Assembly: GCA_013360585.1 (NCBI GenBank)
Contig: JABWBH010000013.1
Span: forward strand, 1-64,000
Length of the DNA: 64,000 bases
DNA from: Phycisphaerae bacterium
Lineage (GTDB): Bacteria > Planctomycetota > Phycisphaerae > UBA1845
Reading direction: 5' to 3'
Shown: positions 1-64,000 of the stretch, piece after piece
Position numbering within the stretch: position 1 is the stretch's first letter
Layout: every line of letters begins with the position of its first letter
The notes under the pieces: generated by a model
Databases searched by the model: none
What the model was told of the DNA's origin: nothing
Seen by the model: the letters and a program-made list of their open reading frames with translations, nothing else
Translations under genes and position numbers: made by a program

Positions 1-877
1 AGACCTTTTCGTTGACGAAGTCGTGGATCCGGACCCCGTCCGGAATCCGAATCTCAAGATCAGCGCGGGTGATGGGCCGTTTCTCAATCCGGGTCGCTTT
101 GTAAAGATAAATGACCCGATGATCGCGCCTGACGCCTGGGTTGTAGAGTGCGAACCTTGCTGATCGAATGATCGGCACGTCATCCACCATTTGTGTTTCC
201 AGTGTAAGCATGTCCCATGTGATCCGGTGAGCCGGATCGTCGCCGCTCAGCGAGGTCAATCGTCTGGGCGCCCCACTCGCCGGGTCAAGCTCGATGCGTG
301 CCATCATGGATCCCCAATTCTCGATGCGAGTGAGTTCCACAACCGTGGCGCCCTCTTCAGTCCGACGGGGTTTTTGCGAGAGTACTGGTGGGTAGTTGTC
401 GACCTCCCAATCAAAAAAATGATACTCCAATGGCGTCAGGACGGGCCACAGACTCAACCGCCCGCGCCGACTCACGCCGTGGATGTCCGCTCCCCAACGG
501 GCCGGGTCTACGTTCTCCAAGTCGCCGACCGCGGTTAACCGTCGGTCGACCCAGGCGAACTCCTGCACATCACCCTCGATTTCCCGATAGGGCGGCTTGA
601 GCAGGCGCACGCGATAATCCGGCCGCCTTAGCCACACCTGAAATTCGGCCTCGGTCAGATCTTGCCGGCGGATCCACTGAGCTTGGTCGTCGATGTCGGC
701 CGCAATGGGCGAGTGATAATGTTCAAATCGACCTTCGACAAACAGAGAATCGACCCGGGCCGTGCGCTGAATCCACTGGAGAAACATCTTCTCATCCATC
801 GCCTGGAAAACCAAGGTGCCCAGGACGAGGTTCGCTCCGCACAGGGTGCTCCCAAGGCCGAAGGATATCATTGGCAT
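1..877 (-). CDS. Hypothetical membrane-anchored protein, 3' truncated by window edge
   Basis: A minus-strand frame opens at ATG 877 (or ATG 871, which forms an ATGA overlap with the stop of the upstream Cys-rich gene) and is still open at base 1, so at least 292 residues are visible and the C-terminus is missing. Residues ~5-24 form a single hydrophobic segment, consistent with a membrane anchor or signal. The rest looks soluble, rich in W, Y and R, with strand-like stretches such as WLRRPDYRVRLLKPPY and, near the edge, IPDGVRIHDFVNEKV. The overall pattern weakly recalls LolA-like lipoprotein-sorting folds, but no diagnostic motif is present. It is the third gene of a unit starting with a pseudopilin-like gene, so an envelope role is inferred only from context. 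Confidence 0.6.
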   Translation of the reverse strand, partial: MPMISFGLGSTLCGANLVLGTLVFQAMDEKMFLQWIQRTARVDSLFVEGRFEHYHSPIAADIDDQAQWIRRQDLTEAEFQVWLRRPDYRVRLLKPPYREIEGDVQEFAWVDRRLTAVGDLENVDPARWGADIHGVSRRGRLSLWPVLTPLEYHFFDWEVDNYPPVLSQKPRRTEEGATVVELTRIENWGSMMARIELDPASGAPRRLTSLSGDDPAHRITWDMLTLETQMVDDVPIIRSARFALYNPGVRRDHRVIYLYKATRIEKRPITRADLEIRIPDGVRIHDFVNEKV

Positions 878-1239
878 TTCACCAGACTGCAACTGGGATC
901 AAGCACTTGGTTGCCTTGACAATTCAAAGGGTTCCCAAGGCAGGTTCCGCTGATTTTCGCGCCGCAGCCATCGTTTCCGGAAGTCACGCATCCATTTCCG
1001 CTCGACACGCACGTCTTGAACCAGTTGCCGCCGTCGCAGAACGTGCATCCTGCTCCCGAGCTTTTTCCCACGCAGTCCTGCGCCTGCGTCGTGCTTGTAC
1101 AATTGGAGGGCTGGGACTGGCACTTCATGCCTTGGATCGTTCCCCCGCCGCCCGGGGTCGGTCCGCCGTCGGCCCAGGCCGCCAGCGCGCCCGCCGCGAT
1201 CATCATCACCGCCGCCAGCCTCATCAGCCCCGATTTCAT
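868..1239 (-). CDS. Small Cys-rich secreted protein
   Basis: 123 residues. The N-terminus (MKSGLMRLAAVMMIAAGALA, then AWA) is a clear Sec signal peptide with a likely cut near AWA-DGG. The mature part is Gly/Ser/Asn-rich with 12 cysteines, an even number that suggests a disulphide-stabilised extracellular module; there is no lipobox. It lies 34 bp downstream of the pseudopilin-like gene, and its stop codon overlaps the start of the next gene, so the three are probably co-transcribed. I recognise no family. Other secreted proteins in this window (at 21704 and 41079) also end in Cys-rich tails, but I see no alignable similarity between them and this one. Confidence 0.75.
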   Translation of the reverse strand: MKSGLMRLAAVMMIAAGALAAWADGGPTPGGGGTIQGMKCQSQPSNCTSTTQAQDCVGKSSGAGCTFCDGGNWFKTCVSSGNGCVTSGNDGCGAKISGTCLGNPLNCQGNQVLDPSCSLVKCQ

Positions 1240-1273
1240 CCTCAGACCTCAAACATCCCACATCCCCCGACCC

Positions 1274-2200
1274 TCACCGGTCCGGACCGAACGGCGCGTC
1301 CGGGACCGGCGGGTCCGGGTAACAATCCAGTCGAACGCCGTTCTCGCGCAGGTGGTGCTTCTCGTCGCCCGCGCCTTCCGAAATCCACCGCGCCGGCAGC
1401 AGGAACGGTTCCGCGTGGCCGTCGCAGAAGGCGAAATTGAAGCGCGGCCCGGCTTCGTGCCATCCGGGAATGCCCAGACTTCCGAAGCGGGAAAAACCGC
1501 CCTCCGAGGAAAACAGGACGAAGTTGAACAGCGCCGACATCTCCATCAGCAGCACCGTGCTGCCCGGCGCCGGAACCCGCGACGCCGGACGCAGGAACGG
1601 ACCGAAGGAGTGATAGCGTTTCCGCGGCTCGCCGGCCGCGTCCTTGGAGGGTGGAACCCGCTCCTCGGACCGCACGGCGTTCCCCCAGTAGCTCGTCCCG
1701 ACGACGGAGAAGGCGCTGTGTTTATGCAGAGAGGCGTCCCAGACCGGCCAGGAGGGGTAGGTCATCGGGGCGTCCAGACGCGTGTCCCGCGGACAGCGGT
1801 ACACCTCGAAGGCGTTGCTGCCGGGTCCGGAAAGGCCGAGATGAGCATTGAGCGGGCGGGTGTCGCCGGCGCGCGGGCCTGGTGCGGCGAGTTCGCCGTC
1901 GAAGGCGTTGGCAGCCCCGTCCGCGCCGCCGTAGTCGTAGAACCCGTCGTCCCGGCGGGTGTTTCCGTGGGCGGTCGGATGGACGGGGAGGAGGTGTTCG
2001 AGCGGATCGTCGACGGCGTACCCTGCGCATCCGGCCGCCAGCGAACGAAGGTTGGAAAGACACTGGACGGCTGCGGCCTGCCGGCGGCTCCGAAGGACGC
2101 CCGGAACGATCAACGCCGCCAGCACGGCGATGAGGGCGACGGCGACCAGCAACTCGATGAGCGAGAAAGCTTTACGCTCGGTCCGGCGCATCGGACTCAC
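1274..2200 (-). CDS. Pseudopilin-like protein with prepilin N-terminal methylation motif (H-Xn-DG type)
   Basis: 308 residues starting MSPMRRTERKAFSLIELL. A short basic leader is followed by the prepilin peptidase site (A/F, then SLIELL with the +5 Glu) and a 20-residue hydrophobic helix, as in type IV pilins and type II secretion pseudopilins. Near the C-terminus, HEAGPRFNFAFCDGHAEPF is a variant (11 residues between H and DG) of the H-X9-DG motif that marks the large planctomycete DUF1559-like family. The middle region contains paired cysteines and a globular, date-like YDYGG segment. It is preceded by a strong minus-strand promoter at 2339-2366 and a ~130-nt leader with six GCCTG repeats. 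It probably leads a three-gene unit. The physiological role of this very expanded family is largely unknown. Confidence 0.85.
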   Translation of the reverse strand: MSPMRRTERKAFSLIELLVAVALIAVLAALIVPGVLRSRRQAAAVQCLSNLRSLAAGCAGYAVDDPLEHLLPVHPTAHGNTRRDDGFYDYGGADGAANAFDGELAAPGPRAGDTRPLNAHLGLSGPGSNAFEVYRCPRDTRLDAPMTYPSWPVWDASLHKHSAFSVVGTSYWGNAVRSEERVPPSKDAAGEPRKRYHSFGPFLRPASRVPAPGSTVLLMEMSALFNFVLFSSEGGFSRFGSLGIPGWHEAGPRFNFAFCDGHAEPFLLPARWISEGAGDEKHHLRENGVRLDCYPDPPVPDAPFGPDR

Positions 2201-2235
2201 CGGTGTGCAGAAGGCGCAGGGGGATTCATGACCTA

Positions 2236-2265
2236 GCCTGGCCTGGCCTGGCCTGGCCTGGCCTG
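2236..2265. repeat. Six perfect tandem GCCTG pentanucleotides
   Basis: GCCTG is repeated six times without interruption, 36-65 bp upstream of the start of the pseudopilin-like gene, inside its predicted 5' UTR. A five-base unit in a transcribed leader could change length by slippage; because it lies outside the reading frame it would alter leader length, not frame. Confidence 0.85.
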
Positions 2266-2338
2266 CGGACTCTCGAAACGACGGGTCTCCTTCGGGCGTT
2301 CATGAGCGTTTCCCGTGCGTACGAAACCGAACATGCTG

Positions 2339-2366
2339 ATGATATCGCGCCCGCCGGTTCTGTCAA
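2339..2366 (-). promoter_or_regulatory. Sigma-70-type promoter of the pseudopilin-like gene
   Basis: On the minus strand a perfect TTGACA (2366-2361) is separated by 16 bp from TATCAT (2344-2339), five of six matches to the -10 consensus. Transcription would start near 2332 and give a ~130-nt leader before ATG 2200. Confidence 0.6.
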
Positions 2367-2525
2367 GGGGTCTCCGGAGACTCGAGTCTTCATCGGACCC
2401 CGGTCGGAAGGGATACCCCTGCAAATCCTGACCGCGAAGGTCAGGGATCGCTTTGAGTTCCCCCGCTTGCAAGGAGGTTGAAACAGGGGATCCGAGGCAT
2501 CCTCGAAGGATTCGGGCGCCGCGAG

Positions 2526-2543
2526 GTGTCAATGTTTTGACAC
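2526..2543. promoter_or_regulatory. Perfect 7-bp inverted repeat, possible operator
   Basis: GTGTCAA and TTGACAC flank a four-base spacer. The arms also contain a minus-strand TTGACA. It lies between DUF456 and the pseudopilin-like gene. No regulator can be assigned. Confidence 0.3.
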
Positions 2544-2592
2544 TTCGAGCCGCTGAATGCGTGCCCGGACCGCGCTTCGTCGAGGGGCGGCA

Positions 2593-3126
2593 TCAGTTCC
2601 AAAATGCCGCAACGGTCGCTACGCACCAGATGACGGCGCCGAGGCCGAATTTGACGAGGATTCCGGCGAAGCGCCCGACGCCCGCGCCGGCCGCGGATCG
2701 CGTTGAAGCATCCACGGAACGACCGGAGGCGTACTCCATCGCGCCCGCTCCCGCCGCCGCGCCCGCGCAGGCGCCGACGATCGACCCTACGATCGGAACC
2801 GGAATCAGGAACGTCCCGGCGATTCCGCCGACGATCGTCCCCGCCAGCGCGCCGAGCGCCCCCCACTTCGACCCGCCCGCCTTCTTCGCCCCCACCAGTC
2901 CGCTGAACATCTCCAGCCCCTCAGCGATCAGGGCGAGTCCCGCCATCACGATCAGCGGAACGACTCCGATCACCTGCTCGTCGGCGGGCCTGCCCTCGTC
3001 CCATCGCCACCACGCGAATGCGCCGGTCGCCGCCACGATCAGCCAGTTGCCGGGCAGGCCGATGGCGACCGAGGCCAGAAAGGCGAGATTCACCAGACCA
3101 AGCAAAGTCGCGTAGACGTATTCCAT
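2593..3126 (-). CDS. DUF456 family membrane protein
   Basis: 177 residues with about four to five hydrophobic segments. The N-terminal pattern (MEYVYATLLGLVNLAFLAS, then GLPGNWLIV) and the long Gly/Ala-rich central hairpin (GALGALAGTIVGGIAGTFLI, then PVPIVGSIVGACAGA) are characteristic of DUF456, an inner-membrane family of unknown function with a conserved G-x-P-G-N/T-W motif near the first helix. It starts 32 bp after the stop of the DksA/TraR-like gene and is probably co-transcribed with it. Nothing in the sequence suggests a substrate. Length and architecture are normal for the family. Confidence 0.85.
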   Translation of the reverse strand: MEYVYATLLGLVNLAFLASVAIGLPGNWLIVAATGAFAWWRWDEGRPADEQVIGVVPLIVMAGLALIAEGLEMFSGLVGAKKAGGSKWGALGALAGTIVGGIAGTFLIPVPIVGSIVGACAGAAAGAGAMEYASGRSVDASTRSAAGAGVGRFAGILVKFGLGAVIWCVATVAAFWN

Positions 3127-3157
3127 CGCGGATCCCGCCGGTCACGGAGAAGCGGCG

Positions 3158-4255
3158 TCAGGGCACGCGCCCCTGCTCGCGCAGGCGGGCGTACTCGATG
3201 CAGTAGCGCGCCCACGGTTTCGCCTCAAGCCGGGCGATGCCGATCGGGCGATGCGTCTTCAGGCAGATGCCGTAAGTGCCGTCGTCGATCCGCTCGAGGG
3301 CGTCATCAATCTCGCGGACCAGCGCGCGCTCATTGTCGATGAGGCCCAGCGTGAACTCCTGCTCGTAATTGTCCGTGCCGACGTCGGCCATGTGCAGCGG
3401 AACCGCGGAGCGGTCCGCCGCGACACCGCTGTTGCGGTCGAACGCTTCGTTGGAGAGTTGACGCATGTCAGCGCTGAGCGTCGCCCGCCGTTCCAGGAGG
3501 AGCTTGCGGAACCGGGTCAACTCCTTGCGCGAAAGCGGCGACTTCGGCAACGGCGCGTCATCCGGCATGATGCGGATCAGCCCGCCGCCATCGTCCGCGG
3601 GAAACGTCATCACTGGCGCGGGTCGGCGCACCGTCGGCTGCGAAGCAGGCGCTGCGGACGGCGGCGAGTTGACCGCCGACGCCGATCGCCCCGCGCGATT
3701 GACGACGCTGCTTTTCGCCGGAACCGCGGGGCGCACGGGAGCCGAATTCCCGGATGCGGCGCGAACCGGTCCTTCCGCCCGCGATGCAACGGCGCGCGTC
3801 GATGCGGATCCTGCCGGCGGTCCGGGTTTCTTCTCGATCGCCGCAGTCCCCACCGGCGGACGGGTTCCTAGCTCGGCCTTGCGCGACGGTTCCGGGGTCG
3901 CAGTGCGCGAGGCCTTGGGTTGGCTCCGAGCCTCCGCCTTGTGAGTCCGCTTCTGAGGCGTTTGCGAGAGGGTCCGCGGCTTTGCGCCGCTTTTCTCCCG
4001 CGTGACGCCGGTCCGTGTGCGGTCCGCCCCCTTTGCCGGCTCGATCTTCTTAGCGACGGAGGGCTTCTTGTCCCCCTTTGCCTTGCGTGCAGCAGGTCGA
4101 ACCGCCTTCACGGAGGATTCTTTCTGCAACTTGCCGCGATCCTTCGTCTTCAAGGGTTTCGCGGACGTCGCCTTGGACCGCCGAGGAGTCTTCGCCGCCG
4201 GGGTCTGCACCGATTCTGGTTTCCTGGGTTTCCGACGAGCCAAATCCGAACCCAT
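3158..4255 (-). CDS. DksA/TraR-family protein with long basic Lys/Ala/Pro-rich N-terminal domain
   Basis: 365 residues from ATG 4255 (a GTG at 4264 is possible). Residues 1-~230 are low-complexity and very basic, with repeated KK, PAKK-like and APA stretches reminiscent of histone H1-like tails. The last ~125 residues form a DksA/TraR-like domain: the coiled-coil part LTRFRKLLLERRATLSADM, then DDGTYGICLKTHRPIG, a degenerate zinc-finger region. Of the four canonical cysteines only two remain (YGIC and ARYC), as in YocK/YteA-type general-stress members that do not bind zinc classically. DksA-family proteins act in the secondary channel of RNA polymerase; the basic tail could add DNA binding, which is inference. 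It sits 32 bp upstream of DUF456. Confidence 0.82.
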   Translation of the reverse strand: MGSDLARRKPRKPESVQTPAAKTPRRSKATSAKPLKTKDRGKLQKESSVKAVRPAARKAKGDKKPSVAKKIEPAKGADRTRTGVTREKSGAKPRTLSQTPQKRTHKAEARSQPKASRTATPEPSRKAELGTRPPVGTAAIEKKPGPPAGSASTRAVASRAEGPVRAASGNSAPVRPAVPAKSSVVNRAGRSASAVNSPPSAAPASQPTVRRPAPVMTFPADDGGGLIRIMPDDAPLPKSPLSRKELTRFRKLLLERRATLSADMRQLSNEAFDRNSGVAADRSAVPLHMADVGTDNYEQEFTLGLIDNERALVREIDDALERIDDGTYGICLKTHRPIGIARLEAKPWARYCIEYARLREQGRVP

Positions 4256-4466
4256 CCTCGGCACAAGTCATTGCGCCACAAGAAGTTGCCCACGTCCGAG
4301 AACCGCCATCATAAGCGATCCCTTGTCTGTGTCAACCCGAACGGCTTTTTGTTTGTGCCAGAAATCGCCCTCGATCCGTGATTTTTTGTTGGCGGAACGA
4401 TGCGGGATCGGGTTTTGAGCCAGGGGTTGGGGGTTTCTCGGAATTGTTGTCGAGGAACCAGGCGGA

Positions 4467-5681
4467 TCAGGTGACAGGCACGCTCTCAACGCCGCGGGGG
4501 CGGAACAAGGCGATGCTGGCGGTGAAACCGTGGACGAAGTTGCGTCCGCCGACCGGTCCGAATTCTCCCGCGCAGAAAAACCCCGCGGTCGGCACGTCGC
4601 CGAGGTGCTCCCGCAATACGCCGGCGTCGTGGTGCGGGACGCCAGGCCACATCCTCGACCCCCGACCGTTGCAACTGAAAAGTAAAGCTCCGGCCACCGA
4701 AGGTGCCTGCGGGCCGCGGAACGGAGCCAGCATATGCCGAAGATCCTCATCGGCGGATTCGGCGTCGCGGATGTGAAACTGCACGGTTGAACCGATCCGC
4801 GGCATGCCGGCGATGGCCAGAGCGCCGGTGTTGCGTTCGACGCCGAGCAGCGTGTGAATGAGAAAGTCGCCGCGCTTGAAGTCCGGTTTGTACTCGTTGA
4901 TCGCGCGCCCGACAAACAGGGCCTGCTGGGCGGCCTGCTCCTCATCCGGACGAAGCTCGGCGATCACCTCCTGCAACCGCTCCCACGCCACCTTGCCCCC
5001 CAGTTCGCGGATGAAACGATCCTGCGACTTCGTGACGATGAAAGGGCGTCCGATCGGGCGACAGCCCTGGGACACGACGGCGTCCACCCGCAGGTTGCCG
5101 GTCAGCGCGACGCCGACCAGCCCCTCCCGGTGGATCGCGTCGTCAAGGATCAGCGCGTTTTGTCCCGGACCGTCCGCCGCGCTGGCAATCCCGCCGAGAA
5201 CCGGCGCGCCGGGCAGGGCTTCGTTGATGTCCTCAACAAAAGTCAACACGTCAAACCGGTAGGGATCCGCCATCCCCAGGATCACCGGCTCGCTTTCCCC
5301 GCAGACACCGAGGAGGGGCTCCCAGTTCTGACTGGCGCGGGCCCGGGCGTGCTGCGGATGCGAAACGTGAAAAGGATGCACCTCCACGCCGGGCAAGGAC
5401 GCGACCAGCATCGACATCGCCGGGCGCCCTTCAATCTCGAGGGCGTTTCCGATGATGCTTTCAGCCGTGCAGCCGATCAGGACCGCGCGAGGGTAAGACT
5501 GTCGAAGGCGTGCGACGATATCGGAAAGTTCGTCCTCGTAGTGCGCCGTGAGGAAAAGGGTGATCAGGTCGCCGTCGTCCGGACCGATTCGGGGCGTCGT
5601 CTGCGCCAGCAGCGCGTCAACGCACGGACCGGCTTCATGCACGGTTTGAACCGACGCCGCAAAGGTCATCTCCCTCGACAT
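4467..5681 (-). CDS. FIST N and FIST C domain protein (small-ligand sensory protein)
   Basis: 404 residues from ATG 5681; a TTG at 5705 and an ATG at 5669 are alternatives. The N-terminal half has the FIST_N pattern, including GCTAESIIGNALEIEGRPAM and a GGIASAADGPG segment. The C-terminal half has FIST_C features: FLIHTLLGVERNTGALAI, then GALLFSCNGRGSRMW and AGFFCAGEFGPVGGRNFVHG, the family's conserved Gly/Cys motif. FIST domains occur in signal transduction proteins and are thought to bind small ligands such as amino acids. Here the FIST unit stands alone without kinase, GGDEF or methyl-accepting output, as is common in planctomycetes and proteobacteria. It is divergent from purL, with a short shared upstream region. 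Confidence 0.88.
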   Translation of the reverse strand: MSREMTFAASVQTVHEAGPCVDALLAQTTPRIGPDDGDLITLFLTAHYEDELSDIVARLRQSYPRAVLIGCTAESIIGNALEIEGRPAMSMLVASLPGVEVHPFHVSHPQHARARASQNWEPLLGVCGESEPVILGMADPYRFDVLTFVEDINEALPGAPVLGGIASAADGPGQNALILDDAIHREGLVGVALTGNLRVDAVVSQGCRPIGRPFIVTKSQDRFIRELGGKVAWERLQEVIAELRPDEEQAAQQALFVGRAINEYKPDFKRGDFLIHTLLGVERNTGALAIAGMPRIGSTVQFHIRDAESADEDLRHMLAPFRGPQAPSVAGALLFSCNGRGSRMWPGVPHHDAGVLREHLGDVPTAGFFCAGEFGPVGGRNFVHGFTASIALFRPRGVESVPVT

Positions 5682-5890
5682 CTTCGGGATCCGAGCAACG
5701 CACAAAACCGCGCATCCGCCTCCGGACCGCCCGCGCCACGCCGCGCGAAGCAGGCAAAAAGCAGTGCGTCGGGAGCGTCATAACAGCATAGGAAGGGGTG
5801 TCAACGGATTCAAATTCCGGTAGATTGCCGCCGGGCGTTGCGGCGGGGGTCGCCGCGGCGCCAGCGGCGCGAGGCGGGCGGATCGGATTC

Positions 5891-8812
5891 ATGAGGACGT
5901 ATGTTACCGTGATCGTGCGCGCGAGAGAGCCGCGGTTCGACGCGACGGCCGCCGCACTGCTTTCCGACGTCCGCGCCCTGGGGCTGCCGCACATCCGCGA
6001 GATTCAGATCGACCGGATGTACTTCATCAAGGGCGAGGTTTCGCCCGAGACGGTGAAAGCGCTGGCGGCGGCGCAGATCGTCGACCCGGTGACGGAGACG
6101 TTCGAGGTCGTCGAAGGGTTGGATCGCCGCGCCGCCGGGGCGCCGGCAATCGAAGTACATTATCTGCCGGGCGTGATGGACCCCGCCGCCTTGACCACCC
6201 TGCGGACGTTGCGGCGGGCGTTGGCGCAGGTGGGCGCGGATCCGCGAGCGATCGACGACGTTCGCACAGGCCGGCGCCATGTGATCGTCGGCGCACAATC
6301 CCGCGGCGAACTTGAGGTCGTCGCCCGCCGGCTGCTCGCCAACGACTGCATCGAGCGGGTGTACCTTGCCGGTTTCGCCCCTGAGGACCGGCTTCCCGAC
6401 CGCTTTCCGGAGCCGCCGCAGTACCGGTTCGAGCTGCGCCGCGTCGCGCTGCGGAGCCTGGACGACGCCGGGCTGATGAAGCTGTCGCGGGAGGGACATC
6501 TTTTTCTTTCCCTGGACGAGATGCGCGCCGTTCAGGCGCATTACGCCGGACTTAAGCGCGACCCGACGGACCTGGAGCTGGAGACGCTGGCGCAAACGTG
6601 GTCGGAGCATTGCGTCCACAAGACGCTGAAGAGCGCGGTCGAATATGAAGGCGAGGATTTCGGCCGGCCGGGCCGGGTGCGCGTCCGCTTCGAGAATCTC
6701 CTTAAGGACACGATCGTCCGCGCGACGCGCGAGGCGCGGCGGGACTGGTGTCTGTCCGTTTTTGTGGACAACGCCGGCGTCATTGCGTTCGACGACGACT
6801 ACGGCGTGGCCTTCAAGGTGGAGACGCACAATCACCCGTCGGCGATCGAGCCTTACGGCGGGGCAGCGACGGGCGTTGGCGGGTGCATCCGGGACATCCT
6901 CGGGTGCGGACTCGGCGCGAAGCCGATCGCGTCGACCGACGTCTTCTGCCTGGCGCCGCCGGACACTCCCGCGGATCGCCTGCCGACGGGCGTGTTGCAT
7001 CCTCGGCGCGTGCTCAAGGGCGTGGTCGCCGGCGTCCGCGATTACGGGAACCGGATGGGCATCCCGACCGTGAACGGCGCGATTTATTTCGACCCGCGCT
7101 ATCTGGCCAACCCGCTGGTGTTCTGCGGGTGCGTCGGGTTGATCCCGCGCAACCGGATCGAGAAGGCGGCGCGGCGCGGGGACATGATCGTCGTCGCGGG
7201 GGGACGCACCGGGCGCGACGGGATACATGGCGCGACGTTCTCCTCGGCGGAGCTGGAATCGACGCACGTGGACGAGTTCTCGCACGCGGTGCAGATCGGC
7301 AACGCGGTCGAGGAGAAGAAGGTTCTCGATGCCCTGCTGCGGGCGCGTGACGCCGACGGCGGCTGCCTGTATTCCGCCGTGACGGACTGCGGCGCGGGCG
7401 GGCTGAGCAGCGCCGTCGGCGAGATGGGCGCCGAACTGGGGGCGGAGGTCGATCTCGAAAAGGTTCCGCTGAAATACTCGGGATTGCGTTACGACGAGAT
7501 CTGGATTTCCGAGGCCCAGGAGAGGATGGTTTTCGCCGTCCCGCCGTCTGCGCTCGATCGCTTTCTAGCCGTGTTTGCGGAGGAGGAGGTCGAGGCGGCG
7601 GTGATCGGGCGCTTCACGGGGGACGGACGGTTGCGGGTGCGCTACCGGGGCGAAGTCGTCGGCGATCTCGACGTGCATTTTCTTCACGAGGGTCTGCCGC
7701 GAAGCACGCGCCGAGCGACGTGGACCGCGCCGCCCGCATCGGTTGTCCCGCACGCGCCTCACGTAGGGCGGGCTACGCCCGCCGCCGATCCCGGCTCCGA
7801 GCCGGGCGACCGGCATGACGGCGCACACACGCGCCTGCTCGACGAACTTCGCTCGCTGAACGTTGCGTCGAAGGAGTGGGTCATCCGCCAGTACGACCAC
7901 GAGGTTCAGGGGCGCAGCGTCATCAAGCCGCTTTGCGGACCGGCGTCGGGTCCGTCGGACGCGGCGGTGCTGCGCCCGCGGCTGGACTCGATGCGCGGCG
8001 TCGCGCTGGGTTGCGGTTTGTGTCCGCAGGTTTCGGACCGCGATCCGTACTGGATGGCGGTGCTGGCGGTGGACGAGGCGCTGCGCAACGTGATCTGCGT
8101 CGGCGCCGACCCGGAACACACGGCGATTCTGGACAATTTCTGTTTTCCGAAGTGCGACAACGAGCCGACGCTCGGCGCGCTGGTCCGGACCTGTCGCGGC
8201 GCCGCGGATGCCGCGATCGCTTACCGACTTCCTTTCATTTCCGGGAAGGACTCTCTGAGCAACGAGTTTTCGATGCCCCCGGCCGAGGCCGCCCGGCTGG
8301 GCCTGCCGCAACGGCTGGCGATCCCGCCGACGTTGCTGGTCAGCGCGATCAGCGTGATCGACGATGTGCGCCGGTGCGTCACGATGGATCTGAAAACGCC
8401 GGGAAACGTCGTCGTTGCGGCATCCGCGCCGGTGGAGACCGCAGGCTTTGAGGCGGCGATCGCGTTGCACCGGAAGGTTGCGGCGTTGATCCGATTTGGG
8501 AAAGTCCGGTCGGCGCACGATGTCAGCGACGGCGGGCTGCTCGTCGCGCTGGCGGAGATGTGCATCGCGTCGAATCTCGGCTTAAGCGTCGATCTTTCCG
8601 GCGACCCCTGGCGGGCGATGCTCTGGGAGCCGGCGCCGACGACGTACGTTCTTGAAATGAACGAGGCGGACGCGAGAAGCGCCGGACTGCCCGTCGTGGG
8701 CCGTGTTACCGCCGATGCGGTTCTGGCGGCGACGCTTGGCGCCGGGAAACAGATCACATGGTCCGTGGCGGCCTTGGCGCAAGCCTGGCGCAAGGCGTTG
8801 TCACCGGGCTGA
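5891..8812 (+). CDS. purL: Phosphoribosylformylglycinamidine synthase, PurL with N-terminal PurS-like domains
   Basis: 973 residues from ATG 5891; GTG 5798 would add 31 low-complexity residues and its ribosome site is too close. It catalyses the ATP-dependent conversion of FGAR and glutamine-derived ammonia to FGAM in purine synthesis. Residues 1-~85 and ~95-175 are two PurS-like modules (VKALAAAQIVDPVTETFEV; then YLPGVMDPAALTTLR). The AIRS-like core follows with the hallmark FKVETHNHPSAIEPYGGAAT and later FISGKDSLSNEF. No glutaminase (PurQ) domain is present, so a separate PurQ is required. Around residues 620-645 a linker (PHVGRATPAADPGSEPGD) is encoded by two palindromes at 7767-7806, apparently a repeat insertion. 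Confidence 0.95.
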   Translation: MRTYVTVIVRAREPRFDATAAALLSDVRALGLPHIREIQIDRMYFIKGEVSPETVKALAAAQIVDPVTETFEVVEGLDRRAAGAPAIEVHYLPGVMDPAALTTLRTLRRALAQVGADPRAIDDVRTGRRHVIVGAQSRGELEVVARRLLANDCIERVYLAGFAPEDRLPDRFPEPPQYRFELRRVALRSLDDAGLMKLSREGHLFLSLDEMRAVQAHYAGLKRDPTDLELETLAQTWSEHCVHKTLKSAVEYEGEDFGRPGRVRVRFENLLKDTIVRATREARRDWCLSVFVDNAGVIAFDDDYGVAFKVETHNHPSAIEPYGGAATGVGGCIRDILGCGLGAKPIASTDVFCLAPPDTPADRLPTGVLHPRRVLKGVVAGVRDYGNRMGIPTVNGAIYFDPRYLANPLVFCGCVGLIPRNRIEKAARRGDMIVVAGGRTGRDGIHGATFSSAELESTHVDEFSHAVQIGNAVEEKKVLDALLRARDADGGCLYSAVTDCGAGGLSSAVGEMGAELGAEVDLEKVPLKYSGLRYDEIWISEAQERMVFAVPPSALDRFLAVFAEEEVEAAVIGRFTGDGRLRVRYRGEVVGDLDVHFLHEGLPRSTRRATWTAPPASVVPHAPHVGRATPAADPGSEPGDRHDGAHTRLLDELRSLNVASKEWVIRQYDHEVQGRSVIKPLCGPASGPSDAAVLRPRLDSMRGVALGCGLCPQVSDRDPYWMAVLAVDEALRNVICVGADPEHTAILDNFCFPKCDNEPTLGALVRTCRGAADAAIAYRLPFISGKDSLSNEFSMPPAEAARLGLPQRLAIPPTLLVSAISVIDDVRRCVTMDLKTPGNVVVAASAPVETAGFEAAIALHRKVAALIRFGKVRSAHDVSDGGLLVALAEMCIASNLGLSVDLSGDPWRAMLWEPAPTTYVLEMNEADARSAGLPVVGRVTADAVLAATLGAGKQITWSVAALAQAWRKALSPG
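7767..7806. repeat. Two adjacent palindromes inside purL
   Basis: The first has 7-bp arms GGCGGGC/GCCCGCC with a three-base loop (7767-7783); the second has 8-bp arms CCCGGCTC/GAGCCGGG with a one-base centre (7790-7806). Both lie in frame and encode a Pro/Gly/Asp-rich linker that the PurL family does not need. A close relative of the second palindrome core (CGGCTCCGAGCCG) recurs in the intergenic region at ~15531. Confidence 0.75.
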
Positions 8813-9574
8813 CTTCCGAGGCGGCGCGGGTGGGCTTGCGTCATCTCCCCGATTCTTCCGTCCCTCCGGGACTTCGTTTTCTCCGCGCGGGCTTCCCAGC
8901 CCTGGCGGGCTGGGCTTTTGTCTAACGCCCCTGCCGGGGCTGAGACGCTCGGATGATCCTCCGGGGCTGAGACTTGCGGATGATCCTCCGAGGCTCAGAC
9001 CGCCGGATGATTTTCCGAGGCACAACACCTCCCGTCGCTCCCTCGCCGCAGGATTGCGCCATATCGTAAGTTCATGCGATTCCACCCCCCCCAACCGGAG
9101 CCAGAGGGAGACTCAGGGCGGGCGTTGTGAACGCTCGCTTGAACTCCTCTTCTGCGTGCTCTGCGCCCTCTGCGGATCATCCAGCCTTCGGGGGCGCGCG
9201 CTCGCTTGCCCGGCCACGTGGTGCGGTCGAATCTTGCGGCGGACTCCGACCCGGTGGACTCCAATGCAAGGCCCGGAGCGGGGTTCAACCTTGCGCCGTG
9301 AGGTGTACGGCGCTGCCTCTGGTTGACCTCCAGAGCGGTGGATCCGATGCACCTTGCAGGCGATCAGCGCCAAAGGGTTCCGGTCGAGGGTGTCGTGGAG
9401 AGGCGGATACCACGCCCCCGATCGGGCCCGGTGCGCGCGCCCGGTCCGCTCCCTTTTCCGGTTTCTCCTCGCCCGTACAATGAGCCCCGCCGTCCGTCAC
9501 AAGCGATATCGTCGGCGATGTGCGACCGGTAACCTCGCACGCGCCCGGGCAGTTCCGTCGAGAAAGGTGGATCG
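8813..9574. other. 762-bp intergenic region dominated by repeats
   Basis: No credible gene. It contains copy A of a ~270-bp multi-hairpin repeat (8841-9116), then a short CTCTGCG-type tandem ladder (~9143-9176), then ~390 bp of unassigned sequence up to the next gene. A weak -10-like TACAAT at ~9475-9480 precedes the membrane-protein gene at 9575. Frames across the repeat are Pro/Ser/Gly-rich and recur in copy B, as expected of translated repeat rather than of a protein. Confidence 0.7.
8841..9116. repeat. Multi-hairpin dispersed repeat, copy A
   Basis: Aligns end to end with 19498-19763. Shared landmarks in order: GATTCTTCCGTCCCTCCGGG; a stem CCCAGCCC/GGGCTGGG around loop TGGC; GCCGGGGCT; three 27-bp iterons beginning GGATGAT; then ATCGTAAGTTCATGCGA and CCAACCGGAG, ending in GAGACTCAG. 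In copy B the second stem reads CCCAGCAC/GTGCTGGG, a compensatory C:G to A:T pair change around the same loop, which argues for a conserved folded structure. The element lies directly after purL. Confidence 0.88.
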
Positions 9575-10348
9575 ATGGCTCGTTTTGAAACGCAGGACGA
9601 TCCGCGGCGCGAACTGGCGAACGACTTTTCGGCGCGCGTTCGGATGAACGCCGGTTCCGCCGGGCTTGGCGCCGCGTGTCTGCTTTTCTTCGGATTCCTG
9701 TATCTGGCGAAACCAGGAATGAGTTTCGGCGACGCCCTGTCCGCACAGAACTGGTTCGCCGCGGGTCATGCGGCGCTGTTCTACACGATGCGCGTCGGAG
9801 GGGTCGTGCTCGGTCTGGTGGCGCTGGCATCGTTGACGGGGGGCTGGCCGGTGCTGGCGGCGGACGCCCTCGCTTCGATCCCGGTCGGCGCGATGCTGAT
9901 CGCGTCGGGCGTGCTGATGTTGATGGGCAGCGGAGATGCCCTGCAATCAGGACTGCTGCTGATCTTCGGAGTCATGTACATCCGAGCCGGGGTGAGCAAC
10001 GGGCGCCTGGCGCTGGCGGCGGGTCGGTTGCGCCAGGCGGGCCGGCCTCCGCAACCCCACGCCCAGCCTCCGCCCGTGCCGCAATTGCATCGCCCGACGA
10101 GCGACGCAAATCTGGCGGGAGAAGTTCTCCGCCGCCGCTCCGGAAGTCCCCACGACAGTGCGGCGCGTTACGCCGCCGCTGACGCCGCTGAGGGCGGTTC
10201 TCAAGCCGCTCCCCCGGGTCAGCCGCCTGCGTCGGAATCCCGCACCCCGGCGGCAGCGAAGCGTGACGCAGCGGCGACAACCGACGAGAGCGGTCCGCCG
10301 CCGGAGGGTTTTCTAGCCTCATTCGCACCGAGGAGAGAGGATGAATGA
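9575..10348 (+). CDS. Hypothetical membrane protein with Pro/Ala-rich cytoplasmic tail
   Basis: 257 residues. Four hydrophobic segments lie in residues ~25-150 (for example GAACLLFFGFLYLA, VGGVVLGLVALASLTGG, IPVGAMLIASGVLMLMG and LLLIFGVMYIRAGV). From ~150 to the end the chain is low-complexity, rich in Pro, Ala, Ser and Arg, probably disordered. The start ATG 9575 has a purine-rich AGAAAGG upstream. I recognise no family; the four-helix block recalls small DUF-type membrane proteins. It stands alone between a repeat region and tRNA-Ala. Function unknown. Confidence 0.7.
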   Translation: MARFETQDDPRRELANDFSARVRMNAGSAGLGAACLLFFGFLYLAKPGMSFGDALSAQNWFAAGHAALFYTMRVGGVVLGLVALASLTGGWPVLAADALASIPVGAMLIASGVLMLMGSGDALQSGLLLIFGVMYIRAGVSNGRLALAAGRLRQAGRPPQPHAQPPPVPQLHRPTSDANLAGEVLRRRSGSPHDSAARYAAADAAEGGSQAAPPGQPPASESRTPAAAKRDAAATTDESGPPPEGFLASFAPRREDE

Positions 10349-10428
10349 CGGGCATGCACCGCGTCTTCCCGCGAGCGCAAACGCGCCGGATCCGGCTCAC
10401 ACCCGCATTTCGTGTTCGTCGCGCGGTC

Positions 10429-10456
10429 TTGACCGAACCTGACGGCGGGGTAAGCT
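10429..10456 (+). promoter_or_regulatory. Promoter of tRNA-Ala
   Basis: TTGACC (10429-10434), a 16-bp spacer and TAAGCT (10451-10456) place a transcription start just upstream of the tRNA 5' end at 10470. Confidence 0.5.
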
Positions 10457-10469
10457 TCCGCGTCGGTCA

Positions 10470-10542
<73 letters not shown>

Positions 10543-10580
10543 GTTTTCCCCCGGTCCGGGTCGGGGCGCCGCCCGGGCGG

Positions 10581-12080
10581 CTACCCCCACTTCCGCAGCA
10601 ATCCGCGCACATGCTCGACCAGTTGCGTTCGCGGAACGGTCGCCTGCGCCGGTTGCTGCTCCAGCCAGCGCTTGCGGTCCTCGCCGACGTCTTTTGAAAG
10701 CTCCTCGCCGAGGCGCAGATCCTTGATCGAGACCTCCCCACGGCCCAGTTCGTCGCTGCCCATCACGATGCAGGCGACTTTGCCCGAGCGGGAGGCGTAC
10801 TGAAACTGCTTCCCGATGTTCTGCGTGCCGACATAAAGCTCCGCGTTGATCCCCGCGTCGCGCAATTCGGACGCGATCCGCTGATACTCCGCGGTCAACG
10901 TCTTGTCGAGGCGGGTGACGAGCACCGGCGCGGTCGCGGTCCGCGTGCTCACCTTGCCGAGGTGCGTCAGGGCGGACAGAAGCCGGTCCACGCCGATCGA
11001 GGCGCCGGTCGCGGGGATCTCCCGCCCGAGGAAGCGCTTCACCAGCTCGTCATACCGCCCGCCGCCGAAGACGCTGCCGAACTGCCGCACCTGCCCGTCG
11101 TCGTCCTTGATCTCAAACGTCAGCGCCCCCTCGAACACCGGACCGGTGTAGTACTCGAGCCCGCGCACGACCGTCGAGTCGAACGTCACCCGGTCGGCGC
11201 TGAACCCGCCGGCGGTCAACGCTTCGTCGATCTGCCGCAGCTCGTCCAGCCCCTCGCGCCCGACGGTGCTCGCCTCGACCAGCCCCGTCAGGGCGGACAG
11301 CAGCCCGGTCCGAGAGTCCGAGCGGATTTCCAGGTAATCCCGAACGAGGCGAATCTGCTCAGGCAGAAGTTCGATCCCCTTGATGAACGCCCCGGACTCA
11401 TCCTTGCGCCCGCGGCCGAGCAACTGCTCCACGCCTTCAATCCCGACTTTGTCCAGCTTGTCGATCGAACGCAGGATCGCCAGCGCCGCCGCCGGGTCCA
11501 GCGCGCCGCCGCCGTCCGCGTCTCCGCGCGCGACGCGCTCCAGCACGCCGTTGAGCACCTTGCGGTTGTTCACGCGGATGATGTAGTCGCCGCGGGCGAT
11601 GCCCAGCGCCTCCAGCGTCTCAGACATGATCATGCACGCTTCGGCGTCCGCGAGCATCGACGCGCTGCCCACCGTGTCGAAGTCGAACTGGTAGAACTCG
11701 CGGAAGCGCCCCGGTCCGGGCTTTTCGACGCGCCACACCGGACCGACCTGATACCGCCGGAAGGGCATCGGCAGGTCGTTGAGGTTCATCGCCACGTAGC
11801 GCGACAGCGGCGCCGTCAGGTCATACCGCAGGGCGACCCACGCCTCGTCCTCGTCGCGGAAGGAAAAGACGCCGGCGTCCGGCTGATCCGACTCGGGCAG
11901 GAACTTGCCGAGGCAGTCGACGAACTCCAGCGCCGGCGTCTCCAGCGGGGTGAACCCGTAGCGTTCGTAAACGGCGCGAACCGCGGCGATCATCCGCTCG
12001 CGCGCGGAAACGACGTCGCCGGAAAGGTCGCGGAATCCTTTGAGACGGCGCGGTTCAATGCGTCTGACTTTCTCATTCAT
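10581..12080 (-). CDS. hisS: Histidyl-tRNA synthetase
   Basis: 499 residues from ATG 12080 (MNEKVRRIEPRRLKGFRDLS), preceded by GGAGCGGAGC; a GTG at 12113 is less likely. It charges tRNA-His with histidine. Visible class II features are the N-terminal RLKGFRDLSGD, motif 2 around RRYQVGPVWRVEKPGPGRF (histidyl-specific R-Q-x-G-x-E-like context), the histidine-binding HisA loop GLEYYTGPVFE, and motif 3 GGGRYDELVKRFLGREIPAT with the following GASIGVDRL. A C-terminal anticodon-binding domain follows (TAPVLVTRLDKTLTAEYQRI). Length is slightly above the usual ~430. It lies downstream of pstA on the same strand with a ~150-bp gap, and next to tRNA-Ala. Confidence 0.96.
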   Translation of the reverse strand: MNEKVRRIEPRRLKGFRDLSGDVVSARERMIAAVRAVYERYGFTPLETPALEFVDCLGKFLPESDQPDAGVFSFRDEDEAWVALRYDLTAPLSRYVAMNLNDLPMPFRRYQVGPVWRVEKPGPGRFREFYQFDFDTVGSASMLADAEACMIMSETLEALGIARGDYIIRVNNRKVLNGVLERVARGDADGGGALDPAAALAILRSIDKLDKVGIEGVEQLLGRGRKDESGAFIKGIELLPEQIRLVRDYLEIRSDSRTGLLSALTGLVEASTVGREGLDELRQIDEALTAGGFSADRVTFDSTVVRGLEYYTGPVFEGALTFEIKDDDGQVRQFGSVFGGGRYDELVKRFLGREIPATGASIGVDRLLSALTHLGKVSTRTATAPVLVTRLDKTLTAEYQRIASELRDAGINAELYVGTQNIGKQFQYASRSGKVACIVMGSDELGRGEVSIKDLRLGEELSKDVGEDRKRWLEQQPAQATVPRTQLVEHVRGLLRKWG

Positions 12081-12232
12081 ACGATTCTGCTCCGCTCCTG
12101 CGCCGGAATGCACGGCGTCGGGACGGAAACGGCGCCCGTGTCACCGGGTCAGATCGTAACCACCGCACCGCAAAGTTTGAACTGCCGGATGTTCCGCCCG
12201 CGCCTGCCGCCCGTATCCTGAATCCGCGCGGT

Positions 12233-13138
12233 CTACCAGCGGATCACCCGGCGACTTCGGTAGCGCAGGAGGATCGCCAGGGCGTTCATCGACAGCGTGA
12301 TGGACATGAGGACGACGCCGGCGGCCGCCGCGTTGGCGTGAAATCGGGGGTCCGGGCGCGACACCCAGTTGAACATCTGGATCGGCAGGACCGTGAAGGG
12401 AGAATCCAGCCACGAAAGCGACACAAAGGGCGGGGAGGGCGTCACCGGCGATGGAGGAAGGAAGGCGATGTACGTCAGCGCGCCGATCGTGATCAGCGGC
12501 GCCGTCTCGCCGATCGCCCGCGACATCGCGATGATCGCGCCGGTCAGGATGCCGCTCATCGAATACGGCAGCACGTGATGCCGCACCGTCTGCCACCTTG
12601 ACGCCCCGAGCGCGTAGGCGCCTTCGCGGATGCCTTGCGGAATCGCCCGGATCGCCTCGCGCGTCGCCACGATGACGATCGGCAGCACCAGCAGCCCCAG
12701 CGTCAGCCCGGCGGTCAGGATGCTCCGCTTCAGCCCCAGCGCGTACACCAGCAGCCCCAGCGCCATCAGGCCCCAGATGATCGACGGAACGCCCGCGAGG
12801 TTGGCGATGTTGATCTCGATGATCGCCGTGCGCCAGTTCTTCCGGGCGTATTCCTCCAGGTAAATCCCCGACGCCACCCCCAGCGGCAGCGCCGTCACCG
12901 CCGTCACGAACATCACCGCGCAGGTTCCGACGATCGCCGATTTCACGCCGGCTTGATCCGGCTTGCGCGACGGGAACGATGTCAGGAACTCCAGACTCAG
13001 CCGCGAAAGCCCGTCGCGCAGCAGATCCAGCAGCAACGCCGCCAGCGTCCCCAGCGACAGGACGATCAGCGCCGCCCCCAGCAGCAGGAACGCGGCGTCC
13101 AGCCAGCGGCGCCTTCGAGGATGGGCGGCGGCGAGCAT
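12233..13138 (-). CDS. pstA: Phosphate ABC transporter permease PstA
   Basis: 301 residues from ATG 13138, two bases after the pstC stop. It is one of two inner-membrane permeases of the high-affinity phosphate importer. It has six predicted membrane helices and the MetI-like permease signature EGAYALGASRWQTVRHHVLP for coupling to the ATPase. The opening LLLDLLRDGLSRLSLEFLTS and PSRKPDQAGVKSAIVGT match the PstA periplasmic N-terminal region. The usual next gene, pstB, is not here; hisS follows instead, so the ATPase must be encoded elsewhere. Confidence 0.95.
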   Translation of the reverse strand: MLAAAHPRRRRWLDAAFLLLGAALIVLSLGTLAALLLDLLRDGLSRLSLEFLTSFPSRKPDQAGVKSAIVGTCAVMFVTAVTALPLGVASGIYLEEYARKNWRTAIIEINIANLAGVPSIIWGLMALGLLVYALGLKRSILTAGLTLGLLVLPIVIVATREAIRAIPQGIREGAYALGASRWQTVRHHVLPYSMSGILTGAIIAMSRAIGETAPLITIGALTYIAFLPPSPVTPSPPFVSLSWLDSPFTVLPIQMFNWVSRPDPRFHANAAAAGVVLMSITLSMNALAILLRYRSRRVIRW

Positions 13139-13140
13139 CG

Positions 13141-14091
13141 TCAGTACGCCTCCCGGTAACGTCGTTGAATCAGAAAGCCGAGGATATTCAGGCCCAGCGT
13201 CATCAGCAGCAGAACCAGTCCCGCGGCGAAGATCGACTGATACCCGATGCTTCCGTGAATCAGGTCGCCGAGGCTCACTTGTACGATGAAGGCCGTGATC
13301 GTCGCGGCCGGCTCCGTCGGGTTCAGCGTGAGCTTCGCCTGCATGCCGGCGGCGATGGCGACGATCATCGTCTCTCCCAGCGCCCGCGAGACGGTCAGAA
13401 TATACGACGCGGAAATCCCCGACAGCGCCGCGGGAAATACGACGCGCCACGCAACCTGAATCCGCGTCGCCCCGAGCGCGTACGCCCCTTCCCGCAGCGC
13501 CAGCGGAACCGCCCGCATCGCCTCCTCGCTCAGCGACGTCACATACGGAATCACCATCACGCCGATGACCAGTCCGGCGCTGAGCATATTGAATCCCGGC
13601 AGATTCGGGATCACGCGCTGCAGCAGTGGCGTCACGAAGAGCAGCGCGAAGTATCCGAAGACCACCGTCGGCACGGCGGTGAGCAGCTCCAGCGCGGGCT
13701 TGACGACCTCGCGAATCCGGTGCGAAGCGTACTCGCTCAGCCAGACCGCGCAGATCGTCCCCACCGGAATCGCCACCGCCAGCGCCACCGCCGTCGTCAC
13801 CAGCGTGCCGCTGACCAGCGGAAGAACTCCGAAGCGGGCGTCCGCGGTAAGCGGCGTCCACTGCGTGCCGGTGAGGAACTCGATGATCGAAACGTGTGCG
13901 AAAAACGTGCTCGACTCGTAAACCAGCGCCCCGACGATGCCCAGCGTCACCAGTACCGACGCCGCCGCCGCCAGAAAGAGCGCTGCCTCGATCACCCGCT
14001 CCTTGACTCGGCGCAGCACGCGCCGCACCGGCGTCAGACCCAGGCGGAATTCGAGGTTCAGTTCTTCACCGGCAATCGGTTCCGACGCCAC
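13141..14091 (-). CDS. pstC: Phosphate ABC transporter permease PstC
   Basis: 316 residues if it starts at GTG 14091, which has GCAGGAG seven bases upstream; TTG 14115 is possible but has no such site. It is the partner permease of PstA. An N-terminal cytoplasmic stretch is followed by six predicted helices. EGAYALGATRIQVAWRVVFP is the ATPase-coupling (EAA-like) loop, and ELLTAVPTVVFGYFALLFV is typical of PstC. EFLTGTQWTPLTADARFGVL matches the family's periplasmic region. It is almost fused to pstA (2-bp gap) and lies ~230 bp downstream of pstS; that gap holds a 23-bp palindromic repeat. Confidence 0.93.
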   Translation of the reverse strand: MASEPIAGEELNLEFRLGLTPVRRVLRRVKERVIEAALFLAAAASVLVTLGIVGALVYESSTFFAHVSIIEFLTGTQWTPLTADARFGVLPLVSGTLVTTAVALAVAIPVGTICAVWLSEYASHRIREVVKPALELLTAVPTVVFGYFALLFVTPLLQRVIPNLPGFNMLSAGLVIGVMVIPYVTSLSEEAMRAVPLALREGAYALGATRIQVAWRVVFPAALSGISASYILTVSRALGETMIVAIAAGMQAKLTLNPTEPAATITAFIVQVSLGDLIHGSIGYQSIFAAGLVLLLMTLGLNILGFLIQRRYREAY

Positions 14092-14269
14092 GCACACGCT
14101 CCTGCGCCGACTCAAGGCGCCCCGATCTCCGGGTTCTAACCCGAAGGCCGCCGCGCGTCACGTTCACTCTTCTGCCGCGATGGACCGCGGTTCCATGTTG
14201 CGGGTTCGTCGCACCATGCCCGGATCGCGAAGCTCTGCTTCACATCGGCGGTCAGCGTTCGAGTGAAGA

Positions 14270-14292
14270 GCGGACCGGAGGTCCGCGATCCG
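14270..14292. repeat. 23-bp palindromic repeat, copy 1 (between pstS and pstC)
   Basis: Arms GCGGACC/GGTCCGC around GGA, followed by GATCCG. The same 23 bases occur exactly at 54156-54178, in front of an ABC exporter operon. Here the hairpin sits between pstS and pstC, where it could stabilise the upstream message or attenuate read-through, as REP elements do; that role is inference. Confidence 0.8.
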
Positions 14293-14323
14293 GGATTAAG
14301 CAGCGGAATTGCAACCCACCCCG

Positions 14324-15331
14324 CTACTTCCGCGGCTCCGTCGACAGCGGGCGCTTCAGCAGTTCGTCGATGTGCAGACCCGTCTCCGAGTGCCCGCCGT
14401 AAGCCGTGCCGATCTGTCCCTTCGCCACGCGCTCCATCGCCGCCTTGTACGCGCCGGCCGGGAGCGGAACGTAGCGCACTTCCCTCGTCAGCGCCGGACC
14501 CTCCTTCAGATAGAACTCGACGAACTTGCGGACCTCGGGACGATCCAGCGACTTGCGGTTGACGTAGATGAAGATCGGCCGCGACAGCGGCGTGTACGAC
14601 CCGTCCATCACCGACGCCTCGGACGGCAAGACCGGCTTGTTCTCATGATTCACGATCGGAACCGCCTTCAGCTTGTCCTGGTTCTCGATGTAGTACGCGA
14701 AACCGAAATACCCCAAGGCGTTCTTGTCCTTCGAGACGCCCTGCACGAGAACGTTGTCGTCTTCGCTGGCCGTGAAGTCGCCCCGGCTGCTCTTCGCCTT
14801 GCCCGTCACCGCCTCGGTGAAGTAGTCGAACGTGCCCGAGTCCGTCCCGGCGCCGTAAAGCGCCAGCGGCTGATCCGGCCACTCCGAGCGCACCTGATTC
14901 CACTTCAGGATCTTGCCCTGCGCCTCAGGTGACCAGATTGTGCGCAGATCCTCGATCGTCATCGACTCGACGAACGTGTTCGCGGGGTTCACCATCACCG
15001 TCAGAGCGTCGAACGCGATCGGCAGCTCGATGTACTCGATCCCCGCCTTCTTGCACTCCTCCATCTCAGCCACCTGGATCGGTCGCGAGGCGTTCGAGAG
15101 GTCCGTCTCGCCCCGGTAAAACTTCTTGAACCCTCCCCCGGTTCCCGAAATCCCGACCACCACCTGCATGCCCGGGTTCGCCGACATGAACTCTTCCGCC
15201 ACCGCCTCGGTGATCGGGTACACCGTGCTCGATCCGTCGATCCGCACCAGCGCCTGACCGAACGCCGCGCCCGCGAACCATCCCAGAAAAATCAAAGTCG
15301 CCGCGTTCTGTCGCATCTTTTTGCGAGTCAT
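14324..15331 (-). CDS. pstS: Periplasmic phosphate-binding protein PstS
   Basis: 335 residues. The signal peptide ([20 protein letters not shown], cut near GAAFG-QA) directs export. The mature protein begins with the family signature [20 protein letters not shown] and continues with [20 protein letters not shown], both phosphate-contacting loops, then [26 protein letters not shown] is the central binding segment. ATG 15331 has AGGGAGA upstream. It delivers phosphate to PstC/PstA. The intergenic gap to pstC allows differential expression. A candidate Pho box lies ~100 bp upstream. Confidence 0.96.
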
Positions 15332-15429
15332 TCTTGTCTATCTCCCTGGAAGGGACTGTTCCGGCTGGAGGCCGCCTCCTCAAGCTCGACCGAACGATCC
15401 GCCTGCCGGGTGCGGAGTGTGTGTGAAGA

Positions 15430-15448
15430 CGGTTAAGATTGCGCTAAG
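15430..15448 (-). promoter_or_regulatory. Candidate PhoB-type box upstream of pstS
   Basis: Read on the minus strand, CTTAGCGC and CTTAACCG start 11 bp apart, the spacing of PhoB direct repeats (compare cyanobacterial CTTAACCT repeats), with a weaker CTTCACAC 9 bp further on. It lies ~100 bp before the pstS ATG. The match is partial; the assignment rests mainly on context. Confidence 0.35.
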
Positions 15449-15581
15449 AAAAACGGCGGCGTCCTTCCGTGCCGCGCCCGTGAGGCGGTTTTGGGATTTC
15501 GGATGCAGGGTGTCAGATGTCGCTGGAGCGGCTCCGAGCCGAAGGTTGAATCCGAAATTCCGCCTCCTGGAGTCCGCCATC

Positions 15582-16751
15582 TCATACCCGACATCCCCGA
15601 TCCGGCGTGACCCACAACAATTGCGAAGCCTCGTACACCGGGCCTTCCGTGCAACATAGGCTGTACCGCCACCCGGCGGCGTCCGACGGCTCGGCGACCG
15701 GCAGGACGCACGACTGACACGTCCCCATCCCGCACGCCATCGACCGCTCCATGCAAACGAGGCACTCGATCCCGCGGGCCAGCGCGAACTCAGCCACGAA
15801 GCGCATCATCATCTCCGGTCCGCAGGTGTAGATGACCAGATCCTCGGGCGAGACCGGGTTAGCGTCATGATACGCGGCCATCGCGGCGCCGATGTGACCG
15901 TGAAAGCCCAGCGAACCGTCGTCCGTGGCGATCACGACGGGCGTGTTCAAGGCGTTGAATTCCGTCGTGCATAACGTCGCCGTGCGCGCGTCGGAGGACG
16001 GGACGATCCCGGACGCAGTTCCGGTCGCGGACCGGTGCGGCCTCTCCTCCCCTCCTTCCCGAGCGACGGCGCGCGAAGTGAACGTCAACGCCAGCAGGTC
16101 CGCCGACCGCGCGCCGCAGAACGCCACGGCGCTTCGCTCCGCCCGTTGAAGCGCTTCCGCCAGCCACAACATCGGCGGCAACCCCACGCCGCCGGCGATC
16201 ATCCACGCATGACGCTTGTCCGTCCGGATCGGGAACGCGTTGCCCAGCGGGCCGAGGACGCTCACGCGGTCCCCCGCCGTCAGCGTCGACATCCAGCGCG
16301 TCCCGGCGCCGACGACGCGGTAGATCACGTCAAGCTCGCAGGAGGGTTCGGGGTTCAGGATTCGGGCGTCGGGTTCCGGGGATCGGGTTCCGGGGATCGG
16401 GTTTCCAAGTCGATCGCCGCGGCGTAACGATCCGGGTTCTTCTTCGATCTGCGGCGACCGACGCTCGGCGCGCCTCAGACCGGCGATGCTGAACGCCCGC
16501 CGCAGCATCGGCTCGCCCAGCCGCTCCCGCCACGCCTCCGTCCTCCCCCGCCACGCGACCTCATCCTCCTGAAGATCCCAGACCCCGTATTCCCCGGTCT
16601 CCCGCTCCGCCGGACAAAGATGAACGAACTGCCCCGGTCGGGCCTCCGGAAACCCCGGAACCCGCAACGTCAGCCGAAAATGCTCGCGGCAGAGAACGAC
16701 GTTCGAGACGACATCGGCGGTGAGGATGCAGGCGCTGCTCGAACCCATCAT
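15582..16751 (-). CDS. PyrK-like electron transfer flavoprotein subunit (FAD, 2Fe-2S)
   Basis: 389 residues from ATG 16751 (GTG 16778 possible). The ferredoxin-reductase-like architecture starts with RPGQFVHLCPAERETGEYGV, then RRAFSIAG for FAD binding, GAGTRWMSTLTAGDRVSVLG and GPLGNAFPI, then the NAD-binding AWMIAGGVGLPPMLWLAEAL. The C-terminal cysteines in MACGMGTCQSCVLPV and YSLCCTEGPVYEA are the 2Fe-2S ligands typical of the electron-transfer subunit of dihydroorotate dehydrogenase B. It would pass electrons between NAD and PyrD. It is longer than usual (~270): residues ~105-137 are an Arg/Pro/Gly insert encoded by a 14-bp tandem repeat (16371-16398). No pyrD is adjacent. Confidence 0.88.
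   Translation of the reverse strand: MMGSSSACILTADVVSNVVLCREHFRLTLRVPGFPEARPGQFVHLCPAERETGEYGVWDLQEDEVAWRGRTEAWRERLGEPMLRRAFSIAGLRRAERRSPQIEEEPGSLRRGDRLGNPIPGTRSPEPDARILNPEPSCELDVIYRVVGAGTRWMSTLTAGDRVSVLGPLGNAFPIRTDKRHAWMIAGGVGLPPMLWLAEALQRAERSAVAFCGARSADLLALTFTSRAVAREGGEERPHRSATGTASGIVPSSDARTATLCTTEFNALNTPVVIATDDGSLGFHGHIGAAMAAYHDANPVSPEDLVIYTCGPEMMMRFVAEFALARGIECLVCMERSMACGMGTCQSCVLPVAEPSDAAGWRYSLCCTEGPVYEASQLLWVTPDRGCRV
16371..16398. repeat. 14-bp tandem repeat inside the pyrK-like gene
   Basis: GGGTTCCGGGGATC occurs twice exactly (16371-16384, 16385-16398) and continues partly as GGGTTTCC; related GGGTTCGGGGTTCAGGATTC precedes it. It encodes part of a low-complexity insert absent from typical PyrK proteins. 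Confidence 0.8.
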
Positions 16752-16852
16752 AATCCGCGCAGTTTTCGTTGACGACACCGGACTGTCAAGAAAGGGTTAT
16801 CCTACGATTCCGGGGGTTGGGCGAACGAAAGTTCAAACGTCAGGAGTACTCG

Positions 16853-19348
16853 ATGGCGCCAGGCATGCTTGTTCGGTTCGTAGTCGCTTTGATTCAGGTT
16901 GAATCATCACCGTCTTCGCTTCCCTCCTTCGACTGGGTTACCACCGGTCTGGACTGCGAGTTCTTCGCCGGGGGCGACCTCGACGGCGACGGGTTCGCCG
17001 ATGTGGTCACGATCAGCGGACGGGACAAGCTGTGCGTGTCGTTGAGCCTGAACGGGTGGAAGGCGACGCCGTGGCAGGTGGCGACGGATCGGGTCAAGGC
17101 TGACGGAGCGCTGCGGCTGGAGGTCGCGGACGCGGATCCGTCGATCCCCGGTGTCGAGGTCGTGCTCGTCATGTCCGATCAGCGCGTCGTCTTCGGCGGG
17201 TGGAAGGACGGAAAGTTCGCCGAGGAAAAGCGGGTCGAGGGGAATGTCGGATGGGGGAATTCGGATGGGGGATCGAATTCGGCGACGGAGGCGGCGGATC
17301 CGAAATCCGGCGTCGCGCGGGCTGAAGCTCGCGGCTCGGCGCCGCCGTATGAACCCGAGGCGGCCGTACATGCCTCGTTCACCGCGGACTTCAACGGCGA
17401 CGGAGTCGCGGACACCGCGACCGTTTACACCTGCACCCGGCCTCACGTGCATCGCGTCGTTCGCGTCACGCTGAGACCGAATCCGAAATCTGACGACCAG
17501 GACGGCGACGGCCTGACCGGCGAGGAGGAGAAGTCGCTCGGGACGGATCCGCTCAACCGCGACACCGACGGCGACGGACTGCTCGACGGCTGGGAGGTGC
17601 GGGGTCTGCCGCGCGGCGTCGCGGGACCGGAGACGCCGCTGAACCCGCGTCGGCAGGACGTCATCGTCGTCATCGCCCCTTATGAAGGCCTCGACATGCA
17701 GGCCGCCCGCGTCAGCCTCGAGGACGCAAAGCGCCTCTACCGGGCCATCCCTTCGACGAACCCGGACGGCAGCCGCGGCATCGACCTGCACTACCGCTTC
17801 GATCCGCCGGTTTCCGCCGAGCATCAGGGGCACTGGGCGGACGTGGGGGCGAAGTTCTTCGACGTGAAGCAGCGCGGGATCATGCACTGGATGCTCGTCA
17901 CGGGCTTGGGCGGCGGCGGGCAGTCGTCTCAGCTCGGCGACCTCGGCTGCGCAGGGGCCAACTGGGCGGCATTCGCACATGAACTGGGTCATCAGCTCGC
18001 CCTGGGGCACACCGGCGACTCCGCTCCGCCGTGGTGCCCGCTGTATCCGTCGCTGATGAACTACGCGTTCAATTACAGTCTCGGCGGCGACGGCAGCCGC
18101 GTGCAGTTCTCGCCGGGCAAGTTCCGCGAGGTCGTGCTGAGCGAGTCCGCGCTTTCCGAGCGCCTGCCCTTCGCGTACGACAACCTCAAGTATCTCGAAG
18201 CGGATCCCTTCTACTTCACGCTCAAAGCCGACGGCGCCGGCGCGACGCTCATCGACTGGAACCACAACGGGCGCTTCGACGAGGGTCCGGTCTCCGCGGA
18301 TATCAATTACGGAAGCTCGACGCATTGCGGCGAGCGCGTCCGGCTGGACCTGATCGGTTCCGGACCGGCGCTCGCCCGCGTGGGCGACGCGCTTCACCTG
18401 GCGTTTCTGACGCAGGATCAGGGCGAGATCCGCCTGCGGACGTATCTCGGGAATGCGCAGTGGAGCGAACCTCGGACCGCCCCCAACGCCAGCTCCAACT
18501 TCGATCCGCTTCTCGTCGGTACGAAAGACGTGGGGTATCTGCTGTTCCGCCGGCCTGACGGCTGGTGGATCGCGCGCTTCGACGCGACGACGATCGACGA
18601 GCCGCGCCGGCTGGACGCGCTTCCCGCCGCCGAGCTTTCGGCTGGTACGGTGAAGGACCGCGTGCTGCTGGTCGCCCGGCGCGAGGACGACGGCTTGACG
18701 GCGTGGTGGCTGAAGGCGCCGCGCGACACCGCCGGGGCGGTGTCGTACGCGCTGGCGCCCGGACCGGCGATCGACTTCAAGTCGGTAGTGCCGGTGGACT
18801 GGTCGGTGGACCCGCGCGACGGGCGCGTCGTCGTCGTCGGAGCGGCGTCGCCGGAGCCGGACCGCCCGATGATGTGGATGCGGGCGGCGTGGTTTGAAGT
18901 CGAGTCGGAGTCAAGCTGGCGGCGCGTCGAGCAGCGCTGGATCGGCGGCGATCAGGGCGGCGTCACCTGCTCGACGCGACCGGTTGTGCGACATACGGAC
19001 GCGGGAGAGCTGGTCATCTTTCACACCGGGTTTCCGCACGCCAACGGCTGGATGCTGATGTACCGCACGAAGCAGATCGAGAACCGGGCGTTGCGCGACG
19101 GGTGGCTGGTGACGATGTTGTACGACGTCTGGACGCTGACGCGGCGGCCGATCGCGTTCGAGCTGTCGCCGCAGGGCGCGGTCTTCGCCTTTCGCTGGGA
19201 CGCCGGAAAGCACGCTTACGACGTTAATCATCTGCTGGCGTGCCACAACGGACTGGGCCTCGACCCTGAACCGATGCGCGACTTCGACGACGGCGCGCTC
19301 ATCAGTCTCTGGGGCATCCGTCACTCGATCCTCTACATGCAGCCCTAA
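16853..19348 (+). CDS. Large secreted metzincin-like metalloprotease with FG-GAP-like and calcium-binding repeats
   Basis: 831 residues from ATG 16853, with CAGGAG seven bases upstream. The N-terminus (MAPGMLVRFVVALIQVESSP) is a poor but possible signal. FG-GAP/VCBS-like repeats (FFAGGDLDGDGFADVVTISG; FTADFNGDGVADTA) are followed by Asp-rich thrombospondin type 3-like calcium motifs (DDQDGDGLTGEEEKSLGTDP, then DTDGDGLLDGWE). At residues ~375-390 HELGHQLALGH gives an HExxH with a third His at metzincin spacing, and YPSLMNYAFNYSL resembles a Met-turn. The last ~350 residues repeat beta-propeller-like strands. An in-frame insert (~132-164) coincides with a palindromic repeat at 17313. Target unknown; likely extracellular or surface. 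Confidence 0.8.
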   Translation: MAPGMLVRFVVALIQVESSPSSLPSFDWVTTGLDCEFFAGGDLDGDGFADVVTISGRDKLCVSLSLNGWKATPWQVATDRVKADGALRLEVADADPSIPGVEVVLVMSDQRVVFGGWKDGKFAEEKRVEGNVGWGNSDGGSNSATEAADPKSGVARAEARGSAPPYEPEAAVHASFTADFNGDGVADTATVYTCTRPHVHRVVRVTLRPNPKSDDQDGDGLTGEEEKSLGTDPLNRDTDGDGLLDGWEVRGLPRGVAGPETPLNPRRQDVIVVIAPYEGLDMQAARVSLEDAKRLYRAIPSTNPDGSRGIDLHYRFDPPVSAEHQGHWADVGAKFFDVKQRGIMHWMLVTGLGGGGQSSQLGDLGCAGANWAAFAHELGHQLALGHTGDSAPPWCPLYPSLMNYAFNYSLGGDGSRVQFSPGKFREVVLSESALSERLPFAYDNLKYLEADPFYFTLKADGAGATLIDWNHNGRFDEGPVSADINYGSSTHCGERVRLDLIGSGPALARVGDALHLAFLTQDQGEIRLRTYLGNAQWSEPRTAPNASSNFDPLLVGTKDVGYLLFRRPDGWWIARFDATTIDEPRRLDALPAAELSAGTVKDRVLLVARREDDGLTAWWLKAPRDTAGAVSYALAPGPAIDFKSVVPVDWSVDPRDGRVVVVGAASPEPDRPMMWMRAAWFEVESESSWRRVEQRWIGGDQGGVTCSTRPVVRHTDAGELVIFHTGFPHANGWMLMYRTKQIENRALRDGWLVTMLYDVWTLTRRPIAFELSPQGAVFAFRWDAGKHAYDVNHLLACHNGLGLDPEPMRDFDDGALISLWGIRHSILYMQP
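17313..17339. repeat. 27-bp palindrome, copy inside the metalloprotease gene
   Basis: It matches 19390-19416 over 27 bases with one substitution (GAAGCTCGCGG against GAAGCCCGCGG). It is flanked upstream by a short imperfect tandem tract (GGATGGGGGAATTC-like). In frame it contributes to the linker ARAEARGSAPP. Confidence 0.75.
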
Positions 19349-19388
19349 ATCGTCATTCTCGGTTCCGCGGCGCGCTGCGAAACGAGCG

Positions 19389-19413
19389 TTCGCGCGGGCT
19401 GAAGCCCGCGGCT
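19389..19413. repeat. 25-bp palindrome, intergenic copy
   Basis: Core CGCGGGCT/AGCCCGCG. The 25 bases are identical, in inverse orientation, to 26199-26223 inside metH, and nearly identical to 17313-17339 inside the metalloprotease gene. A 17-base part recurs at 43614-43630. Confidence 0.85.
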
Positions 19414-19497
19414 CGGAGGGCGTTCCACATTCGTGAATCTTGATTTAGACCGCGCAGTCCCGGAGAGACGGCGGACTGGCGGCGCAGCGAGCATGTG

Positions 19498-19763
19498 TCA
19501 TCTGTCCGATTCTTCCGTCCCTCCGGGACTTCGTTTTCCCCGCGCGGGGTTCCCCAGCACTGGCGTGCTGGGCTGGTTTCTGACGCTCCTGCCGGGGCTA
19601 GGACTTCGGAATGATCTTCCGGAGCCGGGACTGTCGGATGATCTTCCGGGGCCAAGACAGTCGGATGATCCTCCGGGGCACAGGAAATCCCGTCGATTCC
19701 CGGGCATGATCGTAAGTTCATGCGAATTCGAAACCCGCCAACCGGAGTCAAGCGGAGACTCAG
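19498..19763. repeat. Multi-hairpin dispersed repeat, copy B
   Basis: Second copy of the element at 8841-9116, same orientation. It keeps GATTCTTCCGTCCCTCCGGG, the stem around TGGC (here CCCAGCAC/GTGCTGGG), GCCGGGGCT, three iterons of ~27 bp and the tail ATCGTAAGTTCATGCGA. Differences between copies are spread out and include one compensatory stem change. It lies between the metalloprotease gene and dprA. Confidence 0.88.
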
Positions 19764-19895
19764 AACGTTTCTTGCATCGGCGGCGCGTTGTTCGTACTCT
19801 TTTCGGTCAAGTCCGGACGCGCGGGGGCTGAGCCGCGCCATCCGCTGGTTCCGTCCACGCGCGGCGTTGCCCCCGAGGCGGCAAGAGGGAATGTG

Positions 19896-21095
19896 ATGAC
19901 GGCACGATCGACACCTGCGTCAGCCGACTCCATCTCGGAACTGGGGCGGAAGATGCTGCGGTTGCACCTGACGAAAGACGTCGGACCGATCCGCACACAG
20001 CGGTTGCTCGAGCACTTCGGGTCGGTGGACGCCGTGCTGGCGGCGTCGCCGGCGGAGCTAGAGCGGGTGGAGGGCGTGGGGCGCCGGGTCGCCGCTGCGG
20101 TGCGCGCTGCGCGGGAGGATGCGTCCGTCGAACAGGAGATCGCGGAGGCGGCTCGGGGCGGGGCGAGGATCCTCTGTCGGTACGACCCGGAGTATCCCTG
20201 GCTTCTGCGTCGCATCAGCGACCCTCCGACGTGCGTTTATGTGCGCGGGACCGTCCAGGTTGAGGACGCGCTGGGCGTGGCGATCGTCGGAGCGCGGAAG
20301 TGTTCGCATTACGGTGTCGAGCAGGCGCGGCGTTTTGCGGAGGGGCTTGCCCGCGCGGGACTGACGATCGTTTCGGGGATGGCGCGGGGGATCGACGGGG
20401 CGGCGCATCTGGGGGCGCTGGCGGCGGGCGGGCGGACGCTGGCTGTCCTGGGGAACGGACTGAAGCACGTCTACCCGCCCGAGCACAAGGATCTGGCGGA
20501 GCGGATCGTCACGCAGGGGGCGCTGATCAGCGAGCTTCCGATGGACACCGCCCCCGACGCGCATCTTTTCCCGCCGCGTAACCGGATCATCGTCGGGCTG
20601 ACGCTGGGCGTGCTGATCATCGAGGCGAGCGAGCGAAGCGGCGCGTTGATCACCGCCCGCCTCGCCGCGGACTACAACCGGGAGGTCTTTGCGGTCCCCG
20701 GGCGCGTGGATCAGGCGGAGTACAGCGCGGGGGTGAACCGCCTGATCCGCGACGGATCGGCGCAACTGGTGACCAGCGTCGAGGACGTGCTGGACGGTCT
20801 GGAGGAAGTCGGACGGGTACTTAAGAAGGAGCTTGATCTGGAGGGTCCGAAGGAAAACGCACTGACGCCGGCGCCTTCAGCGGGGCTGCCGTGGTCCCGA
20901 CTCTCCGAGGATGAGGCGCGGATTCTCGCAGTCGTGACGCGAGAAGGCGCAAGCGTGGAGGCGATCCACGCCCAAGCCGGACTGGAGGCCGGCCGGACGC
21001 TCGCCTTGTTGACGTCGCTGCAACTGAAGGGAGCGGTTCGACCGTTGCCCGGAAATCGTTTTGCCTCGCGGGAAGGATTCACTCAAGAAACGTGA
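19896..21095 (+). CDS. dprA: DNA processing protein DprA
   Basis: 399 residues from ATG 19896, with AAGAGGGA just upstream. DprA protects incoming single-stranded DNA and loads RecA in natural transformation. A helix-hairpin-helix-like N-terminus (HFGSVDAVLAASPAELERVE, then GVGRRVA) precedes the Rossmann-fold core: VGARKCSHYGVEQARRFAEG, GLTIVSGMARGIDGAAHLGA, LAVLGNGLKHVYPPEH, then FPPRNRIIVGLTLGVLIIEA and GALITARLAADYNREVFAVP. A C-terminal winged-helix region (ILAVVTREGASVEAIHAQAG) follows. Length is normal. It stands alone between a repeat-rich region and a 600-bp spacer. Its presence suggests DNA uptake or at least recombination of imported DNA. Confidence 0.95.
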   Translation: MTARSTPASADSISELGRKMLRLHLTKDVGPIRTQRLLEHFGSVDAVLAASPAELERVEGVGRRVAAAVRAAREDASVEQEIAEAARGGARILCRYDPEYPWLLRRISDPPTCVYVRGTVQVEDALGVAIVGARKCSHYGVEQARRFAEGLARAGLTIVSGMARGIDGAAHLGALAAGGRTLAVLGNGLKHVYPPEHKDLAERIVTQGALISELPMDTAPDAHLFPPRNRIIVGLTLGVLIIEASERSGALITARLAADYNREVFAVPGRVDQAEYSAGVNRLIRDGSAQLVTSVEDVLDGLEEVGRVLKKELDLEGPKENALTPAPSAGLPWSRLSEDEARILAVVTREGASVEAIHAQAGLEAGRTLALLTSLQLKGAVRPLPGNRFASREGFTQET

Positions 21096-21703
21096 ATCTT
21101 TTTTCATTTCCCGAAACCTTTCCGGTGTGGAGGCGTGCGGCTCACGGCGTCATGTGATGCGGTCGGAAGTTTCGCGATCCGTCAATACGAAGTCTGACAG
21201 TTTTCAGTTGGATTTTCGTTGACGGCGGTGTTGGGGTTTTCGTACCTTTGTGAGACATGCGGTTGGATTTGGGGATTTCCGGCCGCATGAATGACGCATC
21301 GGCGATGACCTGAGCGCACGCGGCGTCTTCAGAACGCGGATCCGGGCCTCGCATTGCGCGGGCGCACACTCATATCTTCATCGTGTGCAGGCGTAGAAGT
21401 CCGTGATGGTTTCGGTGCGAGTGAGTCCGAACGCGGAATTCCGGAACGGGTCTTGCCGGGTTGTCAGGGTTGTCCGGCGGGCGTTCAGAGGGTCCGGTCA
21501 GGCGAACGAGGCGGCTGTGCGTGAGCAGCGTAGTCATCGAGGAGCGTGTCGAGCGGTGCCCGAACAATCATCTCCGTCGCGATCGCTGATGACAGTGAAT
21601 GTCATTTCGGCCACGGGATTCGCTTCGGTCTTGTAAGGAGTTCCCGCGGGTCGCCGCCGCGTGGCGGCGCCCGTTCATGTCAGGGTGAAAAGGAGGATGT
21701 CGT
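21096..21703. other. 608-bp intergenic region, no gene seen
   Basis: No frame has convincing coding features. Near the downstream end a short hairpin GCCGCC/GGCGGC (around 21650-21666) precedes a strong ribosome site (AAAAGGAGG) for the secreted-protein gene at 21704. A long untranslated leader is possible. I found no good promoter. Confidence 0.4.
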
Positions 21704-22873
21704 ATGAAGAAGTTTGGTCTTGCTGCGCTGGCGTGCGCGCTGCTGGGGGTGACGGCGGCGGCGCAGGAGCTGGATCTGGCGTATACGGAACCGGTGTGGC
21801 CGGTGAAGATCGCCAAGGTCTACGCCGACGGAACGCGCGGTCCGTGGATCGAATACACGGTCCCGAACCTCCAGCAGGTGGCGGGATTCTCGCCGATCTG
21901 GGACAGTTACGAGGCGGACCCCGCGCTGTGGAACAATGTCGACAACGTGGCGTGCGAGGTCTACGACCTTCCGCCGGGCAGCGGGGCGTTCTGCCTCGGG
22001 CCGTGCGACGGTCGCCGTTATCGCTGGTGTCACCAGAATAACGGCTGCGGCTTCCGCGCGACGCCGGCGTGCATCAGCGGAAACGGCGGGGACATGGCGG
22101 CCAACGCCCCCGGACTGGCGACGGTGCATACGTTCCTGTGGGGAACCGATGCGGCGTATCCGAACGGACAGGCGCTGGAGATCGAGTTCCGTTTCTTCGG
22201 AACCTACCGCATGACGACGTGTCCTGGTGAGAATACGGGGAGCGATCAGCTTGACGGTGTGGTTTACAGTTTCAACCCGCCGGCGGCGAATTCGTTCTTC
22301 CGGACCACGGTGGATCTGTCGGTCCTTCCGGACGGCGGCGTGGCGATGCCGACGGCCGGCCGGATGGCGTTCCACCAGGTTCACTGGATCGAGTTCGACA
22401 CGCAGACGCCGAACCCGAACGTCTATCACGGTCTGTGGCCGACGAAGACGGGCTGGGAAGCGGTGATGGGCAAGGATGAGGCCCGCGGGGTCAGCGATCA
22501 CCACGGTAACCGGGACTGCGTTGCGGATCCGGCCGACTGCGTGTTTGGCGGCGCCGTCTGCCCGAGCGGCGATGGCAATACGGGTCCGGCGGGTCTGCTG
22601 CTGGGTCCGGCCGACTCGTGCCCGAGCGACGCCTGCAACGGCAACGAGTCGCTCAACGCCAAGACGAAGCTCAAGGGCGGCGACTGCCAGGCGAAGTTGA
22701 TCATGAAGCGGGGAACGCCGGGGTCGGTTTACGGCGTCGTTTCGTCGACCGGACAGTGCACGACCAAGGCCGCCAACGCCCGCGGCAAGGTCGTGGTCAA
22801 GGAGCGTCCGTCGCAGGACGGTACGGCGTCGGTCCCGTCGTGCGGGCTGACGGCGAACGTGGACTGCCCGTGA
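21704..22873 (+). CDS. Secreted protein with Cys-containing C-terminal domain shared with the 23151 gene
   Basis: 389 residues with a classical signal peptide (MKKFGLAALACALLGVTAAA, then Q). The body (~20-310) is Trp/Asn/Gly/Cys-rich with no recognised domain; stretches such as DHHGNRDCVADPADCVFGG suggest disulphides and surface exposure. The last ~75 residues (LNAKTKLKGGDCQAKLIMKR onward, through NARGKVVVKE, to CGLTANVDCP) align with the end of the convergent protein at 23151-24059. This tail may be a small beta-sandwich or sorting domain; that is inference. ATG 21704 follows AAAAGGAGG, and a strong terminator lies 70 bp downstream. Function unknown. Confidence 0.82.
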   Translation: MKKFGLAALACALLGVTAAAQELDLAYTEPVWPVKIAKVYADGTRGPWIEYTVPNLQQVAGFSPIWDSYEADPALWNNVDNVACEVYDLPPGSGAFCLGPCDGRRYRWCHQNNGCGFRATPACISGNGGDMAANAPGLATVHTFLWGTDAAYPNGQALEIEFRFFGTYRMTTCPGENTGSDQLDGVVYSFNPPAANSFFRTTVDLSVLPDGGVAMPTAGRMAFHQVHWIEFDTQTPNPNVYHGLWPTKTGWEAVMGKDEARGVSDHHGNRDCVADPADCVFGGAVCPSGDGNTGPAGLLLGPADSCPSDACNGNESLNAKTKLKGGDCQAKLIMKRGTPGSVYGVVSSTGQCTTKAANARGKVVVKERPSQDGTASVPSCGLTANVDCP

Positions 22874-22945
22874 CGTAAACGTCTAAGCCGCGAGAGAACG
22901 CTCCGGACGGCCGGCGCGCTCTCGCGCGGTCGATTTGAGGAAAAC

Positions 22946-23021
22946 GGGGCCTCCCGTGCCCGGCGGATGTGCGGACCACGCGATCTGCACATGTACCGGA
23001 GCGGGAGGCCCCTTCTTTTTT
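22946..23021 (+). terminator. Rho-independent terminator between two convergent secreted-protein genes
   Basis: GGGGCCTCCCG (22946-22956) pairs perfectly with CGGGAGGCCCC (23002-23012), with a ~45-nt loop containing further pairing, and is followed by TTCTTTTTT. On the other strand the stem is followed by GTTTTCC, so it may also stop the convergent gene. Confidence 0.8.
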
Positions 23022-23150
23022 CACGCGAATTCGGGGCGCCGGATCGAGCACGGCGACGCCTCTCTCCCAACCCGCCCGCCCCTGACGTTTCTGCGCACGC
23101 CGGACCGTGGGATCAACCACCGCCGTGACGGGCTTTGTCTCGCCCGTCGG

Positions 23151-24059
23151 TTACGGGCAGGTCGGCCGGGACTCGAGCGTGTATCCGCAGGGAGAGGAGG
23201 CGAAGACGAATTGCAGCCCGCTGTCCACGTCGGTCCACTTGAACTTCGCCTTGCCCCGGGTGTTGAAGGTCTCCTCGCTGCTTCGGGAATCACCCGCCAG
23301 GGAGAACTGGATGGTTTCGCCCGAAAGCCCCTTGGTGACCTTGGCGGTGACCGTGTTGCTCCCGTTGCGCTCCTTGCACTTGGCGTTCAACTTCTCGACG
23401 CCGGTGGCGACGCCGCAGTTCTCGCAGACCCAGATGACCATCGCCGCCCCGTCAGCGCGAGCGGTCCCGCCCTGGACGACCGCCGTGCCGTGATCAATGC
23501 GCCACATGCGCCCGATGTCGCCGTTGGCGCGCTCGAAAGCATCACAAACGTTGGTGTCCACGAACTGGAATTCGTCCAGCGCGATCTTGTTGGTGTCGCC
23601 GCCGAAGCCGACGTCCGACCCGCCCGGGGTGTTGACCCACCCGCCACGGAGGAAATCGAGACGCCGATTCGAATCTCCATCCAGGTTGAGCAGTCGAAGG
23701 GCGACCCTGCCGGTGTTCGTGTCCCACTCGAAGATCATATGTGCGGAACGGAATCGCTCTGAAAACCCGAAGACCGAGGGTCCGCCGGTCATTCCCGGCC
23801 AACCGGCCTGGTCGTTGCCGTGTCCCATCCGGGCGCCCGCGAATTCGCCGGTGTTCGGATCGACGATGACCTTGGCGTAGAGGTTATCATTGCCGTCGTA
23901 ATCGATGATCAGCGCAATCCCCCCGTCGGCGCCGTCCAACGCGGTGATGTCCGCTTCCACGCCGACCACGGCCGCCCGCGCCGCGCCCGAAAGCCACGAA
24001 ACCACCACCGTCACCGCCGCCAACCCCCAAGCCGCTCGAACCCGTTGTTTGCTCCCCAT
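23151..24059 (-). CDS. Secreted protein with the same C-terminal domain as the 21704 gene
   Basis: 302 residues. The signal peptide spans ~1-28 (KQRVRAAWGLAAVTVVVSWL, cut near ARA). Residues ~30-205 look like a beta-rich lectin or laminin-G-like fold: ALIIDYDGNDNLYAKVIVDP, then HMIFEWDTNTGRVALRLLNL and DEFQFVDTNVCDAFERANGD. After a CENCG hinge, the last ~80 residues (KLNAKCKERNGSNTVTAKV, NTRGKAKFKWTDVDSGL, CGYTLESRPTCP) match the tail of the convergent 389-residue protein. Both proteins likely reach the same location and share a terminator region. It is divergent from metH. Function unknown. Confidence 0.82.
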   Translation of the reverse strand: MGSKQRVRAAWGLAAVTVVVSWLSGAARAAVVGVEADITALDGADGGIALIIDYDGNDNLYAKVIVDPNTGEFAGARMGHGNDQAGWPGMTGGPSVFGFSERFRSAHMIFEWDTNTGRVALRLLNLDGDSNRRLDFLRGGWVNTPGGSDVGFGGDTNKIALDEFQFVDTNVCDAFERANGDIGRMWRIDHGTAVVQGGTARADGAAMVIWVCENCGVATGVEKLNAKCKERNGSNTVTAKVTKGLSGETIQFSLAGDSRSSEETFNTRGKAKFKWTDVDSGLQFVFASSPCGYTLESRPTCP

Positions 24060-24118
24060 CTCCGTGCCTCTCGCGTTTAATGAGATGATCCGCCCGACCG
24101 CGCGGACCGCCGCGCAGG

Positions 24119-24147
24119 TGGACGTAACGTTGAGAACGCATTATAAT
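24119..24147 (+). promoter_or_regulatory. Probable metH promoter
   Basis: A perfect TATAAT (24142-24147) has TGGACG 17 bp upstream (24119-24124, four of six -35 matches). The predicted leader is ~170 nt and contains a GGGTCCG/CGGACCC hairpin at 24211-24244. No cobalamin or SAM riboswitch core was recognised in it. Confidence 0.55.
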
Positions 24148-24210
24148 CGCCCGCGATCATGCGTCTCAATGTCATCGTCATCTTCATCTCGCCGCCGATG
24201 TCTATGTGAC

Positions 24211-24244
24211 GGGTCCGCCGTCCCGTGCGGGCCGAGACGGACCC
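24211..24244 (+). promoter_or_regulatory. Hairpin in the metH leader
   Basis: GGGTCCG and CGGACCC enclose a 20-nt GC-rich loop with inner pairing (CCCG/CGGG), followed by CCCTTT. It could be an attenuator-like or mRNA-stabilising stem. The trailing T-run is too short for a convincing terminator. Confidence 0.35.
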
Positions 24245-24323
24245 CCTTTCTGACCGATAATCAGTAGGCTCTCCCCCCCAGGGCTGGTCCCGAGGGCGGT
24301 TTCTTAAACACAAGGAAGGTTCG

Positions 24324-27300
24324 ATGGAGTCCAGGATTCTTGCCGCGGCACGCGAACGTGTCCTCGTCCTTGACGGGGCGATGGGCACGTCGATCCACGC
24401 CCGGGAGCTGACGCTGGCGGATTATGACGGGCATGAGAACTGCGTCGACGTTGTGTCGCTGACCCGGCCCGACGTGATCGCCGACATCCACCGCTCGTTC
24501 CTCTCCGTCGGATGCGACGGCGTGATGACGAATACGTTTGGCGCAAGCAAACTGACCCTCGGCGAGTTCGGCATCGCCGACAAGACCTACGCGATGAACC
24601 GGGCGTCGGCGGAAATCGCCCGGCGCGTCGCCGACGAGTTCAGCAAACCCGCGCAGCCGCGGTTCGTCGTCGGCTCGATGGGACCTGGCACGAAGCTCAT
24701 CACGCTGGGACAGACGCACTGGGACGAGATGCTCGACAGCTACACGGAGCAGGCGCGCGGACTGCTCGACGGCGGGGTGGACGCGCTGCTGGTCGAGACG
24801 TGCCAGGACATTCTTGAGGCGAAGTGCGCGATCGTGGCATGTCTCGACGCGAGGCGCGGGACGGGGCGCGCCGTCCCGATCTTCTGCACCGTCACGATCG
24901 AAACCACGGGGACAATGCTGCTGGGGACCGAGATCGCCGCGGCGGTGACGATGCTCAACACGTATGACGAAGTCGCCGCGATCGGGCTGAATTGCGCCAC
25001 CGGTCCGCAGGAGATGAGCGAATACGTACGCTACCTGAGCCGCAGCACGGATAAGCTTCTGCTCGTGCAGCCCAATGCGGGGTTGCCGCAACTGGTCGAC
25101 GGCAAACCGCATTACGCGCTGACGCCCGCGGAACTCGCTCGCTGGCTGAGGGAATTCGTCGAGACGGACGGCGTGAACCTGGTCGGCGGATGCTGCGGGA
25201 CAACGCCGCAGCATCTCGCGGCGGTGGTCGACGCCGTCACGGGTCGCCCCCCGAGGAAGCGATCCTTCACCCTCGAACCGTCGGTGTCGAGTTTATACCA
25301 GTCCGTTACGCTGCGTCAGGAGAATGACATTCTCGCGATCGGCGAGCGCACCAACGCCAACGGGTCGAAGAAGTTCCGCGAGTTGCTCGCGGCGGGCGAT
25401 CTGGACGGGATGGTCCGGATGGGGCGCGAGCAGGTGAAGCACGGCAGCCACTGCCTCGACGTTTGCACCGCGTACGTCGGGCGCGACGAGGTGGGCGACA
25501 TGATGGCGCTGCTGAAGCGCTTCGTGACCGACGTGACCGTTCCGCTGGTGATCGACAGCACCGAGACGAACGTGCTCGAGGCGGCGCTGAAGCTCGCGGG
25601 GGGCAAGTGCATCATTAACTCGATCAACCTCGAAGACGGCGAAGGCAAGGCGGACACGCTCTGTCGCTTTGCGAAGCGTTACGGCGCGGCGCTCATCGCG
25701 CTGACGATCGACGAAGAGGGGATGGCCAAGACGGCGGACCGCAAGGTCGAAGTCGCCCGGCGCATCCACGATATCGCGGTGAAGCGTCACGGGATCAAGC
25801 CGTCGGACCTGATCTTCGACCCGCTGACGTTCACCGTCTGCACGGGAAACGAGGACGACCGCAGGCTGGCGCTGGAGACGCTCGACGGGCTCCGGCGCAT
25901 CAAGGCGGAATTGCCCGGCGTGCATACCGTCCTCGGCGTCTCGAACGTCAGCTTCGGCGTCGCGGCGCCGATCCGCAAGGTCATCAACAGCGTGATGCTC
26001 CACCACGCGCGCGAGCACGGTCTCGACGCGGCCATCCTCCACGTCGCCGGCATCGAACCGTTGTTCAGGATTCCCGAAGCCCATCGCCGCACCGCGGAAG
26101 ACCTCATCTTCGACCGCCGCCGCGACGATTACGACCCGCTCACCGTGCTGCTGAACATGTTCGCCGAGCCAAGTCGCGACCGTGAGGGAGCGGACCCAAG
26201 CCGCGGGCTTCAGCCCGCGCGAAGCGCCGAATCCGAGAAACCCCGCGACATCCGCGAGCGCCTCAAGCGCCGCATCATCGACGGGGACCGCGTCGGGCTC
26301 GAGGACGACCTCGACGAGGCGATGACCACCTATCGCCCGCTCGACATCATCAACGACATCCTGCTGGACGGCATGAAGACCGTCGGCGATCTCTTCGGCG
26401 CGGGGCAGATGCAGCTTCCCTTCGTGCTTCAATCGGCGGAGACGATGAAGGCGTCGGTCAAGCATCTCGAGCCGCACATGGACCGCGTGCAGGGCGAGGA
26501 GAAGGGCAGCATCGTGCTCGCCACCGTGCGCGGCGACGTGCATGACATCGGCAAGAACCTCGTGGACATCATCCTTACCAACAACGGTTACAAGGTGGTC
26601 AACCTCGGGATCAAGCAGCCGATCTCCGCGATCATCGACGCCTACGAGCAACACCAGGCGGACGCAATCGGCATGAGCGGCTTGCTCGTGAAATCGACGG
26701 TGGTGATGAAGGAGAATCTCGAGGTTCTGAATGAACGCGGGCTGGCGCCGAACGTCATCCTCGGCGGGGCGGCGCTGACGCGGAAATACGTCGAGGATGA
26801 TCTGCGCAACGTCTACGACGGCGCCGTCGCCTATGCAAAAGACGCCTTCGAGGGCCTGCACCTGATGGAGCAGATCGTCGAAGGGCGGTTCGAGGAGACG
26901 ACGCGCCGCACGGGTAGGGCCTCGCTCCGAGAGGCCCCCGGCGAAGCCGCATCAGGCAAGACGTCTCTGCGAGACGCCCATCAAACCTCTCCGCCCCTGG
27001 ATCGCCCGCGAACACGCGATCGGTCTTCATGCGGAACCCCGTTTTCGAGCGATGTTCAGCCGCCGGAGGATGTCCTCTCGGAAAGAGGACATCCCCGGGA
27101 GCGCGCCCCGCTTCCTCCCGTCTCCGACATCTCGCGCGTCGAACCGGTCCCGGTCCCGCCTTTCTGGGGTTCGCGGGTCGTCGAGCACATTCCGGTGAAG
27201 ACCGTGCTCGGCTGGATCAATGAGAACATGCTCTTCCAGGTGCAGTGGGGGTACAGGAAGAACCGCCGCACGGCTGAGGAGTTCGCCCGTTACGTCAATG

Positions 27301-28052
27301 ACGTGGTGCGCCCCGTGTACCGCGACCTGGTGGAGCGCTGTGAGCGCGAGGACATTCTCAAACCTCAGGCGATTTACGGCTTCTGGCCGTGCCAGGCCGA
27401 GGGCGACGAGCTGGTGATCTACGATCCCGCAGGCTTCGCGCCGCCCGGCAGGAGCGAATTGGATGCCGGAACCGAGGACCGGCCCTCCATCGCAAGGGAT
27501 CGGTTCGCCAGCCGGTCATCCACGACCGTGGCGCCCACCGGTCCGCTTCGCGAAATCGTCCGCTTCGAGTTTCCGCGGCAGCGCAAGGCGCCGTACTGGT
27601 GCCTGGCCGACTTCTTCCGCCCCGCGGAAAGCGGCGTCTACGACGTCATCGCCTTCCACGTGGTGACGATGGGCCGGCGTGTCAGCGACGTAGCACGGGA
27701 GTGGTTCGCGTGCGACCGGTATCAGGATTACCTTCACCTGCACGGGCTGGGCGTGGAAGGCGCGGAGGCGCTCGCCGAGTTCATTCACAAGCAGATCCGC
27801 GCCGAGTGGGGCGTCGGCGACGAGGACGCCCGGGAGAAGCAGGAGATCTTCAAGCAGCGCTACCGCGGCTCGCGGTACTCCTTCGGCTACCCGGCCTGCC
27901 CGCGCCTCGAGGACCAGCTCAAGCTCTGGCCGCTCCTGGAGCCGGGGCGCATCGGCGTGACGCTGTCGGAGGAGTTTCAGCTCGAACCCGAGCAGACGAC
28001 GACGGCCTTGGTCACCCATCACCGCCAGGCGAAGTATTTTACGGTGCTGTGA
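24324..28052 (+). CDS. metH: Cobalamin-dependent methionine synthase MetH
   Basis: 1242 residues, ATG 24324 after AGGAAGG. It transfers methyl from methyltetrahydrofolate via cobalamin to homocysteine. Residues 1-~300 form the Hcy domain (LVLDGAMGTSIH; zinc cysteines in GLNCATG and GGCCGTTPQH). Then come the pterin domain (~318-590, IGERTNANGSKKF), the cap (~600-700), the B12 domain with the axial histidine in GDVHDIGKN (~738) and the AdoMet reactivation domain (~935-1242, QVQWGYRKNRRTAEEFARY; RYSFGYPACPRLEDQ). All key residues are present. Three low-complexity inserts sit in linkers or loops (~615-642, ~863-935, ~1040-1070); the first two coincide with palindromic repeats. It stands alone, divergent from a secreted protein. 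Confidence 0.97.
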   Translation: MESRILAAARERVLVLDGAMGTSIHARELTLADYDGHENCVDVVSLTRPDVIADIHRSFLSVGCDGVMTNTFGASKLTLGEFGIADKTYAMNRASAEIARRVADEFSKPAQPRFVVGSMGPGTKLITLGQTHWDEMLDSYTEQARGLLDGGVDALLVETCQDILEAKCAIVACLDARRGTGRAVPIFCTVTIETTGTMLLGTEIAAAVTMLNTYDEVAAIGLNCATGPQEMSEYVRYLSRSTDKLLLVQPNAGLPQLVDGKPHYALTPAELARWLREFVETDGVNLVGGCCGTTPQHLAAVVDAVTGRPPRKRSFTLEPSVSSLYQSVTLRQENDILAIGERTNANGSKKFRELLAAGDLDGMVRMGREQVKHGSHCLDVCTAYVGRDEVGDMMALLKRFVTDVTVPLVIDSTETNVLEAALKLAGGKCIINSINLEDGEGKADTLCRFAKRYGAALIALTIDEEGMAKTADRKVEVARRIHDIAVKRHGIKPSDLIFDPLTFTVCTGNEDDRRLALETLDGLRRIKAELPGVHTVLGVSNVSFGVAAPIRKVINSVMLHHAREHGLDAAILHVAGIEPLFRIPEAHRRTAEDLIFDRRRDDYDPLTVLLNMFAEPSRDREGADPSRGLQPARSAESEKPRDIRERLKRRIIDGDRVGLEDDLDEAMTTYRPLDIINDILLDGMKTVGDLFGAGQMQLPFVLQSAETMKASVKHLEPHMDRVQGEEKGSIVLATVRGDVHDIGKNLVDIILTNNGYKVVNLGIKQPISAIIDAYEQHQADAIGMSGLLVKSTVVMKENLEVLNERGLAPNVILGGAALTRKYVEDDLRNVYDGAVAYAKDAFEGLHLMEQIVEGRFEETTRRTGRASLREAPGEAASGKTSLRDAHQTSPPLDRPRTRDRSSCGTPFSSDVQPPEDVLSERGHPRERAPLPPVSDISRVEPVPVPPFWGSRVVEHIPVKTVLGWINENMLFQVQWGYRKNRRTAEEFARYVNDVVRPVYRDLVERCEREDILKPQAIYGFWPCQAEGDELVIYDPAGFAPPGRSELDAGTEDRPSIARDRFASRSSTTVAPTGPLREIVRFEFPRQRKAPYWCLADFFRPAESGVYDVIAFHVVTMGRRVSDVAREWFACDRYQDYLHLHGLGVEGAEALAEFIHKQIRAEWGVGDEDAREKQEIFKQRYRGSRYSFGYPACPRLEDQLKLWPLLEPGRIGVTLSEEFQLEPEQTTTALVTHHRQAKYFTVL
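26175..26223. repeat. Composite repeat inside metH (cap-linker insert)
   Basis: It contains CGCGACCGTGAGGGAGCG (26175-26192), also found inverted at 49649-49666, and directly after it the 25-bp palindrome (26199-26223) identical to the intergenic 19389-19413. In frame it encodes a Ser/Arg/Pro-rich stretch between the pterin and cap domains. Confidence 0.85.
26917..27094. repeat. Cluster of three palindromes inside metH (B12/AdoMet linker insert)
   Basis: Three separate hairpins: GGGCCTC/GAGGCCC with a 7-nt loop (26917-26937); CGTCTC/GAGACG with a 3-nt loop (26962-26976); and GGATGTCCTCT/AGAGGACATCC with a 5-nt loop (27068-27094, 11 perfect pairs). They lie in a ~70-residue segment with no counterpart in ordinary MetH. 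Confidence 0.85.
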
Positions 28053-28192
28053 GGTTCCCCTGGGAACGTCCCTCGTCAAGGAAGCGTGCTTTTCGGGCCT
28101 TTCACGCGGGTTCTGAACGGCGCGCATATCTTCCGGACTCGAACCGGAAAACTCATGACCCCCCCATCCTGAGTCTCAGCGGCGCTGTCCAA

Positions 28193-28951
28193 TTAGTCGC
28201 CGCTTGCGGTCTGGACGATCGGCGTCGGGTTCGCGGCGCTGGCGGACGGGGACTCGGCGGGCTTGAAATTCCTGAATCCGGCGAGCGCCCCCAGGCCGAC
28301 GGCGCCGAGCAGCAGACCGAAAGCGGTGCAGATATACCCGGCGACCTGCTGCGTGCGCGGGCGGATTGTCAGCCCCCAGGTGATCAGCGCCGTCCAAAGC
28401 CCGTTGGAGAGGTGGAAGACCGAGCTGATGATGCCGAGGGCGTAGAACGGCGCGATCCACGCCGACGCCTGGATCGCTTCGGCTGTCGTGCGGGCGGACG
28501 CCGTGGTCCCTTCCTCGAAGACGAACTTTCCGCCGCCCAGCGGAGCGCCGATCCAGTGCATGTGCCAGAGGTGGTAAAGGATGAAGACGAAGGCAATGCC
28601 GCCGGTGATGCGCTGGAGGGTGTAACGGAGGTTGGCGCGCTCGCGGTACTGCTGGGCGTTCGAGCGCCCCGACATCCAGATCTTCAGACCGAAAAGGGCG
28701 TGAAATCCGAGCGGAAGCAGGATGCCGAACACTTCGACGAACTTCAGGGCCGGGAGGGCGTGGATCTTCGCCACCTGCTTCTGAAACGCCTCGCCGCCCC
28801 CGAGGATCGACGCATTCGTGATCAGGTGGACGCAGAGAAACACGCCGACGGGAACGATCCCCGCCAGCGAGTGCAGCCGGCGAACGAGGAAGTAATTCTT
28901 ATCCGCCAGACTCTGGCCGGTAGACGCTGATTCATGACCGTGCTGCGACAC
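28193..28951 (-). CDS. sdhC: Succinate dehydrogenase cytochrome b558 subunit
   Basis: 252 residues from GTG 28951, which has GGGGAG nine bases upstream; a TTG at 29086 would add an unlikely 45-residue leader. It anchors succinate dehydrogenase (complex II) and passes electrons to quinone. Five hydrophobic helices and haem-ligand-type histidines are visible: YFLVRRLHSLAGIVPVGVFL, CVHLITNASILGG, FHALFGLKIWMSG, FILYHLWHMHWIG and SSVFHLSNGLWTALITWGLT. This matches the b558 type (Bacillus-like SdhC) with one di-haem subunit. Unusually, sdhA and sdhB are not adjacent: the gene converges on metH and has an unrelated divergent neighbour. Confidence 0.9.
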   Translation of the reverse strand: MSQHGHESASTGQSLADKNYFLVRRLHSLAGIVPVGVFLCVHLITNASILGGGEAFQKQVAKIHALPALKFVEVFGILLPLGFHALFGLKIWMSGRSNAQQYRERANLRYTLQRITGGIAFVFILYHLWHMHWIGAPLGGGKFVFEEGTTASARTTAEAIQASAWIAPFYALGIISSVFHLSNGLWTALITWGLTIRPRTQQVAGYICTAFGLLLGAVGLGALAGFRNFKPAESPSASAANPTPIVQTASGD

Positions 28952-29193
28952 CTGACAATACTCCCCGAGGATCGCCGCGTCGGGTCGTCGCGAAGCGTGA
29001 CCGCCTCCCGTGCGGGAGACGCTCGCCCGCGCCCGCGCCTTCGGTGAACCCGCCGGTGAGTATAAGAAGGGCTGAGGGGGGGTCAAAGGCGAGCCGGGTT
29101 CATTCCGGATTCCGGGCGGTCGGCGGATGCCGGCAGCGGCGGACCGGGTTAGACTTGGTTCTCAGAAGGGCGTCGGAGCCTTCTTAAGGAATC

Positions 29194-30387
29194 ATGCGAC
29201 ACGGAAGGGCTTCATTGTCGACGATCATGCTTTCCGTTGCGGCGGTCATCGCGTGCCGCGCGGCGGTTGAGCCGGATCGGTCGCGGTTTCTCGGCGACTA
29301 CGAGGGAGGGTGCGATCATGAGGGAACGCTCGTTCTGAAACTGCGGGCGGACGGGGGGTTCCTTTATGACGAAGCATGCGAGGTCGCGGCGCGTTATGAA
29401 GGGCGCTGGTCGATCCGGGAGGACCTCGTTGAGTTGGAGCCTGAGGTCGATGCGGCGACGGAGTCGTATCCGAAGCTGCCGGTGCGTTGGAGGCTCGTGC
29501 CGTGGGGCGAGCGACGGTACCTGATCCCGGACGGGCAGATCATCCGCTTGTGCAACGCGATCAACCTCGGGGAGGAGCCGCGTGACAGGCCGCAGGGATG
29601 GGCACTGCTGCGCCGCGGCGATGCCTCGCGTCGCGTGACCGGGGATCCGGAGTTGCCCGAAGCGTGGCGGGCGTTCCTGCTGAAGCAGCCGATCGACGGG
29701 AGGATCATCGCCTTCGAGGAGGGAGGGTTCGCCCGGCTGGACGTCGGCGGGAATGACGGGCTGCTGGCGGGGATGATGCTTCACGCGCATGTCGAGGGGC
29801 AGGCCAGATGCGCCCGACTGAAGATCGTGTGCCCCTGTGACGACAGCGCGCGGGCGGACATCGTGCGCGGCGGCGCTTGCGCCGATGACGGCGCCGAGTA
29901 CGCGGATCTGGTGATCAACGACGCGGTGAGCACGTCCGCGCGGGAGTTCCTCCGCGAGGTGCCGACGCGAGGCGGCGCGGGGGTGACGCTGGTTCCGGAG
30001 GGGCGCTCGCTTCCGCTGAAGCTGGGGGGAGCTGAGGTCGCGCCGCCGGACGTGGCGACGGCGTTCCACGCCGCGTGGGAGAAGGAGCGCGAGGCGGTCG
30101 CGGATGTGCTGACGGCGGAAGTCCTGAGCCGGATATCCCGCCGGTTTGAGACGCCGTCAACGAAACCCCACCTCGATCGTGAGCGCTTCGGCAGACTCAG
30201 GTTTGAGCCGATCGGTCGGGATTCGGATTCGGGCGGCTGGGTGTTTGCACATCCGACGGAGGCGGGTATTCCGATGCCGAAAGTCCGGGCGGTCCGCCGG
30301 GCGTTGTGTTTCAGCGCGGTGTTCGATCCGGTGCAGGGTCGGACGGTCCGTGTCTTCGTGACGATCGGCGCGTGGATTGAGGAGTGA
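29194..30387 (+). CDS. Hypothetical secreted protein
   Basis: 397 residues. The N-terminus (RHGRASLSTIMLSVAAVIAC) is a signal peptide ending in a cysteine (VIAC-R), a possible but imperfect lipobox. Residues ~30-100 look like a lipocalin- or META-like beta unit (FLGDYEGGCDHEGTLVLKL, then RYEGRWSIREDLVELEPE), a pattern seen in proteins that score a value against a formatted background. The middle section has a ribosome/translation-factor-like strand GGFARLDVGGNDGLLAGMML and three cysteines. The C-terminal ~100 residues form an alpha/beta region ending VFVTIGAWIEE. ATG 29194 has AAGGA upstream. No family recognised; it lies next to a cupin gene. Confidence 0.75.
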   Translation: MRHGRASLSTIMLSVAAVIACRAAVEPDRSRFLGDYEGGCDHEGTLVLKLRADGGFLYDEACEVAARYEGRWSIREDLVELEPEVDAATESYPKLPVRWRLVPWGERRYLIPDGQIIRLCNAINLGEEPRDRPQGWALLRRGDASRRVTGDPELPEAWRAFLLKQPIDGRIIAFEEGGFARLDVGGNDGLLAGMMLHAHVEGQARCARLKIVCPCDDSARADIVRGGACADDGAEYADLVINDAVSTSAREFLREVPTRGGAGVTLVPEGRSLPLKLGGAEVAPPDVATAFHAAWEKEREAVADVLTAEVLSRISRRFETPSTKPHLDRERFGRLRFEPIGRDSDSGGWVFAHPTEAGIPMPKVRAVRRALCFSAVFDPVQGRTVRVFVTIGAWIEE

Positions 30388-30438
30388 TGCCGGGGCGGAG
30401 GACGGGTTACCGGAGCGGGAACACATTCAGGGGGAAGC

Positions 30439-30864
30439 ATGAAGAAGGCGTCTGAGGAGCCGCGTGTGATCCGCGTTCACGACCCGTTGCAGACGTGGCG
30501 CGATGGGCGAGGGTGGGGAACCAACCCGCTGAAAATGACCGGCGACGCGGAATTCGCTCCGGGGAGCCTGCACGTCGTCTCCCTTAAACCCGGCGCGGTC
30601 CGCGGGAACCACCATCACCCCGACTCGATGGAGTGGATGCTGGTGTGCGACGGTCCCGCGGAACTGGCGTGGATGCCGGTCGGCGAAACCGAGATCGTCC
30701 GGGAACTGATTGCGGCGGACGATCCTGCTCTTTTCCGGATTCCGCCCGCAACGGGGCACGCGATCCGCAACCTCGCGACCCATGACATTACCGTCGTTTC
30801 CTTCAGCAACGCCCGCGAACCGGCGCAGGTGCGCTGCGTTCCGCCGCTGATCGCGGGGCAATAA
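30439..30864 (+). CDS. Cupin-domain protein
   Basis: 141 residues, ATG 30439 after GGGGAAG. It is a single-domain cupin: PGAVRGNHHHPDSMEWMLV carries the motif-1 His cluster, and FRIPPATGHAIRNLATHDIT corresponds to motif 2 with its His. The arrangement (N-terminal strand, then H-H-H and a late H) resembles cupins of the WxcM/FdtA C-terminal-like or polysaccharide-linked type, but no second domain is present. A metal is probably bound. The substrate cannot be inferred. It is ~50 bp downstream of the secreted-protein gene, possibly in one unit. Confidence 0.85.
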   Translation: MKKASEEPRVIRVHDPLQTWRDGRGWGTNPLKMTGDAEFAPGSLHVVSLKPGAVRGNHHHPDSMEWMLVCDGPAELAWMPVGETEIVRELIAADDPALFRIPPATGHAIRNLATHDITVVSFSNAREPAQVRCVPPLIAGQ

Positions 30865-31043
30865 GAGCGAGTGAATCCCGCAGCGATCGCTTCCGCCGGG
30901 GCAGGTCCGATCAGAAGCGGCGGGTTCGCCCGTCGCTGGCGGTTTACTCAGACGTCGTGCGAGGGGAACCTTCCCGATCGACGTTCCCTTAACCCGCAGG
31001 CCCCTAACTCCCCCGCGGGCAACCGACGATACCTGCCTCAGAC

Positions 31044-32231
31044 ATGATGCTCAGGCGGCAGAATCATCTCAGGCTGGTTCCGCAGACCGAAGCGCCGGAA
31101 TACTCCGGCGCGTCCGGCGACACCACATTGCGGGAATTTGGCGCAGGCGGACCGCGGCGTTGGGCGGAGCATTATGCGACGGTCCGCGCGTCGTGCTTTA
31201 TGAATCCGTCATTGCTGGTTGTCGCGGCAGTGAGGTTTCCGGATGGATTCTCCGCGGCGGCGGACGCCGGAGACATGCTTCACGAGCTTCGCCGGTCCGT
31301 CGGCCGCGACGGACTCGTGACGGACGACGGGTCGGGTGGGATTCTCATTTCGCTGCCGGGCGCTGATCCGCCGCGTCTGAAGTTCTGCATCGAGCGTGCG
31401 TTGACCGAAAACGGGTGGCGCGTCGTTGAAGCGGGATCGATCGAGGTCTCGCCGGGGGAGGCACGGCTGGCGCATGTCAGCGTGGATCCGCGGAAGTGGC
31501 CTTCCGCTGCACATGTGCTCCGGCTTCTTGCCGATCAATTTGCGGGCGCCATCGCGCCGGCGGGCGACGCGGCGCCCGACGCGGCGCTTCCCGACGAGTT
31601 GACGGACGATATCTCAGATGCCGTCGATCACGTCACGACGTGCCTGCGGCGTGCGCGCCGGGAACTTCAGGCTCAGATTGAGCAGACGACCGCCGCATTG
31701 ATTGCCGCCGTCGAGGCGAAGGATCCTTTCACCAGCCAGCACTCGCACACGGTGGCGCGGTACGCGGCGGTCCTGGGCGAGAGGCTGGGGTTGACGCCGA
31801 CTCAACTCGCCGTGCTTCAGCAGGCGGCGACTCTTCACGACGTGGGCAAAATCGGCATCCCGGACGCGATCCTGTGCAAGCCCGGCCCGCTGACGGATGA
31901 GGAGTTCACCGTCGTGCAGCGACACCCGGAGGCCGCGCTGGAGATTCTGAATCCGCTCAGTTCGCTGCGGGCCGCGCTGCCGGTCATTCTGCACCATCAT
32001 GAGCGTTTTGACGGCCGGGGATATCCAGCGGGCTTGTCCGGCGACCGGATTCCGATCGGCGCGCGCATCCTCGCCGTCGCCGACGCGGTGGACGCAATGC
32101 GCTCGCGGCGTTGTTACAAGGCGCCGTACCCGGTGGGTCGGGTGATCGGTGAACTGCGCCGCGGCGCCGGGTTCCAGTTCGACCCGCGTGTCGCCGGCGC
32201 GGCGATAAGGTGGCTCGAGGAACCTGCCTGA
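31044..32231 (+). CDS. HD-GYP domain protein (probable c-di-GMP phosphodiesterase)
   Basis: 395 residues. The last ~190 contain a complete HD-GYP domain: SQHSHTVARYAAVLGERLG (~230), the HD pair in HDVGKIGIPDAIL (~265), ILHHHERFDGRGYPAGL (~315-330, the GYP motif) and ARILAVADAVDAM. These residues bind the metals that hydrolyse cyclic di-GMP to GMP. Residues 1-~200 form an alpha/beta region resembling a degenerate GGDEF/sensor domain but lacking a GGDEF motif. The chain is probably cytoplasmic. The neighbouring minus-strand gene is a FliA-type sigma factor, suggesting a signalling/motility-like setting. Confidence 0.92.
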   Translation: MMLRRQNHLRLVPQTEAPEYSGASGDTTLREFGAGGPRRWAEHYATVRASCFMNPSLLVVAAVRFPDGFSAAADAGDMLHELRRSVGRDGLVTDDGSGGILISLPGADPPRLKFCIERALTENGWRVVEAGSIEVSPGEARLAHVSVDPRKWPSAAHVLRLLADQFAGAIAPAGDAAPDAALPDELTDDISDAVDHVTTCLRRARRELQAQIEQTTAALIAAVEAKDPFTSQHSHTVARYAAVLGERLGLTPTQLAVLQQAATLHDVGKIGIPDAILCKPGPLTDEEFTVVQRHPEAALEILNPLSSLRAALPVILHHHERFDGRGYPAGLSGDRIPIGARILAVADAVDAMRSRRCYKAPYPVGRVIGELRRGAGFQFDPRVAGAAIRWLEEPA

Positions 32232-32309
32232 CCTTCTCGCCGAGTTTCCCCCGGCACGAGAGTCTGCGGATCGGTCCGGTGGTGCGGATTTCAGCGGGAA
32301 GGAAACCCG

Positions 32310-32341
32310 AAAAAAAGAGGACGTGAGTCAATCACGTCCTC
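32310..32341 (-). terminator. Rho-independent terminator of the FliA-like gene
   Basis: On the minus strand GAGGACGTGA and TCACGTCCTC form a perfect 10-bp stem with a 5-nt loop, followed by seven T residues (32316-32310). It lies ~40 bp after the sigma-factor stop and also separates it from the convergent HD-GYP gene. Confidence 0.88.
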
Positions 32342-32379
32342 GTTCCGGCGAATTCTGCTGTCGCTCGGGACCGTGGGGG

Positions 32380-33159
32380 TCAGGCAACAAGCTCCTCCTG
32401 AAGTTCATGCCCGAACCGGCCGCGAAGGCGCTCGAGAATCTCCTTGTGAATCTGGCTGACGCGGGATTCCGAGAGATTCAGAACCAGTCCGATCTCGGCC
32501 ATCGTCATCCCCTCAAAGTAGTAAAGAACAATGACGAGGCGCTCCTCGCGGGCCAGTCCCCGCGTGACGAAATCCGTCAACATGCTGCGGGCGACGGGGG
32601 TGGACGGCTCACGTCCGTGCGGGTCACGCACGTCCCAGGTGCGTCCGGAGCCGTTGTGGTGACGATCGTCCGGCGGCTCCATCGCGCTGAAATGCACCTC
32701 GCGGCCGAGCTGGGAGAGGCGCGAGAGCTGCTGATACCGTCCGACGGAGATGCCCATCTTTGCGGCGACCTGCTCCTGGCTGGGGGGCGTTTCCTGCTCG
32801 ACGTCGAGGGCTTCGACGGCCATCGTGCGGCGCTTCTCGAAGGTGCGGACGGTGCGGCTTTGCGGGTCGAGGCTGCGCAGCCAGTCCATCACGGCGCCCG
32901 AGATGCGTTGCTGACAGAAGGTCTCGAACTTGGCCTTACGCGAGGGATCGTAGGCTTCGACGGCCTCGATCAGACCGTCGAACGCGGCGCTGCAGATTTC
33001 ATCGTAAGACACCTGGGCGGGCAGTTTCCGCGAAAGTCGCGCGGCGTGCGTGTGAACCAGGTGCATGTAATGAACCACGATCTTGTTGCGAAGCTCGACG
33101 TCTCTCCCTTTCAGATAGCGCTTCCACAGCGTCTCGATCGAAACCTCCCGCTTGGCCAT
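32380..33159 (-). CDS. FliA/WhiG-family RNA polymerase sigma factor
   Basis: 259 residues from ATG 33159, with AGGAG seven bases upstream; a longer frame to 33318 has no ribosome site. It directs RNA polymerase to sigma-28-type promoters. Region 2 (RYLKGRDVELRNKIVVHYMH, then EICSAAFDGLIEAVEAYDPS and FETFCQQRISGAVMDWLRSL), region 3 (TPPSQEQVAAKMGISVGRYQ) and region 4 (REERLVIVLYYFEGMTMAEI, then SESRVSQIHKEILERLRGRF) are all present, in the order and spacing of FliA. Flagellar genes are absent from the window, so the regulon is unknown. The upstream region is AT-rich for this genome. Confidence 0.93.
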   Translation of the reverse strand: MAKREVSIETLWKRYLKGRDVELRNKIVVHYMHLVHTHAARLSRKLPAQVSYDEICSAAFDGLIEAVEAYDPSRKAKFETFCQQRISGAVMDWLRSLDPQSRTVRTFEKRRTMAVEALDVEQETPPSQEQVAAKMGISVGRYQQLSRLSQLGREVHFSAMEPPDDRHHNGSGRTWDVRDPHGREPSTPVARSMLTDFVTRGLAREERLVIVLYYFEGMTMAEIGLVLNLSESRVSQIHKEILERLRGRFGHELQEELVA

Positions 33160-33691
33160 CGCGCGACTCCTGAAGAACTGAAGATAAAGATCGAAAAAAT
33201 GCAGGAACCCTCCTGCGTTTCGGGACGACCCTCCCGGTTCGCCCGCCGCCCCTCCAAGGCGGTCATGCTCAAAGCGAGCATTCCAGATACTTCGGACCGT
33301 GGTGGGGGCTTCAATCATTCAATTTGGGAGTATTTGGCAAATTAGGCAAAATATCTCAGGCGTATCTAGTTAGTTTGGGATTATTCAGAAAGACCGAATA
33401 AGCTTGCCTTTTTTCCGAAAAGGGCGGCGACCAGAAACGACGCCGGTGGCGCTAGTTGTTGAAATTACGAGGGTTGATGCAGCCGGGCAAAACCTGCGGG
33501 TGATGACCGTCATCGCTTCTCCCCCACGGAGACGGAGCATCCGACATCGTCCATCGTCGCAGGAGGTTGATCGCGAAGACGCCGGCGGGGCTGAGGAGGT
33601 CGTCGGCTTCCCCGCAATCCGGTGACACGCTAGGATTCCGACCACGCATGCCTTGTGCCAAGCCGGCATGCGGCGGGACGGAGACGTGAGC
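33160..33691. other. 532-bp upstream region of the FliA-like gene, AT-rich in part
   Basis: Bases 33310-33420 are clearly more AT-rich than the surroundings and probably hold the divergent control region. One inverted repeat (TTATTC/GAATAA, ~33383-33403) is followed on the plus strand by a run of T at ~33412-33417. No gene is supported. Exact promoters could not be placed with confidence. Confidence 0.45.
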
Positions 33692-33871
33692 ATGAAAGCA
33701 GGACTGAGAGTGCGTTGGTTGCGGGGTCTTAAGTCGCTGGCGTGCGGCGCGATATTGATGCAGGCCGCCAGTTGTCAGTCGACGGCGCAGGAGTTGTTCG
33801 CCGGGCTGATCTCGGCGGGGGTGACAAACGTCATCAACAGCCTCGTGTTCAGCGCGTTCGGATTGCCCTAG
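33692..33871 (+). CDS. Short signal-peptide protein ending in FGLP
   Basis: 59 residues from ATG 33692 (MKAGLRVRWLRGLKSLACGA). A basic start and hydrophobic core lead to MQAASC, a lipobox-like site with cleavage before Cys, leaving a ~32-residue mature peptide (QSTAQELFAGLISAGVTNVI, then NSLVFSAFGLP). Short proteins with a signal, a cysteine and an amphipathic helix ending in F-x-L-P recur, as I recall, in planctomycete genomes and have no known role. It is followed by the coiled-coil gene. Start choice and lipidation are inference. Confidence 0.6.
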   Translation: MKAGLRVRWLRGLKSLACGAILMQAASCQSTAQELFAGLISAGVTNVINSLVFSAFGLP

Positions 33872-33977
33872 CATACATACAGCTTCGGTGCGGCTGCCGA
33901 TGCTCCGGGCGCCGGAACGTGGATCAATCTGCGGGACTTGAGGCGGTGTGGGCGACGGCCCATCAGGGGAGACCTTC

Positions 33978-35819
33978 GTGAACGGACAGGCGAAAGCAGG
34001 ATTCGCGTTGATTGCCGCACTGGTGGTGTGCGGTTTCGGGACGATCGTCGCGCCGCGGCTGGAACCGGCGCAGCGGCGCGCGGATCGTGAGGCGGATCGA
34101 CATGTTGAGAAGGCACGTCGTCTGCTTGCATCTTACAACCCGTCGCTGCACATGACGTCGCTTCTGATCGCCGATCTCGCCGGATCGAACGTGGACCTGA
34201 CGTTGAAAAACGCGGGGGAGCGGATCGGCGGGGAGGAGTTTCAGGCGATCTACGGTGAAGAGTTGGAAGCCGCTCTCGGGCACTTTGATCCTGAGGGCAA
34301 GTACCAGCCGCGCGGCGGGACGGAAAGCCAGATCCGCGAGGGGGTCGCTTTGCAGGAGCGAGTGCTCGCGGACAACAGCAAGCTGCTGAAGGAGGCGCTC
34401 GATACGGTAGAAAGCGCGCTGGCGGTCGAGGTCGGCGGGGCAACGGCGGCGCAGCACGTGACGGGCAACCGCCTTAAAGGCGTGATTCTTTATCATCAGG
34501 CGCGGCAGGAGGCGCGTCGGGCGGCTCTGGCCCGCGCGGCGATCAACGAACCGCTGTCCGCGTTGTCATCCCTGGCGGAGCGCGTGCGTGCGGTGCAGCC
34601 GGCGACCTCGGTTGTTTCGACGTCCCGCATCGACGAGCAACTCGCCGCTGTTCAGGGGCAGATTGCCGCGGCTGAGGCGGAGCGGGCGAAGCTCGCGGCG
34701 GAATCGGCCTCGATCAATGCGTCGATCGCTCGACTCGAGGATCAGCTCGCACAGGCCAGAGCCGCCGCGGACTCCGCTCGGGCGGCGATGGACGACCTGC
34801 TCTCCCGAGGACAGGACTTCTCCGGCGCTGAGGGGTTTGAGGCGTTCAAGGCTGAGTACGAGCGGCACTCAGGCGTCTACCAGGCGGCGCTTAAGGCGGC
34901 GCATACGGCAGAGTTCGGCGTTTATCCCGATGCCGGGGTCGATCCGCCGGGGGACTACGTGGACGGGAAGCTGGTGATGGTCGGGGGCGGCGGTTCACTC
35001 TCGCCGTCGCTGGGGCTGAATCATTACCGAGCCGCGCTCAACCGGGTGTCGGAGGCGACGAAGCTGGTCGACGCGACGCTGGTCGACCTGACGGATCGGA
35101 AGGCGCGTTTGACGGCGGACAAAGCGGAGTGGGCGGCACAGGAAAAGGCTGCCGGAGACACCCTCGCGTCGCTGCGACGCGAAGGTGCGGCGGCGTTGGA
35201 ACGACTGAGCGCGCTGGATGCGCAGGCGTCGGAGTCTGAGGCGACGGCGATCAGCTTGTTCAAGAAATCCGCGCAGGCGTTCAAAACGGCATTTGACGGA
35301 GCAGAGGGGCGCCTGCGAGAGGCCGCGGAGAAGGCCCGGGAGGTCTCGCCGACGCAGGCGGAGTTTTCCGCGTACACGCTGATGAGCGAGGCTTCGGACG
35401 CGGTTTATCATTTGAAGACGGAGCAGGCTGAGGCGCTGGCGGGCGAGGCGTGGATCCTTCAGCAGGCGCACGCTTCCGCTCGAGACCAGCAGAACGTTGT
35501 GAATTCCGCGGCTGAACCCCTTCAGCTTCCGGGGGACGCGGTGACCCGGCTCAGCGAAGCGGTCCAGACCCGGCTGGAACAGGGTCGACAGGCGGCTCAG
35601 GCCGCCTCCGAAGTGCTCCAGAGCGTTCACGGGCAGCTTTCCGGGCACTGGACCGTCACGGCCGGGTATGCGGGCACGAGCTACCTTTTCGTCCTTTTCG
35701 GGGATCTGGGGCTTCTGGCGGAGGTTCGGGAGAACTACCGGAGCGCCTTGGACGGTCGGGATGACGCTGCCCTTACGGCGCCGCTGAAGGACCGGTTAGA
35801 CGTGCTCGAACGTCGCTGA
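33978..35819 (+). CDS. Membrane-anchored coiled-coil protein
   Basis: 613 residues from GTG 33978, which has AGGGGA seven bases upstream. One N-terminal hydrophobic helix (AGFALIAALVVCGFGTIVAP) anchors the chain. Residues ~50-200 are helical, with TATAAQHVTGNRLKG-like Ala-rich stretches, and residues ~215-300 form a long coiled coil (DEQLAAVQGQIAAAEAERAK, then ASINASIARLEDQLAQARA). A Gly-rich break (VDGKLVMVGGGGSLSPSLG) and more helical repeats follow to ~560, then a short region with an aromatic patch. Composition is Ala/Glu/Arg-rich. I recognise no family; an envelope scaffold or adaptor role is possible but inferred. It precedes an atypical sigma factor. Confidence 0.78.
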   Translation: MNGQAKAGFALIAALVVCGFGTIVAPRLEPAQRRADREADRHVEKARRLLASYNPSLHMTSLLIADLAGSNVDLTLKNAGERIGGEEFQAIYGEELEAALGHFDPEGKYQPRGGTESQIREGVALQERVLADNSKLLKEALDTVESALAVEVGGATAAQHVTGNRLKGVILYHQARQEARRAALARAAINEPLSALSSLAERVRAVQPATSVVSTSRIDEQLAAVQGQIAAAEAERAKLAAESASINASIARLEDQLAQARAAADSARAAMDDLLSRGQDFSGAEGFEAFKAEYERHSGVYQAALKAAHTAEFGVYPDAGVDPPGDYVDGKLVMVGGGGSLSPSLGLNHYRAALNRVSEATKLVDATLVDLTDRKARLTADKAEWAAQEKAAGDTLASLRREGAAALERLSALDAQASESEATAISLFKKSAQAFKTAFDGAEGRLREAAEKAREVSPTQAEFSAYTLMSEASDAVYHLKTEQAEALAGEAWILQQAHASARDQQNVVNSAAEPLQLPGDAVTRLSEAVQTRLEQGRQAAQAASEVLQSVHGQLSGHWTVTAGYAGTSYLFVLFGDLGLLAEVRENYRSALDGRDDAALTAPLKDRLDVLERR

Positions 35820-36085
35820 AAGGGGCTTGACCCCGGCGACGGGGTTGGCGATAATCAATACGGGAAGCATTGGTCTTATTCATCGTCTTTCTTCCCAAGC
35901 GGGGCAGTTTGACCAGCGAGACAGGTTTGGGGGAGCCGCAACCGCGCAACGTCAGGAATCAGCATGAATCCGGGGCAAGCAGGGAGGATCGCCGTCGAAG
36001 GCGATGTGGCGCCTGTTCCTCGGGTGGCGCATCTTGCGTTGTCGATCGGAAGCAGGGACTCCGACAGCCCGAAAAGGAAGACGAC

Positions 36086-37759
36086 ATGCCGGCTTTCCTT
36101 AACAGCGACCTTGCGCGGCTTGCGCATCAGTTGACGCTGTCGCCGAAGCGCCTCCGCCCGCGCCAGATCGAAGGCATCGAGGCGGTGCTCGCCCTGGTTC
36201 AGCCTGACAAGTCCTACCCCTTCGACTGGGTTTGCTTTCACGTGACGGGGTATCAGAAGCGGGGGACGGACACTTCCGCTTCGGTTCCGGGCGAGGCGTT
36301 GATCGCCGACCTGGTGGTGATGGCGGAGTTCATCACGCGGCGGGAGCAGTTGCCGGTATCGGCGCTCGTCGATCAAGGCGGAACGCAGGAGGACGTCGCG
36401 AAGCAGCTATCGGTTTCGACCAAGACGATCCGGCGTTGGCGTCGGCGCGGGTTGCTGGGCGTCCGGGTGATGTGCGAAGACGGGGTCAGCCGTCTGATCT
36501 TCCCGCAAAAGGGCGTCGAGCGGTTCAAGGCGAACAACGCGGAACTGGTGGCGAAAGCGGCTTCGTTCCGCCAGCTCACCGATGACGAGCGCTGCCGGAT
36601 CATTGAGCGGGCGAAAGAACTCGTCGGAGAGCGAAAGCTCAAGCTTCACGAGACCGCGCGGACGATCGCCGCCGAGACAGGCCGAGCGATCGAGACAATC
36701 CGGTATACGCTCCGTCGTTACGACCGTGCAAACAAGGCGACGGCGGTGTTCGCGTCCGAGCACGAGCCGGTGCTCACGCCGCAGCAGCAGGCGATGTGGG
36801 ATGCGCATCAGGCCGGGGACAGTGAGCAGGCGCTGGCCAAGGCGTTCCACCTGACGCCGCGGCAGGCGGCGGAGGCGCTGGCTGAGATTCAGGTGCGTCT
36901 CTGGAAGCGTGAGAAACTCGAGTTTGTATACAACGCGCTTTTCGACGCTCCGAACGCGGACGCCCTGATCCTTGACGTTCCCGAACCGGCGTGCGCCGTT
37001 GCGGCGGGACCGACGCCGGACGCGGATCTGCCCGCCTATCTTCGTTCGCTTTACCGGACGCCTCTGCTTTCTCCCGAGCAGGAGCAGGATGTCTTCCGGC
37101 GATACAACTACATCAAGTACAAGATTCATCGCCGGCTGGCGGCGATCCGCGGGTTCAGCGCGTCGCCTGAGGAGGTGCGCGAGATATCGACGTGGTTCCG
37201 CCGCGCGGGGTCTTACCGTGATCGGATCGTGCAGGCGAACCTGAGGCTGGTGGTGAGCATCGCGAAACGGCACGTAGGGCGCAGCGATGCGTTCTTCGAG
37301 GTGGTCAGCGACGGGAACGTGTCGCTGATGCGGGCGGTCGAGAAGTTCGATTTCTCGCGGGGGTTCCGCTTCAGCACCTACGCTTCGTGGGCGGTGATGA
37401 AGAATTACGCGCGCACGATCCCGGAAGAGCGTTACCGGGCGATGACGCAGGTGACGGGCCAGGACGAACTTCTCGCCGCGGCGCCCGATGGGCAGACGGT
37501 CGAAGCCAGCGAGATGGACGTGGCACACGTGCGGGATGCGATCCGCCGGGGGCTGGAGCAGCTCAGTCCGCGGGAGCGCGAGGTCGTCACGGAGCATTTC
37601 GGTCTGGGTCGTCCCGAGGGTCAGGGCGCGACGCTGGAAGACCTCGGCCGGCGTTACGGCGTGACGAAAGAGCGTGTGCGTCAGATCGAGAAGCGCGCCG
37701 TCGCCAAGCTGCGCCAGCTTCTGCCGCCGACGCTCGGAGCGGTTTTCTCGGCCGCCTGA
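36086..37759 (+). CDS. Sigma-70 family factor with N-terminal helix-turn-helix modules
   Basis: 557 residues from ATG 36086, with AAGGAAG six bases upstream. Residues ~100-125 (TQEDVAKQLSVSTKTIRRW) are a clear DNA-binding HTH; ~183-215 (ETARTIAAETGRAIETIRYT) and ~245-270 (ALAKAFHLTPRQAAEALAE) look like two more. The sigma core follows: region 1.2 (YLRSLYRTPLLSPEQEQDVF, ~315), region 2 (RIVQANLRLVVSIAKRHVGR; FDFSRGFRFSTYASWAVMKN) and region 4 (LSPREREVVTEHFGLGRPEG; YGVTKERVRQIEKRAVAKLR). Region 3 appears shortened. It resembles RpoD-like factors of planctomycetes but with added DNA-binding modules. It may recognise promoters directly through them; this is inference. Confidence 0.88.
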   Translation: MPAFLNSDLARLAHQLTLSPKRLRPRQIEGIEAVLALVQPDKSYPFDWVCFHVTGYQKRGTDTSASVPGEALIADLVVMAEFITRREQLPVSALVDQGGTQEDVAKQLSVSTKTIRRWRRRGLLGVRVMCEDGVSRLIFPQKGVERFKANNAELVAKAASFRQLTDDERCRIIERAKELVGERKLKLHETARTIAAETGRAIETIRYTLRRYDRANKATAVFASEHEPVLTPQQQAMWDAHQAGDSEQALAKAFHLTPRQAAEALAEIQVRLWKREKLEFVYNALFDAPNADALILDVPEPACAVAAGPTPDADLPAYLRSLYRTPLLSPEQEQDVFRRYNYIKYKIHRRLAAIRGFSASPEEVREISTWFRRAGSYRDRIVQANLRLVVSIAKRHVGRSDAFFEVVSDGNVSLMRAVEKFDFSRGFRFSTYASWAVMKNYARTIPEERYRAMTQVTGQDELLAAAPDGQTVEASEMDVAHVRDAIRRGLEQLSPREREVVTEHFGLGRPEGQGATLEDLGRRYGVTKERVRQIEKRAVAKLRQLLPPTLGAVFSAA

Positions 37760-37801
37760 CGTCCGTCAAGTCGCCTTCTCCGTGCGACCGATAACCCCAG
37801 G

Positions 37802-39565
37802 ATGAACGTTCTGGGCATTATCCTCGCTCGCGCCGGAAGCAAAGGCCTTCCCGGAAAGTGCGTCCTTCCCCTGTGCGGACGGGCGCTGATTGAGTATACG
37901 TTCGATCATGCACTGGCGGCACGCTCGCTGACGGCGGCGGTACTGAGCACGGACAGCGAACCCGCCAAGGCGCTGGCCCACCGATATCGCATTGAGGTGA
38001 TTGATCGTCCGGCGGCGCTGGCGACGGACGAAGCGCGGGTGGACGACGCCGCGCGGCATGCGGTAGAGGCGTGGGAGGCTCGCCACGGCCGGACGGTTCA
38101 CGCGGTTGTGCTTCTTTACGGCAACATTCCGGTGCGCGCCCCCGGTCTGATCGACCGGGTGGTCGCGCACCTCCTGCACACCGGGGCGGACTCGGTGCGC
38201 TCCGTCGCGCGGGTGGGCAAGCATCACCCGGATTGGCTGCACCGGCTGGACGGCGACCGCATGACCCCGCTGCGCCCTAACGGCATTTACCGGCGTCAGG
38301 ATCTGGAGCCGCTGTACTATCACGACGGCGCGGCGGTGGCGGTGACACGGGCGTCGCTTTTCTCGGCGCTGCAGCGACCCGACGACGGACAGGCGTTTCT
38401 GGGAGCGGATCGCCGGGCGGTGGTGCAGGACGCTTCGGATGCGGTGGACGTGGACGACGCGCTGGATCTGCGCGTGGCGGAGGCGGCGCTGGAAGGCGGA
38501 GCCCGCGAGTCGGCGGCGGACGCCGTGCGGATCGGCGAGCGCCGCGTCGGCGCGGGTCATCGGGCGTACGTGATCGCGGAAGCGGGCGTCAATCACGACG
38601 GATCGGAGGCGGCGGCGCTGGAGTTGATCGACGCGGCGGCGGAGGCCGGCGCGGACGCGGTGAAGTTTCAGATGTTCCGCGCCGACGTGCTGACCGCGCG
38701 GGGCGCGGCGACGGCGCAGTATCAACGTGCGACGACCTCCGCGCGAGATCAGGCCGAGCTTCTTGAGAGCCTCGAACTTCCGGATCATGCGTGGGCGAAC
38801 CTGCGTGATCGTTGTCGCCGTCGGGGCGTGCATTTTCTCGCCACGCCCTTCGGGATCGACGAAGTGCGCCGGGTCCGGGAGCTGGGCGCGCCCGCGATCA
38901 AAATCGCTTCAACCGATCTGACGTGCGCGCCGCTGATTGACGCGGCGTGCGGGACGGGATTGCTGGTGCTTCTTTCTACCGGCGCCGCGACGGCGGCGGA
39001 GATCGACGCGGCGGCGGCGCGGTGTCGCCGGGCCGGCGCCTTCGATCGCCTGATTCTCATGCACTGCGTCAGCAGTTACCCGACGACGTGCGCGTCGGCG
39101 AACCTGCGGCGGATCGGCGCGCTTCAGCGGCGATATCACCGACCCGTCGGTTACTCGGATCACACCCCGTCTGTGCGGACCGGGGCGTGGGCCGTGGCTG
39201 GAGGAGCGTGCGTCATCGAAAAACACCTGACGCTGGATCGGGGGCTGGCCGGTCCGGATCATGCGGCGTCGCTGGATCCGGCGGGATTCCGCGCGTACGT
39301 CGAGAATCTCCGGACCGCGGAGAGCGCCCTGGGACAGGGCGGTCTGGATTATCAGCTTTGCGAGGCGGATGTGCGGCGGGTCGCCCGGCGCAGCGTGGTG
39401 GCGGCGCGGGAGATTCCGGCGGGCACGGTGCTGACGGCGGATATGCTGGCGTTCAAGCGCCCCGGCGGCGGAGTACAACCGGGCGACTTCGAGAAACTGC
39501 TGGACCGACGCCTCGTTGCGACGGCGCAGCGTGACACGGTTCTGACATGGGACATGATCGAATGA
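37802..39565 (+). CDS. Fused CMP-sialic-acid-type cytidylyltransferase and nonulosonate synthase (NeuA-NeuB)
   Basis: 587 residues. Residues 1-~235 are a NeuA-like cytidylyltransferase: IILARAGSKGLPGKCVLPL is the CTP-binding start, and ~130-220 hold the sugar-acid part. Residues ~256-510 are a NeuB-like synthase (YVIAEAGVNHDG, then ADAVKFQMFRADVL, KIASTDLTCAPLIDA, VGYSDHTPSVRTG and CVIEKHLTLDRGLAGPDH), which condenses a hexosamine with phosphoenolpyruvate. The end (RSVVAAREIPAGTVLTADML) is the SAF/antifreeze-like domain of NeuB. Together they make and activate a sialic-acid-like sugar (N-acetylneuraminic, legionaminic or pseudaminic; not decidable here). neuC follows with a 4-bp ATGA overlap. 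Confidence 0.93.
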   Translation: MNVLGIILARAGSKGLPGKCVLPLCGRALIEYTFDHALAARSLTAAVLSTDSEPAKALAHRYRIEVIDRPAALATDEARVDDAARHAVEAWEARHGRTVHAVVLLYGNIPVRAPGLIDRVVAHLLHTGADSVRSVARVGKHHPDWLHRLDGDRMTPLRPNGIYRRQDLEPLYYHDGAAVAVTRASLFSALQRPDDGQAFLGADRRAVVQDASDAVDVDDALDLRVAEAALEGGARESAADAVRIGERRVGAGHRAYVIAEAGVNHDGSEAAALELIDAAAEAGADAVKFQMFRADVLTARGAATAQYQRATTSARDQAELLESLELPDHAWANLRDRCRRRGVHFLATPFGIDEVRRVRELGAPAIKIASTDLTCAPLIDAACGTGLLVLLSTGAATAAEIDAAAARCRRAGAFDRLILMHCVSSYPTTCASANLRRIGALQRRYHRPVGYSDHTPSVRTGAWAVAGGACVIEKHLTLDRGLAGPDHAASLDPAGFRAYVENLRTAESALGQGGLDYQLCEADVRRVARRSVVAAREIPAGTVLTADMLAFKRPGGGVQPGDFEKLLDRRLVATAQRDTVLTWDMIE

Positions 39566-40710
39566 GCGGGCGTGCCCGGCGGCGCCGCGTCGCGGTGGTG
39601 ACGGGCACGCGCGCGGAATACGGGTTGCTGCGCTCCACGCTCCGCGCGATCCGTGAACATGCGAAGCTGGAGCTGCGCCTTGTCGCCACCGGCGCCCACC
39701 TGCTGCACAAGTTCGGCCGGACGATCCGGGACATCGAGGCGGACGGGTTCACGATCGACGCGCGCATCCCGATGCAGCGCGGGCGCGACGACGCGCTGGA
39801 CGCGGCGGAGGGCGTGGCGCGCGGGGTGCGCGGGATCGGGCACTTCCTCGTGCGCGAGGAGTGCGACGTCGTGCTCGTGCTCGGCGACCGGATCGAGGCG
39901 TTCGCGGGCGCCGTCGCGGGCATCACGACGGGGCGCTGCGTCGCGCACGTTCACGGGGGGGATCGGGCGCCGGGCGACATCGACGACGCGCTGCGTCACG
40001 CGATCACAAAGCTCGCCCACCTTCATTTTCCTGCGACGCGGCGATCCGCACAGCGCATCCTCAGGCTCGGCGAAGCGCGGAACCGTGTGTTTCCTGTCGG
40101 GGCGCCGGGGCTGGATGAATTGCGCGACGCGGCGCGGATGCGGCGGCGGCGGCGAGGCCAAAGCGGCGAGGCGCTGATCGTTCAACATCCGAGCGGGCGC
40201 GGGGCGCTCGAGGAGCGGCGTGCGGCGGAGGCGGTGCTGGACGCGGTGCGGGCGTGCGGTCTGCGGCGGACGATCGTCTATCCCAACAGCGACCGCGGAC
40301 ACGACGGCGTGATCGACGCGATCCGCCGGCACGTCGCGCAAAGCCCGTCCGACGAGGTCGTCGTGCATCGCTCGATGCCGCGCGACGATTTCGCGGCGGC
40401 GCTGGCCCGAGCGGATGTCCTGATCGGCAACTCCTCCAGCGGCGTCATCGAGGCGCCCTACGTCGGCGTTCCGTCGGTGAACGTGGGACGCAGACAGCAG
40501 GGCCGGGAGCCTGGCGGTCGCTCGGTTCTGAACTGCGGGGAGGAGTGCGAAATCATCCAGCGTACGATCCGCAGGGCATTGCGCCTCGCCGTCCGACCCG
40601 GCACAAAGACGGCATACGGCGACGGGCGGACGGGTCTGCGCATCGCCGCGAGGCTCGCCGCCCTGAATCTCGGGCCGCGCTTCCGTCTTAACAAGCTGAA
40701 CACATACTAA
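39562..40710 (+). CDS. neuC: UDP-N-acetylglucosamine 2-epimerase, hydrolysing (NeuC-type)
   Basis: 382 residues from ATG 39562, whose ATGA overlaps the neuA-neuB stop; ATG 39547 is also possible. It converts UDP-GlcNAc (or a di-N-acetyl analogue) to ManNAc-like hexosamine for nonulosonate synthesis, the step before NeuB. Motifs: VAVVTGTRAEYGLLRSTLR at the start, VVLVLGDRIEAFAGAVAG, the catalytic HGGDRAPGDIDDALRHAITK, HFPATRRSAQRILRLGE and, late, GNSSSGVIEAPYVGVPSVNV. All are typical of the WecB/NeuC fold. The tail is Arg-rich. Co-expression with neuA-neuB is nearly certain from the overlap. Confidence 0.94.
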   Translation: MSGRARRRRVAVVTGTRAEYGLLRSTLRAIREHAKLELRLVATGAHLLHKFGRTIRDIEADGFTIDARIPMQRGRDDALDAAEGVARGVRGIGHFLVREECDVVLVLGDRIEAFAGAVAGITTGRCVAHVHGGDRAPGDIDDALRHAITKLAHLHFPATRRSAQRILRLGEARNRVFPVGAPGLDELRDAARMRRRRRGQSGEALIVQHPSGRGALEERRAAEAVLDAVRACGLRRTIVYPNSDRGHDGVIDAIRRHVAQSPSDEVVVHRSMPRDDFAAALARADVLIGNSSSGVIEAPYVGVPSVNVGRRQQGREPGGRSVLNCGEECEIIQRTIRRALRLAVRPGTKTAYGDGRTGLRIAARLAALNLGPRFRLNKLNTY

Positions 40711-41078
40711 CCCTCGCGGGAATTTGTCTGAATCTGCGTTTCTCATTCATCAGGGAATTTGCATATTCCGGTTGCGTCTCCAAGCCGAATCCGTTATGCT
40801 CACCTTGAACTGAACCGGTCGATTCATCGTACTCGACGAACTTCCGGGAATCTGTCTTGTCCGGACAGAATCACCGCGAATACGCCTTTTGAGGGCCCAT
40901 CTCACTATCGAGGAGAAACGGCGATCACGGAGGCGCGTTGCAGCGCAGGAACCCTGAAACAGGCCCGTGCATCGCAGGCGCGCGGGTTCGTCGGCTTTAT
41001 CGGCAGGTCGTGTAACCGGAGCGTTCCGGTTCCAAGCGACGGTCCTGGAGAGTAGGACAGTTTGAGAGGAGGAAGGGT
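40711..41078. other. 368-bp leader region of the ThuA-like secreted protein gene
   Basis: It contains a possible promoter at 40772-40800 and several stable stems in the predicted ~270-nt leader, for example CCTG/CAGG around AAA (~40952-40962) and AACCGGA/TCCGGTT (41014-41031). The strong ribosome site GAGGAGGAAGG lies directly before ATG 41079. I could not match the folded leader to a known riboswitch. Confidence 0.45.
40772..40800 (+). promoter_or_regulatory. Possible promoter of the secreted-protein gene at 41079
   Basis: TTGCGT (40772-40777), a 17-bp spacer and TATGCT (40795-40800). The -35 matches three of six bases and the -10 four of six, so support is moderate. Confidence 0.35.
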
Positions 41079-42071
41079 ATGCGAGAGTTGAAGGTCATGT
41101 TGGTGCTGGCGGCGCTGGTGAGCGTCGCGTCGGGGCAGATGATCGGGACGGGTCCGATCCAGCCGCAGGAGGGGAAGGCGGCGCCGGTGATCGAGTTTCT
41201 CGGCGATTCGGATCAGAATCCGGCCGGGGCGGCGGTGCTGGTCTGGTCGACGGGCAATCCGAACAATCAGACGCAAGCCATCGCGGCGTGGATTCAGGCG
41301 TCCGGGCGCTTCGGGTCGGTCGTGGGCGAGAACGACGACGACGGGAAGTCTCTCGCCGAGCTTCAGGCGTATGACGCCGTGCTGTACTTCACGAACGGGT
41401 GCGGCGGCGACATGAACGCCAACGGCGACGTGCTGGCGGATTACGCGGACACGGGCGCGCGGCTGGTCGTCGCGGTGTTCGCGTGGGCGAACCAGGGCTG
41501 CAACACGCTGGGCGGGCGTTTCATCAACGATGAGATCAGCCCCTACGTGTTCGAGGGCGGCTCGCTGTACACGAACGCGAACCTGGATGCGAACGACGGG
41601 TCGTGCTACTTCGACGACGTCAATTCGCTCACCGGGTTGTTCCGCGACAACGTGCGGCTCACGAGCGGCGCGGTGGAGCGCGGGCGCTGGAGCGACGGCG
41701 AACCGCTGGTGGCCGTCAAGGGCAACGTCGTCGGCGTCAACCTCTTCCCGGATGATGCCTACGGCAACGTCAGCGGCGACATCCGTCCGCTGTTCATCAA
41801 TGCGCTGTCGTGCGAGACCGGTCCGCCGACGCCGCGGTGCATCTACCAGGTGAGCAAGGTGAAGAACAAGGCCAACGCCTGCGGTCAGGTCTGCGACACC
41901 TGCCCGTATGTCCGCGGCGACCTGGTCTGCACGATCGAGTGCGGTAGCGCGAACGATTGTCCGGGCCGGCTGAAGGGGTTCAATGCGTGCGCCAACGGTG
42001 CCGCGTGCAAGGTTTCGGCCGATCTGATCGGCTGTGACTTCCCGCCGCGCAACTGCCGTCAGTGCCGGTAA
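41079..42071 (+). CDS. Secreted ThuA/GATase-like protein with Cys-rich tail
   Basis: 330 residues with a signal peptide (MRELKVMLVLAALVSVASG, then Q). Residues ~35-245 have the look of a ThuA-like or class I glutamine amidotransferase-like alpha/beta fold: AAVLVWSTGNPNNQTQAIAA, then YDAVLYFTNGCGGDMNANGD and TGARLVVAVFAWANQGCNTL. The catalytic Cys-His pair of true amidotransferases is not evident, so it is more likely a binding or structural version. The last ~70 residues carry about 15 cysteines (CGQVCDTCPYVRGDLVCTIE; CPGRLKGFNACANGAACKV), probably a disulphide-rich surface domain. ATG 41079 follows GAGGAGGAAGG. Confidence 0.8.
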   Translation: MRELKVMLVLAALVSVASGQMIGTGPIQPQEGKAAPVIEFLGDSDQNPAGAAVLVWSTGNPNNQTQAIAAWIQASGRFGSVVGENDDDGKSLAELQAYDAVLYFTNGCGGDMNANGDVLADYADTGARLVVAVFAWANQGCNTLGGRFINDEISPYVFEGGSLYTNANLDANDGSCYFDDVNSLTGLFRDNVRLTSGAVERGRWSDGEPLVAVKGNVVGVNLFPDDAYGNVSGDIRPLFINALSCETGPPTPRCIYQVSKVKNKANACGQVCDTCPYVRGDLVCTIECGSANDCPGRLKGFNACANGAACKVSADLIGCDFPPRNCRQCR

Positions 42072-42146
42072 TCACCAGGACTTGCCGCGGATCCGGCGGA
42101 TCGGCGACGGTTCGCGGGTGACGTCAGGGCAAGGACAAGAGGATCG

Positions 42147-42180
42147 AGGGCCGCGGCGGATTCCGTTCCGTCGCGGCCCT
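42147..42180 (+). terminator. Hairpin after the secreted-protein gene, terminator-like
   Basis: AGGGCCGCG and CGCGGCCCT form a perfect 9-bp stem with a 16-nt loop. It is followed by only a weak T-rich stretch (TGTCAT), so termination is plausible but not certain. Confidence 0.45.
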
Positions 42181-42367
42181 TGTCATGCGCGCTTGCCTCG
42201 GATAGCGCAATCGAGCTTTCGGCGTTCGGGCGGCGCCTGCGGCGGCCATCTCGCGGCAGGCCTTTCGTCGGACTACGATAGCACCGCGGATGAGGACAGA
42301 GCCGACGGGCGCTCGCCGGCGGTAACGGCCGGCGGTCTGTTCTCCCGAGTTATTTTTGAGGGGAATC

Positions 42368-43546
42368 ATGAACCGATTCGAGCCGATGCACTTCGCCACC
42401 CGCGCGATTCACGTGGGACAGGAGCCCGACCCGACGACCGGCGCGACCGTTCCGCCGATTTACGCCACGAGCACGTACACCCAAAGCTCCCCCGGCGAGC
42501 ACAAGGGGTACGACTACTCCCGGACGCGCAACCCGACGCGGGTGATGCTCGAGGATGCGCTGTGCTCGCTGGAGGGCGGGGCGGCGTGCGCGTGCTTCTC
42601 GTCCGGATGCGCGGCGACGACGGCGCTGCTGGCGACGCTGTCGCCCGGGGACAAGGTTTTGGCCTACGCGGACGTATACGGCGGGACGTTCCGCCTGATG
42701 AAGCGCGTGTTCGAGACGTTCGGGGTCGCGCCCGTGTTCACCGAGGACACGTCGCCGCAGGCTTTCGCAAAGCTGATGGACCCGCGGACGAAGCTGGTCT
42801 GGCTGGAGTCTCCGACGAACCCGCTGCTGCGTGTGCTGGACATTGAGGCCGTGGCGAAGGTCGCGCACGCCGGCGGAGCGAAGGTCTGCGTGGACAACAC
42901 GTTCGCCACGCCGGTGCTTCAGCTCCCGATCAAGCTCGGGGCGGATTACGTGCTGCATTCGACGACGAAATACGTCGGCGGGCACAGCGACGTGGTTGGC
43001 GGAGCGATCGTCATGCGCGACAAGGCGCTGCAGGAGAAGATCGCGTTCCTTCAGAATTCGCTCGGAGGCGTGCCCGGGCCGTTCGACTGCTTCCTTCAGC
43101 AGCGCGGGCTTAAGACGCTGGCCGTCCGGATGGAGCGCCACTGCGCCAACGCGATGCGCCTGGCGGAGCACTTTCGCGAGCATCGGAAGCTGTCGCGCGT
43201 GCTCTACCCCTTCCTCGAGAGTCATCCGGACGTTGCGGTGGCGAAGAAGCAGATGCGCGGCGGCGACGGGTTCAGCGGTGGCGGCGGGATGGTGACGATC
43301 GTGCTCAAGGACGGGTGGGAGGCGACGAAGCGCTTCTGCTCGTCGCTGCGCGTGTTTTCGCTGGCGGAGTCGCTCGGCGGCGTCGAGTCGCTCTGCTGCC
43401 ACCCGGCGTCGATGACGCACGGCTCGATCCCGAAGGAAATCCGCGAGGGTCGCGGCATCACCGACGGTCTGGTGCGTCTGTCCGTCGGGATCGAACACGT
43501 GGACGACCTGATCGCGGACGTGGAGCAGGCGCTGGGGAACGCGTAG
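42368..43546 (+). CDS. PLP-dependent Cys/Met metabolism enzyme (cystathionine gamma-synthase / lyase family)
   Basis: 392 residues from ATG 42368, with GAGGGGA upstream. It belongs to the trans-sulphuration family. Motifs: FATRAIHVGQEPDPTTGATV and PPIYATSTY, YDYSRTRNPTRVMLEDALCS, SSGCAATTALLATLSPGDKV, WLESPTNPLLRV, CVDNTFATPVLQLPIKLGAD and the PLP lysine in HSTTKYVGGHSDVVGGAIV. The C-terminal VRLSVGIEHVDDLIADVEQA is also typical. Family members perform gamma-synthase, gamma-lyase or methionine gamma-lyase chemistry; the choice cannot be made from sequence alone. With metH in the same window it may serve methionine/cysteine interconversion. No operon partner. Confidence 0.92.
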   Translation: MNRFEPMHFATRAIHVGQEPDPTTGATVPPIYATSTYTQSSPGEHKGYDYSRTRNPTRVMLEDALCSLEGGAACACFSSGCAATTALLATLSPGDKVLAYADVYGGTFRLMKRVFETFGVAPVFTEDTSPQAFAKLMDPRTKLVWLESPTNPLLRVLDIEAVAKVAHAGGAKVCVDNTFATPVLQLPIKLGADYVLHSTTKYVGGHSDVVGGAIVMRDKALQEKIAFLQNSLGGVPGPFDCFLQQRGLKTLAVRMERHCANAMRLAEHFREHRKLSRVLYPFLESHPDVAVAKKQMRGGDGFSGGGGMVTIVLKDGWEATKRFCSSLRVFSLAESLGGVESLCCHPASMTHGSIPKEIREGRGITDGLVRLSVGIEHVDDLIADVEQALGNA

Positions 43547-43602
43547 CGCCGGGGCCTCGGTCCACGTCGTTCAAAGACATGATTCACGGATGTGAAGCGC
43601 CC

Positions 43603-43662
43603 CCTGAGCCGCCGGCTTCAGCCCGCGCGATCCGTCGCGCGGGTTGAGCCGTCCGGCTCAGG
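43603..43662. repeat. 60-bp imperfect inverted repeat between two convergent genes
   Basis: CCTGAGCCG...CGGCTCAGG ends pair, with inner GCCCGCGCGA/TCGCGCGGGT and short bulges. It includes 17 bases (43614-43630) identical to the palindrome in metH (26206-26222), so it belongs to the same repeat family. Lying between the lyase gene and the convergent B12-like gene, it could act as a terminator on both strands. Confidence 0.8.
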
Positions 43663-43715
43663 AAAGGGCTTTCATGCTGCGGTTCGGTCTGGAATCCGGC
43701 GCGGGCGCCGGGCGA

Positions 43716-44438
43716 TCACGCCGTCAGCACTTCCTCCGGGCGACGGCGGCGGCGGCGCTTCCGGGACGCGCCTGCGAGGCGGTCGTCCGGATCGCGCGGC
43801 GGCGCGGTCTCGATCAGGTCCAGCGTGGCGCGGATGTCGGGGGCGAAGTAGTCCGCGTTCACCTCGTTCCACAACCCTTCCGCCCGGTTGAACACGCCGC
43901 CGGAGACGAGGATGTTCATCGTCGGCTGCACCCCCACATCGCGGATCAGGTCCACCAGCCGCCGCACCTCCGGGACGCCCGACGGTTGCGTGCCGTAAAG
44001 CATGAGCACGTCGGGACGCATCGTGCCGACCAACCCGAGGATCTCGTCGCCCGGAACGCCGCCGCCGAGAAACGCGACCTTCCATCCGCGCGACTCGAGC
44101 AGGTCCGCGACCATCTGGGCTCCGAGTTCCTCCGTCTCGCCCGCGGGACACGCGATGATGACCTGCCGTCCGGTCGGGGTGGCGGGCGTCAGCAGGGTCT
44201 GCACCTGGTCCACCAGCGAGCGCAGGATGCGCGTCGCCAGGGCGTGCGCGGCGGCGTTGATGCGGTCTTCGACATACAGGGCCTCAAGCTGCGCCATCGC
44301 CGGCCACAGCAGCGCCTCGTAGGCGTCGGACGGGGCGGAAAGCTGGGCGATCTCCTCGCGGAGCACCTGCCGCGAGGCGGGGCGGTCACCGGAGATCAAC
44401 GTGGACAGGAAACGATCGAACGAGTTCGGACTGCGCAT
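43716..44438 (-). CDS. B12-binding-domain-like protein lacking the canonical cobalamin ligand
   Basis: 240 residues from ATG 44438, with GGAG upstream. Residues ~20-95 form the helical cap seen in methionine synthase and CarH-like photoreceptors (ALLWPAMAQLEALYVEDRIN, then AAAHALATRILRSLVDQ). Residues ~100-215 form the Rossmann part (QVIIACPAGETEELGAQMVA, then GWKVAFLGGGVPGDEILGL). The DxHxxG ligand motif is replaced by ETEELG, and the CarH-type EH after the cap is also changed to AH. Cobalamin would have to bind base-on, or a different ligand is used. There is no DNA-binding domain. A basic Arg tail (SRKRRRRRRPEE) ends the protein. Function unknown. Confidence 0.82.
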   Translation of the reverse strand: MRSPNSFDRFLSTLISGDRPASRQVLREEIAQLSAPSDAYEALLWPAMAQLEALYVEDRINAAAHALATRILRSLVDQVQTLLTPATPTGRQVIIACPAGETEELGAQMVADLLESRGWKVAFLGGGVPGDEILGLVGTMRPDVLMLYGTQPSGVPEVRRLVDLIRDVGVQPTMNILVSGGVFNRAEGLWNEVNADYFAPDIRATLDLIETAPPRDPDDRLAGASRKRRRRRRPEEVLTA

Positions 44439-44799
44439 CGACCAAGGCTCCGACGCCCGGGACCGGTTCCGGCACACGCCCGGCGGCGCGGGCCTCCTGC
44501 CCCCGACCGAAACCCCGTCCTGCGGGTGACCTCTTCACGGTCGATGCTCCAACTCGACCTTCGATTCAACGACGCGACAGGTATCGACCGCGATCCTCGC
44601 GGTGCTTGAAGACGCCGAAATCGCGCGACGGCGGAGCGACGCGCGGGAGGTCTTACGCCTCGGCGTTGCGTCTGCGCGTCGCGCAGTTCCCGCGCTTTCC
44701 CCGACGTTGCGGGATCGCCGATACACACGCAGGCAAGGCCCACCGCGGCGCCATCCCTCACCCGTCGCGCGACGCAGGATCGACCGGTTACGGGGTTTC

Positions 44800-45939
44800 A
44801 TGAAAACCTTCGACTTCGTCATTGTCGGCAGCGGACTGACCGGGGCGACGATGGCGCGGCTCCTGACGGACCTGGACCATCGTGTGCTTGTCCTTGAACG
44901 GCGCGATCACATCGGCGGGAACGTGGCCGACCGACTTCACTCCAGCGGCATCCGGGTCGGTCTTTACGGCCCGCATTACTTTCGCACCTCCAGCGACGCG
45001 CTGTGGAGTTTCGTGAACCGGTTCGCGCGGTTCCATCCTTTTGAGGCGGAAGTTCGCTCGCGCGTGCGCGGACGGCTGGAGAACTGGCCGGTCGGCGCGG
45101 GTTACATCCGGCGCACGGTCGGAGCGGACTGGTCGCCCGAGTTCCGCGGCGTTCCACGGAACTTCGAGGAAGCGGCGCTGTCGATGATGCCGCGTTCGAT
45201 CTACGAGGATTTCGTGCGAGGCTACACCGAGAAGCAGTGGGGCGCGCCCGCGACGGCGTTGTCCGCCGCGCTGGCGGGGCGCTTCGACGTGCGTGAGGAC
45301 GACGATCCTCGCCTGACCCCGACACGCAAACATCAGGGCGTTCCCGCGGACGGGTATACCGCGCTCGTCGAGAACATGCTCAGCGGAATCCCTTATGAGT
45401 TGAACTGCGACTACCTGCGGATGCGGACCGTCTTCACGGCGCGGAAAGCCCTGATTTTCACGGGTTCCATCGACGCCTACTACGGATTTCAGTTCGGCGC
45501 GCTGGCCTACCGGGCGCAGAAACGATCCACCGACTATCACGCCGACGTCGAATTCGTGCAGCCCTGCGTCCAGGTCAACGAACCCGACCCCGCGGTTTTC
45601 CACATCCGCACGATTGAGTGGAAGCACCTGCTCCCCGAGGCGCAGCGCCGACGGGTTCGTGGAACCGTGCTGACGCGCGAAACGCCGTGCTCCGTCGCTT
45701 CGGCTGAGGAGACGCCGGAGTATCCGTTTCCCGACGCCGCCAACAAGACGCTTTATCAGCGCTATCGCGAGCTGGCGGCGCAGGAGCCGACGACGCTCAT
45801 CTGCGGGCGCCTCGGAGAGTACCGCTACTACGACATGGATCAGGCGATCGCCCGCGCGCAGGCGCTGGTCCGTCAACTGCTGGAGACGCAACCTTGGGCC
45901 GCAAAACGACCGTCCCGCCTGATGCCCGCCGGCGCGTGA
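44800..45939 (+). CDS. glf: UDP-galactopyranose mutase
   Basis: 379 residues from ATG 44800 (MKTFDFVIVGSGLTGATMAR), a strong GXGXXG-type FAD start. It interconverts UDP-galactopyranose and UDP-galactofuranose, feeding furanose-containing glycans. Further motifs: VLVLERRDHIGGNVADRLHS, GLYGPHYFRTSSDALWSFVN, YTEKQWGAPATALSAALAGR, ALIFTGSIDAYYGFQFGALA and, near the end, LICGRLGEYRYYDMDQAIAR. All match bacterial Glf, including the conserved Arg in GRLGEYRYYDMD. Together with the neighbouring glycosyltransferase-like genes it suggests galactofuranose in a surface polysaccharide. The next gene overlaps its stop. Confidence 0.96.
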   Translation: MKTFDFVIVGSGLTGATMARLLTDLDHRVLVLERRDHIGGNVADRLHSSGIRVGLYGPHYFRTSSDALWSFVNRFARFHPFEAEVRSRVRGRLENWPVGAGYIRRTVGADWSPEFRGVPRNFEEAALSMMPRSIYEDFVRGYTEKQWGAPATALSAALAGRFDVREDDDPRLTPTRKHQGVPADGYTALVENMLSGIPYELNCDYLRMRTVFTARKALIFTGSIDAYYGFQFGALAYRAQKRSTDYHADVEFVQPCVQVNEPDPAVFHIRTIEWKHLLPEAQRRRVRGTVLTRETPCSVASAEETPEYPFPDAANKTLYQRYRELAAQEPTTLICGRLGEYRYYDMDQAIARAQALVRQLLETQPWAAKRPSRLMPAGA

Positions 45940-47039
45940 GCGATGCACGCGGGGCGGCACACAACGAACCGATTCTCGTGACCCGGCGGCAGGCCGAAAC
46001 GGCGCGATTCTGCTTCCTCGGCGAGTTCGGCTACGAGATCATCTCGTGGATTCCTTACCTGTTGTATCTGAAGCGGACCCTGGGGCTGAAGCTGCGCACC
46101 CTTTCGAGACCGGGATCGTCGCTCTTTTACGCCTTCAGCGAAGATCATCGGGAGGCCCCGGCGTCGCTGATCGGCGGCGTCTGGGGCGAGCCGGCGTCCT
46201 ACGACCGGCTTCGCCGCCGATTCCGGAGCACGCGCCTGATTCATCCCGGTCCCGACATGATCAACAAGCGCCGGATCCGCGTGGAGGGCGTCGAGTGGAC
46301 GACGCGGGACATTCACCGTCCCATCGCGGAGACGAATTACGTCCGACCGGACCTGTCGGCCGTCGAGGCGTGGTCGCCGATTCCCGGGCGCCCGCTCGTC
46401 GTCCTCAACAACAAGTACTTCGTGCAGTGGCCCGGAACGTTCGACGCGCCGGTGAACTACTTCGACCGCGCGTCGCTCGTCGCGTTGCGCGACCTCCTCG
46501 TGCAACGCGGATACGGCGTCGCTTACAACCACTTTGTCGAGAAAACCGCGGTGGATGAGCACCGGCGCCTCGATGACGAGGGGATCTTCGGTCTGGACGC
46601 GGCGACGTACGATCTGAGGAGCCGTTACGCTGAGACGACCTGCCCCGCCGATCGCAACCGGCTTCAGATTTCGGTCTACAACGCCGCGGACTTCGTCATC
46701 GGTCCGCAGGGCGGGAACCTGTATCTGCCGGCCGTGTGCCGAAGACCGATCTTCCTGCTGATGCGCGCCGGGGAATATGTGGACTACCGGGAACTCGGTC
46801 GTCTTTACGGCGTCGCCGTCGAAGCGTTCTACGAACCCAGGCATCTGTTGAACTGGCTGGGCTCGACGTTGCCGTGGCGAAGCGAAGCTCCGCGCACGAT
46901 TTGGCGCCGAACCGAGGGAGCAGCCGATGAACCCCACGTGGTCACGGACGCGTCGATCCACGCAAGCGTTATCGACGCGCGTGAGCGAGGCGGGCGGGAT
47001 ATCGGAAGCGCCGGACGGGCGGAGCCGATCCGCCGGTGA
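45936..47039 (+). CDS. Glycosyltransferase-like protein of unknown substrate
   Basis: 367 residues from GTG 45936, whose GTGA overlaps the glf stop; ATG 45894 is also possible. It lacks a signal peptide. Weak features are FLGEFGYEIISWIPYLLYLK near the start, a nucleotide-sugar-like region in NNKYFVQWPGTFDAPVNYFD, and FVIGPQGGNLYLPAVCRRPI, which recalls the donor-site loop of family-61-like or related glycosyltransferases. The tight overlap with glf points to a step in the same glycan pathway, for example use of a UDP-sugar. The family could not be named with confidence. Confidence 0.7.
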   Translation: MSDARGAAHNEPILVTRRQAETARFCFLGEFGYEIISWIPYLLYLKRTLGLKLRTLSRPGSSLFYAFSEDHREAPASLIGGVWGEPASYDRLRRRFRSTRLIHPGPDMINKRRIRVEGVEWTTRDIHRPIAETNYVRPDLSAVEAWSPIPGRPLVVLNNKYFVQWPGTFDAPVNYFDRASLVALRDLLVQRGYGVAYNHFVEKTAVDEHRRLDDEGIFGLDAATYDLRSRYAETTCPADRNRLQISVYNAADFVIGPQGGNLYLPAVCRRPIFLLMRAGEYVDYRELGRLYGVAVEAFYEPRHLLNWLGSTLPWRSEAPRTIWRRTEGAADEPHVVTDASIHASVIDARERGGRDIGSAGRAEPIRR

Positions 47040-47047
47040 ACCCAACC

Positions 47048-49543
47048 TCACGCGCCGATCAGGGCGCCGCCCTTTGCGAACGCCGCGGGTGCGGTTCCTG
47101 AGAAACCGGCGCCGAGGAAACCCAGCAAATCCTTCATCCGGACTTCGTACGAGAACCGCTCCAGCAAAGCCGTCCGCATCCGCGACGCCAGGCGGCCGCG
47201 ATCCGTCGGGTCGGCCAGGTGTGCTTCCGTCATCGTTTCGAATTCTTTCGCGTTTGAGAAAGCGATCCGATCGAACTCAGGGATCGCCTCGACCGCGGAG
47301 ACCCGACAGGCGGCGCACCGGATGACCTCCACCGTCTGCGGCGAGAGCGTTCGCGGGTCGGCGAACCACCGCCGCATCAACGACACGATTTCGGATTGAA
47401 GCGGAGCATCACGCAGCGCGTTCAACTCCGGCCAGGTCGAGACGCCTGCGGAGTCGAGAAGAACCTCCAGCCGGCGCATCACGGGCGCATGTTCGTCGGA
47501 ACCCGATCGGCGCGTCAGGAAAAACGCGCCTGCCATCAAACCGTCCAGCGCGCGCTGGTGCAGGAATCCGAACGCCATCAATTGAAGGTTGATCGCTGAG
47601 GCCTGGTAGATGCGGCGCAATTCTTCGCCGTTGCGCGTCGGACCGCGGGCGTACCGAGAAAGACGCGGATGGCGCTCCCAGCCGTTGCCGTAAATGCGCA
47701 GCGTGCGGCCGGTGCGGTCCGCCCAGTCCGCGGCCCAGCCCAGGGCGACGTGGCGGAAGAGACGATCGCCGAGGCGTTGTATCACCTGCACGACGCGACC
47801 GAGTTCGTCGACCGTCCACGCCCAGCCGCGCGCCTCGCAGGCGTCGATCAGCGGCGTCATGATCGGCGCGGGGAAGTCGCCGCCGTTCCTCCAGTATTGC
47901 AGCAGCGGGGGCGCGACGTCATGAAAAAGCGTCCGCAACCGGCCCTGCGGCAGCCAGGATTCGACGGAGCGCATCTCCTCCTCGACCGTCGCCGAGGCGT
48001 GGCTCACGTAGGAGACGTCGCAGCGGTAGGGCGCGAGTTCCGCCTCCGGGAGCGGGTCGGGCGAATACGTATCCTCGCTTCCGGCCATCTCGCAGAACAT
48101 GAGGCGTTGCTCGGGCCAGCCGAAGCGTCGGCGGGCGCTGGCGGCGGCGAAGCCCATCAGGAAGTCGTTCCACGCCAGTTGCGGCTTCTTCGCGGGGTCG
48201 AAGACCCAGGGGAGGTTGTCCTGATCCCACGTCACCGACGGAATCGCCGCATGAATGAAGCCCGGCATCTCGTAGCGCATCCGCGACAGCAGCAGCACCA
48301 CGTCGGGCTTGAACTCGAGTTGTGTGCGCAAGGCGGTGGCGGCATCGAGGGGTTGATGCGGACTCGGTTCAATCAGGAGCTTCGTCTCGTGTCCCAGCTT
48401 CTCCAGCGCCCGCAGGCAGTCACGCATGCTGTATTGCAGAAAGGTCGTGTGCAGCGAGGTCAGCCCGAGGATGCGCAGAGGTTCGCCGGTCGCGTGTCCC
48501 TGTGCGTCCGTCGCGGTGGAGAACCGGTCGGCCCACCAGCGTGCGTCCCGTCCGGCGTAGGCGGCGTCGAGGGCGCTCGTGAGTCGCTCCACCTCCTGCT
48601 GCCGAAGGCGCCCGGCGGACGCCATCGCGGCGCGAAGCTCGGAGGCGTCGCCGCCGGACAAGCTGAAGGTGAACACCAGATCGGTCAGAGGCCAGCGTGA
48701 ATCCTCCTCGATCCGACGCTTGAACGCTGCGACGGCGTTGTCGCCGACGAACCACTGCACGCGCGGGTCGGCGATGATCGGCTGCAAGTCCTGAACATGC
48801 AGAGCGATCGCCAGAAGTTCCGGCTTCGGTTCGACGACGTATATCGTGGACGACGCCTCGAGGAACACCCGCTGCGTCCGGGCGTAGGCCTCAATGAATT
48901 CGTAACCGAGGCCGATGCCGAGAAACGCCAGCGGCGGCGGCAGCAGGCCGGGCTTCTCAAGACGAAGTCGTTCGCCGGCGATCGCCGCGTGATCGTCGAG
49001 AAAAGGGATCCAGCCCGGGGGCCAGACTTCGCCGGTGCGAAGCACGCCGGGCACGCCGTCACGCGTCTGATGCAGCTCGAAATCGGCTTGATGGCGCTGC
49101 CAGGACTCATCGACGCTTCGGGCGGCGTCGGGATCACGACGTTCCAGTGCGGCGAGGTTGGCGCGGAAGCGTCCCTTGCGCGAGGTCCACGCGACTCGAC
49201 CGTCACGCGGCGAATCCGCCGCTTCGGACAACGCCTGCCACTCCGGTCCCGTCCGCTGGTCGGCGGGAACGCGGTCAATGACGCCGCGCACCGCCGCGAG
49301 TAATCCGAGACGCGCGAGGCTTCTCAGGTACGCCAGGATCCACTCCGCCCGGTTCGGTTCGTGCGTCGCCAGCAGCGGCGCGACGCGCAAGAACGTGAAG
49401 TCATCCCCGGTTCGGTGTGCGGATCGGGCCAGCCGGGCGATCACATCGAGGCTCAACGACGACATCGGGGGTTTATCGGACAACGCCGCGTTGCGGCTTT
49501 CGTGCCGTTTTTGCCGTTGTGCAGGCGGGCTCTCGTCTCGCAT
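47048..49543 (-). CDS. CgeB-like glycosyltransferase with long N-terminal domain
   Basis: 831 residues. The C-terminal ~300 residues have the CgeB / glycosyltransferase pattern: IHAAIPSVTWDQDNLPWVFD, RCDVSYVSHASATVEEEMRS, then LRIYGNGWERHPRLSRYARG, RRIYQASAINLQLMAFGFLH and QRALDGLMAGAFFLTRRSGS. These GT-B-like regions transfer sugars to glycans or proteins. Residues ~1-330 (LARLGLLAAVRGVIDRVPAD and later PLAFLGIGLGYEFIEAYART) form a helical, TPR-like or methyltransferase-like domain. Start ATG 49543 is not strongly supported; M28 is possible. It converges on the glf-linked genes and probably acts on the same polysaccharide. Substrates unknown. Confidence 0.85.
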   Translation of the reverse strand: MRDESPPAQRQKRHESRNAALSDKPPMSSLSLDVIARLARSAHRTGDDFTFLRVAPLLATHEPNRAEWILAYLRSLARLGLLAAVRGVIDRVPADQRTGPEWQALSEAADSPRDGRVAWTSRKGRFRANLAALERRDPDAARSVDESWQRHQADFELHQTRDGVPGVLRTGEVWPPGWIPFLDDHAAIAGERLRLEKPGLLPPPLAFLGIGLGYEFIEAYARTQRVFLEASSTIYVVEPKPELLAIALHVQDLQPIIADPRVQWFVGDNAVAAFKRRIEEDSRWPLTDLVFTFSLSGGDASELRAAMASAGRLRQQEVERLTSALDAAYAGRDARWWADRFSTATDAQGHATGEPLRILGLTSLHTTFLQYSMRDCLRALEKLGHETKLLIEPSPHQPLDAATALRTQLEFKPDVVLLLSRMRYEMPGFIHAAIPSVTWDQDNLPWVFDPAKKPQLAWNDFLMGFAAASARRRFGWPEQRLMFCEMAGSEDTYSPDPLPEAELAPYRCDVSYVSHASATVEEEMRSVESWLPQGRLRTLFHDVAPPLLQYWRNGGDFPAPIMTPLIDACEARGWAWTVDELGRVVQVIQRLGDRLFRHVALGWAADWADRTGRTLRIYGNGWERHPRLSRYARGPTRNGEELRRIYQASAINLQLMAFGFLHQRALDGLMAGAFFLTRRSGSDEHAPVMRRLEVLLDSAGVSTWPELNALRDAPLQSEIVSLMRRWFADPRTLSPQTVEVIRCAACRVSAVEAIPEFDRIAFSNAKEFETMTEAHLADPTDRGRLASRMRTALLERFSYEVRMKDLLGFLGAGFSGTAPAAFAKGGALIGA

Positions 49544-49648
49544 TCTCTTCCAGCGAGTCGATCGACATGCAGATCAAATGCGGGGGGCGCATTTCAGAGC
49601 CGCGCGCGTCAGCCAGCGCGCTCACCCGCATCCGCACGCGGCGACGTA

Positions 49649-49666
49649 CGCTCCCTCACGGTCGCG
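49649..49666. repeat. 18-bp repeat shared with metH
   Basis: The reverse complement reads CGCGACCGTGAGGGAGCG, identical to 26175-26192 in the metH insert. It lies between the CgeB-like gene and the PTS IIA gene. Confidence 0.8.
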
Positions 49667-49733
49667 GTTCTGCCAGACAGCCTCAGAAATGATCGTGCCA
49701 ACGCCGCAGCATGATCGGGGATGCCGCCGCGTC

Positions 49734-50186
49734 TTATTCCTGCTCGCGGACGGCTTGAAGCAGGCTTGCCGCGTCCGTCGCCGCCCGCACGGCGACGCGG
49801 AAAGGCTCCTTCAACCACATCCGGCTGATCCGGGCGAGCGCCTGCACATGTGCGGTCGTCTCATGCGGCGGGCTGACCAGGAGAATGACCAGTTCGCAGG
49901 GGCGGCCGTCTACGCTCTTGAAATCGACGGGCTGGGCGGGTTTCCCGACGGCGGTGAGGAGTCGAGGAGCGTCGGCGGATTTCGCATGAGGCACGGCGAG
50001 CCCGTAGCCGATGCCGGTGGAGCGCAACTGCTCGCGGGCGATGACGGCCTCGCAAACCGGACCAGCGGACGGAATCAACCCCGCCTCGGCGAGAGTGTCC
50101 ACCAGCTCCCGAATGACCGCGAAGCGCTCCGTCTCCCGCGTGGGGATGAGGATGCACCGGGGATCGAGGAGTTGGCTCAGCAGCAT
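49734..50186 (-). CDS. PTS IIA domain protein (PtsN-like)
   Basis: 150 residues from ATG 50186; ATG 50252 would add 22 residues and has AAGGCGG upstream, so it remains possible. The IIA fold of the fructose/nitrogen type is visible: LLSQLLDPRCILIPTRETER, then TGIGYGLAVPHAKSADAPRL, where the His in VPH is the phosphorylation site, and LVILLVSPPHETTAHVQALA late. PtsN-like IIA proteins take phosphate from HPr/NPr and regulate potassium transport and nitrogen or carbon metabolism. No other PTS gene is in the window. It is divergent from the TlpA-like gene. Confidence 0.9.
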   Translation of the reverse strand: MLLSQLLDPRCILIPTRETERFAVIRELVDTLAEAGLIPSAGPVCEAVIAREQLRSTGIGYGLAVPHAKSADAPRLLTAVGKPAQPVDFKSVDGRPCELVILLVSPPHETTAHVQALARISRMWLKEPFRVAVRAATDAASLLQAVREQE

Positions 50187-50473
50187 AACGAGGCGTTGTA
50201 CCGGCGGGGCGCAACGCAGACAAGCTATCGTGAGGCCGACGATGACGCGCATGACCCGCCTTCATTCCGCGTGGACGACTTTCCTGGGACCGAAATCTTA
50301 CGGGCACGCCTCCCCTTTCCTCGCCGACAACAGGCCGGCCGTCCGTGGCGAGGTCGGGAAGACTTGCACTCTCGGGCGTAAAGCGGGTAAAATAGGGCGG
50401 CTTATCCCGATCGACGGTTGCCGATCGACGGTTGTGGTATTCCTGGATCAATCCTCTGGAAAGGACACGTGAC

Positions 50474-51409
50474 ATGAAGCGTGGGGCGATCGTGATGATG
50501 TTGGGGCTGGGGATGATCGTCAGCGCGGGACGGGTTCACGCGCAGAAGATCGGTGATCCGGCGGCGGAGTTGTCCGTGACGAATTGGGTCAAGGGGGACG
50601 CGTTCGACCTTGCGTCCTGCAAAGGGAAGAACCTCGTTGTGGTCGAGTTCTGGGCGACGTGGTGCGGGCCGTGCATCGCCGCGATGCCGCATCTGACCGA
50701 GCTGCAGAAGAAGTATGAGAAGGACGGCGTGATCGTCGTGGGCGTGACGGCGCCGGATCCGAACAATTCACTCGATCAGGTCGAGCGCTTCGTCAAGGAA
50801 AAAGGCGACACGATCGGCTACCGCATTGCGTTCGACGGCGAGAGCAAGACGTATGCCTCGTACATGAAGGCGTTCGGTAAGGGGGGCATTCCGCAGTCGT
50901 TCCTGATCGACCGTGAGGGGAGGGTGGTGTGGGAGGGTCACCCGACGGAACTGGACAAGGCGCTGGAGGAGCAGGTGCTCATCGCCAGCAAGTATGACCC
51001 GGTGACGTACAAGAAAGTCGTCCAGATCCGCGAGCTGCGCAACAAATACTTCACGCTGGCGGTCAGCGCCGCGAACAAAGGGACGGTGCGGACGCTGGGC
51101 AAGCAGATCATCCTTCAGGGCGTCGCCGTGCCGGAACTGCTGGCGGAGTTTGCGGCGGACATCGTGGCGAAGACGGATTTGAAGGTCCGCGACCTGGATC
51201 AGGCGGAGGAGGCGGCGAAGAAGGCCGTCGAGGCGTCCAAGGGAGGCGATGCGAACATCCTGGCGACGTACGCGCACGTGCTTTATGCGAACAAGAAGCA
51301 GGCGGAGGCGGTCGCCCAGCAGAAAAAGGCGGTCGAGGTCTGCAAGGACGCGGGGCTTAAGGCGCAGTTCGCCCAGCGCCTGGCGGCGTTCGAGAGCGGG
51401 AAGCCTTAG
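50474..51409 (+). CDS. Secreted TlpA-like thioredoxin with C-terminal TPR-like region
   Basis: 311 residues from ATG 50474, with GGAAAGGA upstream. The signal peptide is RGAIVMMLGLGMIVSAGRVH, then AQ. Residues ~30-165 form a thioredoxin/AhpC-TSA fold with the redox site in VVEFWATWCGPCIAAMPHLT, then VIVVGVTAPDPNNSLDQVER and GGIPQSFLIDREGRVVWEGH. The cis-Pro segment and CxxC are intact, so a thiol-disulphide oxidoreductase acting in the periplasm is likely. The C-terminal ~120 residues are helical with TPR-like repeats (YAHVLYANKKQAEAVAQQKK), unusual for TlpA. A good terminator follows. Confidence 0.9.
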   Translation: MKRGAIVMMLGLGMIVSAGRVHAQKIGDPAAELSVTNWVKGDAFDLASCKGKNLVVVEFWATWCGPCIAAMPHLTELQKKYEKDGVIVVGVTAPDPNNSLDQVERFVKEKGDTIGYRIAFDGESKTYASYMKAFGKGGIPQSFLIDREGRVVWEGHPTELDKALEEQVLIASKYDPVTYKKVVQIRELRNKYFTLAVSAANKGTVRTLGKQIILQGVAVPELLAEFAADIVAKTDLKVRDLDQAEEAAKKAVEASKGGDANILATYAHVLYANKKQAEAVAQQKKAVEVCKDAGLKAQFAQRLAAFESGKP

Positions 51410-51441
51410 GAGGCGCGAACGCCACATGACAGGTTAGCCGA

Positions 51442-51469
51442 AACCGGGTCGTCTTGGCCCGGTTTTTTA
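51442..51469 (+). terminator. Rho-independent terminator of the TlpA-like gene
   Basis: AACCGGG and CCCGGTT form a 7-bp stem around a 9-nt loop, followed by TTTTA. It lies ~35 bp after the stop. Confidence 0.85.
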
Positions 51470-51606
51470 TTACGCGGGGGTGGTATGCCGAAGCGGCGTC
51501 GGCCGATGACAGTTTCTGACGGATCGGGAAGGGATCGGCGGCTCGGGTCGGTTATGCTGGACGGGGGCCGGGCGGCGTCGGCCGGAGCAGGTGCAGGAGT
51601 GAGAAC

Positions 51607-52692
51607 ATGATGCGCTGGGTGATTCCTTTGTGCGTGCGAGTGTTCGTGGGGGCGGCGTTGGTCGGCGGGGTGCTTCCGGCGACGGCGCAGCAGACGTGGG
51701 GGCGGTTCGGGGGGTGGCGGGGCGACGGGGAAGACCCGCTTACTGAAGAAGAGCGCCGCGAGCAGATGCGCAAGCGCCTGGAGGAGATGCGGAAGGCGAC
51801 GCCTGAGCAGCGACGGGAGATGGAACTGGACCGCATGCTCGAGTTCACCGTGCGAGCGTACGAGTTGACGGATGAGCAGAAGCCCGTGGTTCGCGCCGAG
51901 ATGAAGAAGATGGCGGATGAGTATCGGGCCAAGGCCGGTCCGGACGCCGACGAGATGGACCGCCTGCGCGACCAGATGAGCGAATTCTGGTTGAAGCGGA
52001 TGTCCGAACCCCGGGCGGAGGGTGAGGAGCCGCAGGTTCCGTGGAACGATCCGGAGTTCCGGCGGATCGGGGAGCGGATGCGCGAGTTGAACGAGAAGCA
52101 TCCGTTTGATTTCCGGGCGAGCATCGAGCGCGTGGAGAAGCTGCTGCCGCCGGAGCAGGTGGACAAGGCCCGGCAGCGCCGCGAGCAGTTCGGCCAGGGC
52201 ATGATGGAGCGGGCCCGCGAGCGGATGGAGGAGATGGCGCAGCAGGTGGCCCGCGAGCCGGAGAACAAGGAGCTTTTCGAGCGTTTTTCGCAGATGCGCG
52301 AGAGGATGGCGGAGTGGAACCGCCGGCGTCAGGAGGGTCAGGGCGGAGAGGATGCGGGTAGGGGAGGCGACGCCCCTCGACCCGAAGCGTCGCCGGTGGT
52401 GCAGGTGCATCCGTGGGATGCCTATCTCGCGGAGTTCACGCGCCGGTACTCGCTCGACGAGGGACAGCGGGCGGCGGCGGCGTCGATTCTGGCGGACGTT
52501 CGTGCTCGTGAGGCGAAGCTCCGGGCCTCTCAGGCGGCAGCGCGGGCGTCGGTGGAGGCGTTGACCGACGCGGAGGCTCGCGCCAAAGCGATCGCGGAAC
52601 TCGACGCCCCGATCGACGTGCTTTTCGCCGAGCTTAAAGCGCGTCTGTCCGCGCTGCTGACGGCGGCGCAGAAGCAGACGGGTGGGCGTTAA
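51607..52692 (+). CDS. Secreted CpxP/Spy-like helical protein
   Basis: 361 residues. The signal peptide (WVIPLCVRVFVGAALVGGVL, then PATAQQ) is clear. The mature protein is highly helical and charged (EERREQMRKRLEEMRKATPE; RRIGERMRELNEKHPFDF), with LTxxQ-like turns (YELTDEQKPVVRAEMKKMAD; RYSLDEGQRAAAASILADVR) that recall Spy/CpxP periplasmic chaperones. Two such units seem separated by a Gly/Arg linker (~248-262, EDAGRGGDAPRPEASP) whose DNA holds a small inverted repeat, as elsewhere in this genome. A periplasmic chaperone role is inferred. ATG 51607 follows AGGAG. Confidence 0.75.
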   Translation: MMRWVIPLCVRVFVGAALVGGVLPATAQQTWGRFGGWRGDGEDPLTEEERREQMRKRLEEMRKATPEQRREMELDRMLEFTVRAYELTDEQKPVVRAEMKKMADEYRAKAGPDADEMDRLRDQMSEFWLKRMSEPRAEGEEPQVPWNDPEFRRIGERMRELNEKHPFDFRASIERVEKLLPPEQVDKARQRREQFGQGMMERARERMEEMAQQVAREPENKELFERFSQMRERMAEWNRRRQEGQGGEDAGRGGDAPRPEASPVVQVHPWDAYLAEFTRRYSLDEGQRAAAASILADVRAREAKLRASQAAARASVEALTDAEARAKAIAELDAPIDVLFAELKARLSALLTAAQKQTGGR

Positions 52693-52904
52693 CGGATTCT
52701 TCCCACGAAGGCGCGCCGGACTTCGTGGATCACCACGGTAAACGAATGTTCACGCCGGGCGCGGGGTCAAGCCTGCTTCTTGGCAGGCGCGAAGCAAAGC
52801 CTGTTTCCTGACGGGCGCGGTTCGGTAGAGGGTGGTCGAGGAGGCTCGGGAATCCGGTGTTCCTGTCGGCGATGCGATGAGGAGTGATATGATCCCTCCT
52901 GCGC

Positions 52905-53840
52905 ATGCACGAGATCACGCTGATCCTGGGTTGTACGGGAGTGGGCAAATCCGAGTTCGGCCTGGCGTTGGCCGAGGCTCTCGGGGCGGAGATCCTCTGC
53001 CTCGACTCGATGCAGATCTACCGCCGGATGAACATCGGCACGGCGAAGCCGACGGTGGAGGAGCAGCGCCGCATTCCGCATCACCTTCTCGATCTGATCG
53101 AGCCGTGGGAGACGTATTCCGTCGCGCGGTTCGTCGATCATGCGGAAGCGGCGATCCGGGACATTGCGGCGCGCGGGCGACGGGTCGTGGCGGTCGGGGG
53201 CACGTCGCTTTACATCAAGGCGCTGACGGAAGGGCTGTTTGAGGGGCCTGGGGCGGACGCGGAGATCCGCGCACGGCTCAAAGAGGAAGCGCGCCGGATC
53301 GGGAAAGAAGCGCTGCACGCGCGGCTGCGCCGCGTGGATCCCGTTGCGGCGGAGCGAATTCATGTCAACGATCTGCGGCGGGTGGTGCGGGCGCTGGAGG
53401 TTCATGAACTGACGGGCGCGCCGATATCGTCGCTTCAGACGCAGTGGGACCGGCAGCGGACGCGGCATGCGTTCCGTTTCATCGGTCTTCGACGGATCCG
53501 GGAAGACCAGAACCGGCGGACGAACGAGCGTGTGCGTCAGATGATCCAGGCCGGACTGGTGGAGGAAGTGCGCGGGCTCCTGTCGCTGCCGCATCCGCTA
53601 AGCCGGACGGCGAGGCGGGCGCTGGGGTACGCGGAGATTCTCGAATACCTCGCGGGTCGGGGGTCGCTCGATGAGGCCGTGGAGAACATCAAGATCAACA
53701 CGCGCCAGTTTGCGAAGTCGCAGCGGACGTGGTTCAAGCGGTTTCGGGGGGTGCAGTGGATCGACCTGGCGCCGGGCGCGGAGGTGGCGGGGGAGGTGGG
53801 GAGGGTGGTCCAGGAAATACGAATTACGAATTGCGAATAA
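52905..53840 (+). CDS. miaA: tRNA dimethylallyltransferase
   Basis: 311 residues. MiaA adds a dimethylallyl group to A37 of tRNAs that read U-starting codons. The P-loop GCTGVGKSEFGLALAEALG (family form G-x-T-x-x-G-K-S), the substrate motif DSMQIYRRMNIGTAKPT, VVAVGGTSLYIKAL and late KINTRQFAKSQRTWFKRF are all present. Start ATG 52905 gives the expected length. The extreme C-terminus (QEIRITNCE) is encoded by the beginning of a tandem repeat that runs on downstream (53818-53912), so the repeat has probably replaced the original end. It is preceded by a gap with short direct repeats near 52760-52800. Confidence 0.95.
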   Translation: MHEITLILGCTGVGKSEFGLALAEALGAEILCLDSMQIYRRMNIGTAKPTVEEQRRIPHHLLDLIEPWETYSVARFVDHAEAAIRDIAARGRRVVAVGGTSLYIKALTEGLFEGPGADAEIRARLKEEARRIGKEALHARLRRVDPVAAERIHVNDLRRVVRALEVHELTGAPISSLQTQWDRQRTRHAFRFIGLRRIREDQNRRTNERVRQMIQAGLVEEVRGLLSLPHPLSRTARRALGYAEILEYLAGRGSLDEAVENIKINTRQFAKSQRTWFKRFRGVQWIDLAPGAEVAGEVGRVVQEIRITNCE

Positions 53841-53912
53841 CGAATGATGCATGCAGAATGCAGAATGAAGCATGCGGAATGAAGAATGCGGAATGAAGCA
53901 TCCGGAATACGG
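53818..53912. repeat. Degenerate GAAT-type tandem repeat overlapping the end of miaA
   Basis: A ladder of units of about 7-9 bp (CGAATTACGAATTGCGAATA, then GCAGAATGCAGAATGAAGCA and CGGAATGAAGAATGCGGAAT) that is AT-rich relative to the genome. The miaA stop (53838-53840) lies inside it. It probably grew by slippage. Confidence 0.75.
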
Positions 53913-54297
53913 GATGTCGAGAATCGGGCCGGTGAAACGGGGTGGACGCCTTGAGGCGTGATGGACGATAACAGAGGGCGAAGTCCGTGAAACACGACAA
54001 TCCTGAAACCGGTTTCTCGCCCTTCTTCGGGGAGCGGATGCGGGGCGGAGCGCCCCGATCCTCCCGACGAGCGTCTTGGCTTGAAGCGGCTTCCAGCGGG
54101 GGGCGTTGCAGGCGCTTTGCACCTGAATCAGAGGGCGGGGTTCTGTGCGGCGCGTGCGGACCGGAGGTCCGCGATCCGTATTCGTGGGACGAACTTACGA
54201 CGGCGGACGCGGATCTGGAGGCTGACAAGGGCGGCGCGACGAAATTCAGGCAAAGATTCGGCGGTCATGGGTTCCGCGGCGCGGGGGCCAGCCGCGC
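53841..54297. other. 457-bp intergenic region with repeats before the ABC exporter operon
   Basis: It contains the rest of the GAAT ladder, a palindrome CGGGGCG/CGCCCCG around GAG (54041-54057) and copy 2 of the 23-bp palindrome (54156-54178). No gene or clear promoter was recognised. Confidence 0.65.
54156..54178. repeat. 23-bp palindromic repeat, copy 2
   Basis: Exactly identical to 14270-14292 between pstS and pstC, in the same orientation relative to the plus strand. Here it lies 120 bp upstream of the ABC ATPase gene. Confidence 0.85.
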
Positions 54298-55275
54298 ATG
54301 ACGATGCTGCACACGACCGAGTTGACGAACTGGGCCGTCGACCTGATCGACGTTCATAAGACCTACCGCCGCAAGGTGAAGGCGCTGCGAGGCGTGCATG
54401 TGCAGGTCGGGCGCGGCGAGGTGTTCGGGCTGCTCGGTCCCAACGGCGCGGGGAAGAGCACGCTGGTCAAGATCATGATGACGGTGGTGCATCCGGACCG
54501 GGCGCTGGGGACGGTGCTGGGGCGTCCGATCGGACATCGAGGCAAGCTCGGACGGATCGGATACCTGCCTGAGAACCATCGTTACCCCGGATATCTTCGG
54601 GGCGAGCAACTCCTGGATTTTTACGGGGCGTTGTCGAAGGTTCCGCGTGTCCAGCGGCGGAAGAACGCGGCGTACTGGCTGGAGCGCGTGGGGATGAAGG
54701 ACTGGGCGGGCACGCGCATCCGGGAATACTCGAAGGGGATGATGCAGCGTCTCGGGCTTGCGCAGGCGCTGATGAACGATCCGGAGCTGCTGGTGCTCGA
54801 CGAACCGACCGACGGCGTGGACCCGGTGGGACGGCGGGACATCCGGTTGTTGCTGACGGAGCTGAAGGGACAGGGCAAAACGATCCTGCTGAACTCGCAC
54901 CTGCTCAGCGAGATCGAGCTGGTGTGCGACCGGGTGGCGATCATGAAGGAGGGGCTGGTCGCGCGGCAGGGACCGTTGCGCGACCTCACTGAGCGCGTGC
55001 TGGGCTACCGCGTGCGCCTCGGCGGGGAGCGAGCGGCGAACGCGGCGCGGATCGGGTCCATGTCGGAAAAGCTCGCGGCGATGGGAGCGCGGATCGAAGA
55101 CCACGTCGTGCAACTGGCAAGCCAGGAGATCGGGCGGGTTAACGAGCTGATCGACCTGCTGCGGGCGGGCGGCTTGCTGATCGAATCCGTGGAGCCTCGC
55201 CGCTTGAGCCTCGAGGAGGTGTTCGTCGAGGTGCTGGGCGCGGGGTCGCACGTGGGGGCGGCACGGCCGACGTAG
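54298..55275 (+). CDS. ABC transporter ATP-binding protein
   Basis: 325 residues. The ATPase domain spans ~14-240: Walker A in GLLGPNGAGKSTLVKIMMTV, the Q-loop around RIGYLPENHRYPGYLRGEQL, the signature REYSKGMMQRLGLAQALMND (an S-x-G-x variant), Walker B in LLVLDEPTDGVDPVGRRDIR and the H-loop in LLNSHLLSEIELVCDRVAIM. The C-terminal ~80 residues are an extra alpha/beta domain common in ABC-2 exporter ATPases. The next gene, 102 bp on, encodes an ABC-2-type permease, so the two form an exporter of unknown cargo, possibly linked to the envelope-glycan genes. Confidence 0.94.
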   Translation: MTMLHTTELTNWAVDLIDVHKTYRRKVKALRGVHVQVGRGEVFGLLGPNGAGKSTLVKIMMTVVHPDRALGTVLGRPIGHRGKLGRIGYLPENHRYPGYLRGEQLLDFYGALSKVPRVQRRKNAAYWLERVGMKDWAGTRIREYSKGMMQRLGLAQALMNDPELLVLDEPTDGVDPVGRRDIRLLLTELKGQGKTILLNSHLLSEIELVCDRVAIMKEGLVARQGPLRDLTERVLGYRVRLGGERAANAARIGSMSEKLAAMGARIEDHVVQLASQEIGRVNELIDLLRAGGLLIESVEPRRLSLEEVFVEVLGAGSHVGAARPT

Positions 55276-55377
55276 ACGCGGTTGCATTCGTTACACGCGG
55301 GGCGGGGAAAGAACGCTTTTTACGGGCGCGGGGCTTGGTATTAAGACCGGATCTCGAGGGTTTTCCGGGAGGGGCGG

Positions 55378-56331
55378 ATGCAGTTCGGGGCACTACTGAT
55401 CGACGGCTTCCGCGAGGCGCTGGACCGGAAGATTTTCTGGGTGCTGATCGGTATCGCGGTGGTGGTGGCTGCGGCGATGTTCTGCGTGGAATTCCGCTCG
55501 GATCAGGTGATCTTCCTTTTCGGATTGCACACGACGCCGAACACGAACTGGGATCCGGCCACCGAGGCCGGCCGCAAGGGGATCGTGGACATCGGCGTGA
55601 GCGTGATGGATCTGATCCTCGGGTGGGTCGGGACGACGCTGATGGTGATCGCGGCGGCCGGGGCGTTTCCGGCGATGATGGAGAAGGGGGCGATCGAGGT
55701 CGTGCTGGGCAAGCCGATCGGACGGGCGCGCCTTTTCTTCTACAAATACCTGGCGAGCATGACGCTGGTGGCGCTGGTGAGCGTGGTATTCGTCGGGCTG
55801 ACCTTCGTGGTGATGGGGGTGCGGTGGAAGGTCTGGATGTGGCCTTACCTGCTGAGCGTCCCGCTGTCGCTGCTGATGTTCAGCTACATCTACTGCGTGA
55901 CGGTGCTGGTGGCGGTGAAGACGAAGAGCGCGCTGGCGTCGGTGCTGCTGAGCCTGGTGGCGTGGTTTGTGTTCTGGATCTTCGGATACCTCGGGGCGCA
56001 GTTCAGCGCGAATCCGTCGCTTGAGCGGTTCGAGAAGTGGCGTGCGCCGATCGTTGCGGCGAGCTGGGTTCCCCCGAAGACGCTGCACGTGACGTATTTC
56101 GCCCAGCGATGGTGCGGCGGGTCGAAGGCCGAGGACGTGCTGAAGATGGCCGACATGCCGGAATTCAAGAGCGCCGACATGGGCGACGCGGGGAACATGG
56201 TGCGCGACACGCTGCTGGTCGAGGCCCACCTGATGCGCACGGACCCGGTTTCCTCGATCGCGTCGTCGTTGATCTTCGAGGCGGCGGTCCTGCTCCTGGC
56301 GGCGTGGAGCTTCCGCCGGCAGGATTTCTGA
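55378..56331 (+). CDS. ABC-2-type transporter permease
   Basis: 317 residues, ATG 55378 after GGGAGGGG. Six predicted membrane helices are in the ABC-2 pattern: RKIFWVLIGIAVVVAAAMFC, LGWVGTTLMVIAAAGAFPAM, ASMTLVALVSVVFVGLTFVV, YLLSVPLSLLMFSYIYCVTV, SLVAWFVFWIFGYLGA and SSLIFEAAVLLLAAWSFRRQ. The segment GAFPAMMEKGAIEVVLGKPI, a cytoplasmic loop before helix 3, contacts the ATPase in this family. Together with the preceding ATPase gene it forms one transporter. The cargo cannot be inferred; large periplasmic loops suggest an unusual substrate. Confidence 0.88.
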   Translation: MQFGALLIDGFREALDRKIFWVLIGIAVVVAAAMFCVEFRSDQVIFLFGLHTTPNTNWDPATEAGRKGIVDIGVSVMDLILGWVGTTLMVIAAAGAFPAMMEKGAIEVVLGKPIGRARLFFYKYLASMTLVALVSVVFVGLTFVVMGVRWKVWMWPYLLSVPLSLLMFSYIYCVTVLVAVKTKSALASVLLSLVAWFVFWIFGYLGAQFSANPSLERFEKWRAPIVAASWVPPKTLHVTYFAQRWCGGSKAEDVLKMADMPEFKSADMGDAGNMVRDTLLVEAHLMRTDPVSSIASSLIFEAAVLLLAAWSFRRQDF

Positions 56332-56385
56332 CGGGCGCGATCGTTGGAGCAAGGCAGCCTCGTCGAAAGCGGGTCGGACCACGAC

Positions 56386-57789
56386 ATGAGCATGCAGATC
56401 GAGTTCCTTGGCGCTGCGCGGCAGGTGACGGGTTCGCGGTACGTGGTCCACGCGGGCGGATTGCGCCTGATGATCGACTGCGGTCTGTTTCAGGAGCGGG
56501 CGTACGTCGAGCGGAACTGGGCTTGTTGTCCGGTTCCGGCGGGGGGACTGGACGCGGTGCTGCTGACGCACGCGCACCTGGATCACACCGGGCTGCTTCC
56601 GCGGTTGATGCAGGAGGGGTACGCCGGTCCGATCCACGCGACGCCGCCGTCAATCGACCTGACGCGGATCATTCTCGAGGACGCGGCGGAGATTCAGGAG
56701 GAGGACGCGGCGTACAAGCGGAAGCGTCACGAGCGCGAGGGGCGCCGCGGGCGGTTCCCGGAGACGCCGTTGTACACGCGCGCGGACGCCCGGGCGGTGC
56801 TGCCGCTGCTGAAACCCGTCGGATACGGTCAGCGCCTCGTGCTGAACGACTCGGTGACCGCGACGTGGCACGACGCCGGGCATATCCTCGGATCGGCGAT
56901 GATCGAAGTGGGTGTGCGGGAGGGGGCGCGCGAGCGGGTGGTCGTCTTCTCGGGGGATCTGGGCCAGCCGGACCGCGTGCTGCTGAAGGATCCGACGTTC
57001 CTGAGGCGGGCGGACGCGCTGGTGATGGAGTCCACCTACGGCGACCGGGATCATCGGCACGACGGAGACGTCCGGGCCCGCCTCGCCGAGCTGATCCGCG
57101 AGACGACGTCCGGCGGCGGGAACCTGCTGATCCCGACGTTCGCGGTCGAGCGGGCGCAGGAGCTGGCATATCACCTGGCGCGGCTCGCGCGTGAGAAGGC
57201 GATCCCGGACGTTCCGGTGTATCTGGACAGTCCGATGGCGGCGGAGGTGCTCGACGTTTTCCGCAGACACCGGACGTTTCTCGATGCCGAGGCGCTGCGT
57301 CTGCTTCACGAGGGCGAGCCGCTCTTTGATTTTCCGGGATTCAGGATCGTGACCACGCAGAAGGACTCCAAGGAGATCAACCGCGTCCGAGGGTGCGTCA
57401 TTCTCGCGGGGTCCGGCATGTGCACCGCGGGACGGATCAAGCATCACCTCGCGCGGAACATCGGCGATCCCTTGTGTACGATCTGCTTCACCGGATACCA
57501 GGCCGAGGGGACGCTCGGACGAGAGATTCTCGACGGGAACTCTCCGGTGCGCATTCACGGGGAGCTTTTTGAGGTCCGGGCGCGGGTGACGCAGGTCTCC
57601 GGGCTTTCGGCGCACGCGGACCGGAAGGGGCTGCTGACGTGGTCCGGAAAGTATGCGCCGCCGCCGCGGAAGGTTTTTCTGACGCACGGCGAGCTCTCTG
57701 CGGCGCGCAGCCTGGCAGAGGAGCTGCGCCGGGCGGGCGTGGGAGAGGTCGTCATCCCCGAATACGGCTCGCGGCACGCGGCGTATTGA
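56386..57789 (+). CDS. MBL-fold beta-CASP ribonuclease-like protein
   Basis: 467 residues from ATG 56386 (MSMQIEFLGAARQVTGSRYV). The metallo-beta-lactamase motif is LLTHAHLDHTGLLPRLMQ, followed by HDAGHILGSAMIEVG and FSGDLGQPDRVLLKDPTFLR. The beta-CASP insert is NLLIPTFAVERAQELAYHLA and VYLDSPMAAEVLDVFRRHRT, with the late motifs VILAGSGMCTAGRIKHHLAR and SGLSAHADRKGLLTWSGKYA, then HGE. These are the residues of CPSF73/RNase J-like zinc ribonucleases, of the KH-less bacterial YSH1-type group. It probably processes or degrades RNA. It follows the ABC exporter genes by ~50 bp but is not obviously functionally linked. Confidence 0.92.
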   Translation: MSMQIEFLGAARQVTGSRYVVHAGGLRLMIDCGLFQERAYVERNWACCPVPAGGLDAVLLTHAHLDHTGLLPRLMQEGYAGPIHATPPSIDLTRIILEDAAEIQEEDAAYKRKRHEREGRRGRFPETPLYTRADARAVLPLLKPVGYGQRLVLNDSVTATWHDAGHILGSAMIEVGVREGARERVVVFSGDLGQPDRVLLKDPTFLRRADALVMESTYGDRDHRHDGDVRARLAELIRETTSGGGNLLIPTFAVERAQELAYHLARLAREKAIPDVPVYLDSPMAAEVLDVFRRHRTFLDAEALRLLHEGEPLFDFPGFRIVTTQKDSKEINRVRGCVILAGSGMCTAGRIKHHLARNIGDPLCTICFTGYQAEGTLGREILDGNSPVRIHGELFEVRARVTQVSGLSAHADRKGLLTWSGKYAPPPRKVFLTHGELSAARSLAEELRRAGVGEVVIPEYGSRHAAY

Positions 57790-57928
57790 ACTGTGGCGCG
57801 GGCGCGACGGGCGAGAGGTGCGCGACGGGCCTGTTTACGAAGGCTGTCGGTCTGTGCGGTCGCCGTCGTGTCGGCGGTAAACGCGGGATTTCAGCGCGAC
57901 GGAGTCTGCGTGTCCGGAGAAGTCGGCG

Positions 57929-58540
57929 GTGATCCGCGGGTTGCTGGCGGGATTGATCCGGTGGTATCCGCGGGGCCTGTCGCCGCTGAAGGGGTTCGCC
58001 TGCGCCTACCGGATCCGGACCGGCGAACCGTCCTGCTCGACGGTGATCCGGGAGGGCGTCCTGCGCGAAGGTCCGTGGCGCGCTGCAAGCCTTGCGCGGG
58101 CTCAGTTCGCGCGATGCCGCGAGGCGTACCTGAGCCTTCAGATGTCGGATTTCCGCCCGCCCGCGCAGGGAACCGTTGCGACGAAGAAGCGGCGGCGTCG
58201 AGCGAAGCCGGCGTCCTGCCGAAGCAGGAGTCCCGCTGCGACGGGTGGGATCTCTGCGAGTGCGCATCGTTTCCGGTTGATTATCCGTGTGACGGGGTCG
58301 CCAACGTCGCCTGTGACACCGGTCTTGCGGAAGTGGCGTGTTGCGCCTCTCCGTGAGGGCGTCAGCGAGCGGAGGGCGCGCCGGGGTGGGGGCGGTCGGA
58401 GCGAAGCGCTTCCAGATATCGCCCGTGCCGGCCGATCTCGAAGGAGCGGAGGAGGAACTTGCAGAGGTACTCGACGTTGGGGTCGGCGCCGTTCTGCGCC
58501 AACATGCTCTCGACGCGGTCGCGGATCGCCACGCCGCTGA
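57929..58540 (+). CDS. yidD: YidD-like membrane protein insertion efficiency factor, with long 3' overlap into lpxA
   Basis: 203 residues from GTG 57929, preceded by GGAGA. The first ~75 residues are YidD-like: RGLLAGLIRWYPRGLSPLKG, then FACAYRIRTGEPSCSTVIRE and GPWRAASLARAQFARCREAY, with the family's Cys-Ser in PSCS. YidD helps YidC insert inner-membrane proteins. YidD proteins are usually ~70-100 residues, whereas this frame continues for ~125 more low-complexity, Arg-rich residues and ends at 58540, overlapping the 3' end of the convergent lpxA by 179 bp. The functional part is probably only the first ~80 residues. The family call is firm, the true end less so. Confidence 0.75.
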   Translation: MIRGLLAGLIRWYPRGLSPLKGFACAYRIRTGEPSCSTVIREGVLREGPWRAASLARAQFARCREAYLSLQMSDFRPPAQGTVATKKRRRRAKPASCRSRSPAATGGISASAHRFRLIIRVTGSPTSPVTPVLRKWRVAPLREGVSERRARRGGGGRSEALPDIARAGRSRRSGGGTCRGTRRWGRRRSAPTCSRRGRGSPRR

Positions 58541-59216
58541 GACGGGCGCGACGTGAGTAAAGCTGCATGAACGCTTTCCGCAGGTTCGCGATGGCCTCGG
58601 GACTGAACCCGGCGCGCTGCAACCCGACGCCGTTGACCATCCTGATTTCAGGTCGCGTTCCGCGGGCGGCGACGACAATCATGAAAGGGGGCACATCGGA
58701 GACGACGCGCGTCATGCCGCCGATGAAGGCGTGCTTGCCGACGGTGACGAAGTGATGCAGGGCGGACATTCCGCCCATGTTGACGTGGTCTTCGAGGCAG
58801 ACGTGCCCGGCGAGCTGAGTGTAGTTGGCGATGATGCAGCGGCTTCCGACGCGGCAGTCGTGCGCGATATGCACACCGATCAGGAAGAGGTTGTGATCGC
58901 CGATCGTGGTGACGCCGCCGCCGGCCTCGGTTCCGGGGTGGACGGTGACCATCTCGCGGAAGATATTGTCGTGCCCGATGTCGAGGCGGGTGGGGGCGCC
59001 GCGGTACTTGCGGTCCTGCGGAGGCGTGCCGATGACGGCGCCGGTGTACACCTGGCAGCGAGGGCCCAGGACGGTATGCCCCTCGATCGTGGCGTGATGA
59101 TGAATGCGGCATCCGTCGCCGAGGCGCACGTCCGGTCCGATGACGGCGTAGGCGCCGACGTGGACGTCCGCTCCGAGCTGGGCCTTCGAGTCGACGATCG
59201 CCGTCGGATGTATCAT
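58362..59216 (-). CDS. lpxA: UDP-N-acetylglucosamine acyltransferase
   Basis: 284 residues from ATG 59216, whose ATGA overlaps the lpxC-fabZ stop. It performs the first step of lipid A synthesis, 3-O-acylation of UDP-GlcNAc. A left-handed beta helix is visible as hexapeptide repeats (IVDSKAQLGADVHVGAYAVI, then IGDHNLFLIGVHIAHDCRVG). The catalytic histidine lies in MSALHHFVTVGKHAFIGGMT. The C-terminal helical region (GLQRAGFSPEAIANLRKAFM) matches LpxA. Last gene of the bamA-skp-lpxD-lpxC/fabZ-lpxA operon. Confidence 0.96.
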   Translation of the reverse strand: MIHPTAIVDSKAQLGADVHVGAYAVIGPDVRLGDGCRIHHHATIEGHTVLGPRCQVYTGAVIGTPPQDRKYRGAPTRLDIGHDNIFREMVTVHPGTEAGGGVTTIGDHNLFLIGVHIAHDCRVGSRCIIANYTQLAGHVCLEDHVNMGGMSALHHFVTVGKHAFIGGMTRVVSDVPPFMIVVAARGTRPEIRMVNGVGLQRAGFSPEAIANLRKAFMQLYSRRARLSGVAIRDRVESMLAQNGADPNVEYLCKFLLRSFEIGRHGRYLEALRSDRPHPGAPSAR

Positions 59217-60550
59217 CGCGCGTCTTCCCCCCACTGCGGCTCCGCGTCGACGAGGATGAACTTGATCTCGGCTTCGGCAGCCAGCTCGCCTGCGACACGC
59301 GCCGACGCCTGCACGTGCCCGACGTTGCTGCGCGCCCGGATCGAGCGGACCTCGAGCAGGAGCTGGTCGCCAGGCCGGACTGGTCGGCGGAACTTGACCT
59401 TGTCCAGGCTCAGCAGCACCGCGACTTTGCCCTTGTGTTCGAGCTCCTGAGACAGCAGCAGCCCTCCGAGCTGCGACATCGCCTCAATGATGAGCACGCC
59501 CGGCATGATCGGCTCTCCGGGATAGTGCCCCTGAAAGAACTCCTCGTTGATCGTGACGTTCTTCAAACCCACGGCGCGCTGGGAGCCTTCGATTTCGAGA
59601 ATGCGGTCGACCATCAACAGCGGGTAGCGGTGGGGGAGAAGGCGCTGAATGTGCCGGATGTCGTAGACCGGCGGGCGCTTCAGGCGGGCGGACTCCTCCT
59701 GCTGCCGCTCGTGTTCGAGAAGCGCCCGCACCATCGCATGATTGAGCGCATGCCCGGACTTCCTCGCGAACACGCGACCGACGATCGGCCGTCCCAGCAG
59801 GGAAAGGTCTCCGACGAGGTCGAGGATTTTGTGCCGGACGCATTCCTCGGGAAATCGCAGGGCGTTGTTGATCGGTCCGTCTTCACCGAACACGAGGATG
59901 TCCTGATACGTCAGGTGCAGTCCGAAGCCCATCGCCTGAAGCTGCTTGACCTCGCGCTCGAGGACGAACGTGCGCGCAGGGGCGATCTTCGTCTCGAAGT
60001 CCTCCGGCGTGACGGTGACGCGGTAGGTCTGCCGTCCGATCGGCGTGTCCGTGCCGTAATCCAGGTCGTAGAAAATCTCCAGGTGCTCCTGATTCCGCTT
60101 CAGGGGGGGCAGGGCGACGAGTTCGGCGTCGTCCTCGGCGACCCGGATCATGTCGGCGACGGTGTAAGCGTCGACGAGGGGTTCCTGCTCCTCAATACCC
60201 CCATCCTTGAGACGATCGAGGAAGGGGAGGCTGCTGCCGTCCATCGCGGGCACTTCGGCGCCGCGCAGCTCGATCTGAAGGTTATCGAGGCCGAGGGCGG
60301 CGCAGGCGCTTAAGCAGTGTTCGACGGTCTCGATCTGCGTCGAACCGTTCTTCAGGGTGGTGCGGCGGGCACGCTTCGAAACGTTCTCGACGCGCGCGGC
60401 GATGCGCACCGGCGTCGCCTGATCCGTGCGGATGAACCAGATTCCGGTGTTCGGTGGGGCGGGTTTGAAGCGGAGGCGGCTGGACTCTCCGGTGAAGAGT
60501 CCGCGCCCTTCAATCTCGACTTCCCGGCTGATCGTGTGTTGATGCCTCAA
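59213..60550 (-). CDS. Bifunctional LpxC-FabZ
   Basis: 445 residues. Residues 1-~285 are the zinc amidase LpxC, which deacetylates UDP-acyl-GlcNAc, the committed step of lipid A synthesis: QHTISREVEIEGRGLFTGES, TQIETVEHCLSACAALGLDN with the metal His, the KSGHALNHAMVRALLEHE region and others. Residues ~288-445 are FabZ, the beta-hydroxyacyl-ACP dehydratase: YDIRHIQRLLPHRYPLLMVD, then FFQGHYPGEPIMPGVLIIEA with the catalytic His. This fusion is characteristic of Bacteroidota, Planctomycetota and relatives and couples acyl-chain supply with lipid A. It overlaps lpxD by 41 bp and lpxA by 4 bp, so translation is tightly linked. Confidence 0.96.
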   Translation of the reverse strand: MRHQHTISREVEIEGRGLFTGESSRLRFKPAPPNTGIWFIRTDQATPVRIAARVENVSKRARRTTLKNGSTQIETVEHCLSACAALGLDNLQIELRGAEVPAMDGSSLPFLDRLKDGGIEEQEPLVDAYTVADMIRVAEDDAELVALPPLKRNQEHLEIFYDLDYGTDTPIGRQTYRVTVTPEDFETKIAPARTFVLEREVKQLQAMGFGLHLTYQDILVFGEDGPINNALRFPEECVRHKILDLVGDLSLLGRPIVGRVFARKSGHALNHAMVRALLEHERQQEESARLKRPPVYDIRHIQRLLPHRYPLLMVDRILEIEGSQRAVGLKNVTINEEFFQGHYPGEPIMPGVLIIEAMSQLGGLLLSQELEHKGKVAVLLSLDKVKFRRPVRPGDQLLLEVRSIRARSNVGHVQASARVAGELAAEAEIKFILVDAEPQWGEDAR

Positions 60551-61568
60551 GGCGCTCCAACCGTTTCCGCAGATCCCGGACTTCCGCCAGCAGGTCGGGC
60601 AGCCGGCGCTGCGCGGCGAGGATCCGCCGCTCCAGCGCCGCGTCCTTCGCCGGATACCCCATCACGACCTGTCCTTCGGACGTCTGATCGACGACCACCG
60701 AGCCCGCCGCGACCGTCGACCTTGACGCGATCGTCGCCCCGTCCACGCTTCCCGACCGACCGGCCAGGACGCAGTAGTCGCCGATCCGCGTGCTTCCGCT
60801 CAATCCGGTCTGCGCGGCGATCACCGTCGCCCGGCCGATGCGGCAATTATGTCCGACCTGAACGTGATTATCAATTTTCGTGCCCGCGGCGATGCACGTG
60901 GATCCGAATTTTGCCCGATCGACGCAGGTTCCTGAGCCGATCTCCACGTCGTCCTCGATGACGACGTTGCCCGCGTGAGGGACACGACGGTGCGCCTTCC
61001 CGTCGAAGTAGAACCCGAACCCGTCGCCGCCGATCACCGCGCCCGCCTTGAGCACGACGCGGTCTCCCAGCACACACCCGTCATATACGACGGTGTTGGG
61101 TCCCAGAACGCAGTCTCTCCCGATCGCAACGTCGCGCCCGACGAAAACTCCGGGGTGCAGGATCGACCCGTAACCCACGCGGCTTCCCGGTCCGACCGTG
61201 ACGAAAGGACCGACGCGCACGCCCGCGTCGAGGGCGGCCTCCGGGTCGATCCACGACAGTTCGTGAGTACCGACGGGCGGCGACCACGCCTCAGGTTTCA
61301 GCACTCCGAGCACCGCCGCCAGCGCCGCATCCACCCGGTCACACAGCAGCGCCGTCATCGGTGTGGGACCGAAGTTCCGCGGGACGAGCACGGCGCCGGC
61401 CCGACTTTCCGCAAGCTGACCGGCGTAGCGGGACTGCGTGATGAACGTCAGTTCGTCCGGTCCCGCCTCAGCAACCGCCGCGACGCCGCGCAACAGCACC
61501 GCGCCGTCGCCGCGCACCGTCGCACCGGCGACCCGGGCCAGATCCTCAGCCGTGACCGGGAGTTTCAT
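60510..61568 (-). CDS. lpxD: UDP-3-O-acylglucosamine N-acyltransferase
   Basis: 352 residues. It adds the N-linked acyl chain in lipid A synthesis. The N-terminal uridine-binding domain (MKLPVTAEDLARVAGATVRG; PDELTFITQSRYAGQLAESR) precedes a hexapeptide beta helix (GPGSRVGYGSILHPGVFVGR; GPNTVVYDGCVLGDRVVLKA) with the catalytic His in KIDNHVQVGHNCRIGRATVI. It starts with an ATGA overlap on the skp stop, and its own end overlaps the start of lpxC-fabZ. The C-terminal tail is a short coiled helix (LPDLLAEVRDLRKRLERLEA). Confidence 0.96.
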   Translation of the reverse strand: MKLPVTAEDLARVAGATVRGDGAVLLRGVAAVAEAGPDELTFITQSRYAGQLAESRAGAVLVPRNFGPTPMTALLCDRVDAALAAVLGVLKPEAWSPPVGTHELSWIDPEAALDAGVRVGPFVTVGPGSRVGYGSILHPGVFVGRDVAIGRDCVLGPNTVVYDGCVLGDRVVLKAGAVIGGDGFGFYFDGKAHRRVPHAGNVVIEDDVEIGSGTCVDRAKFGSTCIAAGTKIDNHVQVGHNCRIGRATVIAAQTGLSGSTRIGDYCVLAGRSGSVDGATIASRSTVAAGSVVVDQTSEGQVVMGYPAKDAALERRILAAQRRLPDLLAEVRDLRKRLERLEASTHDQPGSRD

Positions 61569-62230
61569 GGCGACTTCGGTTTTTCCGGCGCTGGCGCCGG
61601 ACCGCCGGTTTTCTCGCCCGTCGGCTTGTCAGCGGCGGGCTTGGACTCCCTCGGCGCGGCCGGCGTGTTGCGCAGGCGGAAGGCGTCGTTGATGACCTTG
61701 ATGACCGGATCCGTCAGATCCAGGGAGGGGCTCCAGTAAATCACCTTCTGAAGCAGGATCTGCTGGCGCAGGGCGGCGGAGTCCGGCGCGTCCTGCGTGA
61801 GCAGGTCGTAAGTGACGACCAGATCGACGCCGCGCTCCTCGGCGACCTTCTGCACGCCCGCGCGGACATCGGCGTAGATCTCCATCAACGAGCGCTTATG
61901 CGCGGTCTTGATCGCTTCCGTCTCCATCTGGGTCCAGACCCGGTAGCGGATCTCGGCCTCCTGAAGCTCCGCAACCTTCCGGTCATACTCCGGCGTGTTC
62001 GGCTTGAACGCATCCTGAAGCGCGCGGCGCGAGGATTCGATCTGCGCCCGCTTCTTCTCCGCCTCCTCGTTGAGGAACTTCTCCTTCGCCACGAATTCCT
62101 CCTCGAGGTACGCCGTCCGCTCGTAGGCCTTGAAGATTCGCGCGATGTCGATCACGCCAACGTTGTTCTGCGCCGCCGTCTCCGCCGCGCACGCCGCCGC
62201 CAACCCGAAAATCATCAGCATCCGTTTCAT
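61565..62230 (-). CDS. skp: OmpH/Skp-family periplasmic chaperone
   Basis: 221 residues with a signal peptide (MKRMLMIFGLAAACAAETAA, then Q). Skp keeps unfolded outer-membrane proteins soluble for delivery to BamA, the gene just upstream. NNVGVIDIARIFKAYERTAY is the family start (Skp proteins begin with a beta strand ending in a V-D-x-x-R/K-like motif). A long helical pair follows (FLNEEAEKKRAQIESSRRAL; QTARALMEIYADVRAG-like region), then VDLVVTYDLL, the returning strand. A Pro/Lys-rich tail (ESKPAADKPTGEKTGGPAPA) is additional. It overlaps the lpxD start. Confidence 0.92.
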   Translation of the reverse strand: MKRMLMIFGLAAACAAETAAQNNVGVIDIARIFKAYERTAYLEEEFVAKEKFLNEEAEKKRAQIESSRRALQDAFKPNTPEYDRKVAELQEAEIRYRVWTQMETEAIKTAHKRSLMEIYADVRAGVQKVAEERGVDLVVTYDLLTQDAPDSAALRQQILLQKVIYWSPSLDLTDPVIKVINDAFRLRNTPAAPRESKPAADKPTGEKTGGPAPAPEKPKSP

Positions 62231-62255
62231 ACGCCATCTCCCGCAGTTTTCATCA

Positions 62256-64000
62256 TCAGAAGAAAGAGGTTCCGACGAAGAAGCTGAAGACCTGCTCCTC
62301 GTCGTCCGGTCCCTTAAGCACCGGGGCCGCCAGATCGAACTCGATCGGCACGGGACCGAGGAAGTCCAGCGTCAGACGTACGCCGACGCCCACCGACGCC
62401 CGCCAGTCCCGGATCGAGACGCTTTCCTCGACTGTGCCCATGTCGGTAAAGAGCACCCCCCGGAGCGACTCGCCGTAAATCGGGAAGGTATATTCCGCCC
62501 CGAAAAGCAGCATGAAGTCGCCACCGACCGGGTTGTCATCAAGCCCTTCCCGCGGACCCACGCCGCGGTATTCGAAGCCGCGCAGCGACCCGATTCCGCC
62601 CGCATAAAGCCGCTCAAACACCGGCGTGTCGCCGACCAGCACCGCCGTGTCGCCGCGCAACGAGAAGACGTGCTTGCGATCCAGCAGATCGGTGTACACC
62701 GGGAAATGCCGGACGTACCCGGTGCGCAACTCCGTGAACACATGATCGCCGCCGAGGATTCCGAATTGCTCGACGCTGAAGCGCCACCGGTCTCCTCGCG
62801 ACGGGATGAACCGGTTGTCCGTCCGATCCAGCACCAGCGCGCCCTTCACGCTGGTCAGAAGATTGCTTCCCTCCACGTCACGGATGTCCCGCGCGGCGAG
62901 AAGATCGACGTTGTCCACCTCGACGTCTTCGAGCCGGAAGGCGATCTCGCCGGTCCAGCCCTTCAGCAGCCCCCGCTCCAGCCGCTTGCCGAAACTGACG
63001 TAGGTTCCGACGCGGCCCTCATCATATCCGTCGCGCCCGCGCTCGAAGAGAAAGAACCCGGTATCAAACCGCAGCGGCGCATCCAGCAGATAAGGTTCAG
63101 TAAAGTCGATCCGGAAGCGGCTGACCTCAGTGCCCGGTTGAGCCTCAATCCGCATCCGCTGCCCCGCGCCCTGAAACGCCTGAAGGCGGAAGAACTCGCC
63201 GAAGCTTTTCGGGGTGTCGGAGATGTCGAAGTTCTTGAAGTCGATCGCGAACTGTCCGACCAGACCGTTGTTGCTGGTCACGCCGAACCCGAAGATCAGG
63301 TCTCCGACCCGGTCAGCTTCCTGCACGTCGATCAGCGCGTCGCGAACGCCCGGTTCGTCGCCGACCGGAAGAATTCGAGCGGATTGAAAGATCTGCGTCT
63401 GCCGCAGGCGCGTCTCCGCGTCCCGCGCCTCGGTAAGGTTCCAGAGGTCGTCCGGCGGAAACAGCCGGAACTCGCGGAGCACAACCTTGTCCTTCGTCTG
63501 AGTGTTGCCGCGGACGACGATCTGCCCGACGCGGAACTGACCGCCCTCGACGATTCGGAAGGTCACCAGCACCTGTCCAGGCGACTCGGAGAAAACCCGG
63601 ACGGCTTCGACGTTACGTTCGATGTATCCGATCTCGCCGTAACGCTTCTCGATGAGCGTCCGGTCAGCCTCGAGGATCGGCTGGATCACGTACGCGCCCT
63701 CCCGGCTTCGGATCAGGCTCTGAAGTTCCTCGGTGGAGAAGACCGTGTTGCCCTCGAAGCGCAGGCTTTCGATCCGATAGCGCGTGCCCTCCTCGATCGT
63801 GAAGACGATCCGGCGGTCACCCTCTTTTTCGAGGTTCTCAACGCGGTGCGTCACCTTCGCGTCGAGGAATCCTTGTTCGCGGTAGTACCGCTGGAGGTTG
63901 GCGACATCGGCCTCAAGCTGGGGCGGATCGAGCGTTCCCGCCCGGAAGAACCAGAACGCCGTGCGCGTTTGAATCTGCTTCATCAACTCGCGTTCGCTCA
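62256..64000 (-). CDS. bamA: Outer-membrane protein assembly factor BamA, 5' truncated by window edge
   Basis: About 581 residues are visible and the frame is open at base 64000, so the signal peptide and first POTRA domains lie outside. The seen part starts in a POTRA domain (LQRYYREQGFLDAKVTHRVE), has two more POTRA-like units (YRIESLRFEGNTVFSTEELQ; GQFRVGQIVVRGNTQTKDKV), then the Omp85 barrel (SNNGLVGQFAIDFKNFDISD; YAGGIGSLRGFEYRGVGPRE with the conserved RGF motif) and ends in TSFF with the C-terminal aromatic signature. BamA folds and inserts outer-membrane barrel proteins. It heads the visible lipid A/OM operon; the gap to skp is 25 bp. Confidence 0.95.
   Translation of the reverse strand, partial: SERELMKQIQTRTAFWFFRAGTLDPPQLEADVANLQRYYREQGFLDAKVTHRVENLEKEGDRRIVFTIEEGTRYRIESLRFEGNTVFSTEELQSLIRSREGAYVIQPILEADRTLIEKRYGEIGYIERNVEAVRVFSESPGQVLVTFRIVEGGQFRVGQIVVRGNTQTKDKVVLREFRLFPPDDLWNLTEARDAETRLRQTQIFQSARILPVGDEPGVRDALIDVQEADRVGDLIFGFGVTSNNGLVGQFAIDFKNFDISDTPKSFGEFFRLQAFQGAGQRMRIEAQPGTEVSRFRIDFTEPYLLDAPLRFDTGFFLFERGRDGYDEGRVGTYVSFGKRLERGLLKGWTGEIAFRLEDVEVDNVDLLAARDIRDVEGSNLLTSVKGALVLDRTDNRFIPSRGDRWRFSVEQFGILGGDHVFTELRTGYVRHFPVYTDLLDRKHVFSLRGDTAVLVGDTPVFERLYAGGIGSLRGFEYRGVGPREGLDDNPVGGDFMLLFGAEYTFPIYGESLRGVLFTDMGTVEESVSIRDWRASVGVGVRLTLDFLGPVPIEFDLAAPVLKGPDDEEQVFSFFVGTSFF

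Follow-up and report, generated by a model that had tools for sequence, protein, structure and literature searches.

The two copies of a repeat found in a 64,000-nucleotide stretch of DNA from a Phycisphaerae bacterium (hereafter, the window) are very probably REP-type DNA elements, a non-autonomous version of the ends found on both sides of a TnpA-Y1 subclass 1.2 transposase gene, with the Rfam family RF01687 (Acido-Lenti-1) representing their H1-H2 part. Acido-Lenti-1, which has been listed as a probable small RNA since 2010, most likely represents part of a mobile DNA element. This assignment pairs two orphans: an Rfam family that has gone without an assigned function since 2010, and a transposase subclass listed as REP-less.

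A preliminary description, made from the sequence alone, had claimed an end-to-end alignment of the two stretches. Indeed, 8841-9116 (276 bp) aligned with 19498-19763 (266 bp) at 78% identity (BLAST against the own genome, E = 1.8e-55). The finer points of that description held as well. The 20-mer GATTCTTCCGTCCCTCCGGG, expected by chance 0.01 times in the window when up to three mismatches are allowed, is present in both copies with 0 mismatches. The H1 stem around the loop TGGC has one pair changed from C:G to A:T on both sides (CCCAGCCC/GGGCTGGG in copy 1, CCCAGCAC/GTGCTGGG at 19553-19572 in copy 2), the copies share a tail, and each lies after the 3' end of a plus-strand gene. Copy 1 starts 28 bp past the stop codon of purL (FGAM synthase, 5798-8812, plus strand), and copy 2 starts ~150 bp past the stop codon of an ORF at 16769-19348 (plus strand), with a dprA-like gene downstream. 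Comparison with copies in congeners suggests that the true start of copy 1 may lie ~10 bp before 8841. The features of the two copies are as follows:

8841..9116, plus strand: copy 1 of the repeat element, comprising H0, H1, linker, H2, a 27-bp tandem array and a conserved tail (alignment and BLAST)
8860..8872, plus strand: copy 1 hairpin H0, GTCCC-TCC-GGGAC (sequence and stem scoring; equivalent position in REPtron ends)
8895..8941, plus strand: copy 1 RF01687 Acido-Lenti-1 core, H1 + linker + H2 (Rfam, 40.0 bits, gathering score 37)
8895..8914, plus strand: copy 1 hairpin H1, CCCAGCCC-TGGC-GGGCTGGG, the site of the compensatory change, with the tetranucleotide foot on the reverse-strand 5' side
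8927..8940, plus strand: copy 1 hairpin H2, GCCCC-TGCC-GGGGC
8934..9021, plus strand: copy 1 27-bp tandem array, CCGAGGCTGAGACCGCCGGATGATCCT, 3.3 copies, overlapping the 3' side of H2
9063..9116, plus strand: copy 1 conserved tail, ATCGTAAGTTCATGCG...AACCGGAGCC...GGAGACTCAG (alignment; also present in the copies of congeners G001 and G003)
19498..19763, plus strand: copy 2 of the repeat element (alignment and BLAST)
19517..19529, plus strand: copy 2 hairpin H0 (sequence and alignment)
19553..19599, plus strand: copy 2 RF01687 core, with H1 at 19553-19572 and H2 at 19585-19598 (Rfam, 37.8 bits)
19709..19763, plus strand: copy 2 conserved tail (alignment)

The window copies are single units with a tandem array, without an inverted dimer. 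A 27-bp array of the GGATGATCCTCCGGGG type follows H2 in the copies of this genus (in the window, at 8934-9021 and at the corresponding positions of copy 2); its length differs from copy to copy, and it may have arisen by expansion of H2 on its 3' side.

The preliminary description had called for a search of all copies in the genome and its relatives. In the host genome (G000, 4.24 Mb, 97% complete), ~48 places matched the 276-bp element by BLAST, and the congeners G001, G003, and G002 had 40, 51, and 0 matches, respectively. The RF01687 model gave 30 matches in the host genome vs. 0 in 14 control genomes. There was also a third stem class (CCCAGCGATAAATCGCTGGG...), inverted beside the main class and arranged alike at two places (G000:C68:46433-46552 and G000:C77:145957-146086). 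Elsewhere, G096 carries inverted dimers, H2'-H1'-H0'-H0-H1-H2, from which the gene is missing, a REPIN layout. Two further genomes, G073 (41 RF01687 matches) and G127, have many strong copies, and a Y1 transposase of the subclass 1.2 type was not detected in them; these copies are possibly orphan repeat populations.

From the double change in H1, it had been argued that selection acts on the fold. Two changed positions alone are insufficient for this claim; the many further copies strongly support it. Among 29 copies from relatives, 377 of 377 cells were paired, and 10 of the 13 pairs had changes on both sides. The 23 distinct copies of the own genome had 98.3% of cells paired with 18 double-change cells, and 127 distinct copies from many genomes had 99.6% paired with 260 double-change cells, a count reached by 0 of 500 shuffles. 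In the covariance alignments, 46-nt and 47-nt copies were kept apart (A3 and A4). The percentages of paired cells are biased since the alignments come from searches that favor pairing; the number of compensatory changes is hard to explain in this way. Folded as DNA, the whole 160-nt left part was only modestly better than its shuffles (z = -2.0); the evidence for a fold rests in the individual hairpins.

Covariation alone cannot separate RNA hairpins from those of single-stranded DNA. Upon inspection of the pairs themselves, G-U accounted for 5 of 1651 cells (0.3%) in the 127 copies vs. 15 of 223 (6.7%) in the stems of ten tRNAs from the same loci, although some bias is left in the low figure because the covariance search penalizes G-U. 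Pairing at the level of DNA is expected to give such a pattern.

The host genome has two Y1_Tnp genes. In one of them (the C57 gene, L069:1486-1938, 150 aa), an RF01687 match at L069:1377-1423 precedes the start codon by ~60 bp on the opposite strand, and an H2-type hairpin closely follows the gene on the gene's strand. The host genome has its own inverted flanking of a Y1 transposase, as in a REPtron. The second (C77) was dropped as a partner: it lies in frame inside alaS, is associated with another repeat family, and gave no match to our covariance model R1. At this locus (L070, G000:C77:148001-151228), the Y1 domain (~590-2000) is part of a single 1450-aa open frame, with copies of another palindromic repeat (AGCCGCGACCGTGAGGGAGCG...) in frame on both sides. 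Congeners likewise have long open frames that include a Y1 domain, at G002:C26:113253 (1291 aa), G003:C2:211044 (1561 aa), and G003:C11:46863 (1326 aa).

We assayed this linkage more widely by searching R1 over 80 regions around the Y1_Tnp genes of relatives, at a threshold of at least 35 bits. Within 250 bp upstream there were 30 matches, 27 of them on the opposite strand; within 250 bp downstream there were 26, of which 24 were on the same strand. The density was 1.3-1.5 per kb within 250 bp vs. 0.01-0.03 per kb beyond 2 kb, and 29 of the 80 regions had a near match (permutation mean 6, maximum 14, 2000 trials). No nearby match of at least 30 bits was seen in 43 of the 80 regions, 34 of these around subclass 1.2 genes.

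A second set comprised 80 named loci identified solely by the transposase protein alignment, in Acidobacteria, Verrucomicrobia, Planctomycetes, Lentisphaerae, Bacteroidetes, Nitrospirae, deltaproteobacteria, Calditrichaceae, and Zixiibacteriota; a few, such as L263 and L167, come from genomes of the first set. A match lay within 500 bp in 48 loci and on both sides in 34 (permutation mean 11, maximum 22). Upstream matches were on the opposite strand in 43 of 50 cases and downstream matches on the same strand, also in 43 of 50, with a density of ~2.5 per kb within ~250 bp vs. 0.01 per kb at 2-5 kb. Rfam's own RF01687 model, at its gathering score, agreed with R1 on these loci. The remaining 32 had no match of at least 35 bits nearby; many loci without a match show an analogous three-hairpin end by eye. 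At L199, L207, L222, and L184, where subclass 1.2 genes have no R1 match, H1 is longer (TCCACGGGT...ACCCGTGG), the foot is GTAG, and the H0-H1-H2 order is kept, suggesting that the system is wider than RF01687.

Third, among 195 genomes of the phylum, 42 had both the transposase (52 genomes in total) and RF01687 (47 in total), 10 had the transposase alone, 5 had RF01687 alone, and 138 had neither (Fisher p = 1.9e-27, a value that overstates independence because the genomes are related). In this draw of genomes, the Rfam matches were mostly 70-90 bp from the gene on each side.

These results bear on what the element is. The preliminary description had offered three options: a non-autonomous mobile element, a structured 3' RNA, or a protein-binding array. 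The first is picked out by the hairpins, which in many phyla lie inverted on both sides of a Y1 HUH transposase gene, and the third applies in part, the proposed binder being the transposase. For the second, Rfam does file the core as RNA (type 'Gene; sRNA'), and Weinberg et al., 2010 (PMC2864571) graded Acido-Lenti-1 as probably an RNA; the copies that lie downstream of genes and the strongly conserved pairing also fit a true small RNA or a structured 3' UTR, with the closeness to a transposase being secondary (for example, through regulation of the transposase mRNA or joint spread with it). Yet G-U pairs are almost absent, and bracketing on both sides, in opposite orientation and at near-equal distances, has the look of transposon ends, unlike a regulatory RNA. 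Tens of copies per genome and inverted dimers without a gene also argue against this explanation, which we regard as improbable. Watson-Crick-only pairing and the linkage to a transposase favor DNA. The near-absence of G-U together with inverted flanking of a HUH gene offers a simple discriminator between the two kinds of hairpin.

It is still less probable that the hairpins are mainly transcription terminators or stabilizers of mRNA 3' ends that have been duplicated. H1 followed by CTTTTGTCTA resembles an intrinsic terminator, and this unit and H0 with TTCGTTTT score as terminator-like, which lends partial support, as does the position of both window copies after the 3' end of a gene. However, in most copies H1 is followed by a linker other than a T run (CTATTnTCT, CTACTATCT), and a terminator has no need for H0, for H2, or for inverted placement around one transposase subclass. 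An additional, secondary role of the element as an RNA or a terminator is possible.

The linkage is specific for one kind of transposase. All 37 flanked proteins (match of at least 30 bits within 500 bp) have the subclass 1.2 signature Y---Q--HH or a near variant, and none of nine IS200-type proteins was flanked. On the protein tree the flanked state is clustered, with 25 changes vs. 52 when shuffled (0 of 500 shuffles). The partners carry the features of subclass 1.2 (Y---Q--HH, DHxH, WQ, ~150 aa); the host protein has DHVH and YIMRQEEHH, but WL replaces WQ. Its predicted structure (pLDDT 89) matches the ISDra2 and IS608 transposases as well as a REP-associated transposase bound to a REP hairpin (PDB 4er8), and a sequence match was also obtained. 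The 2018 survey that named subclass 1.2 (BMC Genomics, PMC6006769) lists it as 'REP: no', generally without terminal structures, and mainly in Cyanobacteria and Bacteroidetes. Since membership rests on the sequence signature, the 48 flanked loci out of 80 contradict this published description rather than the membership of these proteins.

The ends have a common architecture. Outward from the gene, a transposase end consists of H0 (the gene-nearest hairpin), a spacer, H1, the linker CTATTnTCT, and H2, an order that the window copies share. Of 110 copies at the named loci, 105 carry NTAG directly 5' of H1 on the reverse strand. The third linker base is G, giving a CAG-type foot, in 22 of 23 host-genome copies, including those beside the host's own transposase; it is A (TAG foot) in 28 of 29 copies from relatives. 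The single subclass 1.2 gene of the host is flanked by the stem variant CCCACGGC/GCCGC, not by the window-type CCCAGCCC. Despite this difference in the stem, the CAG-type foot is common to dispersed and transposase-adjacent copies, hence the C57 gene is the likely partner of the dispersed host copies.

Next, we compared the two window sites with the congeners. At purL, the element is present in the host and absent in G001 and G003, which have another sequence of ~200 bp there; the G001 PurL protein is 95% identical over the C-terminal 273 residues. At dprA, the element is also absent in G001 and G003, and the neighbors are rearranged. The comparison supports turnover of the element, and no clean insertion was seen. 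From these patterns we infer mobility. At the two sites, comparison with G001, G002, and G003 gave neither a clean empty site nor, with the flanking sequence replaced or rearranged, a readable target-site duplication. The amplified copies in G096, G023, and G043 clearly show inverted dimers, and an insertion target could not be read from their ends. Imperfect terminal inverted repeats surround some G023 copies, as might be expected if the copies derived, as ends or relics, from a conventional IS or MITE that a different transposase (e.g. of the DDE type) had moved. Such an origin is very unlikely: the linkage is specific to subclass 1.2 HUH transposases and holds across phyla, and no target-site duplication was seen at the two window sites.

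We therefore return to REP-type ends of a subclass 1.2 transposase, for which the following mechanism may be proposed. The element consists of three successive hairpins (H0, H1 and, after the linker, H2) and satellite sequence, and the layout that includes the gene is H2'-H1'-H0'-gene-H0-H1-H2, with a small Y1-family HUH transposase of ~150 aa. The transposase would recognize H1, and perhaps H2, as single-stranded DNA via the NTAG-type foot on the reverse strand, would cut and join at the hairpin with its tyrosine, and would have spread the elements. The copies in the host genome would have been mobilized in trans, or might be relics. The compensatory stem changes would follow from the requirement that the DNA hairpin stay Watson-Crick paired.

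A REP combined with a HUH transposase is an arrangement of an already known kind. Like the GTAG REPs, REPtrons, and REPINs with their RAYT/TnpA-REP proteins (PMC2817692, PMC3116915, PMC3733652), the present elements have a hairpin with a 5' tetranucleotide foot (here NTAG, on the reverse strand of H1), a high copy number, a Y1 HUH transposase flanked in inversion, and inverted dimers. They differ in that the transposase belongs to class 1, subclass 1.2, rather than to class 2 RAYT, in that there is a conserved H2 beyond the foot and an H0 between H1 and the gene, and in that the foot is only partly GTAG. The TIRYT/TIRtrons (Di Nocera, 2013, PMC3733652) are a near precedent: these RAYT-like genes lie between inverted repeats of a kind other than GTAG REPs, some of them multicopy and some in Acidobacteria. 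By contrast, their shared motif is GGGGWSAS, there is no link to RF01687, and the double-hairpin family was not defined there; some TIRYT loci may be elements of the kind described here. The transposase fold and the HUH/Y1 catalytic plan are those of IS200/IS605 (IS608, ISDra2), whereas transposition of a whole element is not evidenced here, there being one to few transposase copies against tens of repeats (one subclass 1.2 gene vs. 48 repeats in the host genome). Relative to the TnpA-Y1 subclass 1.2 survey (PMC6006769), the signature is alike, with repeats flanking most of the named set and many more phyla represented.

Acido-Lenti-1 itself was first reported by Weinberg et al., 2010. The H1-linker-H2 cores of both window copies exceed the gathering score of its model (40.0 and 37.8 vs. 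37 bits). Rfam describes RF01687 as an sRNA gene of Acidobacteria and Lentisphaerae; here it is a dispersed DNA repeat tied to a transposase, found in many phyla and with an extra hairpin, H0. In the open-access literature, we found neither a prior link between RF01687 or Acido-Lenti and transposases nor a REP for subclass 1.2. A 2026 study (PMC13298647) read Acido-Lenti-1 matches downstream of Tannerella protease genes as possible regulators; these may be REP insertions.

Lastly, we put at about even the chances that subclass 1.2 transposases and their double- or triple-hairpin Acido-Lenti-1 ends constitute a REPtron system of their own, which crosses phyla and is mechanistically distinct from TnpA-REP and the GTAG REPs in that recognition involves an NTAG foot with a hairpin on each side, and the foot and the transposase co-evolve (as with the CAG foot in this genus). 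If so, one 'RNA' family would leave the RNA world and the REP-less subclass would gain a substrate. Through the match between foot and transposase, REP recognition becomes testable in lineages far from Escherichia coli.
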